Below are positions 1 through 41,106 of a DNA stretch of 41,106 nucleotides, piece after piece; the stretch's first letter is position 1; every line of letters starts with the position of its first letter. The notes below the pieces were generated by a model. It did not search any database and was not told the origin of the DNA. It saw nothing but the letters and a program-made list of their open reading frames with translations. The translations under genes and the position numbers were made by a program. Location: positions 1 to 41,106 of the IMG/VR virus record IMGVR_UViG_3300009177_000021. One strand, 5' to 3'. Source of the stretch: a virus.

Positions 1-123
1 ATGAATCCGCGCCCGTCCGACAACCGGCGCTCATAGACGCGCAGCAACTCCGGCGTCAAGAGATCGTCGCGCCTGATGTACGCGCCGTCCTGAAATTCCA
101 GCGGCACCGACCGCGCGCCGGCG
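1..123. repeat. terminal direct repeat, left copy
   Basis: These 123 bases are identical to the last 123 of the window. Both copies fall inside the same leftward gene, which reads without interruption across the join, so the repeat is most simply the overlap of a circular assembly. The unit genome would then be 40,983 bp. A genuine short terminal repeat is possible but not required. Confidence 0.97.
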
Positions 124-1181
124 ACCCACGCCGCCGCGAACTGGTGTTCGCTCGCATCGAAGAGCCGGCTGAATTTCCCACCCTCGCAGTGGAAGCACGA
201 CCCGGCACAGAGCAGGGCCGCGCCCGCCGCCGCATCCTGAAAGTGATTGAGGTGGCCGTCGCGGTCCGGCCGCGTGTTCTCGTTGCTGAGGATGGGGACG
301 TGCGACCCGACGAGCGGCGCGGCGCCGTCCGAATATTCCATCGCATTATGGGAGGTTTTCCGCTGCCACTCCGGGGCATCGTTGAAATGCGCCGTTTCGT
401 AGTGCCACCACGGACGCACCGGCACCGCTTGCGAGCCGTTGCTGCCATGCGCGCAGAGCACGCCGGGGATCGGCTGCACGTCATTGACCGCCGCGAGCCG
501 ATTGATCGACTGATCCAGCTCGTTGCCGAGCTCCAGCAGAAGGTTCGTGATCGGCTGCGCGGCGGCGCCGACTGCCAGCCAGTGCGCGGCCTGCTGCGCC
601 CGGTCCGGCATCACTACCGTCGCATCGGCAAAGACGGTGAATTCCACGTAGAGCCCGAAACTCGCGCAGGCGTCACAAAACGGCGCGAGGAGATCGGAGA
701 AGTCCGGCCGCTCATGTGGCACGAGATGAAACATCCCCGCACACATCCCGAGGGCGCGGACCGTGGTGAAGCCGAGCGCGGCCCGCTGGTCGAGCACGGG
801 CCGGATGTCCTCCCCGCCCAGGAACCGCTGATACAACTGGAAGTCGGTACATTCAATCGCGGTGAACCGCTCCCCCGACTCGAGCGCGAAGACATGCCCG
901 CGGACGACCAGCCGCGGGAGCGGCTCAAAAGGGGGCACCTCCGGCGGCGCGGGAATCGGCAGCACCACCGGCCCGCGCCAGTGATCGCCGGGTTCCAAGA
1001 GGTACCACGCATCGTTCCCGGGCAACCCCTGGACGTAGAGCCGGCCGCCGGTCCAGCAGTAGCGCCGGCCGTAGCCGTGATCGATGTGCCGGGCGCGGGC
1101 GGTTTCCCCCGACGGGCCGAGGACGAACGTGCCGTCGCCGGTGTCGATGGCCGCGCCGAACGTGCCGTCGGGGGTACTCAT
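1..1181 (-). CDS. glycoside-hydrolase-like TIM-barrel protein (5' part; C-terminus lies across the join)
   Basis: Joined across the contig ends this gene encodes about 399 residues; this piece holds all but the last few codons. A beta-rich N-terminal part of about 100 residues precedes a region that reads like a clan GH-A (beta/alpha)8 barrel. A strand ending LLLELGNELDQ near residue 220 has the Asn-Glu pair typical of the acid/base catalyst. A later strand, ILSNENTR near residue 300, offers the second Glu. Conserved-looking segments FTVFAD, CAHGSNGS and PLEFQDG lie between and after them. I infer a carbohydrate-active protein acting on host surface polysaccharide or released at lysis. The substrate is unknown. 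It follows the lipoprotein gene in the late operon and its stop overlaps the next start. The ATG chosen has no longer in-frame alternative that looks coding. Confidence 0.7.
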   Translation of the reverse strand, partial: MSTPDGTFGAAIDTGDGTFVLGPSGETARARHIDHGYGRRYCWTGGRLYVQGLPGNDAWYLLEPGDHWRGPVVLPIPAPPEVPPFEPLPRLVVRGHVFALESGERFTAIECTDFQLYQRFLGGEDIRPVLDQRAALGFTTVRALGMCAGMFHLVPHERPDFSDLLAPFCDACASFGLYVEFTVFADATVVMPDRAQQAAHWLAVGAAAQPITNLLLELGNELDQSINRLAAVNDVQPIPGVLCAHGSNGSQAVPVRPWWHYETAHFNDAPEWQRKTSHNAMEYSDGAAPLVGSHVPILSNENTRPDRDGHLNHFQDAAAGAALLCAGSCFHCEGGKFSRLFDASEHQFAAAWVAGARSVPLEFQDGAYIRRDDLLTPELLRVYERRLSDGRGF

Positions 1182-1191
1182 GGGTGCGTCC

Positions 1192-1533
1192 TCATTGCAG
1201 GAGTGTGTCGAACTGCGCCGCGAAGGGCTGGAGGCCGTCATACGGCCCGATCAGACTTCTGACGACCGGCCACCGCTCCCGCGCCGTCGCCTCCCACTGA
1301 TCCGGCTGGAGGCGCAGCGTCTCCACCCCGCGCGCGATCCACGCGACGAGGATGGCCAGGTGCTCCCGTTCGATGCCCTCGGTCTGCAGCACCGCCGCAT
1401 GAAAGGCGACGAGCGCGTCATACGCCTGCCGCGGCTGAAACTCCGACGCGACCTGTTGGCGCATCTTGGCCTGCGACGACGGCAGCGCACAGCCGGAGAC
1501 GACGAGCGCGAGCGCGACGATCATCCACTTCAT
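1192..1533 (-). CDS. small lipoprotein, possible outer spanin or lysis accessory
   Basis: A 113-residue protein with a clear lipoprotein signal: Met-Lys-Trp start, hydrophobic stretch, lipobox VSGC with the acylated Cys at about residue 15. The mature part is about 100 residues, mostly helical-looking, with no domain I recognise. It sits among membrane genes at the end of the late region, where Gram-negative phages keep lysis genes, so an Rz1-like role is possible. Its mature part is longer and much less proline-rich than a typical Rz1. The start overlaps the previous stop by four bases (ATGA). Confidence 0.72.
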   Translation of the reverse strand: MKWMIVALALVVSGCALPSSQAKMRQQVASEFQPRQAYDALVAFHAAVLQTEGIEREHLAILVAWIARGVETLRLQPDQWEATARERWPVVRSLIGPYDGLQPFAAQFDTLLQ

Positions 1534-1733
1534 GCCTGCTCCTGATCGATCCGCGCGTGTTGTTTCTTGAAGCTCTCATCGACACTCAACCCTGATCGCA
1601 AATAGCCCTGCATCTCTTTGGCTTCCGCGTAATCGACGAACCACAGCAAGGTCCGTTCGCCGCGCCGCCCGCGGACCAGCCACCCGGAGTGGCCCTGCCA
1701 GAGCGAGCGGCAGATCCCCCACGGCACACTCAT
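1530..1733 (-). CDS. hypothetical small protein
   Basis: Sixty-seven residues beginning MSVPWGIC. The middle (SGWLVRGRRGERTLLWFVDY) reads like a small two-stranded fold, followed by a helical end rich in Glu and Lys. The start is taken where the ATG overlaps the stop of the zinc-ribbon gene (ATGA); upstream codons in this frame are the shadow of that gene. No function is assigned. It is translationally coupled to its neighbours in a row of very short late genes. Confidence 0.6.
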   Translation of the reverse strand: MSVPWGICRSLWQGHSGWLVRGRRGERTLLWFVDYAEAKEMQGYLRSGLSVDESFKKQHARIDQEQA

Positions 1734-1864
1734 GCGGCCCGCTTCGGCGGCGGCGGTTCGGGCGGCGGCGGTGCGAAGATCTTCGCGCACGCGTTACAGA
1801 GGATGACCCCGTCGCCGAGCCGTTCCAGCATCCGCGCGTCCGCGCCGCAGTGGGGACAGCTCAT
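1730..1864 (-). CDS. 44-residue zinc-ribbon protein
   Basis: A very short gene with an N-terminal CPHC and a second CNAC about 20 residues later, the four-cysteine pattern of a zinc ribbon. A proline-rich tail (APPPPEPPPPKRAA) follows. It overlaps both neighbours by four bases (ATGA on each side), which argues for real translation. Several similar mini zinc ribbons occur in this phage. Role unknown. Confidence 0.6.
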   Translation of the reverse strand: MSCPHCGADARMLERLGDGVILCNACAKIFAPPPPEPPPPKRAA

Positions 1865-2673
1865 CGCGGCACCGCGGCCGGCGGCAAGGTCGGGAGCTGC
1901 GTCCCGGCCGGGGCGGGGGTGTAGATGACCTGCGGCGCCGGCTCCTTGGTATCGACTCGGGCGATGATGAAGGTCGCGATCGCGATCAGCATCAGGATCG
2001 CGGCGATGCCGACCTGCAGGACCGCTTTCAGATTCTCCTGCGAGCCGTGGCGGCCCGTCTGCGCGCCGGCGTCGGCCTGGCGTTGCGCCGTCAGGGTCCG
2101 CATCTCGTGGACGAGTTGTTCCATCATGGGGTCGGCGACGGCTTGTTTCCCGGCGCCGGTATAGCTCGACTTCTCGAGCGCCGCGATCCGTTCCGTGATC
2201 GCATTCACCGTGTTGGTGAGTTGCGTCGCCAGGTTCTGCGCCGACGTGTTCACGGCCGAGCGCAGGGTTTCCGCCGTCGTCGCCGCCGACGCCGCGAGCG
2301 CCGTCACCGCGTTGCCCTGCCGGTCGGCTTCCGTCTTCGCGGCGAGCTGATCCTGGCTGCGCACCGCATCGAGCCGCTTCGCCTCGAGCGCGTCCAGATC
2401 CTTCTGATGGCTCGCGCGGAGCTTGACTTCGTGCCGGAGCATCCGCATCTCGGACTCGACCCGGAGGATCTTTTCTTCCTGCAGGCGGCGTTCGGCGAGG
2501 CGCAGATCGTCCTGCCGGGTCGCGCCGGCCTCGAAGAGTTCGCGGACGTTTTCGGTCGGGTCGATCACGGGGCGGCCTTCGGCATCGACGCCGAGGCCGA
2601 CGCCGGTCATGGGCCGACGCAGGCGCCGCGCCGGGGGCCGCTCGCGTTCGAGTTGACGGCGCTCGCTGGCCAT
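1861..2673 (-). CDS. coiled-coil protein with C-terminal membrane anchor
   Basis: 270 residues. The first 60 are basic. Residues 60-180 are a long Ala/Glu/Gln/Arg helix (AEAKR-type heptads, then Thr/Ala-rich repeats) typical of a coiled coil. One transmembrane segment near residue 220-240 (VGIAAILMLIAIATFIIARV) precedes a short proline-rich tail. Similar anchored coiled-coil proteins are common beside holin-like genes in environmental podophages. A role in lysis or membrane remodelling is an inference from position only. Confidence 0.65.
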   Translation of the reverse strand: MASERRQLERERPPARRLRRPMTGVGLGVDAEGRPVIDPTENVRELFEAGATRQDDLRLAERRLQEEKILRVESEMRMLRHEVKLRASHQKDLDALEAKRLDAVRSQDQLAAKTEADRQGNAVTALAASAATTAETLRSAVNTSAQNLATQLTNTVNAITERIAALEKSSYTGAGKQAVADPMMEQLVHEMRTLTAQRQADAGAQTGRHGSQENLKAVLQVGIAAILMLIAIATFIIARVDTKEPAPQVIYTPAPAGTQLPTLPPAAVPR

Positions 2674-2975
2674 CAGTCCGTCACCGGCGTCGGGGGATTT
2701 ACCTTCAAGACCTGCACGGCCACGGTGTCGCCCGGTGGAATCAGCGCGACCGGCCGCTGCGTGATCGTGCGCAGGTAGATATTCAGCACCTTCACGGCGG
2801 CGGCGTAGAGCACGAGATACTGCGGCGGGATGTAGGTCAGGAGCTGCGGGTCGGCGAGCAGCGGCACCACGGTCGCGAACAGCAGGAAGGCATTGACGCG
2901 GAAGGTGCGGCTGTTCAGCAGACTGATGGCGTAATACGTCACCGTCGGCGGGGGCCGGATCGGGTCGTCGCCCAT
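2673..2975 (-). CDS. small membrane protein, holin-like
   Basis: One hundred residues with two hydrophobic segments (FLLFATVVPLLA, and YLVLYAAAVKVLNIYL) around a short turn containing PPQY, then a hydrophilic tail. Size and topology fit a holin or a phage membrane accessory protein, but no family motif proves it. The start is the ATG overlapping the preceding stop (ATGA). The longer in-frame extension is Gly/Arg-rich shadow sequence and was rejected. Confidence 0.6.
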   Translation of the reverse strand: MGDDPIRPPPTVTYYAISLLNSRTFRVNAFLLFATVVPLLADPQLLTYIPPQYLVLYAAAVKVLNIYLRTITQRPVALIPPGDTVAVQVLKVNPPTPVTD

Positions 2976-3172
2976 CAGGAGATCCGCAGGGAGCCCAGAC
3001 TCCCGCCGCCGCCCAGCGCCTGCACCAGCCAAATCACGACCAGCACGACCAGCAGCACGTAGACCACGGTCGAGATCGGCTCGCCGATCGCGAACGCGCC
3101 CATCAACGCCCGCACCGCCCAGAAAATCAGCAGCACGATGATCAACGTCAGCAGTAGTCCGATCAAGCTCAT
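2975..3172 (-). CDS. 65-residue two-helix membrane protein (Thivi_2564-like)
   Basis: Two transmembrane segments, LLLTLIIVLLIFWAV and VVYVLLVVLVVIWLV, are joined by a short polar loop and end in a Gly-rich tail. This pattern is that of the Thivi_2564-type small membrane proteins found in many phages and bacteria. It starts the leftward membrane-gene block and is divergent from the exported PEGA-like gene. A GGGAG ribosome site precedes the ATG. A holin function is plausible but unproved. Confidence 0.65.
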   Translation of the reverse strand: MSLIGLLLTLIIVLLIFWAVRALMGAFAIGEPISTVVYVLLVVLVVIWLVQALGGGGSLGSLRIS

Positions 3173-3202
3173 GGCTATCTCCCGTGCAGTTTCGCGCACG
3201 CC

Positions 3203-3231
3203 TTGCACAATGCCCCGCCGAGGGCTATCGT
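3203..3231 (+). promoter_or_regulatory. candidate promoter of the PEGA-like gene, nearly leaderless
   Basis: TTGCAC and TATCGT are spaced by 17 bases. The -10 box ends six bases before the ATG, so transcription would begin at or next to the start codon. No Shine-Dalgarno sequence precedes that ATG. The assignment rests on consensus matching only. Confidence 0.4.
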
Positions 3232-3237
3232 GCCCGT

Positions 3238-3735
3238 ATGAAAGTCCTGGCCGCCCTCGCCCTCGCCCTGTCCGTCTGCAACGTTGCCGACGCCGGCCCG
3301 ACGAAGATCACCGTGGTGATCCATTCGGTCCCCGAAGGCGCGACCCTGCGCTTGAACGACGCGCGGACCGTCATGGGCGTCACCCCGGTCACCGTGACCT
3401 ATCAGGTCACCGGCTGTCAGCGGATGCAGGGGGCCGAGGTGACGTGGACGAGCGGGGCGACGGCGAGCGCGATGGCCTTTGAGCTGCTGTGCGCCTCGAC
3501 CGGGAAGCATCAGGTCTTGATGTTCGCGCGTCCCGTGGGTGTCCCCGGCTTGGAGCTCGACACGCAGGTCGCCTACCAGCAGGCGATGCTCGCCCAGATG
3601 AAGGGGCAGACCGAGGCGCTCGACTACGCCAACTTCCTCGCCGCAATCCAGCCCGCCGCGCCGGTCGCGAAGACGTCCGCGCTCTGCGTCGCGCGCGATG
3701 TCGCCAACCATGTGATCTACGTCGCCTGCCAGTAG
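3238..3735 (+). CDS. exported PEGA-like protein (accessory gene)
   Basis: 165 residues. MKVLAALALALSVCNVADA is a clear signal peptide, so the protein is exported. The next section, SVPEGATLRLNDARTVMGVT followed by PVTVTY, matches the PEGA pattern (Pro-x-Gly-Ala ... Gly-x-Thr-Pro) of beta-rich cell-envelope domains. Two cysteines in this domain and two near the C-terminus may form disulfides. The LSVC stretch resembles a lipobox but has Val where Gly, Ala or Ser is expected. It lies against the direction of the late operon with its own promoter-like sequence and is seven bases ahead of a membrane-protein gene. It is probably a host-modifying gene expressed from the prophage. Confidence 0.7.
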   Translation: MKVLAALALALSVCNVADAGPTKITVVIHSVPEGATLRLNDARTVMGVTPVTVTYQVTGCQRMQGAEVTWTSGATASAMAFELLCASTGKHQVLMFARPVGVPGLELDTQVAYQQAMLAQMKGQTEALDYANFLAAIQPAAPVAKTSALCVARDVANHVIYVACQ

Positions 3736-3742
3736 CAGTTCG

Positions 3743-3991
3743 ATGGCGTGGCTGGCGAAGCTCGACGCGCGATCGACCCGCTGGTCCCCGCCAGTCCACT
3801 GGGGGTATGTCGGGCTGAAGTGGACGCTCGCCAGCCTCGGCGCGTTTGCCTGGATCATGCTGTGGTACGAGCGGGCGCCCGTCCTCGGGATTCTCCAAGC
3901 CGCGATCGTCGGGTTCCTGCTGTGGGCCTCATGGCGTCCCGCTACGGCACCGCCGCCGCCGGGACCAGACGGCCCGGCAGCGCGGCCGTGA
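3743..3991 (+). CDS. small membrane protein paired with the PEGA-like gene
   Basis: 82 residues with two probable transmembrane segments (WTLASLGAFAWIMLWY and VLGILQAAIVGFLLWASW) and a proline-rich hydrophilic tail. It follows the exported PEGA-like gene by seven bases in the same direction and should share its transcript. Its last 50 bases run antisense into the 3' end of the leftward ejection-protein gene, an unusual tail-to-tail overlap. It could be a holin or an envelope partner of the PEGA-like protein. Confidence 0.6.
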   Translation: MAWLAKLDARSTRWSPPVHWGYVGLKWTLASLGAFAWIMLWYERAPVLGILQAAIVGFLLWASWRPATAPPPPGPDGPAARP

Positions 3992-5540
3992 TTTTCCCGA
4001 GCGCCTGCAACACCGCCCCCTGATCGCCTTTCGCCAGCGCATTCGCGAGCGCGTCCTTGAGCGGGCCGGCCACTTGCGTGCGAAACGCCGGCGCCTGCAC
4101 GACCTTGACGATCTGCTTCCCGAGCACGCCGCCGACCAGCGCCTTCTGGAAGCGATCCCCGACGCTGTCGCCGCTCGCAAACCCCGCCGCCGCGCCGGTC
4201 GCGCCGGTGATCCCCGCCACCAGCCCGCCGCTCTGCGCCTGCGTGCGTTTCTCGGTCGCCGTCAGGACATCGGCCAGCCCTTTGTGGAAGGCGTATTCCT
4301 GGTTCAGCGCGGCGATGGTTGGTACTTCCTCGGCGATGAGTTTGCGCATCGCGGTCGCGCCTTCCCGAAACGCCCACGCCCGCGCGTTGTCGGTCGCGGT
4401 ATTCATCGCCTTCTGGCCGTAGAGGCCCGCCTTGCTGACGATGTGATCCCAGGCGACCTTGAGCGCCTGCGCTTTCTCGATCGGAATGTCCGGCCCCACC
4501 GTCGCGACGAAGTTGGCGAGGTCGTTCAGCTTGGTGACCGCCGCTTCCTGTCCCGGAATCATCAGGACTTTGCCGGTGTCGTCGAGCATGACCATCGTGC
4601 GCGCGGAATTCGCGATGGAGGTCACGAACGTCTCGCCGTCCACCGTCTTGCCTGCCTGCGCCGCTTTCTCCACTTCGGCACCGATCTGCCCGCCGAGTTC
4701 TTTCACCTTGGCGGCGGCGCGCTCGAGCATCGTGGCGCGCGAGCCGCCGATGCCGCGCTCGAGCATCTGCGGCGCGAGGCGTCCGGCCGCATCCTTCGCC
4801 CATTCCTTGGTCGCGCCGAGCGCCTGGGCGACGCTCTTCTCGGCGCTGCTTTTCAGGGCGCCAGAGACGCCACGCATCGCGGCCCCGACGCCGGGCAGCG
4901 CCGCCGTGATCCCGGCCGACACGCCCGCCGTCGCCGGCGACCCCGTCTGCGCGAGGGTCAGCCCGCCGGCCTGCGCCGCTTCAACGGCGCCCTTGATGAA
5001 GCGCGGCGCGTTGGCGAATTTCGCGAGCGCGCCCGCCTCCGCCGTCGGGAGAAAGAATTCGCCGATCTGTTCGGCGCCCTTGCCGATCCGCTGCGCGGTG
5101 TTCGTCGCCTCGAGCTCGGGCGGCGGCGCATCGAACGCCCCCGGCTGAATCGCGTCGCTGATCCGGCCGATCGGCGTGTAGTCGTGGACGATTTTCCCGA
5201 GGCCGTAGACGGTCGAGCCGACGCCCTTGAGCGCGCCCTTGCCGGCTTCGATTACCTGATCGCCAAGGACGGCGCGGGCATCGCGCGGCACCTCGGCCGG
5301 CGTGGTGCTGCTGCCGCTGACGACCGTGCGGAAGTCCGGCGCACGGGGCGCCTGCGTGGCTTTCAGATCCCAGAGATCGGCCTTGACGCTGTCGGGGATC
5401 TTCAGCGCCTGCAGTTTGGTCGTCAGATCATCCGCGCTCGTCGCGGCATGATACGCGTCCCACGCGTCCGCCCGCTGCCCCGGCGTCGTCGGGGTTTTCG
5501 TCAGGAGCGCGGCGACGGGATCGGGCGTCTCGGGCATCAC
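3942..5540 (-). CDS. large Ala/Gly-rich putative DNA-ejection (internal virion) protein
   Basis: 532 residues, rich in Ala, Gly, Lys and Gln. Two hydrophobic glycine-rich stretches (GGLTLAQTGSPATAGVSAGI near 200; GGLVAGITGATGAAAGFASG near 450) flank helical regions. This is the usual look of P22 gp16/gp20-type proteins that leave the capsid and cross the host envelope. It is the last of a run of such proteins after the tail genes. Its start overlaps the previous stop. Sequence homology cannot be shown from here, so the assignment rests on composition and place. Confidence 0.6.
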   Translation of the reverse strand: MMPETPDPVAALLTKTPTTPGQRADAWDAYHAATSADDLTTKLQALKIPDSVKADLWDLKATQAPRAPDFRTVVSGSSTTPAEVPRDARAVLGDQVIEAGKGALKGVGSTVYGLGKIVHDYTPIGRISDAIQPGAFDAPPPELEATNTAQRIGKGAEQIGEFFLPTAEAGALAKFANAPRFIKGAVEAAQAGGLTLAQTGSPATAGVSAGITAALPGVGAAMRGVSGALKSSAEKSVAQALGATKEWAKDAAGRLAPQMLERGIGGSRATMLERAAAKVKELGGQIGAEVEKAAQAGKTVDGETFVTSIANSARTMVMLDDTGKVLMIPGQEAAVTKLNDLANFVATVGPDIPIEKAQALKVAWDHIVSKAGLYGQKAMNTATDNARAWAFREGATAMRKLIAEEVPTIAALNQEYAFHKGLADVLTATEKRTQAQSGGLVAGITGATGAAAGFASGDSVGDRFQKALVGGVLGKQIVKVVQAPAFRTQVAGPLKDALANALAKGDQGAVLQALGKITAALPGRLVPAAAVP

Positions 5541-6808
5541 GCTTTCTTCCGGAAGGGATTCGCACTCGGCGGCGTCCGCGCGGCGGGCACGACCGGCACC
5601 TGCGGCACGGCGGCCGGGCCGGGCGGGGGCGCGAGCTTCGTGTCCATCGCTTGCCGGGCCGGGGAGAGGTTCGGCTCGCCGGTGAATTCCTCGTAGGCTT
5701 TCCCGGCCGAGAACTTCAGGCCCGCGAGGACGGCCGCCCGCGCCGTCGATTTCTGCACCTTGACGGCCGCGCTGTCGCCCGGCTGCGCGAAGTAGGTGCG
5801 CGCGTCCTTGTCGTATTCCTTGTCGTTGATCGCGGCGCCGGATTCCTTGCGCAGACGTGCCTCGGTAAACGCCCGCTGCGCCTGCCGGTACTGCTGCTGC
5901 TCGCCGGTCTGGACGAGGTTCGATCCATATTGCAGCTGCGCCTGCCCGGCCAGCCCCTGCTTCGCCATCTTCTCCTCGAGCGACTGATCGCCGCCCTCGG
6001 TGAGCGCGTCGAGCGCGGTCTGCGCGCGGTTGTAGAAGGCCATCGACTGGCGTTCGGCGCCCGTCACGGCGCGCGGCGCCTGCGCGGCGGGTTTGCCCAC
6101 GGCGTCCGGTTCGCGCACCCAGATGGGCGTGCCGTTCGGGCCGGCGATCTGCACCAGGCGCTCCTCTTTCGCCGCCTTCGGTTCCCGGTAGGTCGCGACG
6201 CCCGCCTGCATCTCCGCTTCGGTGACGAGTTTCGTCATCGGCTGACCGTTCGGGCCGGCGACCGTCACGGGATACTTCTTCGGCTCCACGACCTTCGGGA
6301 CATCCACCGGCCCGCTGGCGATCGGCGCGCCGCCCGTCCCGGCGAAGCGTTGCTCACCCTTCCCGAGCGTGAAGGGTTCGGCCGGCTTCGCCTCGGGCAC
6401 AAACTTCCGGTGAATATCGGAGAGCGTGGTCACTGCGTCCGGATAGCCATCGGCAATCACCGACGCCGCCGCCTTCTGCACGTCGAAGTCTTTCGGATTC
6501 GTGCTATCCCCGAAGCCGGTCGCAATGGCTTTCTGGAGGGCGGCCGTCCGCTGCGTCGCCGCCTGCGCCGCTTGTTCCTCCATCGCGTCGCCGCGCGCCT
6601 GGCGGGCATCCTGATTCGCGACGCGCTGGTCCTGCGCCTGCAGCCGCTGCTGCTGATAGGCCATCGCGGCGGAGCGATCGCGGTCCGCCAGGATCTGCCC
6701 CGGCATCTGCGACAACCCGGCGATCGTGTCGCCGAGCAGCTGCCCGCGCTGGAGTTTGGCGCGGCCGGAATTCTCGGCCATCTGCTGAAGAATGGAGGCG
6801 ACACTCAT
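5537..6808 (-). CDS. putative internal virion / ejection protein
   Basis: 423 residues. An N-terminal half of Gln/Ala/Arg-rich helix (QQQRLQAQDQRVANQDARQA) is followed by two short repeats built on AGPNGQP / AGPNGTP and a C-terminal helical region. The segment RLRKESGAAINDKEYD..ARTYF is strongly reminiscent of a motif seen in many podophage injection proteins. It is divergent from the lone accessory gene on the other strand. It follows the other ejection-type genes in late order. Confidence 0.62.
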   Translation of the reverse strand: MSVASILQQMAENSGRAKLQRGQLLGDTIAGLSQMPGQILADRDRSAAMAYQQQRLQAQDQRVANQDARQARGDAMEEQAAQAATQRTAALQKAIATGFGDSTNPKDFDVQKAAASVIADGYPDAVTTLSDIHRKFVPEAKPAEPFTLGKGEQRFAGTGGAPIASGPVDVPKVVEPKKYPVTVAGPNGQPMTKLVTEAEMQAGVATYREPKAAKEERLVQIAGPNGTPIWVREPDAVGKPAAQAPRAVTGAERQSMAFYNRAQTALDALTEGGDQSLEEKMAKQGLAGQAQLQYGSNLVQTGEQQQYRQAQRAFTEARLRKESGAAINDKEYDKDARTYFAQPGDSAAVKVQKSTARAAVLAGLKFSAGKAYEEFTGEPNLSPARQAMDTKLAPPPGPAAVPQVPVVPAARTPPSANPFRKKA

Positions 6809-6845
6809 ACAGGACTTCCGATCAGGAACGAAGGACGACGCTCAT

Positions 6846-6890
6846 ACGCGCTCTGGATACCACGACCCTGTGGACAGAAAGACCACGCGC
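6846..6890 (+). repeat. boundary repeat copy 1 (sense, before the accessory gene)
   Basis: Left block ACGCGCTCTGGA, then 24 bases containing the inverted repeat CCAC/GTGG, then right block ACCACGCG. It holds the -35 element of the accessory-gene promoter, and its right block fills the promoter spacer. Very similar to the copy at 40.3 kb. Confidence 0.8.
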
Positions 6891-6900
6891 CGACTAGAGT
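6871..6900 (+). promoter_or_regulatory. promoter of the 6.9-kb accessory gene
   Basis: TGGACA (5 of 6 to TTGACA), an 18-base spacer and TAGAGT (4 of 6). The same arrangement with the same spacing recurs before the other lone rightward gene near 40.3 kb. Conservation at two unrelated loci is the main support. Confidence 0.6.
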
Positions 6901-6933
6901 GGATGCTCTCAGCGTGCGCGCCGGAACGACCCC

Positions 6934-7284
6934 ATGAAAATTCACGCCTGTCAGCACGTCCCCGCATTCGTCGATGGCGTCGACCGACGCGAGGCGGATG
7001 TCGACAGCCTCGCCGCGCTGCTCGCGGTCCCATGGATCGCGCGGTGGGCCGAAGACGATCTCGTGGCGCGCGACGGCGTGGTCTCGGTGCGACCGTTCTA
7101 TCGCTGGAGTCTCTCGGATCACGGCACCGGTCGGCAGATCTTGATGGCCGAATACGAACAGGGCGATCATTTCTGGGTCGTGGCATTCGTGACGAGCGAC
7201 GAACCGCTCGATCTTCCTGCGTGGACAGAAACCGAGACCGCGCGCCTGCGACGCGACCGCTGGAATCGCGGCGACACGTCTTGA
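6934..7284 (+). CDS. accessory (moron-type) protein of unknown function
   Basis: 116 residues, soluble and acidic, with a compact motif YRWSL ... ILMAEYEQGDHFWVVAF ... LPAWT that suggests a single small alpha/beta domain. It lies alone on the rightward strand inside the leftward virion operon. It has its own promoter and is bracketed by two inverted copies of the boundary repeat. Such isolated, independently transcribed genes are usually morons expressed in the lysogen. I do not recognise the family well enough to give a function. Confidence 0.72.
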   Translation: MKIHACQHVPAFVDGVDRREADVDSLAALLAVPWIARWAEDDLVARDGVVSVRPFYRWSLSDHGTGRQILMAEYEQGDHFWVVAFVTSDEPLDLPAWTETETARLRRDRWNRGDTS

Positions 7285-7305
7285 AGATGTCCGCGCCACC
7301 GATCG

Positions 7306-7354
7306 GACAAACGCGTGGTCTCCCTCGCCGCGGGGCGTGGCTGGTCGGAGCGCG
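7306..7354 (-). repeat. boundary repeat copy 2 (after the accessory gene, inverted)
   Basis: Reads GACAAACGCGTGG on the plus strand, then the inverted repeat CGCC/GGCG, then GTCGGAGCGC; the gap between blocks is 24. It lies 22 bases past the accessory-gene stop, between two convergent genes, and is inverted relative to copy 1. Confidence 0.8.
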
Positions 7355-7384
7355 ACAGCAGATCGTCGTTCGTCTCGCACGTCG

Positions 7385-8566
7385 TTATCCCGGCTTGTAA
7401 CTGCCCGCCGCCGTCTGCGCTCCGGTCGAGTAGAGATCGTTCAACCGTTTCCAGTAGTCCGTTTCCGCCGTGTGCTGCACGTTGTAATTCGTCATGTAGT
7501 CGGAGAGCGTCCGGTTGTTTTCCCCCAGATACGCCGCGTAGCGGTTCGCGTAGGTGTTCTGCCCGATCCCGACGGCGTTGTTGTACTCGCCGAGGTTCTG
7601 GTTGCGCTGGCCCAGATCACGCGACGCGCTGTCGGTGAACTGCCCGTACTTCGTCATGTAGTCCTGATAGGCATTCCCCCGCGCCGTCTGGTATTCGCCG
7701 GTGCCGTAGTCCTGGCCGTAGCGCGCCAGCGCCTTCTGGGTCCCGCCGTTGAGGATGGTGCCTTTCGCCGCCGCGGAACTTTCGAGCACGCGCTGTCCCG
7801 CGTCCATGCGCGTCTGATAGCCGGGCGTGGCTTCGACCTCCGCCATCGTCGGTTCGTGGAAATCGCCGCCCTGCCACGTCGGCGCGACATACTGCCCCTG
7901 CAGCCACGAGGGCAGCGGAGGCGGCGTGTAGTCGCCGCCGGTCCACGGCGCGCTCGAGTAGGAGCCGTAGCCGCCGAAGCTGCCGCCGCCGAGCGCGTTG
8001 TTCATCGCGCCGGTGAAGCCCGCCGCGCCGCCGCCTGCTCCCCCGCCGGCCGCGTTGTTCATGGACCCGCCGAAGCGATCCTGCCCGTTCTGGAACCACA
8101 CCGAGCCGTTCTGCTGCACGACGTCGATCGGGCCGTTGCCATCGCCGAAATCGATCTTGTCGTCGCCGACCGCTTTGGCATTCGGGAACTGCGCTTTCAT
8201 CGCCGCGACGGTCTGATCGAGCTGCCCGCGCACGACCGGCGTCCCCGCGCCGACCGCCGCCGAAAACGCTTTCGCGGCCGGGGTGTATTTCGCGGAGGAG
8301 TAATTCGGATCTTTCAGCTTGTCGGTGACGAACCCCTGCACGTCGCCATAGGTCGGCGCGGCCGTGGGCGGCGGCGCGGCGGCGGCGGGTTTCAGCATCG
8401 CTTCGACGGCGGCGACCCCGCCCGGATTCCCGCGATGCGCGGCGATCTCGCCCGCCGACGCGGGCCGTCCCGCATACTGCTGGTAGAGCGCGTTGATCTG
8501 GTCCGTGAACGGATCGCTCGGCGGCGGATTACTGTCGAACCAGTCGCCGTTTTCGTCGGTGGCCAT
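7385..8566 (-). CDS. putative ejection / internal virion protein
   Basis: 393 residues. The N-terminal third includes a small SAGEIAAHRG-type helix. The centre is Gly/Ala-rich (AGGGAGGGAAGF). The C-terminal 140 residues are helical and rich in Tyr, Asn and Gln: TPGYQTRMDAGQRVLESSAA, then GTILNGGTQKALARYGQDYG. That C-terminal pattern is widespread in podophage proteins annotated as DNA transfer or injection proteins. It lies in the run of four such proteins after the tail genes. Confidence 0.65.
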   Translation of the reverse strand: MATDENGDWFDSNPPPSDPFTDQINALYQQYAGRPASAGEIAAHRGNPGGVAAVEAMLKPAAAAPPPTAAPTYGDVQGFVTDKLKDPNYSSAKYTPAAKAFSAAVGAGTPVVRGQLDQTVAAMKAQFPNAKAVGDDKIDFGDGNGPIDVVQQNGSVWFQNGQDRFGGSMNNAAGGGAGGGAAGFTGAMNNALGGGSFGGYGSYSSAPWTGGDYTPPPLPSWLQGQYVAPTWQGGDFHEPTMAEVEATPGYQTRMDAGQRVLESSAAAKGTILNGGTQKALARYGQDYGTGEYQTARGNAYQDYMTKYGQFTDSASRDLGQRNQNLGEYNNAVGIGQNTYANRYAAYLGENNRTLSDYMTNYNVQHTAETDYWKRLNDLYSTGAQTAAGSYKPG

Positions 8567-8569
8567 GAC

Positions 8570-9298
8570 TTACCGTCCCTGCCCGAACGTCGGGTTGAGA
8601 TAATTCCGCATCGACGCCTGCCGGTCGCCGAGAAACTGGCCGTACCGGTTCTGCCCCCCGCCCCGTGCGGCTAATGCCGTTGATCCACTCAAGGGCGGAA
8701 ACTGCGGATCATCCTGCGGCGCGAACCCGCCGAGCGGCGCGCCAGTCGCCGGGGCGATCGGCGGCAGCGGCGGCGGCACGCCCGGATGCGGACCACCAGG
8801 GACCGGATTCCCGCCGGGGATGACCAGGCCATGACTGTCGCCCGCGTACGGGAACGTCTGCGGCGGATACGTCATCTGCGGCGCGTCCGGCGAGCCGACC
8901 GGTCCGCTCGGGGCAAACGTCGGAATCGGCTTGTCCGGCCCAACGCCCCCCATCGGGTAGTCCGTCGGCCCAATCGTCATCTGGGGCTGATCCGGTGAGC
9001 CGACCGGTCCGAACGTCTCGGTCGGCCCGAGCACCGGCGGCGGCATGTCACTGAGCGGCACGTCGGGCGGCGGCGGCGGGGAATACACACCTCCGCCCAT
9101 CGGCGCGGAATTCACCCCCTGCGACACCATCGTCACGCCGTTCCAGTAGGGCGTCCCGTCCGGCGGCGGCAGCGGCGCACTGAGCGGCGGCGTCCCCTCC
9201 GGCGCCCCGTAGGCGGTCGGGTTATACGAAGGCGCCATATTCGCCAGGCCGGCGCCGTAGCGGTTGTAGGGCGAGCCAGGACCGGAGTAGGCAGGCAT
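8570..9298 (-). CDS. Pro/Gly-rich virion-region protein
   Basis: 242 residues of which a large fraction is Pro, Gly, Tyr and Ser, so probably extended and disordered. It contains a repeated unit GPVGSPD(Q/A)PQMT encoded by two 36-bp direct repeats. The C-terminus (QNRYGQFLGDRQASMRNYL) looks folded or helical. It sits between two ejection-type proteins and may be packaged with them. No enzymatic motif is visible. Confidence 0.6.
   Translation of the reverse strand: MPAYSGPGSPYNRYGAGLANMAPSYNPTAYGAPEGTPPLSAPLPPPDGTPYWNGVTMVSQGVNSAPMGGGVYSPPPPPDVPLSDMPPPVLGPTETFGPVGSPDQPQMTIGPTDYPMGGVGPDKPIPTFAPSGPVGSPDAPQMTYPPQTFPYAGDSHGLVIPGGNPVPGGPHPGVPPPLPPIAPATGAPLGGFAPQDDPQFPPLSGSTALAARGGGQNRYGQFLGDRQASMRNYLNPTFGQGR
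8871..9011. repeat. intragenic 36-bp direct repeat pair
   Basis: Two imperfect 36-bp copies (8871-8906 and 8976-9011) both encode the peptide GPVGSPD(Q/A)PQMT. They point to internal duplication of the Pro/Gly-rich protein. Confidence 0.75.
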
Positions 9299-10546
9299 CT
9301 ACGCAGCTCCTTCAACCAACTGCGCGCCGAGTTTTTGGAAATGTGCGACCTGCGACTGCGGCACGGCTTTCACCTGCCCGTTCGGGGCTTGCATCTGGAC
9401 GGTGGCCTCCTCTGCCTGCACGCGCTCCGGTTGAGCCTGCGGGGTGATCGGGCCGGCGGCGGGCGGGGTCACGAAGCCCGGCGGATTCCCGCCGCCGCCA
9501 ACGATACCGGGCGGGGCACTGGGCGCGGGCGGCGTCGCCCACGGCAGCGAGGCGGGCGCACTCGGCGCGGCCATCGGACGGGGCACACTCCCGCCGCCGC
9601 CCCCGGACGGCAAGCCGAGGAGCGAGGCCATCCGGTCGTTCGCACTCGCGCCCGTGGCGAGATACGGCGCGATCCGGCCGCTGTAGTCGCCGTAGCGGGA
9701 GGCTTCCAAGGCGACTTTGTCCTTGTCGGTCTGGCGCGCGTAGGCGTCTTTCTCTTTCTCGTAGTCGAGCGCCTCCTGTAGATACTTCTGCTGCGCGTCG
9801 GAGGCGTCCTTGGCGGCGTTCGCGCCGATCTTGCTCGAGATGATGTTCCCCGCGATCGGAAGGCCGTATTTCAGTGCCGCCCCGCCCGCACCCGAGAGGA
9901 GACTGCTGCCGCCGGCGCCGGCGATCGTGTTGTAGGTCGATGGGCCGATGAAATTCCCGGCGGCATCGAAGGCACCGCCAGCCGCCGCCGCGCCACCGCC
10001 CGAGGCTGCGGCCCCACCGGCGCCTGCCAGTGTCCCAGCCGTGCCGAGCGCCCCTGCGGTGCCGAGCGCCGCGCCGGTCCCCGCTGCCGCGCCGCCCACC
10101 AGGCCACCAGTGCCGATGCCCGCCGCCGTGATGCCGCTTCCAGCACCCAGTCCGGCCGCGCCCGCGCCGCCCAGTCCCGCCGCGCCCGCGCCGCCGTAGC
10201 CACCCGCCATCGTCCCGGCTGCCGCGCCGGAGAATGCCCCGGCCGCGCCCATCGTCGCAATCGTCGCCGCCGCAATGCCCGCGACGATGAGCGTGTTGCG
10301 CACTTTATGACCGACCGGATTGAAGTTGCCGTGGTCGTCGAGTTCGACGTCGCCCTGATCGACTTCAATGCCGTTCGCCTGCGCGAGTTTCAGGATCGTG
10401 TCGCTCTGCGACTTCGTCAGCGTCGGATGGCCGGGATCTTTGCCCCACGCTTTCATCTGGTTCTGATACCAGGGCATCGCGCGCATCGCGATGTTGACCT
10501 GATCGATCGTCGCTTCCGTCGTACCGCGTTGGAGTGGAGCCGCCAT
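9299..10546 (-). CDS. Ala/Gly-rich putative ejection protein with hydrophobic core
   Basis: 415 residues. The N-terminal 80 residues look folded (helical, with LTKSQSDTILKLAQANGI). Residues about 85-215 are an almost unbroken Ala/Gly hydrophobic stretch, followed by a charged helix (QEALDYEKEKDAYARQTDKD) and a Pro-rich tail. The pattern of soluble end, long Gly/Ala membrane-active section and helix suits a protein that forms part of a DNA-ejection channel. Its ATG overlaps the preceding stop (TAATG). Confidence 0.62.
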   Translation of the reverse strand: MAAPLQRGTTEATIDQVNIAMRAMPWYQNQMKAWGKDPGHPTLTKSQSDTILKLAQANGIEVDQGDVELDDHGNFNPVGHKVRNTLIVAGIAAATIATMGAAGAFSGAAAGTMAGGYGGAGAAGLGGAGAAGLGAGSGITAAGIGTGGLVGGAAAGTGAALGTAGALGTAGTLAGAGGAAASGGGAAAAGGAFDAAGNFIGPSTYNTIAGAGGSSLLSGAGGAALKYGLPIAGNIISSKIGANAAKDASDAQQKYLQEALDYEKEKDAYARQTDKDKVALEASRYGDYSGRIAPYLATGASANDRMASLLGLPSGGGGGSVPRPMAAPSAPASLPWATPPAPSAPPGIVGGGGNPPGFVTPPAAGPITPQAQPERVQAEEATVQMQAPNGQVKAVPQSQVAHFQKLGAQLVEGAA

Positions 10547-11109
10547 TACGGTTGCACCTCAATCGTCGCCGTGAACCGCACAAACGTGGTGTTCGCCGCG
10601 TTCTGCCACGCCCCGAGCGTCTGGATGAAACACCGCAGCAGCGCGCCGCCGACCGTCGACTGCACCAGCCCCGTCCCGAACGTCCCGTTGTCGCTGTAGA
10701 TCGCGCTGTTGGTCTGCTGCACGGCCGCGAGTTTCCCGCCCGGAATCTTGACCTGCAGAATCAACGGCGTGCCGGTCACCGTCGTCGTCATCGTCTCCAG
10801 GCGAATGATCATCGTCGTGCCGATCAGCCGGTAGCCGAAGCTCACGAGATCGCCCGCCTGCACGACCCACGTCCCAACATCACTGCTGAAATCCGCCGCG
10901 TTGAACGGGACGACCGTCCACGCCAGCCCGAGGTTCTGCGCATTCGGAAAATCCGGCGCCGCGCCGGTGACGAGGAACGGTAAATCGACGAGCACCTCAA
11001 AGACCTTCTTGATGGCGAGAAAAAACGCGCGCCATACCTCCGGCCAGTTGCCGTCGCGATTGGTCGGCGGCGTGCGCAGCGGCGGATCGCCCAGGAGCAG
11101 CGGACTCAC
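10546..11109 (-). CDS. tail-region protein sharing a C-terminal beta domain with the tail fibre
   Basis: 187 residues from a GTG start that overlaps the stop of the gp10-like gene (GTGA). The first 50 residues are helical (NWPEVWRAFFLAIKKVFEVL). The rest is beta-rich, starts TWVVQAGD and ends AANTTFVRFTATIEVQP. The tail-fibre protein two genes upstream has the same layout (TWTVQAGD ... AANTTQARGQITYEVQ), so the two probably share a duplicated domain. It may sit on the tail tip or fibre. Confidence 0.65.
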   Translation of the reverse strand: MSPLLLGDPPLRTPPTNRDGNWPEVWRAFFLAIKKVFEVLVDLPFLVTGAAPDFPNAQNLGLAWTVVPFNAADFSSDVGTWVVQAGDLVSFGYRLIGTTMIIRLETMTTTVTGTPLILQVKIPGGKLAAVQQTNSAIYSDNGTFGTGLVQSTVGGALLRCFIQTLGAWQNAANTTFVRFTATIEVQP

Positions 11110-12602
11110 AGCTCGCCACTCCCCGGCGTCGCCTTCAGCCACGCGCCCGGCCCCCAGATGGCCCGCACGGGATCGGTCTGCGTAATCTCGATCACCAGCC
11201 GGTCGGCGCGCACACGTCCCAGCCGCCGCCAGATCGCGCGCGTCAGATACAGCCCCATGCGCCCCATCGCCGCCGTCATGCTCGCGCCCCAGGTGTGCCC
11301 GCCGTCGCGACTGACGCGCAGCCACAACTGCGGATCGACGCCCGGCCCGGTGAGGAGGCCGACCGGCGCCGCGAGGCCCACGCCCGATTCAATCCCGAGC
11401 TCCACCCGGTCGAGGAAGAGCCACTGGTTCTCGTCCGAGACATACGGCGTCCGCCGCAGGCGGCGAATCGTGACCCCGTTGTCCTGAAAGGTATTCAGGT
11501 CGAGCGTGTAGAGGTCGCCGGTCGCGAAATCGCCGACCAGAATCGGCTGCTGCCCCGCCGCGACGCCGCCTCTCGCCCGCCACCGCGTGAAGACGCCGCG
11601 CGCCTCGTCCCAGCTCGCCCGCTGATGCCACGCCTGCTCGCGTTCGTCGTAGCACCAGGTGACGCCGTCTTCGCCCCCGAGAATCCCGCCCTGCGGAAAG
11701 GTGAACGCCGCGAAGGGATGTCCTTCCTGCTCGTAGACCAGGACTTCACAATCACTGACGGTCGGATAGGTCGCCAGCGCGACGTCGATGGCCGGCGTCG
11801 AGATGCGCTCCGGCGCGTAGTCGGAGGCTCTGACGACGCGGCCGTGCCCTTCGGCGTCCTGACTCACCCAGATCACCGCTTCGCCGAGGATCGCTTCGGC
11901 GTAGGGCGACACGAGCCCTTCTTCCATCGTCGAGCCGGGATAGGGGACAAACGGATTGTCGGCATCGCCCGAGTCGTAGAAGACTTCGGTTTTTTTCGAC
12001 CCGAAGAGCCAGATTCGCCCGCGCAGGATGTCCATCCCGACGAGGTTGTCGCTGACCTGCGAGCGCGCGAAAAAGTCGAGCGCGTCCCACACCAGCCCGT
12101 TTTCGAGGTTGGAGTACCAGACGCGGATCGAGTCTTTCTCGAGGAGCAGAAAGTAGCCGTCGAGGAACCGCACCGTCAGCGGCGCGTGCGTCAGCGGAAT
12201 CGCGACGCCGACCAGCGCGTTCGTGACGAAGTTGAAGATCAGGAGATAGCCGCCGCCCGAGATCGCGAGCTGTTCCCCGCCGCGGCCGTTGCTCGCAAAG
12301 AACACCGGCAGCCCGTCATCGGGGACCGAACCGCGAATCACCGCCGTCGCGCCGTCGACGTTGATCTCCCAGAGCTGCGTCCCGACGACGACAAACGTGC
12401 GCCCGTCTTCCGAGAAGAACCCGCGGCAGCGCAGGTGGGGGATGGTCAGGAAGTACTTGAGGCCCGGCGTGCCGATCAGGGTCGATTTTTTCGCGTTGCC
12501 GGCCGAGGCGACGGTTTCGACAAAGAGATTGATCGCGGCTTCGGCGTCGATGTTCCGCGAGCGCAGTGTGTATGACGGTCCCACGAGTGCCGGAAACAGC
12601 AC
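11106..12602 (-). CDS. P22 gp10-like packaged-DNA stabilisation protein (tail hub)
   Basis: 498 residues, close to the 472 of P22 gp10. The N-terminus PSYTLRSRNIDAEAAINLFV and the repeated Trp- and Gly-rich beta blades are characteristic of this family. Its members form the tail hub beneath the portal and adaptor and help keep packaged DNA in the head. The place after the coat, adaptor and fibre genes agrees. The C-terminal half includes a blade with WLRVSRDGGHTWG, a BNR-like motif. Confidence 0.82.
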   Translation of the reverse strand: MLFPALVGPSYTLRSRNIDAEAAINLFVETVASAGNAKKSTLIGTPGLKYFLTIPHLRCRGFFSEDGRTFVVVGTQLWEINVDGATAVIRGSVPDDGLPVFFASNGRGGEQLAISGGGYLLIFNFVTNALVGVAIPLTHAPLTVRFLDGYFLLLEKDSIRVWYSNLENGLVWDALDFFARSQVSDNLVGMDILRGRIWLFGSKKTEVFYDSGDADNPFVPYPGSTMEEGLVSPYAEAILGEAVIWVSQDAEGHGRVVRASDYAPERISTPAIDVALATYPTVSDCEVLVYEQEGHPFAAFTFPQGGILGGEDGVTWCYDEREQAWHQRASWDEARGVFTRWRARGGVAAGQQPILVGDFATGDLYTLDLNTFQDNGVTIRRLRRTPYVSDENQWLFLDRVELGIESGVGLAAPVGLLTGPGVDPQLWLRVSRDGGHTWGASMTAAMGRMGLYLTRAIWRRLGRVRADRLVIEITQTDPVRAIWGPGAWLKATPGSGEL

Positions 12603-13631
12603 CTATTGCACCTCATAGGTGATCTGGCCGCGGGCCTGTGTCGTGTTCGCGGCGGCGCTCCAGTTCGTGGTGCCGATCAGGTCCTTGAACAGCGTCAGCG
12701 TGATCGTGCCGTTGAAATTCACCAGCCCGACCGCCTCCGCCGCGCCATTGTCTTTCACCAGCCCGAAATACGGGCCGAGCGCATTCGTCGAGGCGAGTGG
12801 CGTCGTCGCCGGGAGTTGAAACTGCAGCGAGGGATTCGGCACGCCCGCCACCGAGGTGGTCAGGAAATTCCACGCCACCGTCAGGAAGCGCCCTTGCAGA
12901 TACGTCCAGACGCCGCCGTAATCCCCCGCCTGCACCGTCCACGTTTGCGCGCCGCCGCCGGTAAACACAATCGACGCATACGGCAACGACAGCGATTGCC
13001 CCTGCTCGTGCGCGAGGAGCCGCCAGCGCGCCAGCGTCAGGTCATAGACATACGAGGCCGAGCCGAGGCCCGGATAGAGGGACGTCGCGCCCGTCGCCGC
13101 GATATTGGTCAGGCGGTTCGCCGCGAGCGAGGACGCGCTCTCCGACATCAGGTCCACCTGGCCGCTGCCCACCGACTCCAGCGTCAGGAGTTGGCCGTCG
13201 AACCCCGCCGCCAGCCCGGTGATCGTCAGGAGCGCCGAATTATTCAGCCGCAGCAGTTGCGTGCCCGGCGACAGGGCGAAATTATTCTGCGTCCCGGTCA
13301 GGGTCGAGGTGACCGGGCCGAGCGCCGTCGAGCCGCCGCCGCTCCCGCCCGCGACGATGTTGTCCTGGTCCCAGATCGCGACCCCGGTCGATTCGGTCAG
13401 GACGAAGCGATAGGAGCGGTTGAAGGCCAGATAGATCGGCCCGAAGAGCCCGGAGGGACTCGCCACCACCGGATTGCTGTTCTGCGTGGTCAGGGCGGAG
13501 TCGCTGTAGGTGGCGAGCGCGTTGCCCGTGCCTGCCGCGTACGTGGTGAGCAGCGCGCCGGGCGCCACGACGCCTAAGTTCGTGAAGACGCGGAGGCGGG
13601 GATCCGGGGCGAGGGCGGCGCCGATCGCCAT
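12603..13631 (-). CDS. tail fibre / receptor-binding protein
   Basis: 342 residues. The N-terminal 90 residues are the head-binding type seen in many podophage fibres: FTNLGVVAPGALLTTYAAGT, NPVVASPSGLFGPIYL, then a Tyr-Arg-Phe strand ending WDQDNI. A Gly/Ser hinge at about residue 95-100 (GGSGGGS) leads to beta-rich sections. The last 110 residues match in pattern the C-terminus of the protein encoded just after the gp10-like gene. It is likely to bind the host surface. Confidence 0.75.
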   Translation of the reverse strand: MAIGAALAPDPRLRVFTNLGVVAPGALLTTYAAGTGNALATYSDSALTTQNSNPVVASPSGLFGPIYLAFNRSYRFVLTESTGVAIWDQDNIVAGGSGGGSTALGPVTSTLTGTQNNFALSPGTQLLRLNNSALLTITGLAAGFDGQLLTLESVGSGQVDLMSESASSLAANRLTNIAATGATSLYPGLGSASYVYDLTLARWRLLAHEQGQSLSLPYASIVFTGGGAQTWTVQAGDYGGVWTYLQGRFLTVAWNFLTTSVAGVPNPSLQFQLPATTPLASTNALGPYFGLVKDNGAAEAVGLVNFNGTITLTLFKDLIGTTNWSAAANTTQARGQITYEVQ

Positions 13632-14024
13632 TTAGGGCACCGACCCCGCCAGCGTGCCCGCGAGCGGCTTGCTGCACACGGCGGCGGATTCGTTCATCAC
13701 GATCAGCCGATGGAAAATGCGCTGCTTGAGGGAGCCCGTCGTCGCGTTCGCCGCGTACGCACTCGACAAATTCGCCTTGTTCAACCCGAGGATCAGCGAG
13801 GCGCCCGTCGGCGTCGTGTTCGACGCATAGGTGCAGGTCACAAGTTCATCGGTGATGCCCTTGAGCGTGACCGACAGCAGGCCCGCGTCCACGTCCAGCA
13901 CGAGACTGGCGACGTGATACGCCGTGTTGGCCGGTTTGGTTTCGGCGACCGTGAGGGTGACGAGTTCCTGCGCGACGACACTCGGCGCGAGCAGGAGCAG
14001 CAGCACGAGCAGACGGATCTTCAT
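13632..14024 (-). CDS. small protein with signal peptide in the tail gene cluster
   Basis: 130 residues. MKIRLLVLLLLLAPSVVAQ is a textbook Sec signal peptide. The mature part is beta-rich with two cysteines that could pair (VTCTYAS and AVCSKPL) and ends in a Gly/Ser tail. It stands between two tail-type genes, where a signal peptide is unexpected. It might be displayed on the infected cell rather than built into the virion. The start is the ATG just before that signal peptide; the longer frame upstream is Arg/Pro shadow sequence. Confidence 0.7.
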   Translation of the reverse strand: MKIRLLVLLLLLAPSVVAQELVTLTVAETKPANTAYHVASLVLDVDAGLLSVTLKGITDELVTCTYASNTTPTGASLILGLNKANLSSAYAANATTGSLKQRIFHRLIVMNESAAVCSKPLAGTLAGSVP

Positions 14025-14031
14025 ACGGCCT

Positions 14032-15111
14032 CTATTTCGCGCTGACACAGATCCAGTTGACGACCGAGGAATCCGCCCACGCGGCGGACGGCACAATGGT
14101 GAGCACGGTCGTCGAGGCCGAGTAGCCCATCGCCCGCGCATTGGCCGCCGTGATCGTTTCGACACTGCCGGTGCAGTGCGGCGCGCTGGGAAACGCGGTG
14201 CCGCCAAACGTAATCGTGCAGGTCAGGGGACCGCCCGTCCCGACCGTCACGGCGCCAGCAAAGGGGGTGGACCCGGCGACGACCGCTGGCGAGCCGCCGC
14301 CGCACACCGACGCGACCGGGAGCGCGTCCACCTTGAGCCGGTTCCCGATGGCGCCCGCCGTGTTGGTGAGGTTGAGCGCGCCGGCCGCCCCGCGGGCGAG
14401 GATTGTGTCGGCGCCGGCGAGGGACGGGTCCGCGTTGGACGACCACCCGAGCAGGTTCGCGGCCCCCTGCCGATATTCCGTCGATCCCCACAAATGGCGA
14501 ATCACTCCCGCGACCGACAAGGCGGGAAACGAGGCCGCGGCCAACATCCAGCCGGTGCTGGGCTGACTCGTGAAGGCAATCGACGGCGCCGCCGCCGTCC
14601 CATCGGCGAAGGTCGATTGCCCCGCGATCGTCACCGCCCCGGAGAAGGTGCCGGTCGTCCCCGAGATCGCCCCGCCCGCGACACTGCTGCGATCCCGCAT
14701 CGCCGACATCGCCGTGCCGCGCGTCAGCGAGATATTCGCGCCGCCGGTCATCGCCGCCGTCGCCCGCACGCGGAACCCGGTGAAGCCGGTATTGGCGAAC
14801 GAGAACTGCCCGATGGCGGTCGTCGTGGTGACAATCGCCGCCGTCGCCGCGTTGTTGACGCCCACCGCGAACCAGACATCCGAGGTGAACGAGCGCGCTT
14901 CGAAGGTCAGCGTCCCGGTGAAGGTGCCGGTGATCTGCATCGTCACCGTCGGCGCACTGCCGATGTCCCAGGACGCGCAGGCGCGGGCGACCGAGCACTG
15001 GACGCCCGAGTCGATGACGGTGACGGTCTGCGGACTCACCGGCATCACCTGCGCCGTTCCCGTGTGCGCGAGCGCGAGCCAGATCGCCACGAGAAAGACC
15101 GCGCGTTTCAT
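14032..15111 (-). CDS. exported fibre-like protein
   Basis: 359 residues. A signal peptide (MKRAVFLVAIWLALAHTGTA, cleavage before Gln) precedes a Thr/Ala/Gly-rich beta protein. The centre has repeated GTxTGTFSGAVTI-like strands typical of trimeric fibres. The C-terminal 90 residues (VASVCGGGSPAVVAGST ... VNWICVSAK, with paired cysteines) resemble the C-terminal domain of many environmental phage fibre proteins. Fibre-like sequence with an export signal is the odd feature. Its ATG overlaps the preceding stop. Confidence 0.7.
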   Translation of the reverse strand: MKRAVFLVAIWLALAHTGTAQVMPVSPQTVTVIDSGVQCSVARACASWDIGSAPTVTMQITGTFTGTLTFEARSFTSDVWFAVGVNNAATAAIVTTTTAIGQFSFANTGFTGFRVRATAAMTGGANISLTRGTAMSAMRDRSSVAGGAISGTTGTFSGAVTIAGQSTFADGTAAAPSIAFTSQPSTGWMLAAASFPALSVAGVIRHLWGSTEYRQGAANLLGWSSNADPSLAGADTILARGAAGALNLTNTAGAIGNRLKVDALPVASVCGGGSPAVVAGSTPFAGAVTVGTGGPLTCTITFGGTAFPSAPHCTGSVETITAANARAMGYSASTTVLTIVPSAAWADSSVVNWICVSAK

Positions 15112-15389
15112 TTGTGCCCCTTCTTGCCGGGCTTGGCGTGCTCGGCTTTCTCAGCTTTCGCGGCGTCGTCCTCGTCGTCGGCGGCCTTCGCCGGCGCCGG
15201 CGCTTTCAGCAGTTCCGCTTCGTGCGCCTTCGACGTCGCAATCACCCCCGGACTGATCATCTTCGGGTATTCCTCGACCACCGGCTGCGGCACCGTCAGG
15301 GTGACGCTCTCGTCCTTCACCGCCGTCACGGTCCCCGTCAGCGTCACGGTCCCACCCACCACGACCGCCTGTCCCTGTGCATCGACCAT
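15108..15389 (-). CDS. small two-part protein: beta domain plus Ala/Lys/Glu tail
   Basis: 93 residues. Residues 1-45 form a likely small beta domain (VVVGGTVTLTGTVTAVKDES). The C-terminal 35 residues are a charged Ala/Lys/Asp/Glu-rich tail ending in GKKGHK, probably disordered or helical. It sits between the adaptor and fibre-like genes and is coupled to the next one (ATGA). No family is recognised. Confidence 0.55.
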   Translation of the reverse strand: MVDAQGQAVVVGGTVTLTGTVTAVKDESVTLTVPQPVVEEYPKMISPGVIATSKAHEAELLKAPAPAKAADDEDDAAKAEKAEHAKPGKKGHK

Positions 15390-15399
15390 CGGTCACTCC

Positions 15400-16143
15400 T
15401 TACCAGGTCTGTCCCGAATCAATGTCGTACTGCCCCCCGGTGCGGAAGTAGTTCGACAGGTCCGCCATCTTGAAATTGCTGCGCTTGAACACCCGGAGAC
15501 TCGTCGCCGCCGCGTCCACGAGCTCGGCATCGGCCACCGCGCCGAAGGGCTTCGCCAGTTTGCGCGCGAGATTGCTCACGAGCGTCTCTTCCATCCCTTC
15601 CGGCAATTGATAGACGGTCGTGAGATCGGCAAACGCCGCCAGCGCCTGCTGCAGGTAGAGCACGAGCGAGTTGACGCTGTTGTCCGGCACCGGCCAGAGG
15701 TGGATCGTCCCGAACCCGCCAGTCACGAACGTCGGGTTGTAGTAGACGCGGTCGAACTGCCCCGAGGCCATCTCCTTGATCGGAAGGCCCTGATACTGCT
15801 GGTCCGTCAGAATCCTGACTTGCACTTCGACCGCCGGGACCGGCGTATTCAAGAGCAGCGCGGCGTTGACGACATGCGCCTGACTCGCCGGCCGCGCCGT
15901 GTTGATATTCCCGCCGATCCCGATGGTGTAGGGCGAGGTGAGCCCGCCCTTGCCACTCACGAGCGGCGTGACGACGCGCGCGACGGCCGGGATCGTCAGC
16001 GACTGCAGCGCCCACTGGCCGAGCATCCGGTTGACGATCCCGAGCGCACTCTGCGCGTCGGCATTCGTAATCGCGTCTCCCGGCTGATAGACCTGGAGCG
16101 CCTCGAACGCCGCCGTGACGATCGACAGCCCGGTCGCGCTCAT
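15400..16143 (-). CDS. P22 gp4-like head-tail adaptor (tail accessory factor)
   Basis: 247 residues. An N-terminal helix pair (TAAFEALQVYQPGDAITNAD, ALGIVNRMLGQW) is followed by a beta middle with TIHLWPVPD. A C-terminal helix region, YQLPEGMEETLVSNLARKLA, leads into FKRSNFKM. This architecture and motif set are typical of the gp4 / head-completion family that binds beneath the portal. P22 gp4 is 166 residues, so this version carries extra beta sequence. Position after the coat block and before the fibre genes fits. Confidence 0.75.
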   Translation of the reverse strand: MSATGLSIVTAAFEALQVYQPGDAITNADAQSALGIVNRMLGQWALQSLTIPAVARVVTPLVSGKGGLTSPYTIGIGGNINTARPASQAHVVNAALLLNTPVPAVEVQVRILTDQQYQGLPIKEMASGQFDRVYYNPTFVTGGFGTIHLWPVPDNSVNSLVLYLQQALAAFADLTTVYQLPEGMEETLVSNLARKLAKPFGAVADAELVDAAATSLRVFKRSNFKMADLSNYFRTGGQYDIDSGQTW

Positions 16144-16149
16144 GCGCCC

Positions 16150-16563
16150 TTACGTGATGACCACGACGTTTTTGCCCAGCACGTTCCACTTCTGCTGACT
16201 GGCGACCAGCGTGATGGAGGCGCCGACAAACGCGCCGAAGGTCAAGGTCGTCTTCGCGCCGCCGGTGACGCCGTCCTGCACGAGCCCCGTCGCCGTGACG
16301 ACGTGCGCGACGGCCGTGCCCGAGGTGATGTTGATCACGGTGCCCGCCTGCAGCGCACTGGGCGCCGCGAGGACGATCGCCGCCGCGGTCGCTTTCATCA
16401 GCGTGAAGGTCTGCTGACAGATCGGGAAGTGGTTCGCGCCGTTCCCGATCGTGCCGTCGCCGGGGATGAGGAGTTCGGCTTCCTGCTGCGAATCCCCGGT
16501 GGCCTTGGTCTGCGGCTGCGGCGAATAGGCGCCGCCCATCGTGCCGGTGCGATTGATCGGCAT
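16150..16563 (-). CDS. small beta protein, paralogue of the 17.0-kb gene product
   Basis: 137 residues. The last 85 (FTLMKATAAAIVLAAPS ... VVTATGLVQDGVTGG ... WNVLGKNVVVIT) align in pattern with the last 95 of the larger protein two genes upstream. Both end in a Trp-Asn-Val-Leu strand. The N-terminal 45 residues are polar (PQPQTKATGDSQQEAEL). With its place just after the coat gene, a capsid decoration or cement role is plausible. Confidence 0.6.
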   Translation of the reverse strand: MPINRTGTMGGAYSPQPQTKATGDSQQEAELLIPGDGTIGNGANHFPICQQTFTLMKATAAAIVLAAPSALQAGTVINITSGTAVAHVVTATGLVQDGVTGGAKTTLTFGAFVGASITLVASQQKWNVLGKNVVVIT

Positions 16564-16564
16564 G

Positions 16565-16993
16565 TCAGGACTCTTTCTTCGGCCGCCCGCGCGGCTTCTT
16601 GGGTTGCTCGGGAATGACCGCGAGGTGATCCGAGGTCATCCGGTCGATCGCGTCCGCTTCGGCCTGCGCCTGCGGACTCATGCGGCGATCGGTAAACGCC
16701 CGGTTCGCCGCGAGGACCGCCGCTTCCTGGTCCGCGGCATGGAGCGCCGCGAGCGCGACATCCTGCCCCGGATGAAACCCGCGCGACCGCAGGTTGGCTT
16801 CCTGCACCGCACTCTCGACCTCGATCGCGTCGAGGATCGCCGGCACGCCGGTCGGGGTCCGTCCCGCCTTGTAGAGGCGCTTCGGATATTCGTGGTAGAC
16901 GTAGGGGCGCAGCCCCGGTCCGAGGACCGAGGCCTGCGACTCCCACTTGACCATTTCTTTCGCGTACTCCGAGTCGGGACTGTGCAGGATCAT
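16565..16993 (-). CDS. hypothetical virion-region protein with basic C-terminal tail
   Basis: 142 residues. The N-terminal half (VYHEYPKRLYKAGRTPTGVP) and a helical second half rich in Ala, Glu and Asp are followed by PKKPRGRPKKES. That tail resembles an AT-hook and is likely to bind nucleic acid or be flexible. It lies between the two paralogous beta proteins behind the coat gene. I do not recognise the family. Confidence 0.6.
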   Translation of the reverse strand: MILHSPDSEYAKEMVKWESQASVLGPGLRPYVYHEYPKRLYKAGRTPTGVPAILDAIEVESAVQEANLRSRGFHPGQDVALAALHAADQEAAVLAANRAFTDRRMSPQAQAEADAIDRMTSDHLAVIPEQPKKPRGRPKKES

Positions 16994-17000
16994 GTCGGTC

Positions 17001-17648
17001 CTACGTCAGCACGACCGTGGAGCCGGTGACCGGCGCCGCCAGCACGTTCCAGGTGCCGTTGTTGGCGACGAGACTGAACCCTGCGCCGATGAAGGCCGCG
17101 AAGGTCGCCGTCGTCCACGGACTGCCCGTCAACCCGTTGTTGATCCCGGCGGTCGAGGTGATGACGTGCGCCGCGGCGGTCTGGCTGGTGAAGATCAGCT
17201 TGAGGCCGTTTTGCGCAATCGTCGGCAGCGGCAGGGTCGTCGCGCTGAGTGCCGTCGCCTTCGTGATGACGTACTCGGTGTTCTTGTCGGGCAGCGGAAT
17301 CACCGCCGTGTTCTGCCCGATGATGACCAGGTTGTCCACCTGCGGGCTGCGCTGCCCGGAGGTGCCCACGCCCGGCAGCGGGAAGTCCGACCCGACCGCC
17401 GAGGTCGAGACCGGCGCGAGGAGGTCGAAGGCCCGCGCCTCGGTCCCTTCCGAGCCGCGCCCGCGCACCTTGATCGTGCCCGACGCGAGCGTCATGACGT
17501 GATACATGATCTCGCCGTTGATCTGCACCGGCTGGCCCACGCCGCCGGTCACGAACCCGACCGCGGGAAAGCTCGCGGTCGAGGTGAGGTTGATCACCGT
17601 GTCGTTCGCGGTCCCGGCCGCAGACGTCGTCGTATTGACAAGTGCCAT
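17001..17648 (-). CDS. beta-rich protein behind the coat gene, putative decoration protein
   Basis: 215 residues. The N-terminal half (MALVNTTTSAAGTANDTVIN ... EIMYHVMTLASGTIKVRGRG) is a compact beta fold. The C-terminal half repeats the fold of the smaller protein at 16.2 kb (VITKATALSATTLPLP ... AAAHVITSTAGI ... WNVLAAPVTGSTVVLT). It is encoded 15 bases downstream of the major coat protein, the usual place for a capsid cement protein. There is no direct homology evidence. Confidence 0.62.
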   Translation of the reverse strand: MALVNTTTSAAGTANDTVINLTSTASFPAVGFVTGGVGQPVQINGEIMYHVMTLASGTIKVRGRGSEGTEARAFDLLAPVSTSAVGSDFPLPGVGTSGQRSPQVDNLVIIGQNTAVIPLPDKNTEYVITKATALSATTLPLPTIAQNGLKLIFTSQTAAAHVITSTAGINNGLTGSPWTTATFAAFIGAGFSLVANNGTWNVLAAPVTGSTVVLT

Positions 17649-17663
17649 GTTCGTCGTCCTCCT

Positions 17664-18890
17664 TTACGAGAAAATCCGCAGCGCGAAGTACGGCAGTACG
17701 GGCGCTACGCCGACGATGCAATCGATTCTGCTCGGAAGCTGATCCGTCTGGATGTTGTACTGCTCCACGAACCGCATCGAGAGCTGCGCCGCCTTGTCGT
17801 TGATGCGCTTGCTGACCGCGCCGGGCAGGTTCGCTTTCAGATCCGCCATGACGAAGGCGAACGCCGCCGGGTTGAACATCAGCGACTGCTTTGAGCGGGT
17901 CGCGGTCATCGTCGCCGCCACCGTGCCGGTTGCGCCGAGCCAGGTCACCGCCGCGAGATTCGCCGGCGAGGCGGTCACGGTCTGCAGCGGGCCGGAGGTG
18001 ATGATCGGCGGCGAGATGGTGAAGGTGCCCGTCGTCGTGCCGGCGAGATTCGCCACCAGCACGAACTGCTGCAGGTCGCCGGTGTCGTTATAGGAGACCG
18101 GGTTGACCGCGTTCACGCCGTCAATCGTGAAGATGTCGCCCGCGACCATCGCGTAGGTGCCCATGCCGGAGAGCGCCAGGCTCGAGCCGGTCTGCGACGC
18201 GCCCGCGACGACCGGGGTCGCCGTGGTAAACGTGCCGGTGGTGAAGACCGGCATGTTGGGATCCCAGTACCACTCGTCCGCGCCGAGGGCCGGCCCCGAG
18301 AACTGCCCCGAGCGGAAGTACTTGCTGATCTGCGCCTGCGGGTTGAAGAGCGCGAAATTCGCGGCCAGCAGACGCGACTGCGACTTCGGGTCGAGGACGA
18401 CGACCAGGTCCTGCGGCACGCCGACGTTGCGCAACTTCGCGATCCCGTCGGTGTAGGTCGTGTCGTCACTGATCGGAATGCCCGGCGTCCCGATGGCGTA
18501 ATAGACGCTCTTGTAGACTTCGGCCCCGGCAATCACGTCGGCCTTGTTGCCGAGCGCCACGCCCGCCGGATTGGTATAGCGTTCCTGCACTTCTTCGACG
18601 ACGAGGTTGTCGTCGGCCGAGGACCAGCCCATGCCCACCTGGAACTGGTGGTTGAGCGTGATCGGCACGGTCTGGTTGAGGATCGGCTGCGTGACGAGCG
18701 CCTGGCCTTCGTTCACGACCCACCGCTGTTGAATGCGGGCCTGGACGGTGTAGCCGATCTGTGCGCCCTGTGGTTTGTTCTCCCAGGAATTATCCCAGGA
18801 GCGATCGAACTGGCCGACCAACTTGATGTTGTTCTTCCAGTTGACCGCGACGTCTTTCGTGACCCACGTCGGGGTAATGAAGGTATTCAT
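17664..18890 (-). CDS. major capsid protein, P22 coat (gp5) type
   Basis: 408 residues; P22 gp5 has 430. The N-terminal arm (TPTWVTKDVAVNWKNNIKLV), the segment YTVQARIQQRWVVNEGQALV and the ending (FVEQYNIQTDQLPSRIDCIV) are of the P22 coat-protein kind, an HK97 fold with an inserted domain. It lies directly downstream of the scaffold gene and upstream of the putative decoration protein. It should be the most abundant virion protein. Confidence 0.88.
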   Translation of the reverse strand: MNTFITPTWVTKDVAVNWKNNIKLVGQFDRSWDNSWENKPQGAQIGYTVQARIQQRWVVNEGQALVTQPILNQTVPITLNHQFQVGMGWSSADDNLVVEEVQERYTNPAGVALGNKADVIAGAEVYKSVYYAIGTPGIPISDDTTYTDGIAKLRNVGVPQDLVVVLDPKSQSRLLAANFALFNPQAQISKYFRSGQFSGPALGADEWYWDPNMPVFTTGTFTTATPVVAGASQTGSSLALSGMGTYAMVAGDIFTIDGVNAVNPVSYNDTGDLQQFVLVANLAGTTTGTFTISPPIITSGPLQTVTASPANLAAVTWLGATGTVAATMTATRSKQSLMFNPAAFAFVMADLKANLPGAVSKRINDKAAQLSMRFVEQYNIQTDQLPSRIDCIVGVAPVLPYFALRIFS

Positions 18891-18931
18891 GCTCCGCGTC
18901 CTTGCGGCGCACGATCAGCGGCGCAAGCGAC

Positions 18932-19921
18932 TCAGCGGCGGCTGTGGCGGGGCACGAAATAGGATTCGTGGTCCGACAGCGAGCTGTCGTCGCCGGGCAC
19001 ATCGGTCGTACGCAACGTGGAGGCGGTCCGCACTGGAGTGGGCGGCCGTATCACCGGTGAAGGCGAAGGTCCGGGGGCTGCTCCAGTCGTGACAGCCGCG
19101 CCGGAAGGTGGTGAATTCGAGAGGCGTTGCCCGAGCAACGTAAGCTCCTCGACTTGATCCAGCATCGGCAGCGCGAGCAGCCGCTGGACTTCGCCGGGAG
19201 ACTTATGGAGATGGTATAGCACATCCGGCCCGCTCTTGTGTTCTAAAATCCACGCATCGATCAGCGAGCCTTGCGGAATCGGCGTCTCGGTTTGCAGCGC
19301 CACCTGGACGAAATCGGGATATTTCGCGCGCGCGACGCCGACGCGCTGCTCCCACGTCTGCTGCAGGCGGATCTGTTCCTGCTGCTGCGCTTGCTGGCGC
19401 TGCCACGCGCTATGCCGTTCGGTCGTCTCACGAATCGCATCACGGGATTCCCACCGCGCCTGCGCCTTCACGTACTTGCTGTAGTCGTCGAATTGATCGG
19501 GCGTCGGTTCGGGGTCGTCCTTCGCGGCGGGTACCGGACTGAACTGCTGCGGCGGCGCTGGCGGACGCGCCGGCGGCTGGCTCTGCGGCGGCGGCGTCTG
19601 GCCGGGGGCTTTGAGGCGTGCGTTCTCGGCTTCGGTTTCCCGCAGGCGGCGCGTCAGTTCGGCGATGCGCGGGACATCCCCGGCCCCGGCGCGTTGACTT
19701 TTCGCCCGGTGGCGCGGCTTGAAGCGCCCGGTGGTTTCGTCGCGCTCCTCGAACGTCGTTTCGTGTTCGTCGAGACTGCCGGCGGCGGGGGGATCGGCGG
19801 CGGTGGTCGGGGCCTCTTCGCGCAGGCCGGGCGCGGAGCGGGCGACGTCGGGATCGGGATGGATCGACTGTTCGATCAGGGTGGCGTTGGATTCGGCGGG
19901 AGCGTTCAGATCATCGGCCAT
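18932..19921 (-). CDS. scaffolding protein
   Basis: 329 residues; P22 gp8 has 303. It is highly charged and low in aromatic residues, with a helical section (RIAELTRRLRETEAENARLK), a Pro/Gln-rich linker and a central Gln/Arg helix (WQRQQAQQQEQIRLQQTW). A small basic C-terminus ends PRHSRR, as scaffolds need for docking on coat subunits. Its place between portal and coat is the classic one. Sequence identity to P22 gp8 is not visible, so the call rests on order and composition. Confidence 0.75.
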   Translation of the reverse strand: MADDLNAPAESNATLIEQSIHPDPDVARSAPGLREEAPTTAADPPAAGSLDEHETTFEERDETTGRFKPRHRAKSQRAGAGDVPRIAELTRRLRETEAENARLKAPGQTPPPQSQPPARPPAPPQQFSPVPAAKDDPEPTPDQFDDYSKYVKAQARWESRDAIRETTERHSAWQRQQAQQQEQIRLQQTWEQRVGVARAKYPDFVQVALQTETPIPQGSLIDAWILEHKSGPDVLYHLHKSPGEVQRLLALPMLDQVEELTLLGQRLSNSPPSGAAVTTGAAPGPSPSPVIRPPTPVRTASTLRTTDVPGDDSSLSDHESYFVPRHSRR

Positions 19922-19942
19922 AAGAGCTTCAGAACATCCTTG

Positions 19943-19993
19943 GACGCGCTACGACGATGCCGGCGATCCGCGCTCGGAGGCCACGCGTTTGTC
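19943..19993 (+). repeat. boundary repeat copy 3 (over the stop of the 20-kb small gene)
   Basis: Left block GCGCTACGAC, a 24-base gap with GCG/CGC, then right block GCCACGCGTTTGTC. It encodes the last codons and stop of the leftward gene and is inverted relative to copy 4. Confidence 0.8.
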
Positions 19994-20281
19994 CGCCTCG
20001 TAATCCGCGACATCTGCCAGACGCGCCACCAGCATCGCGTCGGCGACGGCATAGGCGAACCGCGCGCCCTTGATCATCGCAGCCCCGAGGCCGACGTGCG
20101 GCCAGCGGTCGATCCCGACGAGCACCTGCCCGGCGAAGTAATCACGCAGCGTCATCTCCGTCCCGCCGTCGTTCCGGGCGGATGCCGGATCGACCAGTGC
20201 CGCCAACGCGTGGTCTTCAGGCGGACGATGACCCGCCTCGTCGCAGCGCGCCTGATCGTCGTCGTCCGTCTCGTCGCTCAT
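19949..20281 (-). CDS. conserved-looking small phage protein
   Basis: 110 residues. An acidic N-terminus (MSDETDDDDQARCDEAGHRP) is followed by a helical core, MTLRDYFAGQVLVGIDRW ... AYAVADAMLVARL. That core is common in small phage proteins of unknown function. The gene is bracketed by two inverted boundary-repeat copies, one over its stop and one just inside its start. It lies between portal and scaffold. Confidence 0.62.
   Translation of the reverse strand: MSDETDDDDQARCDEAGHRPPEDHALAALVDPASARNDGGTEMTLRDYFAGQVLVGIDRWPHVGLGAAMIKGARFAYAVADAMLVARLADVADYEADKRVASERGSPASS
20204..20250 (-). repeat. boundary repeat copy 4 (inside the start of the 20-kb small gene)
   Basis: On the plus strand AACGCGTGGTC, then a strong inverted repeat AGGCGG/CCGCCT with an 8-base loop, then GTCGCAGCGCGCC. 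The gap is 25. It is translated, as part of the acidic N-terminus of the gene. Confidence 0.7.
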
Positions 20282-20460
20282 GCCGCCTCATCCCCGCCCG
20301 ACTCGGTGTCGATCTCGACTTTCGCATCGGTGACATCGAAGAAGGTTTCTTCGCCGTCGCTCTGCACGATCGTCATCTGCCCGTGATCGAATTCCACCAC
20401 GCGGGCGCTGTAGAGGGTCGCCCGGTGCGGCGTCTCGACGCGCGTGACGCGGACGTTCAT
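20278..20460 (-). CDS. 60-residue beta protein
   Basis: A short acidic protein with alternating hydrophobic strands (TLYSARVVEFDHGQMTIVQS, then ETFFDVTDAKVEIDT), suggesting a tiny SH3- or OB-like barrel. It overlaps the next start (ATGA) and follows the Cys-rich mini gene by four bases. Function unknown. Confidence 0.6.
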   Translation of the reverse strand: MNVRVTRVETPHRATLYSARVVEFDHGQMTIVQSDGEETFFDVTDAKVEIDTESGGDEAA

Positions 20461-20464
20461 GCCG

Positions 20465-20602
20465 TCACCCCGTTCCGTAGCCCCGATCGCACGGGCGACT
20501 CCCGGCCTTGATGATGTGGCAGATCACGCGCCGGTCACAGTCGCGGCATTGGCGGCCGTGTCGCAGCCGCGATGTCAGCCGCCACAGCCACCATCGGAAC
20601 AT
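20465..20602 (-). CDS. 45-residue Cys-rich basic protein
   Basis: Starts MFRWWLWRLTSRLR, a basic aromatic helix, then CRDCDRRVICH and a final Cys ten residues later, which could form a zinc knuckle. Its ATG overlaps the portal stop (TGATG) and it fills the only space between the portal and the next gene. Too short for a family call; the coupling supports translation. Confidence 0.5.
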   Translation of the reverse strand: MFRWWLWRLTSRLRHGRQCRDCDRRVICHIIKAGSRPCDRGYGTG

Positions 20603-23193
20603 CACGCGCCTGCTCCCGGCTCCACCGGCGGCGGTTGCAGCGCCGCGGCCTGCTGCTGCTGCTCGAGACTCTGCTGATGCCCCAGCTGCGCCATCGCGGC
20701 ATCATGCTGCCGCTGCGCCTCGGCATCGTCCGCACTCTGCGCCCCGTCGGCCGCCGCCATGCCAGCTTCGTGCTGCTGGCCGGCCGTGGCGATCTGTGCC
20801 GCGTGCTGGCGTTCCAAGTCCGCCTGCTGCGCATCCTGCTGTTGCAGTCCGACCCGTGCCCGTTCGTCGAGGAAGAGCTGCATGCGGTCCATCTTCGCGC
20901 CCAGCTCGGCGACGGCGAGCTTGGTCTCGCGGTCCGCCGCCGCCGTGCGTTCCTTGCTCGCCAGTTCCGCCTGCGCGATCTGCACCTTGGTGTGCGCATC
21001 GCCCGCCGCGATCTGCAGCTTGGTGTCGTTCTCGGCTTTTTTCGTCGCCAGTTCCTGCTGCATCGCCTGCATGGCCTGCTCGGCCTGCTGGATCTGCCCC
21101 TTCATCTGCGCCAGTTGCTGCGTCACCTCCGGCGGCAAATCCGCGCCCTGGTCTTTCGCCTGCAGCATCTGCTGGATCGGCGGCGCCAGCATGACTTTCG
21201 CGCGCTCGGCCATTTCCTGATGGCCGGGGCCGTCCTGGTGCTTGAAGAAGAGATCCCCGAACCACGTCATCAGGACCGGACTGACGCTCAAGAGATCCCC
21301 GATGATCGAGGCTTCCTGTTCGCGGCGCGAGTCGTAGCCGCGCGTCACTTTCACGATGACGTTGAAATTGGCGTCCGGGGTCAGCGTGTACTGCTTGACC
21401 TTCTTCGGCGCGGGCGGTTGGCCCGGCATCCCCGGCATCCCCGGCATCGGCGGCGGCTGGCCGGGCATCGGTGGCATCCCTGGCGGCGGGCCGGACGGCG
21501 GAATCCCGCCACTGGGCGGCGGCATGCCCGGCATCCCGAGGGCGGGCGGCATCGGCGGCAGTTGGGACGGCGGCTGCTGCTCGGCGCCCCCGGCATTGGG
21601 CGCGGGGCCGATCCGCACCGTCTGCGCGTCCCCTTCGCCGCTCATGATCCGCACGAGACGCCCCGGCGTCTTGCCGTAAATCGGATACAGCAGATTGTTG
21701 AGGATCTGCCCCTCGTAGCGGATCGAGCGTCGCAGGTTGTCGAGGAAGTTACTCGTCCCCTGCTCGCTCGACTGCCGCAGTTCCTGGAGGGCCTTACCGC
21801 TTTTGAGTTTCGCGTCCGTGTTGCGCCCGACCCGCGATTCGGGCACCCCGGTCGTCGACTGGATCGCCTGGTCGAACATCTCGATCGCGCCGAAGATGGC
21901 GCCGACGTCGGTCCCGGTCGGCGTGCGCGTCGGGCGCTCGAGCGGTTGCCCATTCACCGAGAGGTTGTTGTAAGGCAAATAGGGGAGCGCGCGGGTATTC
22001 GACTGTTGATACCACTGCTCGAACCCTTCGACCTGCTCCGGCGTGACCTGCCACGGCGGAATCGGCGAGAGGCCGATCGTTTCCACCCCTTTACTGACCA
22101 GCGCGTTGAAGGCTTCCTGACTGTGCCGGCCGGGGCGGACCATCCCTTCGGCGCGCCGCTCCTGGTCGTAGGGCTGCAATTCTTCGCCGAGGACTTTCAC
22201 GATCGGCAGGTCCGGGCCTTCCCAGTCGGTCTCCTCGAGAATCTGCGCGCCGTCGAGTTTGCAGACCTTGATGGTTTTCTGGATGACCTCGCGCTTATCC
22301 ACGATCGCGTCCTCGGGCGTGCCCGCTTTCAGCTCGTCCTCCCAGCCGCTCGAGCCGTCTTTCATGAGGAGCAGCGTGCGGATGGTGCGCTCGGTATACC
22401 AGTACTGGACGACGCGGCAGGACTTGGTCTTTTCCTTGGTCGTGAACCAGTCGGGATACTCGTCGCCGAGCGCGCGGAAGTCTTCGTCGTCGCACGAACA
22501 GAGCTGATTCGCCTTGCCGGCCACGGTGGGGAATTCCGCTTTGTACTGCGCCCACGCCATGTCGGTGCCGATGAAGCCCCACTCCGCATCCGAGCCGTCG
22601 GGCTGTTCGTGCGCCGGGTCGAGACTGACACTCGCCTGGTTGTAGATCCGGTGCAGATAGACTTCCTTGTCCCACGATTTGCCGGGGAGGAAGCGCACGA
22701 GCACCGCGTAGTAGCCGGTCCCGGCAATGGTCGAACGGGTGAAGGCCCAGGTGCGCGCGTCGGCCGCTTCGCTGCTGCGCTGAATGCGGCGCGCCAGCCC
22801 TTCGCGCAGTTCGATCTCCGTGTCGTCGAGCGGCCCGACCAGTTGCTCGAAATCGTCGGCAGGGACCAGCTCGATCCCCATGTCGCTTTGCCGTTCCTGA
22901 TTCAGCACCTGCCGCACCGGTTCGCGCAGCTTGTTGACGACGTAACAGGGGCGCGCCGGAATCGGCGGCATCCCGCCGGTGGCATTCTGGCCGCGGCGGG
23001 CTTGCTGGGCGTCGTCGCTCCACTGGTCGCCGGCGTAGAAACGCAAGTCCTCGAGCTCGCGCTGGCGCTGCGCGTTGGTCGCGTCCTGGGCTTGGGTAAA
23101 GCGGTCTTTGGCGAGGTCGAGCAGGGCTTCGTGGGCTTTGGACAGTTTGACCCGGCCGTGGCGGGACTCGGTGGGGCGGCCGCGTTTCGCCAT
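20602..23193 (-). CDS. portal protein, P22 type
   Basis: 863 residues against 725 in P22 gp1. The body carries familiar portal segments such as NKLREPVRQVLNQERQSDMG, WGFIGTDMAW and YNNLSVNGQPLERP. A Pro/Gly/Met-rich insert of about 50 residues near 600-650 (GMPGMPPPSG ... MPGMPGMPGQ) interrupts it. The last 200 residues are a Gln/Ala-rich coiled coil that would form the barrel reaching into the head. The start is the ATG overlapping the previous stop (ATGA). It follows the terminase block. Confidence 0.88.
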   Translation of the reverse strand: MAKRGRPTESRHGRVKLSKAHEALLDLAKDRFTQAQDATNAQRQRELEDLRFYAGDQWSDDAQQARRGQNATGGMPPIPARPCYVVNKLREPVRQVLNQERQSDMGIELVPADDFEQLVGPLDDTEIELREGLARRIQRSSEAADARTWAFTRSTIAGTGYYAVLVRFLPGKSWDKEVYLHRIYNQASVSLDPAHEQPDGSDAEWGFIGTDMAWAQYKAEFPTVAGKANQLCSCDDEDFRALGDEYPDWFTTKEKTKSCRVVQYWYTERTIRTLLLMKDGSSGWEDELKAGTPEDAIVDKREVIQKTIKVCKLDGAQILEETDWEGPDLPIVKVLGEELQPYDQERRAEGMVRPGRHSQEAFNALVSKGVETIGLSPIPPWQVTPEQVEGFEQWYQQSNTRALPYLPYNNLSVNGQPLERPTRTPTGTDVGAIFGAIEMFDQAIQSTTGVPESRVGRNTDAKLKSGKALQELRQSSEQGTSNFLDNLRRSIRYEGQILNNLLYPIYGKTPGRLVRIMSGEGDAQTVRIGPAPNAGGAEQQPPSQLPPMPPALGMPGMPPPSGGIPPSGPPPGMPPMPGQPPPMPGMPGMPGQPPAPKKVKQYTLTPDANFNVIVKVTRGYDSRREQEASIIGDLLSVSPVLMTWFGDLFFKHQDGPGHQEMAERAKVMLAPPIQQMLQAKDQGADLPPEVTQQLAQMKGQIQQAEQAMQAMQQELATKKAENDTKLQIAAGDAHTKVQIAQAELASKERTAAADRETKLAVAELGAKMDRMQLFLDERARVGLQQQDAQQADLERQHAAQIATAGQQHEAGMAAADGAQSADDAEAQRQHDAAMAQLGHQQSLEQQQQAAALQPPPVEPGAGA

Positions 23194-23579
23194 CAGCGGC
23201 GGCCCCTGAACAGCCAGCGGACGCGGCCGAGGAAGGTCAGGCAGGCGCGCTCGTGAGCGATGTAAGCCTCGCGCAACATGGTGTGCTCCTGCGCCAGTCC
23301 GGCGACTTGTTGCACGATCCCGGCAAGTTGCCCGTCCGTGAGCCGTCCCCACTCGTTGAACTGGCGCAGCGCGGTGACCTGATCCGCCGGACTGACCCAC
23401 ACGTCGCGCGGCGGGTCATAGACGCCTCGCTCCAGCTGGTCGAGCCGCTGATGCGCGAGGCCGACGCTGTTGGCGACCCTGGCGATGTTGGCTTGCGTCT
23501 CGCCGAGCGTGTCGAGCGCCTCGACGCCGATGGTGCGCCGCAAGTCCCGCCGCAGCGCCTTGACCGTGGACTGACTCAT
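23193..23579 (-). CDS. helical protein between terminase and portal
   Basis: 128 residues, almost wholly helical with heptad-like leucines (ALDTLGETQANIARVANSVG ... HQRLDQLERGVYDPP ... LAQEHTMLREAYIAHERACL) and a basic end, RVRWLFRGRR. Both ends overlap neighbours by four bases. The family is not recognised. It could be an accessory of portal assembly or packaging. Confidence 0.6.
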   Translation of the reverse strand: MSQSTVKALRRDLRRTIGVEALDTLGETQANIARVANSVGLAHQRLDQLERGVYDPPRDVWVSPADQVTALRQFNEWGRLTDGQLAGIVQQVAGLAQEHTMLREAYIAHERACLTFLGRVRWLFRGRR

Positions 23580-23662
23580 CGTGGCCGCTCGTAATACAGC
23601 ACCAAGCCGACGACGGCGAGCCACCCGGCCGCGCCCCAGATCGCGACGAATAGGAGACTCAT
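23576..23662 (-). CDS. 28-residue single-span membrane peptide
   Basis: MSLLFVAIWGAAGWLAVVGL followed by VLYYERPR is one transmembrane helix with a short charged end. It is joined to both neighbours by ATGA overlaps, which is the main reason for calling it a gene. It is too small for a homology-based function. Confidence 0.5.
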   Translation of the reverse strand: MSLLFVAIWGAAGWLAVVGLVLYYERPR

Positions 23663-23883
23663 CGCTGCCGCCGTTCCGTGCGCGTGATGGCCGCGCGTGC
23701 CCGTCTGAGCGTCGCCAGGTCCTGGCCGTCGAGGGCGTCGATATGCTCGGCCGTCGCGCGGATGGGGTCGCCGGATTCAGGGGTGTAGATCGTCGTGCCG
23801 CACGTCCCGCAGACCGCCACCGGGCCGATCAGGGCGGCGGGGACGGTGGTCGTGTCGCAGGCTGGACAGAGGAGGGCGTCCAC
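23659..23883 (-). CDS. 74-residue zinc-ribbon protein
   Basis: CPAC at the N-terminus and CGTC about 16 residues later make a treble of short strands around a probable zinc. The C-terminal half is helical (ATAEHIDALDGQDLATLRRA). It follows the large terminase by about 95 bases. Function unknown. Confidence 0.6.
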   Translation of the reverse strand: MDALLCPACDTTTVPAALIGPVAVCGTCGTTIYTPESGDPIRATAEHIDALDGQDLATLRRARAAITRTERRQR

Positions 23884-23978
23884 GCGCAGTCAGAGCGTAG
23901 CACTTTACGACACGAAGTGCTGGGGTATTTCGCGGGCTTCAGAAAGAACACCGCTTTGACGCGCGACGGACTCTGCGG

Positions 23979-25295
23979 CTAGCTGGTGTAGTGGGTCGGC
24001 ACCGGCGCCCAGCCCTTCCGCTTCGGCTCGACCGGCACCTGATGCCGCACCGCCAACCCGCGAAACCCGTCCGCCCCGTGACTGGCCCAGTCGTGCACCG
24101 GCGTCGCCTTGAATTCGTGCAACCGCTCGTTGTAGTCCCGCCGGTAGTGCATCAGGGCTTCGATCCCCGCCTGACACTTGCCCGCGTCGAACCAGCAGCG
24201 CGGCAGCAGCATCCGCACGGCGTGGATCCCTTCCTCGACTTCCTGCCCCGTCTGGGCGTGGATGCGCGGCGTCACCTGAAACTTGAGGCCGAACCCGGCC
24301 GCCACCTCCAGCCGCGACTTGCCGCTCCCGAGCTCGCGCACCGCGATGTCATGCGGCGCCCAGTGCTGGCCGTAGACGTAGCCCTTCTGCTGCAGGACGG
24401 CCGCGTAGTGCGGAAAGCCTTCGCCGCTCGCTTCGTAGTAGTCGATCAGGCGCACCTGGCTCGAGCCGCGCGCCGTCTGGCTGAACCACACCGCCATCGC
24501 ATCGCCGATCCCGAGGTCCCAGTCGGTATCCACGGGCAGGCTCGGGTCATACGGCACGGCGCCAATCCGGTGCGTCTCGCGCGCCGCTTCCAGTTCCTTG
24601 GCGTAGATGGCGCCTTTGACACTCGCCTCGAAGCTGCACTCGAATTCCTGCGCATACTCGTCCGGCGTCATCACGGCGCGGGCTGAGGCGAGATAGCCGG
24701 CGTCGAGCAGGCCGGTCGCCGACGCCTTGTATTCGACGTAGAACCACTCCGGGTTCCCCTTGGCCTGTTCCCCCTTGGCGTGCTGCGCGATGTCGTAGAA
24801 CTGATTTTTCCCGTTGGGCGTGCCGAGGAAGAGCGCGCTGCCGCCGCGATCGACCAAGGTCGGGCCGATGACCTCGCTGAAGGTCTTCGCCTGGTGGAGG
24901 CCGTATTCGTCGAGCGTCGCGCGGTCGAGATACATGCCGCGCAGCGCGTCGGGGTTGTCCGCGCCGAAGATGCGGCACTGCCCGCCGTTCGGGTAATCGA
25001 CGCGCAGCTCGCTCTGGTTGAAGCTCACGCCGGGGATCGGCCGCGCGTAGTGCTGCATGTAATCCCAGCAGGTGGTTTTGCCCTGGGTGTAGGTCGGGCC
25101 GATGTAGGCGCAGCGCGGCCGCTCGAGCGCGCACATGGTCGCCGTCTGCTGGTTCATGTTGACGCCGAGCACGGTTTTGCCGAAACGGCGATGACAGACG
25201 AGCACGCCGAAGCGTTTCGTGCGGACCAAGCGCCCGACCTCGCGCTGCAGGGGCCGCGGCTTATACGGGATCTGAACGTCAGTCGCCGAGTTCAT
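23979..25295 (-). CDS. terL: terminase large subunit
   Basis: 438 residues: an ATPase that powers DNA packaging plus a nuclease that cuts concatemers. An adenine-binding region near residue 15 precedes a Walker A variant CHRRFGKT (34-41), Walker B ATLDE (126-130) and motif III LFLGTPNG (155-162). The nuclease half begins at VDTDWDLGIGDAMAVW (acidic cluster near 256-265) and ends with HDWASHGADGFRGLA. It overlaps the end of the small-subunit-like gene by 17 bases. Confidence 0.92.
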   Translation of the reverse strand: MNSATDVQIPYKPRPLQREVGRLVRTKRFGVLVCHRRFGKTVLGVNMNQQTATMCALERPRCAYIGPTYTQGKTTCWDYMQHYARPIPGVSFNQSELRVDYPNGGQCRIFGADNPDALRGMYLDRATLDEYGLHQAKTFSEVIGPTLVDRGGSALFLGTPNGKNQFYDIAQHAKGEQAKGNPEWFYVEYKASATGLLDAGYLASARAVMTPDEYAQEFECSFEASVKGAIYAKELEAARETHRIGAVPYDPSLPVDTDWDLGIGDAMAVWFSQTARGSSQVRLIDYYEASGEGFPHYAAVLQQKGYVYGQHWAPHDIAVRELGSGKSRLEVAAGFGLKFQVTPRIHAQTGQEVEEGIHAVRMLLPRCWFDAGKCQAGIEALMHYRRDYNERLHEFKATPVHDWASHGADGFRGLAVRHQVPVEPKRKGWAPVPTHYTS

Positions 25296-25710
25296 GGATC
25301 AGGCGGATGGCGCCGGTATGCTGCACGGTCTGCGATTCGGGGGCTTTGCCCAGCGTGCGGTCGAGGACATCGCGCGAGGCGGCATAGGCGACGGTGGGGA
25401 ACTGGTCCTGGTCGATGAGTTTGGTCAGGCGGTCGATGGCGGGATGCTGCAGGGCGACGAGGCGGTCAAGGGCTTTCTGCTGCACCTGCGGGGCGGCGCC
25501 GCCGTGCATGCGGCAGACCGTGCCGCCGCGGATCGGTTCCTTGCCGCAGCGCCGGCCCTGCCGGTTGGTCGCCGTGCAGCGCGGGCGGTCCATGGGGTGG
25601 GACGGGTCCATGGGGTCATCGCGGCGGATGAGCGGACCGCGGGGCGCGTGGCGCTCGGCTTTCAACGCCGCGTTGCCCGCCGGTGGGCGATCCGCATTTT
25701 CCTTAGGCAT
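25279..25710 (-). CDS. putative terminase small subunit
   Basis: 143 residues with a basic N-terminus, a Cys-containing segment (RCTATNRQGRRCGKEPIRGG), CRMHGG, then helices (ALDRLVALQHPAIDRLTKLI ... VAYAASRDVLDRTLG). Proteins with this CxAxxxxGxxC ... HGG signature directly upstream of the large terminase are commonly the DNA-recognition subunit. The assignment is from context. An internal Met near residue 34 or 40 is an alternative start. Confidence 0.68.
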   Translation of the reverse strand: MPKENADRPPAGNAALKAERHAPRGPLIRRDDPMDPSHPMDRPRCTATNRQGRRCGKEPIRGGTVCRMHGGAAPQVQQKALDRLVALQHPAIDRLTKLIDQDQFPTVAYAASRDVLDRTLGKAPESQTVQHTGAIRLIHELGD

Positions 25711-25772
25711 TGGTGTAATCCAGTATGCGCCTTATTCGCCGGGATACTCGGCCAGCCCGCGGACAAACGCCG

Positions 25773-25913
25773 TCATCTTCGTATCGTCCCAGCCGCCGGC
25801 GCGCTGAGAAAGCAAGCGCCGAACACGTCGTGGTGTTCAGGGTTAATCTGCACCACGCACCCGACCTCTATCCGCGGATCTCTGACGTTCTCCGTTCTTG
25901 AGGCGGTCGGCAT
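25773..25913 (-). CDS. short protein, possibly truncated or frameshifted
   Basis: 46 residues, MPTASRTENVRDPRIEVGCV then VQINPEHHDVFGACFL, preceded by a good ribosome site (GGAAGGTGGGGTC). The motif VVQINPEHHDVFGACF resembles the opening of a longer phage protein family, but the frame stops soon after. In the -1 frame the codons continue sensibly as QRAGGWDDTKMTAFVRGLAE and stop at 25732. A natural truncation, a frameshift or an assembly error would all explain this. Confidence 0.45.
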   Translation of the reverse strand: MPTASRTENVRDPRIEVGCVVQINPEHHDVFGACFLSAPAAGTIRR

Positions 25914-25947
25914 GACCCCACCTTCCGACGCGAGGTCGGAGAAGACT

Positions 25948-26000
25948 TTGACGCGATCTCGACGGGGTGACCCGCTACGCCCATGAAGACCTCGCATCGG
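25948..26000 (+). repeat. boundary repeat copy 5 (after the adenine/N4 methyltransferase)
   Basis: Left block TTGACGCGATCTCG, an inner GGG/CCC pair, then right block GAAGACCTCGCATCG. It lies 12 bases past the methyltransferase stop and is inverted relative to copy 6 before its start. Second-subgroup copy with a gap of 26. Confidence 0.8.
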
Positions 26001-26011
26001 CGTGTCCGACC

Positions 26012-26965
26012 CTACGCGACATCGAACCGGATCCCGCGTTGCTGGGTCCGCTTCTGCGCCAACGGCTGATAACTCAAGTCCGTGCCCACCCACCGTCGCC
26101 CGAGCCGTTCGGCCACCGCCCCGACCGTGCCTGAGCCGAGGAACGGATCGAGCACCAGCCCGCCGAGCGGACACCCGGCCAAGATGCACGGTTCCACCAA
26201 CGCTTCCGGCATCGTGGCGAAGTGGGCGCCGGCATAGGGCATGGTCGGGATCGTCCAGACGCTGCGCTTGTTGCGGCCGAGCGCGTTGATGTTGTCGGCC
26301 ATCTTCACGCAATGCCCGATGGCTCGCTTGTTCGCCGCCCCTGCGTTGATGTAGCCATCCGCAGGCGCAGACACATTCAAGCCGTACTCGTAGCGTGCCA
26401 GTGATTCTGGCGCGTGCGCTTCTCGGATCGCGTCTTGGTCGTAGTAGTACCGTTCCGACTTTGCCAGCAGGAACAGGTATTCATGCGCCTTCGTCGGCCG
26501 GTCGGTCACGCTCTCGGGCATCGGGTTGGGTTTCGCCCAGATGATGTCCGAGCGGAGGTACCAACCATCGGCTTGCAAGGCGAAGGCAACGCGCCACGGG
26601 ATGCCGAGGAGGTCTTTTGGCTTCACGTTAGAGGCGATGCGCAGGTGCTGGCGTCCTTCGTGACCGTAGTCGTACTCAGCCCATCCGCGATCCTTCTCTG
26701 GACGGCCGCGATCATGGCGGCCGATCTCTCCGCTTCCGTAGCTATCCCCCAAGTTCAGCCACACGATCCCGTCGTCCTTCAACACGCGCCGCACTTCCCT
26801 GAACACCTGCACCAGACTGGCGACGTAGGCGTCGGGCGTGCCCTCCAGCCCGATTTGTGACGTGTTCCCATAGTCCCGCAACCCGAAGTAGGGCGGGCTT
26901 GTCACGACGCACTGGACGCAGTTCGCGCCCAACGGGAGCGCCCGCGCATCGGCGCGAATCAGCAT
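26012..26965 (-). CDS. DNA methyltransferase, N4-cytosine/N6-adenine beta class
   Basis: 317 residues. The catalytic motif TSPPY stands near residue 23-27 and the SAM-binding motif DPFLGSGT near 275, the order of the beta group. The protein methylates an exocyclic amino group. TSPPY is compatible with N4-cytosine or N6-adenine, so the base is undecided. No restriction partner is visible; protection from host restriction or regulation is likely. The gene is bracketed by inverted boundary repeats and reads like a self-contained cassette. Confidence 0.85.
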   Translation of the reverse strand: MLIRADARALPLGANCVQCVVTSPPYFGLRDYGNTSQIGLEGTPDAYVASLVQVFREVRRVLKDDGIVWLNLGDSYGSGEIGRHDRGRPEKDRGWAEYDYGHEGRQHLRIASNVKPKDLLGIPWRVAFALQADGWYLRSDIIWAKPNPMPESVTDRPTKAHEYLFLLAKSERYYYDQDAIREAHAPESLARYEYGLNVSAPADGYINAGAANKRAIGHCVKMADNINALGRNKRSVWTIPTMPYAGAHFATMPEALVEPCILAGCPLGGLVLDPFLGSGTVGAVAERLGRRWVGTDLSYQPLAQKRTQQRGIRFDVA

Positions 26966-27001
26966 CGGCCGTTCCGGCGCGCCCGGTGACAGGGTCGGGG
27001 C

Positions 27002-27050
27002 GACAAACGCGTGGTCTCACTCTGCACGGTATTCATACGGTCGCAGCGCG
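27002..27050 (-). repeat. boundary repeat copy 6 (before the methyltransferase)
   Basis: On the plus strand GACAAACGCGTGG, an inner GTAT/ATAC hairpin, then GTCGCAGCGC with a 24-base gap. It ends 37 bases before the leftward ATG. With copy 7 it forms a larger imperfect inverted repeat in a 191-base gene-free stretch. Confidence 0.8.
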
Positions 27051-27125
27051 CCTAAAGACGTTCTTCTTTCTGGGGACGATCTGATCCAGCTCGTCGAGGG
27101 AGAGCGTCAGGAGCACGAGACGTCC

Positions 27126-27180
27126 TTGACGCGATCTCGGCGTTGATGAACCGCATTCACCATGAAGACCTCGCATCGAC
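27126..27180 (+). repeat. boundary repeat copy 7 (over the cytosine methyltransferase stop)
   Basis: Left block TTGACGCGATCTCG, inner TGAA/TTCA, right block GAAGACCTCGCATCGAC. It covers the last codons of the cytosine methyltransferase. Gap 27. Confidence 0.8.
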
Positions 27181-28110
27181 TCGCCCGACCTCGTCGCCGT
27201 GCGCCAGGCTCATGTAGGCTTCGATGAAGACCTGCGCGACTTGCGGGACGATGGCGTTGCCATACCCGCGCAGGCGTCCCAGATTGACGGGATCCCCATC
27301 AACCAACGGGAATGTGCCGGGTTCAACTGGACGGGCTTTCCCGTCGCGACAGGGGAGCCAGTCGCAGGCCGTCCAGAAACCCACATCGCCTGCACTTCCA
27401 ACGGCGTGCCCATCCGCCGGCCATGTTTCGCCACGACGCGCACTTGCCGCGTCTCGTGACTCGCCGCCGTGTCGCCGCTGATTTCGCCCCGCGGTGTCTG
27501 CCACCCCGCCAACTTCGCCGCGCCGGGCAGCTTCTGAAACCGCGCCCTCGTGCCGTTCGGCCTCTTCGGGCCGTAACAGTAGTCGCTCCCGAGTTCGTCG
27601 TTGACCATCGGTGTCGGCCACGAACCATATGCGCTGCCGCTTGTGGTACGCGCCGACGCCCGCAGCTGGGAGATTACACGCCCCGACGGCGTAGTCTTCC
27701 GACTCCACGTCATCGCAAAGACGATCGAACCATCCGTGGGCAACCGCGCCTTCAACTTGTTCACCAAAGACGACGCGAGGGCGGCACTCGCGGAGGAGCT
27801 GGAACCAGACAGGCCAAAGGTCGCGCGGATCGTGGCCGCCAGCTTGGGCGCCGGCGCTCGAGAACGGCTGACAGGGACAAGAGCCGGTCCAGACGGGGCG
27901 ATCGTCGGACCATCCGGCGAGTCGAAGAGCGTACGACCACCCCCCGATGCCGGCGAAGAAGTGGCACTGCCCGAAGCCGCGGAGGTCATCGGGTCGAACA
28001 AGTTCGATTGACCGAGTATCAACTTCGCCATCGGGGATCTGCCCTGCCTTCATCAACTCTCTGAGCCACGCCGCGGCGAACGGATCGATCTCGTTGTAGT
28101 AGACGCTCAC
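27157..28110 (-). CDS. C5-cytosine DNA methyltransferase (Dcm type)
   Basis: 317 residues from a GTG that overlaps the preceding stop (GTGA). Motif I is HFFAGIGGWSYALRLAGW near residue 50, motif IV PCQPFSSAG near 80, a motif VI variant GEQVEG (Gln for the usual Asn), motif VIII KRQRIW and motif X GNAIVPQVA. Segments resembling motifs II and III (NEIDPFAAAWLRELM and GEVDTRSI) come before motif I, a shuffled order. Residues about 165-260, the target-recognition region, are Arg/Glu/Gly-rich and loose. That stretch coincides with a second reading frame in the +1 phase. Confidence 0.85.
   Translation of the reverse strand: MSVYYNEIDPFAAAWLRELMKAGQIPDGEVDTRSIELVRPDDLRGFGQCHFFAGIGGWSYALRLAGWSDDRPVWTGSCPCQPFSSAGAQAGGHDPRDLWPVWFQLLRECRPRVVFGEQVEGAVAHGWFDRLCDDVESEDYAVGACNLPAAGVGAYHKRQRIWFVADTDGQRRTRERLLLRPEEAERHEGAVSEAARRGEVGGVADTAGRNQRRHGGESRDAASARRGETWPADGHAVGSAGDVGFWTACDWLPCRDGKARPVEPGTFPLVDGDPVNLGRLRGYGNAIVPQVAQVFIEAYMSLAHGDEVGRVDARSSW
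27210..28031 (-). CDS. overlapping +1-frame gene inside the cytosine methyltransferase
   Basis: 273 residues, wholly within the methyltransferase gene, same strand, one base out of phase. Unlike a typical GC-rich shadow frame it is not Arg/Pro dominated. It carries FAMTWSRKTTPSGRVISQLR, ASARTTSGSAYGSWPTP, GWQTPRG and LNPAHSRWLMGIPSIWDACA. From memory, the SG..I..LRASAR..S....WPTP and NP....WLMG.P..W patterns recur in many phage proteins, some in or beside methyltransferases. The C-terminus MATPSSRKSRRSSSKPT is the phase-shifted reading of motif X. I believe it is translated, with unknown role. The start ATG has only a weak ribosome site. Confidence 0.6.
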   Translation of the reverse strand: MAKLILGQSNLFDPMTSAASGSATSSPASGGGRTLFDSPDGPTIAPSGPALVPVSRSRAPAPKLAATIRATFGLSGSSSSASAALASSLVNKLKARLPTDGSIVFAMTWSRKTTPSGRVISQLRASARTTSGSAYGSWPTPMVNDELGSDYCYGPKRPNGTRARFQKLPGAAKLAGWQTPRGEISGDTAASHETRQVRVVAKHGRRMGTPLEVQAMWVSGRPATGSPVATGKPVQLNPAHSRWLMGIPSIWDACAGMATPSSRKSRRSSSKPT

Positions 28111-28370
28111 CGGACCGCCCCAATCGCCTGCAGGGCCGCGTCCACATCCGCGACATACCGGAGTGGCCACCCCTCCGCGATCAACGCGTCCTGGGCCGCC
28201 GTGGCCTTCCCTTTCCCCGTTTTCGCGTCGAGCATGGTCAACCGATCCCGATACAGCACCAGCATGTCGAACTTGTCGAGCAGGATCACTTTCGCGCCGG
28301 CGTGGCGCAGCGCCTGGACGATCGGGCGTTCCGATCGATCCCGCCGGAGATTCCAGCCCATGCGGCGCAT
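28107..28370 (-). CDS. small PD-(D/E)XK-type nuclease
   Basis: 87 residues. ERPIVQALRHAGAKVILLDK is followed by FDMLVLYRDRLTMLDAKTGK, with the Asp of FDMLV and the DAK triad of a PD-(D/E)XK (VRR-NUC or resolvase-like) core. A helix and VRYVADVDAALQAIG-type ending complete the fold. Such proteins cut branched or nicked DNA during phage recombination and replication. The start is the ATG overlapping the stop of the Cys-rich gene (TGATG). Confidence 0.65.
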   Translation of the reverse strand: MRRMGWNLRRDRSERPIVQALRHAGAKVILLDKFDMLVLYRDRLTMLDAKTGKGKATAAQDALIAEGWPLRYVADVDAALQAIGAVR

Positions 28371-28633
28371 CAGCCGGCCTGCTCCAGTTGCCGCGCCTTC
28401 GCTTCCTCGAGCCACGCCTGCGCCAGTGTCGCGAGCGGGCCGCGGCCCAGCCGCTCGGCTTTCGACGGACACTGGCAGTGCTGCGCGCACTTCCCGCAGC
28501 CGTGCGGCGCCATCGGACAGGTCAACGCCAGCCACTTGTGCGACGGCATGCCGTTCGGTGGGGCGCAGCAGGTGAACCCTCCCTGCGGATAGGTCGTCCC
28601 GCAGCAGAAGCACGTCAGGGTCCGCTTAGCCAC
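28370..28633 (-). CDS. Cys-rich zinc-binding protein
   Basis: 87 residues from a GTG overlapping the preceding stop. It has many cysteines: CFCCGTT, CCAPP, CPMAPHGCGKCAQHCQC. At least one zinc site is likely. The C-terminus is a helix (LATLAQAWLEEAKARQLEQA). It sits in the replication block between loader-like and nuclease genes and may bind nucleic acid. Confidence 0.6.
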   Translation of the reverse strand: MAKRTLTCFCCGTTYPQGGFTCCAPPNGMPSHKWLALTCPMAPHGCGKCAQHCQCPSKAERLGRGPLATLAQAWLEEAKARQLEQAG

Positions 28634-29168
28634 GCTGGAGCGCCTCGAGCTGTGCCGGCGGCAGATCCTCGAGCACTGGCGGCAGTCCGCGCTCGAGGTC
28701 GAAGACGCCTGCGAGCCGCTTGCACGCCGGGGGCGCGTCGGTGCGTTGATGGCGCACAAAGGCGCGGAGAAATTCCTTGCGCTTCGACGCCCACATCTCC
28801 GGGCTGAGGTCGGCCGCACACGCCGCCGGCCAGGTGCCGAAGGTGTCGGCTATCGCGAGCGCGACGACCGCGTCGAACCGCGGCGTGCGATAGGCGCCGA
28901 CCGTCCGCATCATGTCCTTGAAATTGACCCACGCGGCCTCGGCCTCGTCTTCCGGCGTGCCCACCGCGAGCTGGCGGATCTCGACCGGCTTCGGCATGAA
29001 CCGGCACTGCCGCACCGCGGCGTCGAGCCCGTCGAGCACGACCCACAACGGCAGATCCTGCAACGCGTCGAAGTAGAGCGTGAGTTTGGCCTCGGACAAC
29101 TTCGCGTCGAAGAGCTCGCCGACGACCGTCAGTTTTTCGATGAAGGGCTGGACGTCCTGCGCCGTCAT
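28626..29168 (-). CDS. replisome-organiser / helicase-loader-like protein
   Basis: 180 residues. The N-terminal part (FIEKLTVVGELFDAKLSEAK ... YFDALQDLPLWVVLDGLDAA ... CRFMPKPVEIRQL) has the layout of small phage proteins that replace G39P/DnaC-type loaders. The key sign is the helix pair followed by xFMPxPxExRxL. It is directly downstream of, and overlaps (ATGA), the DUF1376 initiator-like gene, supporting a role in origin opening or helicase loading. The longer frame upstream is shadow sequence. Confidence 0.62.
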   Translation of the reverse strand: MTAQDVQPFIEKLTVVGELFDAKLSEAKLTLYFDALQDLPLWVVLDGLDAAVRQCRFMPKPVEIRQLAVGTPEDEAEAAWVNFKDMMRTVGAYRTPRFDAVVALAIADTFGTWPAACAADLSPEMWASKRKEFLRAFVRHQRTDAPPACKRLAGVFDLERGLPPVLEDLPPAQLEALQRG

Positions 29169-30115
29169 GTCGGCCTCCCCTGCTGCTGCAACCGCGCCAC
29201 CACGCGCCGCCCGGCTTCCACGTTCTGCTGGCTCTGCTCGGAGATCGCGAGCGACGGCGGGCCGCGGAGCTCGTCGTCCCACCGATGCCCGTTGAGCCAC
29301 GTCGCCGGATACGGAATGAACCGCCCGCCGTCGCGCAGCCACTCGGATGAGGCTTTCTGCGCATCGACCGCCTGGACGATGAGGTCGGTCAACGTCACCG
29401 TCGGCTTGAGCTTGCGCCACGCGTTCTCGGCCGCGTGCTTATCGACGTGCCGCGGCCAGTGCGCCCAGAATTCGTCGAAGCCCGCCTGGAGGACGCCGAG
29501 CGTGGTCCGCATCTTCTGGCGCGTAGCGGCGACAGCGTGGCCGTTGGTCTGCGCCTGATCGAGCGCCGCGGCGACGCGCGCCGGCGACACACGCGGGGGA
29601 GGGTGCGTAGCACCCGACTCTTCTTCTTCGGAAGAAGTGGGTAACGGAAACGAAGACGAAAACGAAGACGGAAACGAAGACGAAAACGAAGAGCCATCAT
29701 CCGGCTGCCCGTCGGCTAGAGCCGGAGGGATGGCCGCGTCATGGCCGCGGCTATCGGAAGTGTCTGATTTACGCCACTTTTTGCGCGCCCCCGCTTTTCC
29801 TTTAATTTGTTGAAGTGCGCGATAGGTCTCTTGCTTTTTGCGTTCCAAGTCTAAGCGCCGATGACGGAGAATCCCGTTTTCGGGTTGAAAGCGTGCGGCG
29901 AGGACCGGCCACATTTTTCGCATCTGGATCACGGTCGTGCCCGCCAGCCGCGCGCAGGCGACCGGGTCGTCGGGGATCTCGCCCTCGAGCCAGCAGTGGC
30001 ACAGCAGCCGGATATAGGCGCCCGCTTCGGCGCACGACATCGACGCCTGGCCGATCGAGGTCAGAAAGTCTTTCGGATAAAACCGAAACGCGGGGGAGTG
30101 CTCGCTCCACGCCAT
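29165..30115 (-). CDS. DUF1376-type replication initiator
   Basis: 316 residues. The N-terminal 100 (PAFRFYPKDFLTSIGQASMS ... AGAYIRLLCHCWLEGEIPDD) are a DUF1376 winged-helix domain typical of phage replication proteins. The C-terminal 100 (FDEFWAHWPRHVDKHAAENA ... FIPYPATWLNGHRWDDEL) match the usual partner domain of such proteins. Between them lies a Ser/Phe/Pro linker (SSFSSSFP twice) coded by a 12-bp tandem repeat, and an acidic patch. It should bind the origin and recruit the loader encoded next. Confidence 0.8.
   Translation of the reverse strand: MAWSEHSPAFRFYPKDFLTSIGQASMSCAEAGAYIRLLCHCWLEGEIPDDPVACARLAGTTVIQMRKMWPVLAARFQPENGILRHRRLDLERKKQETYRALQQIKGKAGARKKWRKSDTSDSRGHDAAIPPALADGQPDDGSSFSSSFPSSFSSSFPLPTSSEEEESGATHPPPRVSPARVAAALDQAQTNGHAVAATRQKMRTTLGVLQAGFDEFWAHWPRHVDKHAAENAWRKLKPTVTLTDLIVQAVDAQKASSEWLRDGGRFIPYPATWLNGHRWDDELRGPPSLAISEQSQQNVEAGRRVVARLQQQGRPT
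29644..29691. repeat. 12-bp tandem repeat, four units, in the initiator linker
   Basis: Units alternate acggaaacgaag and acgaaaacgaag, so the true period is 24 bp in two copies. They encode SSFSSSFP twice. Because they lie within an initiator-type gene the repeats could also act as origin iterons. Confidence 0.9.
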
Positions 30116-30225
30116 ACCGACACCACCGATCGCTTGGTGTCCACGTCTAGACCTGCACAGCCTGCGCGACGGGCGTGGAAAGATCGCGCAACCTGAAGAA
30201 ACGATTACGAACGACGACGATCTGT
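30116..30225. other. gene-free stretch before the initiator gene
   Basis: This stretch holds no gene. Around 30146-30200 it contains a degenerate match to the boundary repeat in the leftward orientation (ACGTCTAGAC, then AGATCGCGC and CTGAAGAA). The match is too weak to count with the other copies. It is otherwise unremarkable, with no clear promoter. Confidence 0.3.
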
Positions 30226-30273
30226 CGCGCTACGACCGCACGGGTGGTGCGAGCTCAGAGGCCACGCGTTTGT
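30226..30273 (+). repeat. boundary repeat copy 8 (after the 30.3-kb gene)
   Basis: Left block GCGCTACGAC, a clear inner hairpin CGCAC/GTGCG, right block GCCACGCGTTTGT, gap exactly 24. It abuts the stop codon of the leftward gene. Confidence 0.8.
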
Positions 30274-30707
30274 TACCCTTGCCCCTTCGGGTCATCCTCA
30301 AGAACGCCGACGAAGATCGACGGCGGTGTCGGGATGGTCGCCTCCACTGGCCGCCACAGGTGCAGGACGTGCGGGTGGTTATTCACGTACTCGGATTTCT
30401 TCGGATGCAACTGCATCACGACATCCTCGCCGTCCCAGCACAGATCCTTGACGAAGCACATTTCCTTCCACGACGGCGTGCGCATCTTGCGCGCCGTGCC
30501 GAAGCCCGCGCCGCGAAAGGCATGGACGCTGACGTGTTCCCACGCCGGGAGACTCGGATCGGCCGTGCCGTCCGAACAGATGAGCGCCAGTTTCCAGCCC
30601 GGCTCCGGCGAGTCGATTAGAAACGCGCCGTTGTTGCCGTCGGCCGCCGTGCTCCCGAGCTGCGGGTGCGTCGTATCGCGCGCGGCTTCCGGCACATGAA
30701 AACTCAT
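30273..30707 (-). CDS. conserved phage protein (DUF7694-like)
   Basis: 144 residues ending in a strongly patterned region: KMRTPSWKEMCFVKDLCWDG, then EDVVMQLHPKKSEYVNNHPH, then VLHLWRP. This WKEMCFVKD ... VMQLHP ... NNHPxxLHLWRP set is widespread in phages and I recall it as DUF7694. Its role is unknown. The ATG overlaps the previous stop (ATGA). The N-terminal 40 residues look like a separate loose region. Confidence 0.72.
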   Translation of the reverse strand: MSFHVPEAARDTTHPQLGSTAADGNNGAFLIDSPEPGWKLALICSDGTADPSLPAWEHVSVHAFRGAGFGTARKMRTPSWKEMCFVKDLCWDGEDVVMQLHPKKSEYVNNHPHVLHLWRPVEATIPTPPSIFVGVLEDDPKGQG

Positions 30708-31024
30708 CGCGTCCGCCGCGCGTATTCGGCCTGCACGCCCGACATCAGGATGAACGCGTCCCAGTACCGGCGCTTGCGGCCCTTCGTCGTCGTGCTCTCG
30801 TATTGCGCTTTCGCGGCGGCGACCTGCCGCACCAGCCATTCTGCGAACGACTCGTGCCCGTCAGTCACCTGTTCGAGACATTCCGGGCATTCCACCCACG
30901 CGCGCACGACCAACCCGAGTTCGGGATCGACGCCGGACACACGCTTCCCGCAGCGCATACAGTGCGTGTGCTCGACATACTTCGTCGTTCTTGCGGATGA
31001 CGGCATCATCGCGATCCTTTTCAC
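30704..31024 (-). CDS. zinc-ribbon protein of about 106 residues
   Basis: CMRCGKRV and CPECLEQV, about 24 residues apart, form a probable zinc ribbon. The C-terminal half is helical and basic (FAEWLVRQVAAAKAQYESTT). Met at residue 6 or 7 is an alternative start. It is coupled to the DUF7694-like gene. It is probably nucleic-acid binding, but no family is recognised. Confidence 0.62.
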   Translation of the reverse strand: MKRIAMMPSSARTTKYVEHTHCMRCGKRVSGVDPELGLVVRAWVECPECLEQVTDGHESFAEWLVRQVAAAKAQYESTTTKGRKRRYWDAFILMSGVQAEYARRTR

Positions 31025-31101
31025 TTGGGGCCGGTGGTATCCAACGGGCCGGCCCCGCCCCCGCTCTCAGGTGCTCCCTTGGGTGATCACCCTGGATGTC
31101 G

Positions 31102-31416
31102 CTACTGCTGCTGCGTCCGCGTCCGCCCGCGCGCCATCCCCTGCAGCGGCAGGAAGGCGCCGTCGGTGATCTGCACGTCGGAGAGTCTCACCGGCGCGCT
31201 GAAGCCCTGTTCATCGACGCAGAGATAGACCGGACTCTTCCCCGGCATGTCCCCGATCTGGAGGATGCGCACGGGTTCGCCGTCTACGACCCCGTGAATG
31301 GGGGTCTGGTAGGGCGGCGCCCACGAGGCGCGTTTGCGTTTCTGCGCGGGCTGCTGGTTGGTGAACTGCGGGTTCTGGTTTTCCGTCTGGCTGTCCTGGC
31401 GTTGTCTCAGACTCAT
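31102..31416 (-). CDS. hypothetical beta protein with Gln-rich N-terminus
   Basis: 104 residues. The first 28 are Gln/Asn/Arg-rich and likely disordered (QRQDSQTENQNPQFTNQQPA). Then comes a compact beta segment (PIHGVVDGEPVRILQIGDMP ... YLCVDEQGFSAPVRLSDVQI) and a basic Gln tail. The good ribosome site GAAGGGAAGGG precedes the ATG. No function is assigned. Confidence 0.62.
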   Translation of the reverse strand: MSLRQRQDSQTENQNPQFTNQQPAQKRKRASWAPPYQTPIHGVVDGEPVRILQIGDMPGKSPVYLCVDEQGFSAPVRLSDVQITDGAFLPLQGMARGRTRTQQQ

Positions 31417-31510
31417 GGGACCCTTCCCTTCTCACTGGTGCAGGAAAGCCTCCTCATCCCATACGCGGAAGTGCGTACTGGAGGCCGTGGGGAGAACGAC
31501 GATCAACTTC

Positions 31511-31567
31511 TTCAGGCGCGATCTCGGCGGTGGTGAACGGCATTCACGTCGAAGACCTCGCATCGAC
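31511..31567 (+). repeat. boundary repeat copy 9 (over the stop of the 31.5-kb gene)
   Basis: Left block TTCAGGCGCGATCTCG, inner hairpin GTGAA/TTCAC, right block GAAGACCTCGCATCGAC. It encodes the last residues (VDARSST) of the leftward gene. Inverted relative to copy 10. Confidence 0.8.
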
Positions 31568-31804
31568 GGTGCCGACCGCGTCATCAGCCTCAAGAACGAT
31601 CGACGGTTCCAGCAGTGTCAACGCGCCTTGCAGTTCAACTCTCGCGTCTTCGATCGCGTCCGCCCGCGTCTCGCCCGCGCCGATGCCGAGGCGATGCTGC
31701 ACGCGTCGGTCACCTGACGGCGCGAGCCATACCGTGAACCGATCCGTCACGGGAAACGCGTCCTCGTCTTCCTCAACGAGAATCTTCAGCCGCCAGTCGC
31801 TCAT
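31544..31804 (-). CDS. hypothetical small protein
   Basis: 86 residues: MSDWRLKILVEEDEDAFPVT, TVWLAPSG, AGETRADAIEDARVELQGAL. The pattern of strands then helix suggests a HicB- or RNase-H-like miniature fold. Its last residues VDARSST come from the boundary repeat, like the RVDARSS ending of the cytosine methyltransferase. The start overlaps the stop of the RHH-HTH gene (ATGA). Confidence 0.6.
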   Translation of the reverse strand: MSDWRLKILVEEDEDAFPVTDRFTVWLAPSGDRRVQHRLGIGAGETRADAIEDARVELQGALTLLEPSIVLEADDAVGTVDARSST

Positions 31805-32136
31805 CGCGCCTCCTGCTGACGGATCGTTTCGCGCATCCGTTTGCAGACCAACCCGGTCGAGCAGTCCATCCGCTGAGCGATCTGCCGGATCGTCAACCCA
31901 CAATCACGGAAGTAGCGCATCCGCGCGACGTGCGCGGGCGTGAAGAGGATCGGGGGTCGCCCGGTTGGCTTCTCTTCCACCACGCGCCCATCCGCTTCGT
32001 CCGCCAACGCGATGTTGATGCACCGCCGCAGGTAATTGCTCACGGTGAGACGGGCGCGTCGTGCCGCGTCATGGACGACGACTCGCTCACTCGGCGACAG
32101 TTGCACACTCACGAGCGCACGGCGACTCGTCCCCAT
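31801..32136 (-). CDS. ribbon-helix-helix plus helix-turn-helix regulator
   Basis: 111 residues with two DNA-binding units. Residues 8-45 (VSVQLSPSERVVVHDAARRA ... VSNYLRRCI) look like a ribbon-helix-helix. After a linker, GRPPILFTPAHVARMRYFRD followed by CGLTIRQIAQRMDCSTGLVC is a Hin/resolvase-type helix-turn-helix with its usual GRPP lead. It is probably a repressor or activator of phage genes. The two-domain pairing is unusual. It lies inside a block bracketed by boundary repeats. Confidence 0.72.
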   Translation of the reverse strand: MGTSRRALVSVQLSPSERVVVHDAARRARLTVSNYLRRCINIALADEADGRVVEEKPTGRPPILFTPAHVARMRYFRDCGLTIRQIAQRMDCSTGLVCKRMRETIRQQEAR

Positions 32137-32166
32137 GTCAGTCGTCGTTCCGGGGAGAGGACGGCA

Positions 32167-32409
32167 TCAGCGTTTCTCCGCGCGTTGACGCAACTCATCC
32201 AGCGCATCGGCAATTTGATTCAGTGCCGCAAACAACACCGAATCGCGGGCGCCGATCATCTGCTCGCTTGCGGGCATCCGCATCAACACGTCCGCGTGCG
32301 TGCGGAGATAGATCGCCGCTTGCTCTGCCGATACGCGGCGCTTCTTCGTTCTTGCGGATGGTGGCGACACCACACTCTCCGACGCGAGGTCTTCAGGCTT
32401 CAGATCCAT
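32167..32409 (-). CDS. hypothetical helical protein
   Basis: 80 residues: a disordered Ser/Lys/Arg-rich start, then RRVSAEQAAIYLRTHADVLM and a C-terminal helix LFAALNQIADALDELRQRAE. The first codons are contributed by boundary repeat copy 10. The ribosome site GGCGGG is also in the repeat. Function unknown. Confidence 0.6.
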   Translation of the reverse strand: MDLKPEDLASESVVSPPSARTKKRRVSAEQAAIYLRTHADVLMRMPASEQMIGARDSVLFAALNQIADALDELRQRAEKR

Positions 32410-32432
32410 TCATCCCGCCGAGATCGCGCATA
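32381..32432 (-). repeat. boundary repeat copy 10 (over the start of the 32.2-kb gene)
   Basis: On the plus strand GACGCGAGGTCTTC, then 24 bases including the start codon, then CGAGATCGCG; a GGC/GCC pair lies inside. It supplies the ribosome site and first codons of the leftward gene. Confidence 0.75.
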
Positions 32433-32457
32433 AGACTTCTCTTCCTCGTCCGTCGCT

Positions 32458-32598
32458 CTACCGTCGGTTCCGTGTCTGTTCGTCTAACCACCGGGGACTG
32501 ATCGATCCCAGATCCGCCGCGCGCTGCTTGGCGAAATGCCACCAGCCGATCCCCCAGATCAGCGCCCACACGGACAAGCCGAGGAGGACGCCGATCAC
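32458..32598 (-). CDS. 46-residue single-span membrane protein
   Basis: From a GTG overlapping the previous stop (GTGA): MIGVLLGLSVWALIWGIGWW is a transmembrane helix, followed by a basic/polar tail to RNRR. The overlap and clean hydrophobic profile support it. Function unknown. Confidence 0.5.
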   Translation of the reverse strand: MIGVLLGLSVWALIWGIGWWHFAKQRAADLGSISPRWLDEQTRNRR

Positions 32599-32813
32599 GA
32601 TCGCCAGGCCGCCTCGATCGCGGCATACACCGAGCGCACCATGCCCCGGTCCAACTCCTTCGCCTTCTCGGAGAGCTGGGCGTAGGGCACCATCAACTCT
32701 TCGCCATCTTCGGCCTTCCGGCTCGCGATCCCCTGCTTGGCCTTGCCGGCCATCCACGCGTCGTGGGCTTTCGCGCTGACCAGTTCCAGATCCGGCAACG
32801 TTGTCATCGTCAT
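32595..32813 (-). CDS. RyR-domain protein
   Basis: 72 residues: AHDAWMAGKAKQGIASRKAE, MVPYAQLSEKAKELDRGMVR, AIEAAW. This is a near-complete single RyR domain (HxxWMxxKxxxG ... hVPYxxLxxxxKxxDRxxV), found in ryanodine receptors and many bacterial and phage proteins. Its ligand in phages is unknown. Two Mets close to the start (32813, 32807) are possible. It overlaps the HNH gene stop. Confidence 0.72.
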   Translation of the reverse strand: MTMTTLPDLELVSAKAHDAWMAGKAKQGIASRKAEDGEELMVPYAQLSEKAKELDRGMVRSVYAAIEAAWRS

Positions 32814-33256
32814 GTGGGACAGTCCTCCGTGAAGCGGAGCGGGAGATCCGCGTTGAGATACCACTTGGCGCTGAGGCCGCGCCCCGCCTTGAACATCTGC
32901 GAGAGACGAGGGACGACAAACAGCGTCCGCGCTTTGAACCGCCGGTGACAGCGGCCACACAGATGCAGTCCGTTGCGCCGGTCGTAGCGGGTGACGGGAT
33001 TGGTGCGCGACACGATGTGGTGGTTTTCCCCGCGCCGCTCGTCGAGCTCGCAGGTCGCGATCGTCTGCACGCCGCAGACGCGACAGATGCCGCCGTCGCG
33101 CGCTTTGACCTCGGCCGCCCATCGGCGGAGCTTCTTGTCGTCGTCCTTGTCCTCAGCCGTCGCCGCGTCGAGGCGGGAGACGCCTTTGCCGATCGGCTTG
33201 CCGACGCGACTGGCGGCCACCTGCGCCAACGTCGGGAGCCGATCGAGCGCGCCCAT
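32810..33256 (-). CDS. HNH endonuclease
   Basis: 148 residues. After a helical N-terminus comes KARDGGICRVCG, then RGENHHIVSR (catalytic His-His), then NGLHLCGRCHRRF, which is the HNH nuclease core with two CxxC zinc pairs. It cuts DNA. In this early block it may take part in recombination or be a homing-type passenger, rather than the packaging HNH that sits beside terminases. Confidence 0.82.
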   Translation of the reverse strand: MGALDRLPTLAQVAASRVGKPIGKGVSRLDAATAEDKDDDKKLRRWAAEVKARDGGICRVCGVQTIATCELDERRGENHHIVSRTNPVTRYDRRNGLHLCGRCHRRFKARTLFVVPRLSQMFKAGRGLSAKWYLNADLPLRFTEDCPT

Positions 33257-33660
33257 CAGGCGGCGACCTCACGCGGATCGGGGATATACACGTCGAGCTC
33301 GGCGGCGAACTGAATGCACTGATCGACGTAGGTCGCAAACTCCGTCGTGTCGGTGTCCGGCGTGTGCCGGCGCCGCGGCGAGCCGGTCACCGGGTCATCG
33401 TCCAGGCGCAGGAAGCGCATCGCCAGCAGCTCGTGCATCTCGTCTTTCGGATAGCCGCAGTGCTCGGCAATCAACGGCACGACGACGCCGAAGTAGTAGC
33501 GCCCCTGCCGGTCGGTCCGCTGCTGGCGGAAGCGCCGCACGGTCAACTCGATCGGCTTGCCGCGCAACTTGGAGAGATGCGCGACGAGCAAGCCGCGCAC
33601 CGCCTGCGCGAACTGCAGCGTGCCGGAGTCATCGACGGTGCCGCGAAAGATCGGCGTCAT
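33256..33660 (-). CDS. NinB-like recombination protein
   Basis: 134 residues. LRGKPIELTVRRFRQQRTDR, YYFGVVVPLIAEHCGY, DEMHELLAMRFL and FATYVDQCIQFAAEL fit the pattern of the phage NinB / ssDNA-binding recombination family. Its neighbours, YqaJ exonuclease and ERF annealing protein, belong to the same pathway. The call is from pattern, not alignment. The start is at the ATG four bases upstream of MTPIF-type residues; longer frames are shadow. Confidence 0.62.
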   Translation of the reverse strand: MTPIFRGTVDDSGTLQFAQAVRGLLVAHLSKLRGKPIELTVRRFRQQRTDRQGRYYFGVVVPLIAEHCGYPKDEMHELLAMRFLRLDDDPVTGSPRRRHTPDTDTTEFATYVDQCIQFAAELDVYIPDPREVAA

Positions 33661-33662
33661 GG

Positions 33663-33878
33663 TCAGACGATGAAGTCTTCGTCCGCGACATGGGCGGGCT
33701 CGGCTTTCGGCCGGGCTTTCAGCACGCGCCACTGTGGCGCCTTCCCGCCAGGATCGAACTTGGTCCGGAACACGACCACGCCGACGCCGTTGATCGTGCC
33801 GGTCATATACGCGCCCTTCGCGCCGGTCTTTTCCCAGAGCGCGCCTAATTCGTCCGGGTCGCGGGTAAATTCCGGCAT
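33663..33878 (-). CDS. small acidic-tailed protein of the recombination block
   Basis: 71 residues: MPEFTRDPDELGALWEKTGA, YMTGTINGVGVVVFR, WRVLKARPKAEPAHVADEDF. The central strand pair and the Lys-Ala-Arg-Pro segment recall small phage proteins of the PRC/DUF736 kind, which carry GxVNG..V..F. It lies between the exonuclease and NinB-like genes. The ATG overlaps the exonuclease stop (TGATG). Confidence 0.6.
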   Translation of the reverse strand: MPEFTRDPDELGALWEKTGAKGAYMTGTINGVGVVVFRTKFDPGGKAPQWRVLKARPKAEPAHVADEDFIV

Positions 33879-34519
33879 CACGCCACCGCCCGTTCCGCGC
33901 GCTCGGTCAACTCCGCCACCTCGCGATCGACTTCCGAGAGGAAGAGCGTCGCCGCCAGCTCGTAGCCGAGCAGGTCCACCTGCCCGCGCAGGACACGCAC
34001 CTGGAAGAGGCGCAGCGGGTCGGGGAAGCGGTCGTCGAAGGACACGAAGTCGATCCACGGCGCGCCGGTCACCCACAGCGCATGCGTCAACTGCGGCAGG
34101 TAGTCGGGCGGCACTTTCCCGCCGCGCAGATACTTGAGATGCGTCGAGGACTTCGGGCACTTGCATTCGAGGAGGCCCGCGAAGTCGCCGATCACCCCGT
34201 CCGGGGAACAGCCCGCCTGAATCGTGTCGTGCGCCAGAAAGCCGACCGTATGCGCCAGCTCGCCCGTCAACGCTTCATAAGCGGCGAACGCCTCGCCTTC
34301 CTTGTCGATCCCCCGCTGCATGGCGTCGGTCACGAAGACGTCGTCCTGGGACTGGCCGGTCAGGCGTTCGCAGACCAGTTGCAGGCGCAGGTCGCGGCGC
34401 GCCGCCGCTTCCCCGGTCTTGATCTGCGCGAGCATGTCGCCCGCCCGGCTGGCGGTGAGCTTGCCGAGCCGGACCGCGAACCACTCGCTCGACCGCTGGG
34501 GCATGGTGTGGACGATCAC
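33878..34519 (-). CDS. YqaJ-type viral exonuclease
   Basis: 213 residues from a GTG overlapping the ERF stop (GTGA). QRSSEWFAVRLGKLTASRAG and GIDKEGEAFAAYE are family hallmarks. GCSPDGVIG supplies the catalytic Asp and LECKCP the Glu-x-Lys pair of this lambda-exonuclease-like fold. It resects double-strand ends 5' to 3' to make single strands for the annealing protein encoded just upstream. Confidence 0.85.
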   Translation of the reverse strand: MIVHTMPQRSSEWFAVRLGKLTASRAGDMLAQIKTGEAAARRDLRLQLVCERLTGQSQDDVFVTDAMQRGIDKEGEAFAAYEALTGELAHTVGFLAHDTIQAGCSPDGVIGDFAGLLECKCPKSSTHLKYLRGGKVPPDYLPQLTHALWVTGAPWIDFVSFDDRFPDPLRLFQVRVLRGQVDLLGYELAATLFLSEVDREVAELTERAERAVA

Positions 34520-35157
34520 GCCGACACCTTCATCGCGCTGCGCCCCTTGGCGGTGGCGAGGTCGGTCACGGCCTGCGCCGCGGCCTTCATCCCCTCCCAG
34601 CGTTTCGCGTCGGTCTGCGTCAGGTGGTGGCGATAGTCGCTCGAGGCGAGCTTCCACTTTTCTTTGAGCGGCTCGATCCCCAGCGCCACGGCTTTCTGCA
34701 GGTCGGCGACAAAGGCCTCGTAGCCCGCTGGGACGGACGGCACGGCGAGGGTGCGTGACGCGCTCGACCGGCCCTGCGCCGCTTCCGCATCGTCGTCTTC
34801 CGGCGCCACGCCCGCGAAGGCCTGCAGGGCATAGCGGCGCAAGTACGTAATCGCCGAGCCCACGGCCTGCGGCGAGTCATCCTTTGCGGTGACAGTTAGC
34901 GTGTCTTTCACCCACTGCCCGGAGGCGTGCATCAGCAGCGTCTCGACCGACACCTTGGCCCCGTCGGCCGTCGGCGACTGCAACACCGCGAGGCTGTATT
35001 TGCTCAGGTAGGGCACGCAGGCCTCGCGCACCGACGCGAGGTCGGGATACTTGCTCTTGAAGAACGGGTTGGACGCGCTCTTCAGCGCCCCTTCCATTTC
35101 GCCCTGCGCTTTGGCGAGCGCGTCGGCGATCTCGGCGATCGATTCGGAGGTAGTCAT
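34516..35157 (-). CDS. ERF-family single-strand annealing protein
   Basis: 213 residues. The N-terminal 130 carry the ERF pattern: AKAQGEMEGALKSASNPFFK, YPDLASVREAC, LSKYSLAVLQSP, GSAITYLRRYAL. The C-terminal part is a helical domain (YEAFVADLQKAVALG ... MKAAAQAVTDLA) similar to those of other Erf proteins. It anneals complementary single strands during phage recombination and genome circularisation, together with the YqaJ exonuclease. Confidence 0.85.
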   Translation of the reverse strand: MTTSESIAEIADALAKAQGEMEGALKSASNPFFKSKYPDLASVREACVPYLSKYSLAVLQSPTADGAKVSVETLLMHASGQWVKDTLTVTAKDDSPQAVGSAITYLRRYALQAFAGVAPEDDDAEAAQGRSSASRTLAVPSVPAGYEAFVADLQKAVALGIEPLKEKWKLASSDYRHHLTQTDAKRWEGMKAAAQAVTDLATAKGRSAMKVSA

Positions 35158-35345
35158 GCAATCCTTTTCACGGGGTTCGGAGTTTCGATCGCGGCGTCCC
35201 GATCCGCGCAGCAGCGGTCGCAGAGGTCGCCGATGTCGTCGCGGCCTTTCAGGAAGTCGTCGCCGCAGCGGGGACAGGTCGCGTTCGGGCGGGGCACGGG
35301 GTTGCCCGCCTCAAAGTAATCCACGTCGGAGTCGAAGCGGCTCAT
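35154..35345 (-). CDS. 63-residue zinc-ribbon protein
   Basis: CPRCGDDF and CDRCCADR, 16 residues apart, form a four-cysteine zinc ribbon. The N-terminus is acidic and the end basic (NPVKRIA). It overlaps both neighbours (ATGA). Possibly DNA-binding. Confidence 0.6.
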   Translation of the reverse strand: MSRFDSDVDYFEAGNPVPRPNATCPRCGDDFLKGRDDIGDLCDRCCADRDAAIETPNPVKRIA

Positions 35346-35539
35346 GGCAACCGTCCATTCCGGGCGCGCGGCCGAATCACGGACGGGGATTTCCCCAGCC
35401 GACGCGCCGTGTCGAGCTGCGCGCGGCGGATCGCGTCGTCGTCGTGCCGGATCACCGGCTGTTGCGGGGTGCGCAGGAGGAAGATCATGCCGAGGATCAC
35501 GCAGACGATCGCGACGCCGAGCCAGAAGAGGAACGTCAC
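35342..35539 (-). CDS. small membrane protein
   Basis: 65 residues from a GTG that overlaps the previous stop (GTGA). TFLFWLGVAIVCVILGMIFL is one transmembrane helix; a basic cytoplasmic tail follows (DDDAIRRAQLDTARRLGKSP). It is an early membrane protein of unknown function; superinfection exclusion is one possibility. Confidence 0.55.
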   Translation of the reverse strand: MTFLFWLGVAIVCVILGMIFLLRTPQQPVIRHDDDAIRRAQLDTARRLGKSPSVIRPRARNGRLP

Positions 35540-35739
35540 GAGACCGGCTCCTTCTGCCGTTTCATCTCCGCCACCTCGGCGTAGTGTTCCCACACGTCCG
35601 GCCACGTCGCTTTGATGCGTGCCCGGTTCACAGCGTCCGCCCGATGCCAGAGCTTGCCGAGCGTCACGACGAACGACCCGCCGAAGATCTCCATCGCCCG
35701 CACGATGTCGTCGTCGGTGATCGGCGCGTCGGTGGTCAT
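35536..35739 (-). CDS. small early protein
   Basis: 67 residues: DAPITDDDIVRAMEIFGGSF, VTLGKLWHRADAVNRARIKA, WPDVWEHYAEVAEMKRQKEP. Helical and aromatic-rich, it looks folded. The start chosen (MTTDAP) has GAAGGGGAT just upstream; an ATG four codons earlier is also possible. Function unknown. Confidence 0.6.
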   Translation of the reverse strand: MTTDAPITDDDIVRAMEIFGGSFVVTLGKLWHRADAVNRARIKATWPDVWEHYAEVAEMKRQKEPVS

Positions 35740-35752
35740 ATCCCCTTCCATT

Positions 35753-35836
35753 TCATCCACCCGCCAGCAACTCCGCATTCACCGCTCGCAGTCGGGCCAG
35801 TTCCCGCACGGCATCGTCCACCACGTGCGCGCTCAT
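35753..35836 (-). CDS. 27-residue mini protein
   Basis: MSAHVVDDAVRELARLRAVN followed by AELLAGG is a single amphipathic helix with leucine spacing. The ATG overlaps the upstream stop (ATGA) and it fills the gap between two genes. Evidence is limited to this overlap and codon pattern. Confidence 0.4.
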   Translation of the reverse strand: MSAHVVDDAVRELARLRAVNAELLAGG

Positions 35837-36213
35837 TGACCACCTGCCAGGAGCGGTTCCGCGCACTCCCACACGAACTCCTCGACCTCGTGTTCAGGCT
35901 TCGCCGGTTCAATCCGCCGGCCGGTCACGACCTTGCGACACACCTGGCCGCGCTCGACGTACACGTCGTAGACATGCCCGCCGTCGAACGTCGTCGTGAC
36001 GGAAAAATAATTGCCCCCGTTGAAATCTTTGTGCCAGCGCACGCCCGGGGCCGCGCGCATGATGGCCAGTAGCCCCGCCTTGTCTCCGGCTGGCACTAGA
36101 TGATTTTCTTGGCCAGGACACGGCAACTCCGGATGCTCTTCCAAGAACGCCGCGAATTGACGAAGGCCGTTGATGAACGCCGCTCTCCGGTTGGTGATCA
36201 ACTCGTCACTCAT
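35833..36213 (-). CDS. hypothetical early protein
   Basis: 126 residues: FINGLRQFAAFLEEHPELPC, VRWHKDFNGGNYFSVTTTFD, GHVYDVYVERGQVCRKVVTG, EVEEFVWECAEPLLAG. N-terminal helix then a beta domain. Proteins opening with 'L..FA.FLE.HPELP.P' are frequent in actinophage and other phage early regions; their role is unknown. The start overlaps the preceding stop (ATGA). Confidence 0.65.
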   Translation of the reverse strand: MSDELITNRRAAFINGLRQFAAFLEEHPELPCPGQENHLVPAGDKAGLLAIMRAAPGVRWHKDFNGGNYFSVTTTFDGGHVYDVYVERGQVCRKVVTGRRIEPAKPEHEVEEFVWECAEPLLAGGQ

Positions 36214-36572
36214 GGCTTCCCCACCTGCGCATTCCGCATCCCGAGCCCGGCCAACCCGATCCCGACCCCATACGCCAACACCTTCCCGATCTTCGGATGT
36301 CCGGCCCCGGCGAGCCGCTGACAGACGACGATCAACCCGGCCGTCGCGCCGACCTTCCAGGCAATCAACCCCGGCGTCCCGACGTGCGCGAGGAAGGGAT
36401 TCCCCTCCTGCCCGAGCCCAGAGTGAATTGAGGATAAGGAGGTGCCGAGATCGATCGCACTGCCGACGCTGAGCGTGAGGGCGGGGGCGAGGCCGAGCGG
36501 TGTCTGCGCGGCAGCGGGCAAGGCGAGCCCGAGCGCGAGGACGACGAGCAGGCCGGCGATACGCGCGCTCAC
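36210..36572 (-). CDS. exported or membrane protein of the early operon
   Basis: 120 residues from a GTG that overlaps the preceding stop (GTGA). SARIAGLLVVLALGLALPAA followed by AQ is a signal peptide. A second hydrophobic segment (WKVGATAGLIVVCQRLAGAG) and a third (VLAYGVGIGLAGLGM) suggest a membrane protein. Early expression of an envelope protein suggests interference with host or with competing phages. No family recognised. Confidence 0.6.
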   Translation of the reverse strand: MSARIAGLLVVLALGLALPAAAQTPLGLAPALTLSVGSAIDLGTSLSSIHSGLGQEGNPFLAHVGTPGLIAWKVGATAGLIVVCQRLAGAGHPKIGKVLAYGVGIGLAGLGMRNAQVGKP

Positions 36573-36715
36573 TTCTCGCCCATCGCGACGACGTCCGCAT
36601 ACAGCGACGTGCTGATGATGAACAACGCCCGCCCGATCGCCGAGTCGAATTCCGGCGTGATATCCGTGCCGGTCGCGTGGAGGCGCAGCGTCACGAAATA
36701 GGTAGTCGGGCTCAT
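36569..36715 (-). CDS. 48-residue early protein
   Basis: MSPTTYFVTLRLHATGTDIT, PEFDSAIGRALFIISTSLYA, DVVAMGEK. A strand-helix pattern, coupled by overlap at both ends (ATGA and GTGA). Function unknown. Confidence 0.5.
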   Translation of the reverse strand: MSPTTYFVTLRLHATGTDITPEFDSAIGRALFIISTSLYADVVAMGEK

Positions 36716-36942
36716 GCGGATTTCCTTTGGGGACTGCGGGCACCAGGGAGGTTGATGGCCCGGTCGAGATCGACTTTCCGGATCAGCACGGCGCGCTGCG
36801 ACCGGCGCATCGTCGGGATGCCCTGCTTGGCGAGGAAGCGATAGAGACTGCGCAGCCGGTGCTTGCCGCGGTATTGGAGATAGGCCGCCGCTTCGTCGGT
36901 GCGGAAGAGCGGGCCTTTGAAGTCGAAGGTCTCGAGCGTCAT
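36712..36942 (-). CDS. excisionase-like DNA-binding protein
   Basis: 76 residues. FRTDEAAAYLQYRGKHRLRS, LYRFLAKQG, MRRSQRAVLIRKVDLDRAI. This is a MerR/excisionase-type winged helix: a recognition helix starting at DEAAAYL and a wing with Arg-Arg, ending in the usual DLDRAI helix. It lies second in the early operon, behind the Cro-like gene and near the integrase, fitting excision control. Confidence 0.72.
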   Translation of the reverse strand: MTLETFDFKGPLFRTDEAAAYLQYRGKHRLRSLYRFLAKQGIPTMRRSQRAVLIRKVDLDRAINLPGARSPQRKSA

Positions 36943-37163
36943 GCGGCCCCCTTCGCGTCTTCGGCGACCGAGCCGACCGGGAACAGCTCTTCCGGCTCGA
37001 CGTTCAGGGCCCGCGCGATCCGCACGACCGTCGAGTAGCTGATGTTCCGGATGTCGCGCTTGCCGTTCTCGACCAGGGAGATCAGCGAGTCATCGACCCC
37101 AGCTTTCGTGGCTAGTTCCAGTTGCGTGAGGCGGGCGATTCGTCGGGCCGTTTTGAGTTCCAT
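36939..37163 (-). CDS. Cro-like XRE-family repressor
   Basis: 74 residues, essentially one helix-turn-helix: RRIARLTQLELATKAGVDDS, LISLVENGKRDI, YSTVVRIARALNVEPEELFP. It is first in the leftward operon and divergent from the larger repressor. It should act as the lytic-side switch protein on the TGGCTA sites between them. There is no ribosome site of note before the ATG. Confidence 0.8.
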   Translation of the reverse strand: MELKTARRIARLTQLELATKAGVDDSLISLVENGKRDIRNISYSTVVRIARALNVEPEELFPVGSVAEDAKGAA

Positions 37164-37216
37164 ATGGCTAATCGTTCTGGCCAGCCGTGAGAGACGCAGT
37201 GGCTAGTCGATGCGCC

Positions 37217-37245
37217 AGTATGGCTAGTCTGTTGTCGCTTGTCAA
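37217..37245 (-). promoter_or_regulatory. leftward early promoter
   Basis: Perfect TTGACA, 17-base spacer, CATACT. The -10 box touches a TGGCTAG half-site, so the repressor or Cro-like protein would compete with polymerase. It drives the long early operon. Confidence 0.75.
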
Positions 37246-37260
37246 GGACTATGCGATACT
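37232..37260 (+). promoter_or_regulatory. rightward repressor promoter
   Basis: TTGTCG, 17-base spacer, GATACT. The two promoters overlap face to face. The -10 box is 18 bases before the repressor ATG, which has no ribosome site, so the transcript would have a leader of about 12 bases. Confidence 0.55.
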
Positions 37261-37278
37261 CCGCTACACATTTTGGCC

Positions 37279-37998
37279 ATGTCATTAGCCACCCTCGCGC
37301 CGCTCACGAAATTGACGGGATTTCAAGTTGACCCGCCGCAACGACGCCCCAAGAATGTGGCGGTGCAGCCCGACCGGATCCCCGAGTTTGCCGCCCTGTT
37401 GAGGCAGGAACGCAGCCGCCTCTTCGGGGACAACAAGTCCGCCTTTTGTCAGGCGGCGGGGATCACGCGCATGACGCTCCGGATGCTCGAATCCGGCAGC
37501 CAGAACCCCACCGACAAGACGGTGGCCAAGCTGGCGACCGTGCTCCAGACGACGCCCGAAGTCCTCACCGGCACCCGGCGCGTCGAGCCCGACCATCCGA
37601 AGCTCAAGGATCTGACGGAGAAGGATCTCGACGTCGCGCAGATGTTCCACCACGCAGACCTCGACGTGAAACAGGAGGTGCTCGGCGTCCTACAAACCCG
37701 CGAACCGCCGCAGGGGAGCCGCGACGATCTCACCGCCGACATTCTGGCGCACGCCAAAGACCTGGATGCCCTGGCCGCCGACGATCGCTATCTCTTTACG
37801 CGGATGATTGCCCGCTTCAAACGCACCGCCGCCCTCCCGGTCGACGCCGCCAGCGTCGATCCGGAGGTGATCGAATGGGGCACGCGCGTGACCGCGTTGA
37901 CCCACAAACAAGCCGATGCCAAGAAAGCCATCCTGGCGTTGGAGAAAGCGGAACGGCAGAAGATCGCCAAACTCAAAAAACGCCGGCCGAAAAGATGA
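37279..37998 (+). CDS. lysogeny repressor, XRE family
   Basis: 239 residues. Residues 28-85 are a helix-turn-helix (FAALLRQERSRLFGDNKSAF, CQAAGITRMTLRMLESGSQN). The remainder is helical with a basic end (AERQKIAKLKKRRPKR). There is no S24 self-cleavage domain, so RecA-driven induction as in lambda is not expected. An ATGA overlap couples it to the PAS-like gene. A TTG two codons upstream is a poorer start than this ATG. Confidence 0.78.
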   Translation: MSLATLAPLTKLTGFQVDPPQRRPKNVAVQPDRIPEFAALLRQERSRLFGDNKSAFCQAAGITRMTLRMLESGSQNPTDKTVAKLATVLQTTPEVLTGTRRVEPDHPKLKDLTEKDLDVAQMFHHADLDVKQEVLGVLQTREPPQGSRDDLTADILAHAKDLDALAADDRYLFTRMIARFKRTAALPVDAASVDPEVIEWGTRVTALTHKQADAKKAILALEKAERQKIAKLKKRRPKR

Positions 37999-38609
37999 GT
38001 GGTGTCCCTATGTTGCGCCCTGCGCCTCCCGTCCTCCCGTTCCCCGCGCGTCGGCGACCGGTCAAGGCCCAGCTCACACCGCAGGTGGCCCAGAACGTTC
38101 AGGAGATCATCGCGCTCGCGCCCCTCCTCGGCGTGCAACATCCCGAGGGGACCGACGATGCGGTCGACTTCATCCGCGCGCTGATGCCTGACCCGCCCCA
38201 GCCGCCGGATCCGGGCATCCTCGCCCCGCTCGGCCTGGCCGTCAACTTCCCGGCCCCGTTCACGCGCCGCACCTTTCTGCCGCCGGTGACCGATCTCGAT
38301 CAGCCGCATTTCCTGATGACGCCGGAGATGATCGTCTTCATGGTGTCGGACACGCTCGAGGCCGCGCTCGGCATGGGCCAGCGCGAATTCCGCCGCCACT
38401 GGCGAGAGCACCTCGAGGTCGCTGATACCGCCGCGCTGCAGCGCGATTTCGAACAGGCGGTGGCGACGCAGGAGGGCTTCAGTGAGCGCATCCACTGGCG
38501 CATGGCCGATGGCGCGTTGCGTGGCAGCACGCTCCGGATCACCCCGCGGGTGTTCCACGATCAGTTCGTCGGCTTTACCGGGGTGCTGATTTTCGACCGG
38601 GCGGCCTAG
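37995..38609 (+). CDS. PAS-like protein between repressor and integrase
   Basis: 204 residues. The first 100 are Pro-rich with short helices (QVAQNVQEIIALAPLLGVQH). The last 100 follow the PAS pattern: MTPEMIVFMVSDTLEAALGM, FRRHWREHL, ALQRDFEQAVATQEGFSERI, HWRMADGALRGSTLRITPRV, FHDQFVGFTGVLIF. That is an N-cap strand, a 'G.....F..H' turn and a final five-strand sheet. PAS domains sense small molecules, redox or light. Overlap with the repressor gene suggests the two proteins work together. No kinase, output or helix-turn-helix domain is attached. Confidence 0.6.
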   Translation: MSGVPMLRPAPPVLPFPARRRPVKAQLTPQVAQNVQEIIALAPLLGVQHPEGTDDAVDFIRALMPDPPQPPDPGILAPLGLAVNFPAPFTRRTFLPPVTDLDQPHFLMTPEMIVFMVSDTLEAALGMGQREFRRHWREHLEVADTAALQRDFEQAVATQEGFSERIHWRMADGALRGSTLRITPRVFHDQFVGFTGVLIFDRAA

Positions 38610-38611
38610 CC

Positions 38612-39700
38612 ATGGGGATCTACACGCGCAAGGATTCCCCGTTCTACTGGCTGCTGGTCGAAGGCACGCCGATCCGGGAGAGCACCGGCATTCCCGTCCA
38701 CGGCGGGTCGCCGGCGCAGGACAAGGAACTGCGGCGCCAGGCGCTCGAGGTCTACGCGACCAAGAAGGCCGACGCGGTGAAAGCGGGCGCGGGCTTCACC
38801 GTCGCGCGCCCGGTCATCGCCTACGCCGCCTTCTCGACGTGGTACGAGACGAACGGCGCCGCCCACCTGCGCGGCGCCGACAAGGTCCGCTCCATCCTCC
38901 GGCAGCTCGGACTCTACTTCGACACCTACACCTCGATCGCGGACGTCACCGAGCCGGTGTGCAAAGAGTGGATGACGTGGCGGAAGAAGCGGGTCGCGCC
39001 GGGCACCGTCAACCGCGAGCTCGACGTGCTCAAGCAACTGCTGAAAGCCGCGGCGCCGAAGTACCTGCCATCGAGCCCGATCACCGGCCTGCGCCGGCTG
39101 CGCGTCGAGGAAGTCGAACCGCGCGTCCTGACCCGCGAGGAAGAGCGGCAGTTGCTCGACGTCGCCGGCCCCGAGGATCGCGCCTGGCTCATCGTCGCCC
39201 TCGATACGCTCATGCGCCTGTCGAACGTCGTCTATCTGAAATGGGCGCAGGTGCGGCTGGCGCAGGGCGTGATCGTCCCGCTCAATGCCAAGGTCAAGCA
39301 CGACAGCGTCCCGATCACGCTGCGGATGCGCGCCGCGCTGCAACTGCTCACCCGATCGACGGACTGGGTGTTCCCCGCCTTCCATCAGCACGGCCACGGA
39401 AAATCCGCCGCGAAGAATCTGGCCATCCGCCAGTTCGCGCGCCTGTGTGCCCTCGCGCGCGTCCCGCATGGCCGGGCGGTGCAGGGCGTGACCTTCCATG
39501 GCCTCCGACATACCGGGGCGACCAGGGCCCTCCAGAACGGCGCCAGCGTGCGGACGGTGATGAAGCTCGGCGGGTGGAAGGACGAGGCGTCCGTGATGCG
39601 CTACGTCCACGCGGCCGACAGCGACGTCCGGGCCGCGGCGGAGTCGATCAGCGGCCCGATTCCGATTACGTCAGGCGCACGATCGCGGAATCGGCGCTGA
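38612..39700 (+). CDS. int: tyrosine-recombinase integrase
   Basis: 362 residues. An N-terminal SAM-like core-binding domain (about 70-160) precedes the catalytic domain. Catalytic residues visible are Arg in LDTLMRLSNVVYLKW, Lys in NAKVKHDSVPI, His-x-x-Arg in FHGLRHTGAT, Trp in LGGWKDEAS and the nucleophile in MRYVHA. It inserts the phage at the host attachment site. It begins two bases after the PAS-like gene and is cotranscribed with the repressor, so its synthesis is tied to lysogeny. Confidence 0.9.
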   Translation: MGIYTRKDSPFYWLLVEGTPIRESTGIPVHGGSPAQDKELRRQALEVYATKKADAVKAGAGFTVARPVIAYAAFSTWYETNGAAHLRGADKVRSILRQLGLYFDTYTSIADVTEPVCKEWMTWRKKRVAPGTVNRELDVLKQLLKAAAPKYLPSSPITGLRRLRVEEVEPRVLTREEERQLLDVAGPEDRAWLIVALDTLMRLSNVVYLKWAQVRLAQGVIVPLNAKVKHDSVPITLRMRAALQLLTRSTDWVFPAFHQHGHGKSAAKNLAIRQFARLCALARVPHGRAVQGVTFHGLRHTGATRALQNGASVRTVMKLGGWKDEASVMRYVHAADSDVRAAAESISGPIPITSGARSRNRR

Positions 39701-39714
39701 ATCCCCAAGGATTC
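39699..39714 (+). terminator. small hairpin at the integrase stop
   Basis: GAATCC, loop CCAA, GGATTC: a perfect six-base stem over the integrase stop codon. There is no U-rich tract, so it may be an RNA-stability or attachment-related element rather than an intrinsic terminator. Confidence 0.35.
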
Positions 39715-39927
39715 CGTGGGTGAATCCCGTTAGGGACGCCATACAATCGCCCCGAAAATCACGCGCAACCTGCTGACTCGTCACCAGTTGCGGCATTTTC
39801 TCTGGCCACACGGTAAAAATGACACGCGGCCGGAATATGGCCAGAAACGGTCAGATCGTGACCGCCGCCACTCACGCTCCACTCACGTGATTGGAATCCC
39901 GTTCCCCGCCCAAGGGGCCAATCACGC
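39701..39927. other. candidate attP region with short repeats
   Basis: A 227-base gene-free stretch between convergent genes, next to the integrase. It holds a direct repeat GAATCCCGTT (39722 and 39894), CCACTCACG twice with an 11-base period (39868, 39879) and two TGGCCA-based repeats (39804, 39841). Such clusters are typical of integrase core and arm sites. The host-matching core cannot be identified without the host. Confidence 0.45.
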
Positions 39928-40284
39928 TCACGAGCCGCCCTCCTCCTCCGCTGGCCAGGGCGTCGCCCGCACTTTTAGGATCGCCTCGGTGACCTCTCTG
40001 ACCTGCCCGGACAACATGAAGATCGCGGCGCGCTTCACCTCCGCGGCCGTGAGCGGGGGATCCACGATCGCCTCGGGCACCGGGGGGAGAATGACGATCA
40101 CCCCTTCCACTTCGGCCACGATCGGATCGGGCATCGGCATGGGCGGGCAGGTCCAGGCGCGCTTCGTTTTGAGCGTCTCGATCCGTTTGAGTTGGCCGAC
40201 GGCTTTGCCGAGCGCGATCGAGCAGCGTTGATCGCCGTGGTGTTCGTGGCAAAAACGGCATTCTCCGTCGGCTAAGATCTTCAT
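39928..40284 (-). CDS. small protein with Cys/His cluster
   Basis: 118 residues. CRFCHEHHGDQRC near the N-terminus may bind zinc. The rest contains IVAEVEGVIVILPPVPEAIV and a helix, LTAAEVKRAAIFMLSGQVRE. It is divergent from the 40.4-kb accessory gene and its start abuts the boundary repeat. Unknown function. Confidence 0.55.
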   Translation of the reverse strand: MKILADGECRFCHEHHGDQRCSIALGKAVGQLKRIETLKTKRAWTCPPMPMPDPIVAEVEGVIVILPPVPEAIVDPPLTAAEVKRAAIFMLSGQVREVTEAILKVRATPWPAEEEGGS

Positions 40285-40330
40285 ACGCGAATTGGACTAC
40301 TACGACCCTGTGGACAGGCAGACCCCGCGT
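40285..40330 (+). repeat. boundary repeat copy 11 (before the 40.4-kb gene)
   Basis: ACGCGAATTGGA, a C(T)AC/GTGG inner pair, then ACCCCGCGT, gap 25. Together with copy 1 it is the closest pair in the family, sharing CTGTGGACAG and the flanking promoter. Confidence 0.8.
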
Positions 40331-40340
40331 CGGCTAGATT
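40311..40340 (+). promoter_or_regulatory. promoter of the 40.4-kb accessory gene
   Basis: TGGACA, an 18-base spacer and TAGATT, the same layout as the 6.9-kb gene promoter. The right block of the boundary repeat fills the spacer. A GGAGG ribosome site stands before the ATG. Confidence 0.6.
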
Positions 40341-40375
40341 GCTGACCCACACATCCGCCCGGAACGGAGGCCAGT

Positions 40376-40714
40376 ATGTCGACACTGAAATTCATCCTCG
40401 ATGCCCACGGCGAACCCGTCGTCGAACCCGACTTGCTGACGTGGGCGCGCTGGTTTGAAACGGCCAATCGCATCGTGCGACAGGACACGATCGGCACCGC
40501 GAAAGTCTCGACCGTGTTTCTCGGCCTCGACCACAACTTCTTTCCCGACGACGATGCCGCGCCAGTGCTCTGGGAGTCGATGATCTTCGGCGGCCCGCTC
40601 GATCAGGAGCAGCGGCGTTACACATCGAAGGCGGAGGCGCTCGTCGGCCATGAGGAACTCTGCGCGCTCGTCAGGATGGAGATCGCCGCCGCGCAGGAAA
40701 GTCACCAGGGATAG
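40376..40714 (+). CDS. accessory (moron-type) protein
   Basis: 112 residues, acidic, with TVFLGLDHNFF, PVLWESMIFGGPLDQEQRRY and a helical end. From memory the FLGLDHxFF ... LWExMxFGGPLD pattern is common in phage proteins of unknown function. It lies alone on the rightward strand with its own promoter, opposed to the leftward late genes. It overlaps the end of the convergent membrane gene by 13 bases. Confidence 0.72.
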   Translation: MSTLKFILDAHGEPVVEPDLLTWARWFETANRIVRQDTIGTAKVSTVFLGLDHNFFPDDDAAPVLWESMIFGGPLDQEQRRYTSKAEALVGHEELCALVRMEIAAAQESHQG

Positions 40715-40968
40715 CCCCAGAAGATGTGCCACGTCAGCAACACCATCGTCGCCAGCCCGATCCACCGAAACCACGCCCAGCCGCGCGACAGGCGCTGAAT
40801 CATCTGCGAGATCGTGCGCCGCTTCGTCTTCAACGCCCAGATGTCGAAGACGGCGACGACGATCACCAGGGCGAGTACGAGCCACATCGCGAAGATGCCG
40901 ATGTCGCGCGCCGGGAGCGGCGGGGGATCCGGTTCCTGCACGGCCTCCGCGCAGGGCGGCTGATTCAC
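40702..40968 (-). CDS. two-span membrane protein
   Basis: 88 residues from a GTG overlapping the glycosidase-like stop (GTGA). Transmembrane segments are IGIFAMWLVLALVIVVAVFD and FRWIGLATMVLLTWHIFWG, joined by a basic loop. The proline-rich N-terminus is soluble. It is the last late gene and could be a holin. Confidence 0.6.
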   Translation of the reverse strand: MNQPPCAEAVQEPDPPPLPARDIGIFAMWLVLALVIVVAVFDIWALKTKRRTISQMIQRLSRGWAWFRWIGLATMVLLTWHIFWGYPW

Positions 40969-41106
40969 TTGCGGATCTTCACGATGAATCCGCGCCCGTC
41001 CGACAACCGGCGCTCATAGACGCGCAGCAACTCCGGCGTCAAGAGATCGTCGCGCCTGATGTACGCGCCGTCCTGAAATTCCAGCGGCACCGACCGCGCG
41101 CCGGCG
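40965..41106 (-). CDS. glycoside-hydrolase-like protein (3' part, joins the window start)
   Basis: The C-terminal codons of the gene that begins at 1181 on the other side of the join, ending LSDGRGFIVKIRK and stop. Most of this piece duplicates bases 1-123. The stop overlaps the GTG of the last membrane gene. Confidence 0.7.
   Translation of the reverse strand, partial: AGARSVPLEFQDGAYIRRDDLLTPELLRVYERRLSDGRGFIVKIRK
40984..41106. repeat. terminal direct repeat, right copy
   Basis: Exact copy of the first 123 bases. It carries codons of the glycosidase-like gene that is cut by the contig ends. Confidence 0.97.

Follow-up and report, generated by a model that had tools for sequence, protein, structure and literature searches.

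Two natural split m5C DNA methyltransferases are among the closest described counterparts of the locus analysed here. In M.EcoHK31I, motifs I-VIII and X are carried by a larger chain and motif IX by a smaller chain, and M.AquI is likewise naturally split (PMC3404938). M.AquI and the pair gp92/gp91 of mycobacteriophage Blue7 are divided after motif VIII, with the target-recognition region (TRD), or part of it, and motifs IX and X on the second chain; Blue7 gp91 lies in the +1 frame relative to gp92 and is a member of phrog_1008. Lee, Kam and Shaw reportedly found in 1995 that the beta ORF of M.EcoHK31I lies within alpha in a different reading frame.

The window examined in this work is the whole 41,106-nucleotide stretch of the IMG/VR virus record IMGVR_UViG_3300009177_000021, and the GC content around its m5C methyltransferase gene is approximately 0.65-0.67. 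The catalytic chain of this gene (frame A) occupies 27157..28110 on the minus strand and carries motifs I-VIII and X with no motif IX. Its open reading frame begins at GTG 28170 (27157-28170), but translation more likely starts farther downstream, at a GTG at 28110 that overlaps the upstream stop. The initial annotation had proposed that a 273-residue +1 frame inside the cytosine methyltransferase gene is also coding. This frame (frame B) is present at 27210..28031, also on the minus strand, and begins with ATG. It holds the WPTP, GWQTPRG and NPAHSRWLMGIPSIW patterns originally attributed to it, and its composition (S 14.7, A 12.8, G 9.9, P 9.2 and R 8.1 %) is Ser/Ala/Gly-rich, in agreement with the original claim that it is not Arg/Pro-rich. 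The m5C gene is followed immediately downstream by an N6/N4 DNA methyltransferase gene (26012-26965, minus strand; PF01555, 9e-48; phrog_67), and the phage therefore has two side-by-side methylase loci. The upstream neighbours (28626-29420 and 29165-30115, minus strand) are of replication type, namely a phrog_10105-like protein and a DUF1376/primosomal-type protein.

Compared by description, M.EcoHK31I (alpha/beta, YGGCCR) shares with the window locus a larger chain holding motifs I-VIII and X and a distinct, smaller one holding motif IX, and in the window the second gene lies inside the first in a different frame with both under selection. The two differ in that the TRD of M.EcoHK31I is described in the larger chain, whereas the TRD-like PTP region of the window lies in B, and in that the window case is a phage gene. 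M.EcoHK31I itself was not found in the plasmids and E. coli genomes searched; prophage copies were found instead. The window also departs from the M.AquI/Blue7 type, since its motif X lies in A and motifs IX and X are not both on the second chain. In addition, the Blue7 overlap is short (~155 bases) compared to the ~820 bases of the window.

Conservation and selection in two frames

Analysis of the window gene alone demonstrated that B stays open in 19% of synonymous shuffles of A (P = 0.19; 1.3 stops expected), and therefore one GC-rich gene proves nothing. This result and the high GC content both favour a reading in which B is a GC-driven shadow held open by the amino-acid constraints on A. 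It was the relatives that decided the matter. They were taken from IMG/VR and from annotated phages, and 80 of them were retrieved via frame A alone. In a first analysis B was open in 174/174 sequences (148 distinct overlaps) and shared the strand of A, in every case in the +1 frame, among which are a few copies with an interrupted A or B. Stops were then counted from PCQPF (motif IV) to GNA (motif X) in 67 distinct A-retrieved genes including that of the window, and B contained 0, where synonymous shuffles predicted 185. In these 67 genes the third frame held 598 stops, with 519 expected. Distant relatives retrieved by a pattern for the C-terminal motif FVEWLMGFP likewise had B in the +1 frame of a methyltransferase-type open frame (80/80 loci), and B was open and +1 of A in all 80 bacterial-genome loci, which are probably prophage. 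As a control, each of 19 distinct single-frame (fused) relatives with a GC content of 0.62-0.69 carried 3-9 stops in the +1 frame. The openness of B across relatives is far beyond chance, and this result is decisive. Together with a synonymous constraint confined to the overlap and the homology of B to in-frame proteins (see below), it contradicts the explanation of B as a shadow frame, to which we assign next to no probability.

Several damaged copies were observed among the relatives. One locus has A split and B intact (L332), two have A interrupted (L085 and L087), another has both frames broken (L323), and in a further one B is interrupted twice by stops near its N-terminus (L005). Such copies have the appearance of prophage genes in decay or of errors in sequencing. 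In Dunaliella viridis virus SI2 (1422-1826) the gene is shortened and lacks the catalytic motifs of A, and the C-terminal overlap is open in both frames.

Since B is read in the +1 frame of A, each B codon has an A wobble base in its middle position. Divergence was taken at A 4-fold sites with a conserved amino acid, using all pairs as well as 52 independent pairs with bootstrap. Values were 0.47-0.49 ahead of B and 0.42-0.46 across its N-terminal part. They fell to 0.22-0.24 over motifs IV-VIII, were 0.26-0.34 for the TRD region, reached their minimum of 0.11 at motif IX and stood at 0.26-0.28 around motif X. Outside the overlap, position 3 differences dominate, unlike the TRD/linker region, in which position 1 of A differed as often as position 3 (0.41 and 0.37, respectively). 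Dual-synonymous sites were too scarce for use of an alternative ratio, and dN/dS of B was obtained by a simple OLGenie-like count, which gave 0.58 (0.50-0.66) across motifs IV-VIII, 0.79 (0.67-0.95) across the TRD and 0.38 (0.29-0.50) at motif IX. No clear constraint was seen at the ends of B, with values of 1.03 for the first ~50 residues and 0.89 for the last 20 (the tail). Based upon the region-wise divergence and dN/dS, the core of B is under selection and its ends are not demonstrably so.

The initial annotation had listed as arguments against dual coding an absence of homologues other than shadow frames, premature stops in relatives and a dN/dS near 1. None of these describes the family: homologues in their own right exist (an in-frame region of gp70, a single-chain methyltransferase of mycobacteriophage ShiLan, and Blue7 gp91), the core of B has no premature stops apart from the few damaged copies, and dN/dS is below 1 throughout the core, the ends being the part for which that expectation did not hold. 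The N-terminal stretch (B residues 1-55; 27867..28031, minus strand) is predicted to be disordered with low pLDDT, and the true start of B may lie inside it, at either ATG 28031 or ATG 27989.

Translation start signals are a family-wide property of B. A B-frame ATG preceded by a GGAG-type Shine-Dalgarno sequence in the expected place was detected in 98 of 144 genes versus 27+-5 in shuffles. Within 84 genes having an aligned R-S-I motif, the ATG occupies the identical position in 60, and the arginine codon that can form the Shine-Dalgarno sequence is AGG in 26 versus 8% overall. The window itself displays a weak match only, with no strong Shine-Dalgarno sequence at the start of B. This excess of start signals speaks against a second explanation, in which a programmed +1 ribosomal frameshift would carry translation from A into B, a single fused product would be made and B would not be translated alone. 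The invariable +1 relationship of B to A suits such a mechanism, as one shift would link motifs I-VIII to the TRD and motif IX and, for genes of the Blue7 type, to motif X as well. However, a frameshift product of the window type would be without motif X, which lies in A, and B is constrained across motifs IV-VIII, upstream of any late shift site. Some records also hold B as its own coding sequence (K1H gp33 and Blue7 gp91). An informal look at column composition revealed no evident conserved slippery site near motif VIII. Frameshifting is accordingly considered very unlikely.

Identity of the two chains

Frame A was identified as an m5C methyltransferase chain through profile matches to PF00145 (7.6e-15, above cutoff) and phrog_363 (5.3e-80) and structure prediction. 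Motifs I, IV (PCQ), VI, VIII and X are present in the alignment, with motif VI reading EQV and not ENV. The PF00145 match ends after motif VIII, and the TRD and motif IX are absent from the chain. AlphaFold2 (AF2) modelling, for which rows from annotated records were left out of the input alignments, placed the catalytic domain at residues 22-186 (pLDDT >90) and returned a confident motif X helix (residues 309-323, pLDDT 94). A Foldseek search with the A model matched M.HhaI (2.3e-8), and the predicted structure is without a folded small domain. Between the catalytic domain and the motif X helix lies a linker (A residues 187-265; 27376..27612, minus strand) that is variable among relatives and predicted to be disordered (pLDDT ~42-69, mostly <50); it is situated opposite the TRD-like region of B. 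The low complexity formerly ascribed to this part of the methyltransferase is thereby borne out, as is the overlap of the C-terminal tail of B with the motif X codons (YGNAIVPQ, about 27241..27264, minus strand).

Comparison of B with profile collections returned families labelled DNA methyltransferase. B residues 15-262 aligned with positions 10-287 of the 329-position phrog_1008 profile (E 2.5e-19), and B also matches phrog_31772. The phrog_1008 profile in turn matched residues 196-388 of the single-chain ShiLan gp70 (E 2e-61) and Blue7 gp91 (1.6e-84). A B-family profile aligned by hhalign to ShiLan gp70 residues 199-353 (95.5%, E 1.3e-8), a segment that covers the PTP repeats and RLAPAFSEWMMGWPAGW. 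In ShiLan gp70, RLAPAFSEWMMGWPAGW directly precedes motif X, which is the usual place of m5C methyltransferase motif IX. The catalytic half of ShiLan gp70 matches A, and its PTP repeats and LAPAFSEWMMGWPAGW match B; it differs from the window in that a single frame carries everything and its +1 frame is closed by stops.

Three segments of B can be told apart downstream of the N-terminal stretch. A conserved block (residues 81-127; 27651..27791, minus strand) overlaps motifs IV-VIII of A and is modelled as a helix plus beta-hairpin with the signature TWxxxTPSGR..LRAS (local pLDDT up to 91). It is followed by the PTP-repeat TRD-like region that includes WPTP and GWQTP (residues 138-235; 27327..27620, minus strand), and by the motif IX-like LNPAHSRWLMGIPSIW (residues 236-251; 27279..27326, minus strand), which aligned with RLAPAFSEWMMGWPAGW of ShiLan gp70 and is the most constrained part of B. 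The motif IX-like sequence thus sits in frame B and not in A. The position of the segment between motifs VIII and X, along with motif resemblance, suggests that it corresponds to a TRD plus motif IX. The AF2 model of B alone was of low confidence (pTM 0.27), a Foldseek search with it gave no PDB match, and B has no sequence relative in the PDB; the TRD assignment therefore leans on sequence profiles. A low-confidence fold might be expected for a partner-dependent subunit modelled by itself, but it does not constitute evidence. A Pfam match to DUF4123 was rejected as chance, being below cutoff and present in 1 of 114 members.

These results indicate that B probably forms the DNA-recognition half of the enzyme to which A belongs, an identity that the initial annotation had missed. 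A different function could be imagined for a real and selected B, such as the binding or inhibition of a host restriction or repair protein, or the regulation of A, in which case B would not complete the enzyme. In favour of such a function, the role of B is read from sequence, its modelled fold is of low confidence, and no counterpart of the block at residues 81-127 was identified in single-chain ShiLan gp70. Nevertheless, single-chain enzymes carry a sequence matching B in frame, as their recognition/IX region, A is without motif IX, and a separate function fails to explain the Blue7 type, where motif X lies on B. We consider it unlikely.

Fused, split and nested forms of the gene

In an effort to describe the arrangements within the family, 79 loci were surveyed, consisting of 77 relatives of ShiLan gp70 together with ShiLan and Gudmit. 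The fused type, in which motifs IX and X are both in A, was found at 21 loci. At 24 loci of the Blue7 type, A ends after motif VIII and motifs IX and X are in the +1 frame B, and therefore the enzyme is complete only with B. The window type, with motif IX in B and motif X in A, accounted for 26 loci, and the remaining loci were unclassified or damaged. Fused forms were found only via searches starting from ShiLan gp70, and no A+B fusion ORF matching both profiles was detected in 80 genome-contig loci.

Annotation of the locus is uneven. Both frames are annotated in Escherichia phage K1H (gp32/gp33) and Xanthomonas phage PhiXhv-18; by annotation, these carry the same nested pair, with each coding sequence named 'DNA methyltransferase' and a note to K1H gp33 reading 'similar to Bcep6B, N15 and e15'. 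Blue7 gp91 is separately annotated as 'DNA methyltransferase'. Only B is annotated in FoX4 (gp11, 'hypothetical') and R6L (gp55, 'cytosine-specific methyltransferase'), and neither frame is annotated in Riah, so the catalytic chain is missing from these records. Only A is annotated in epsilon15.

The explanation that we strongly favour, and regard as quite probable, is that B is a real gene that supplies the TRD-like region and motif IX of a split, nested m5C methyltransferase formed with A. According to this explanation, A and B would be produced independently from one transcript and would assemble into one active enzyme, in which A would carry out AdoMet binding and chemistry while B would read the DNA sequence and contribute motif IX. 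We infer from the comparative data that B is expressed, that the two chains associate physically and that methylation depends upon both. The enzyme probably serves to modify phage DNA, for instance as a defence against restriction by the host.

A block with the sequence WPTPMVNDELGSDYCYGPKxPDGTR...KLPGAA in B, and DGQRRTxERLLLRxEExGR in A, occurs at differing places in the window and in three relatives (L001, L002 and L010), as if DNA modules had been exchanged with both frames kept. A more tentative proposal, which we hold as a rather doubtful possibility, is that B is an exchangeable specificity subunit nested in its catalytic gene. Recognition-region modules (WPTP... in B, VADT... in A) would then be gained or lost as units with both frames kept open, and cassette swaps that fit both proteins would change methylation specificity. 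Some B chains may work with A chains of other phages.

The gene looks ordinary but for its unusual layout, of a kind already known from M.EcoHK31I. As a pattern across phages, dual coding in this gene is undocumented in the literature searched, which covered few subscription journals. The nested layout was found in hundreds of phages and is thus a widespread example, with good support, of long dual coding on one strand, in which the second protein has a testable job. It explains the alternation between 'hypothetical protein' and 'DNA methyltransferase' in phage annotations at this locus and suggests that one-frame gene calling drops half an enzyme from many of them. Since a single family of homologues includes fused, partly split and fully nested genes, it provides a natural series for the origin of overlapping genes.
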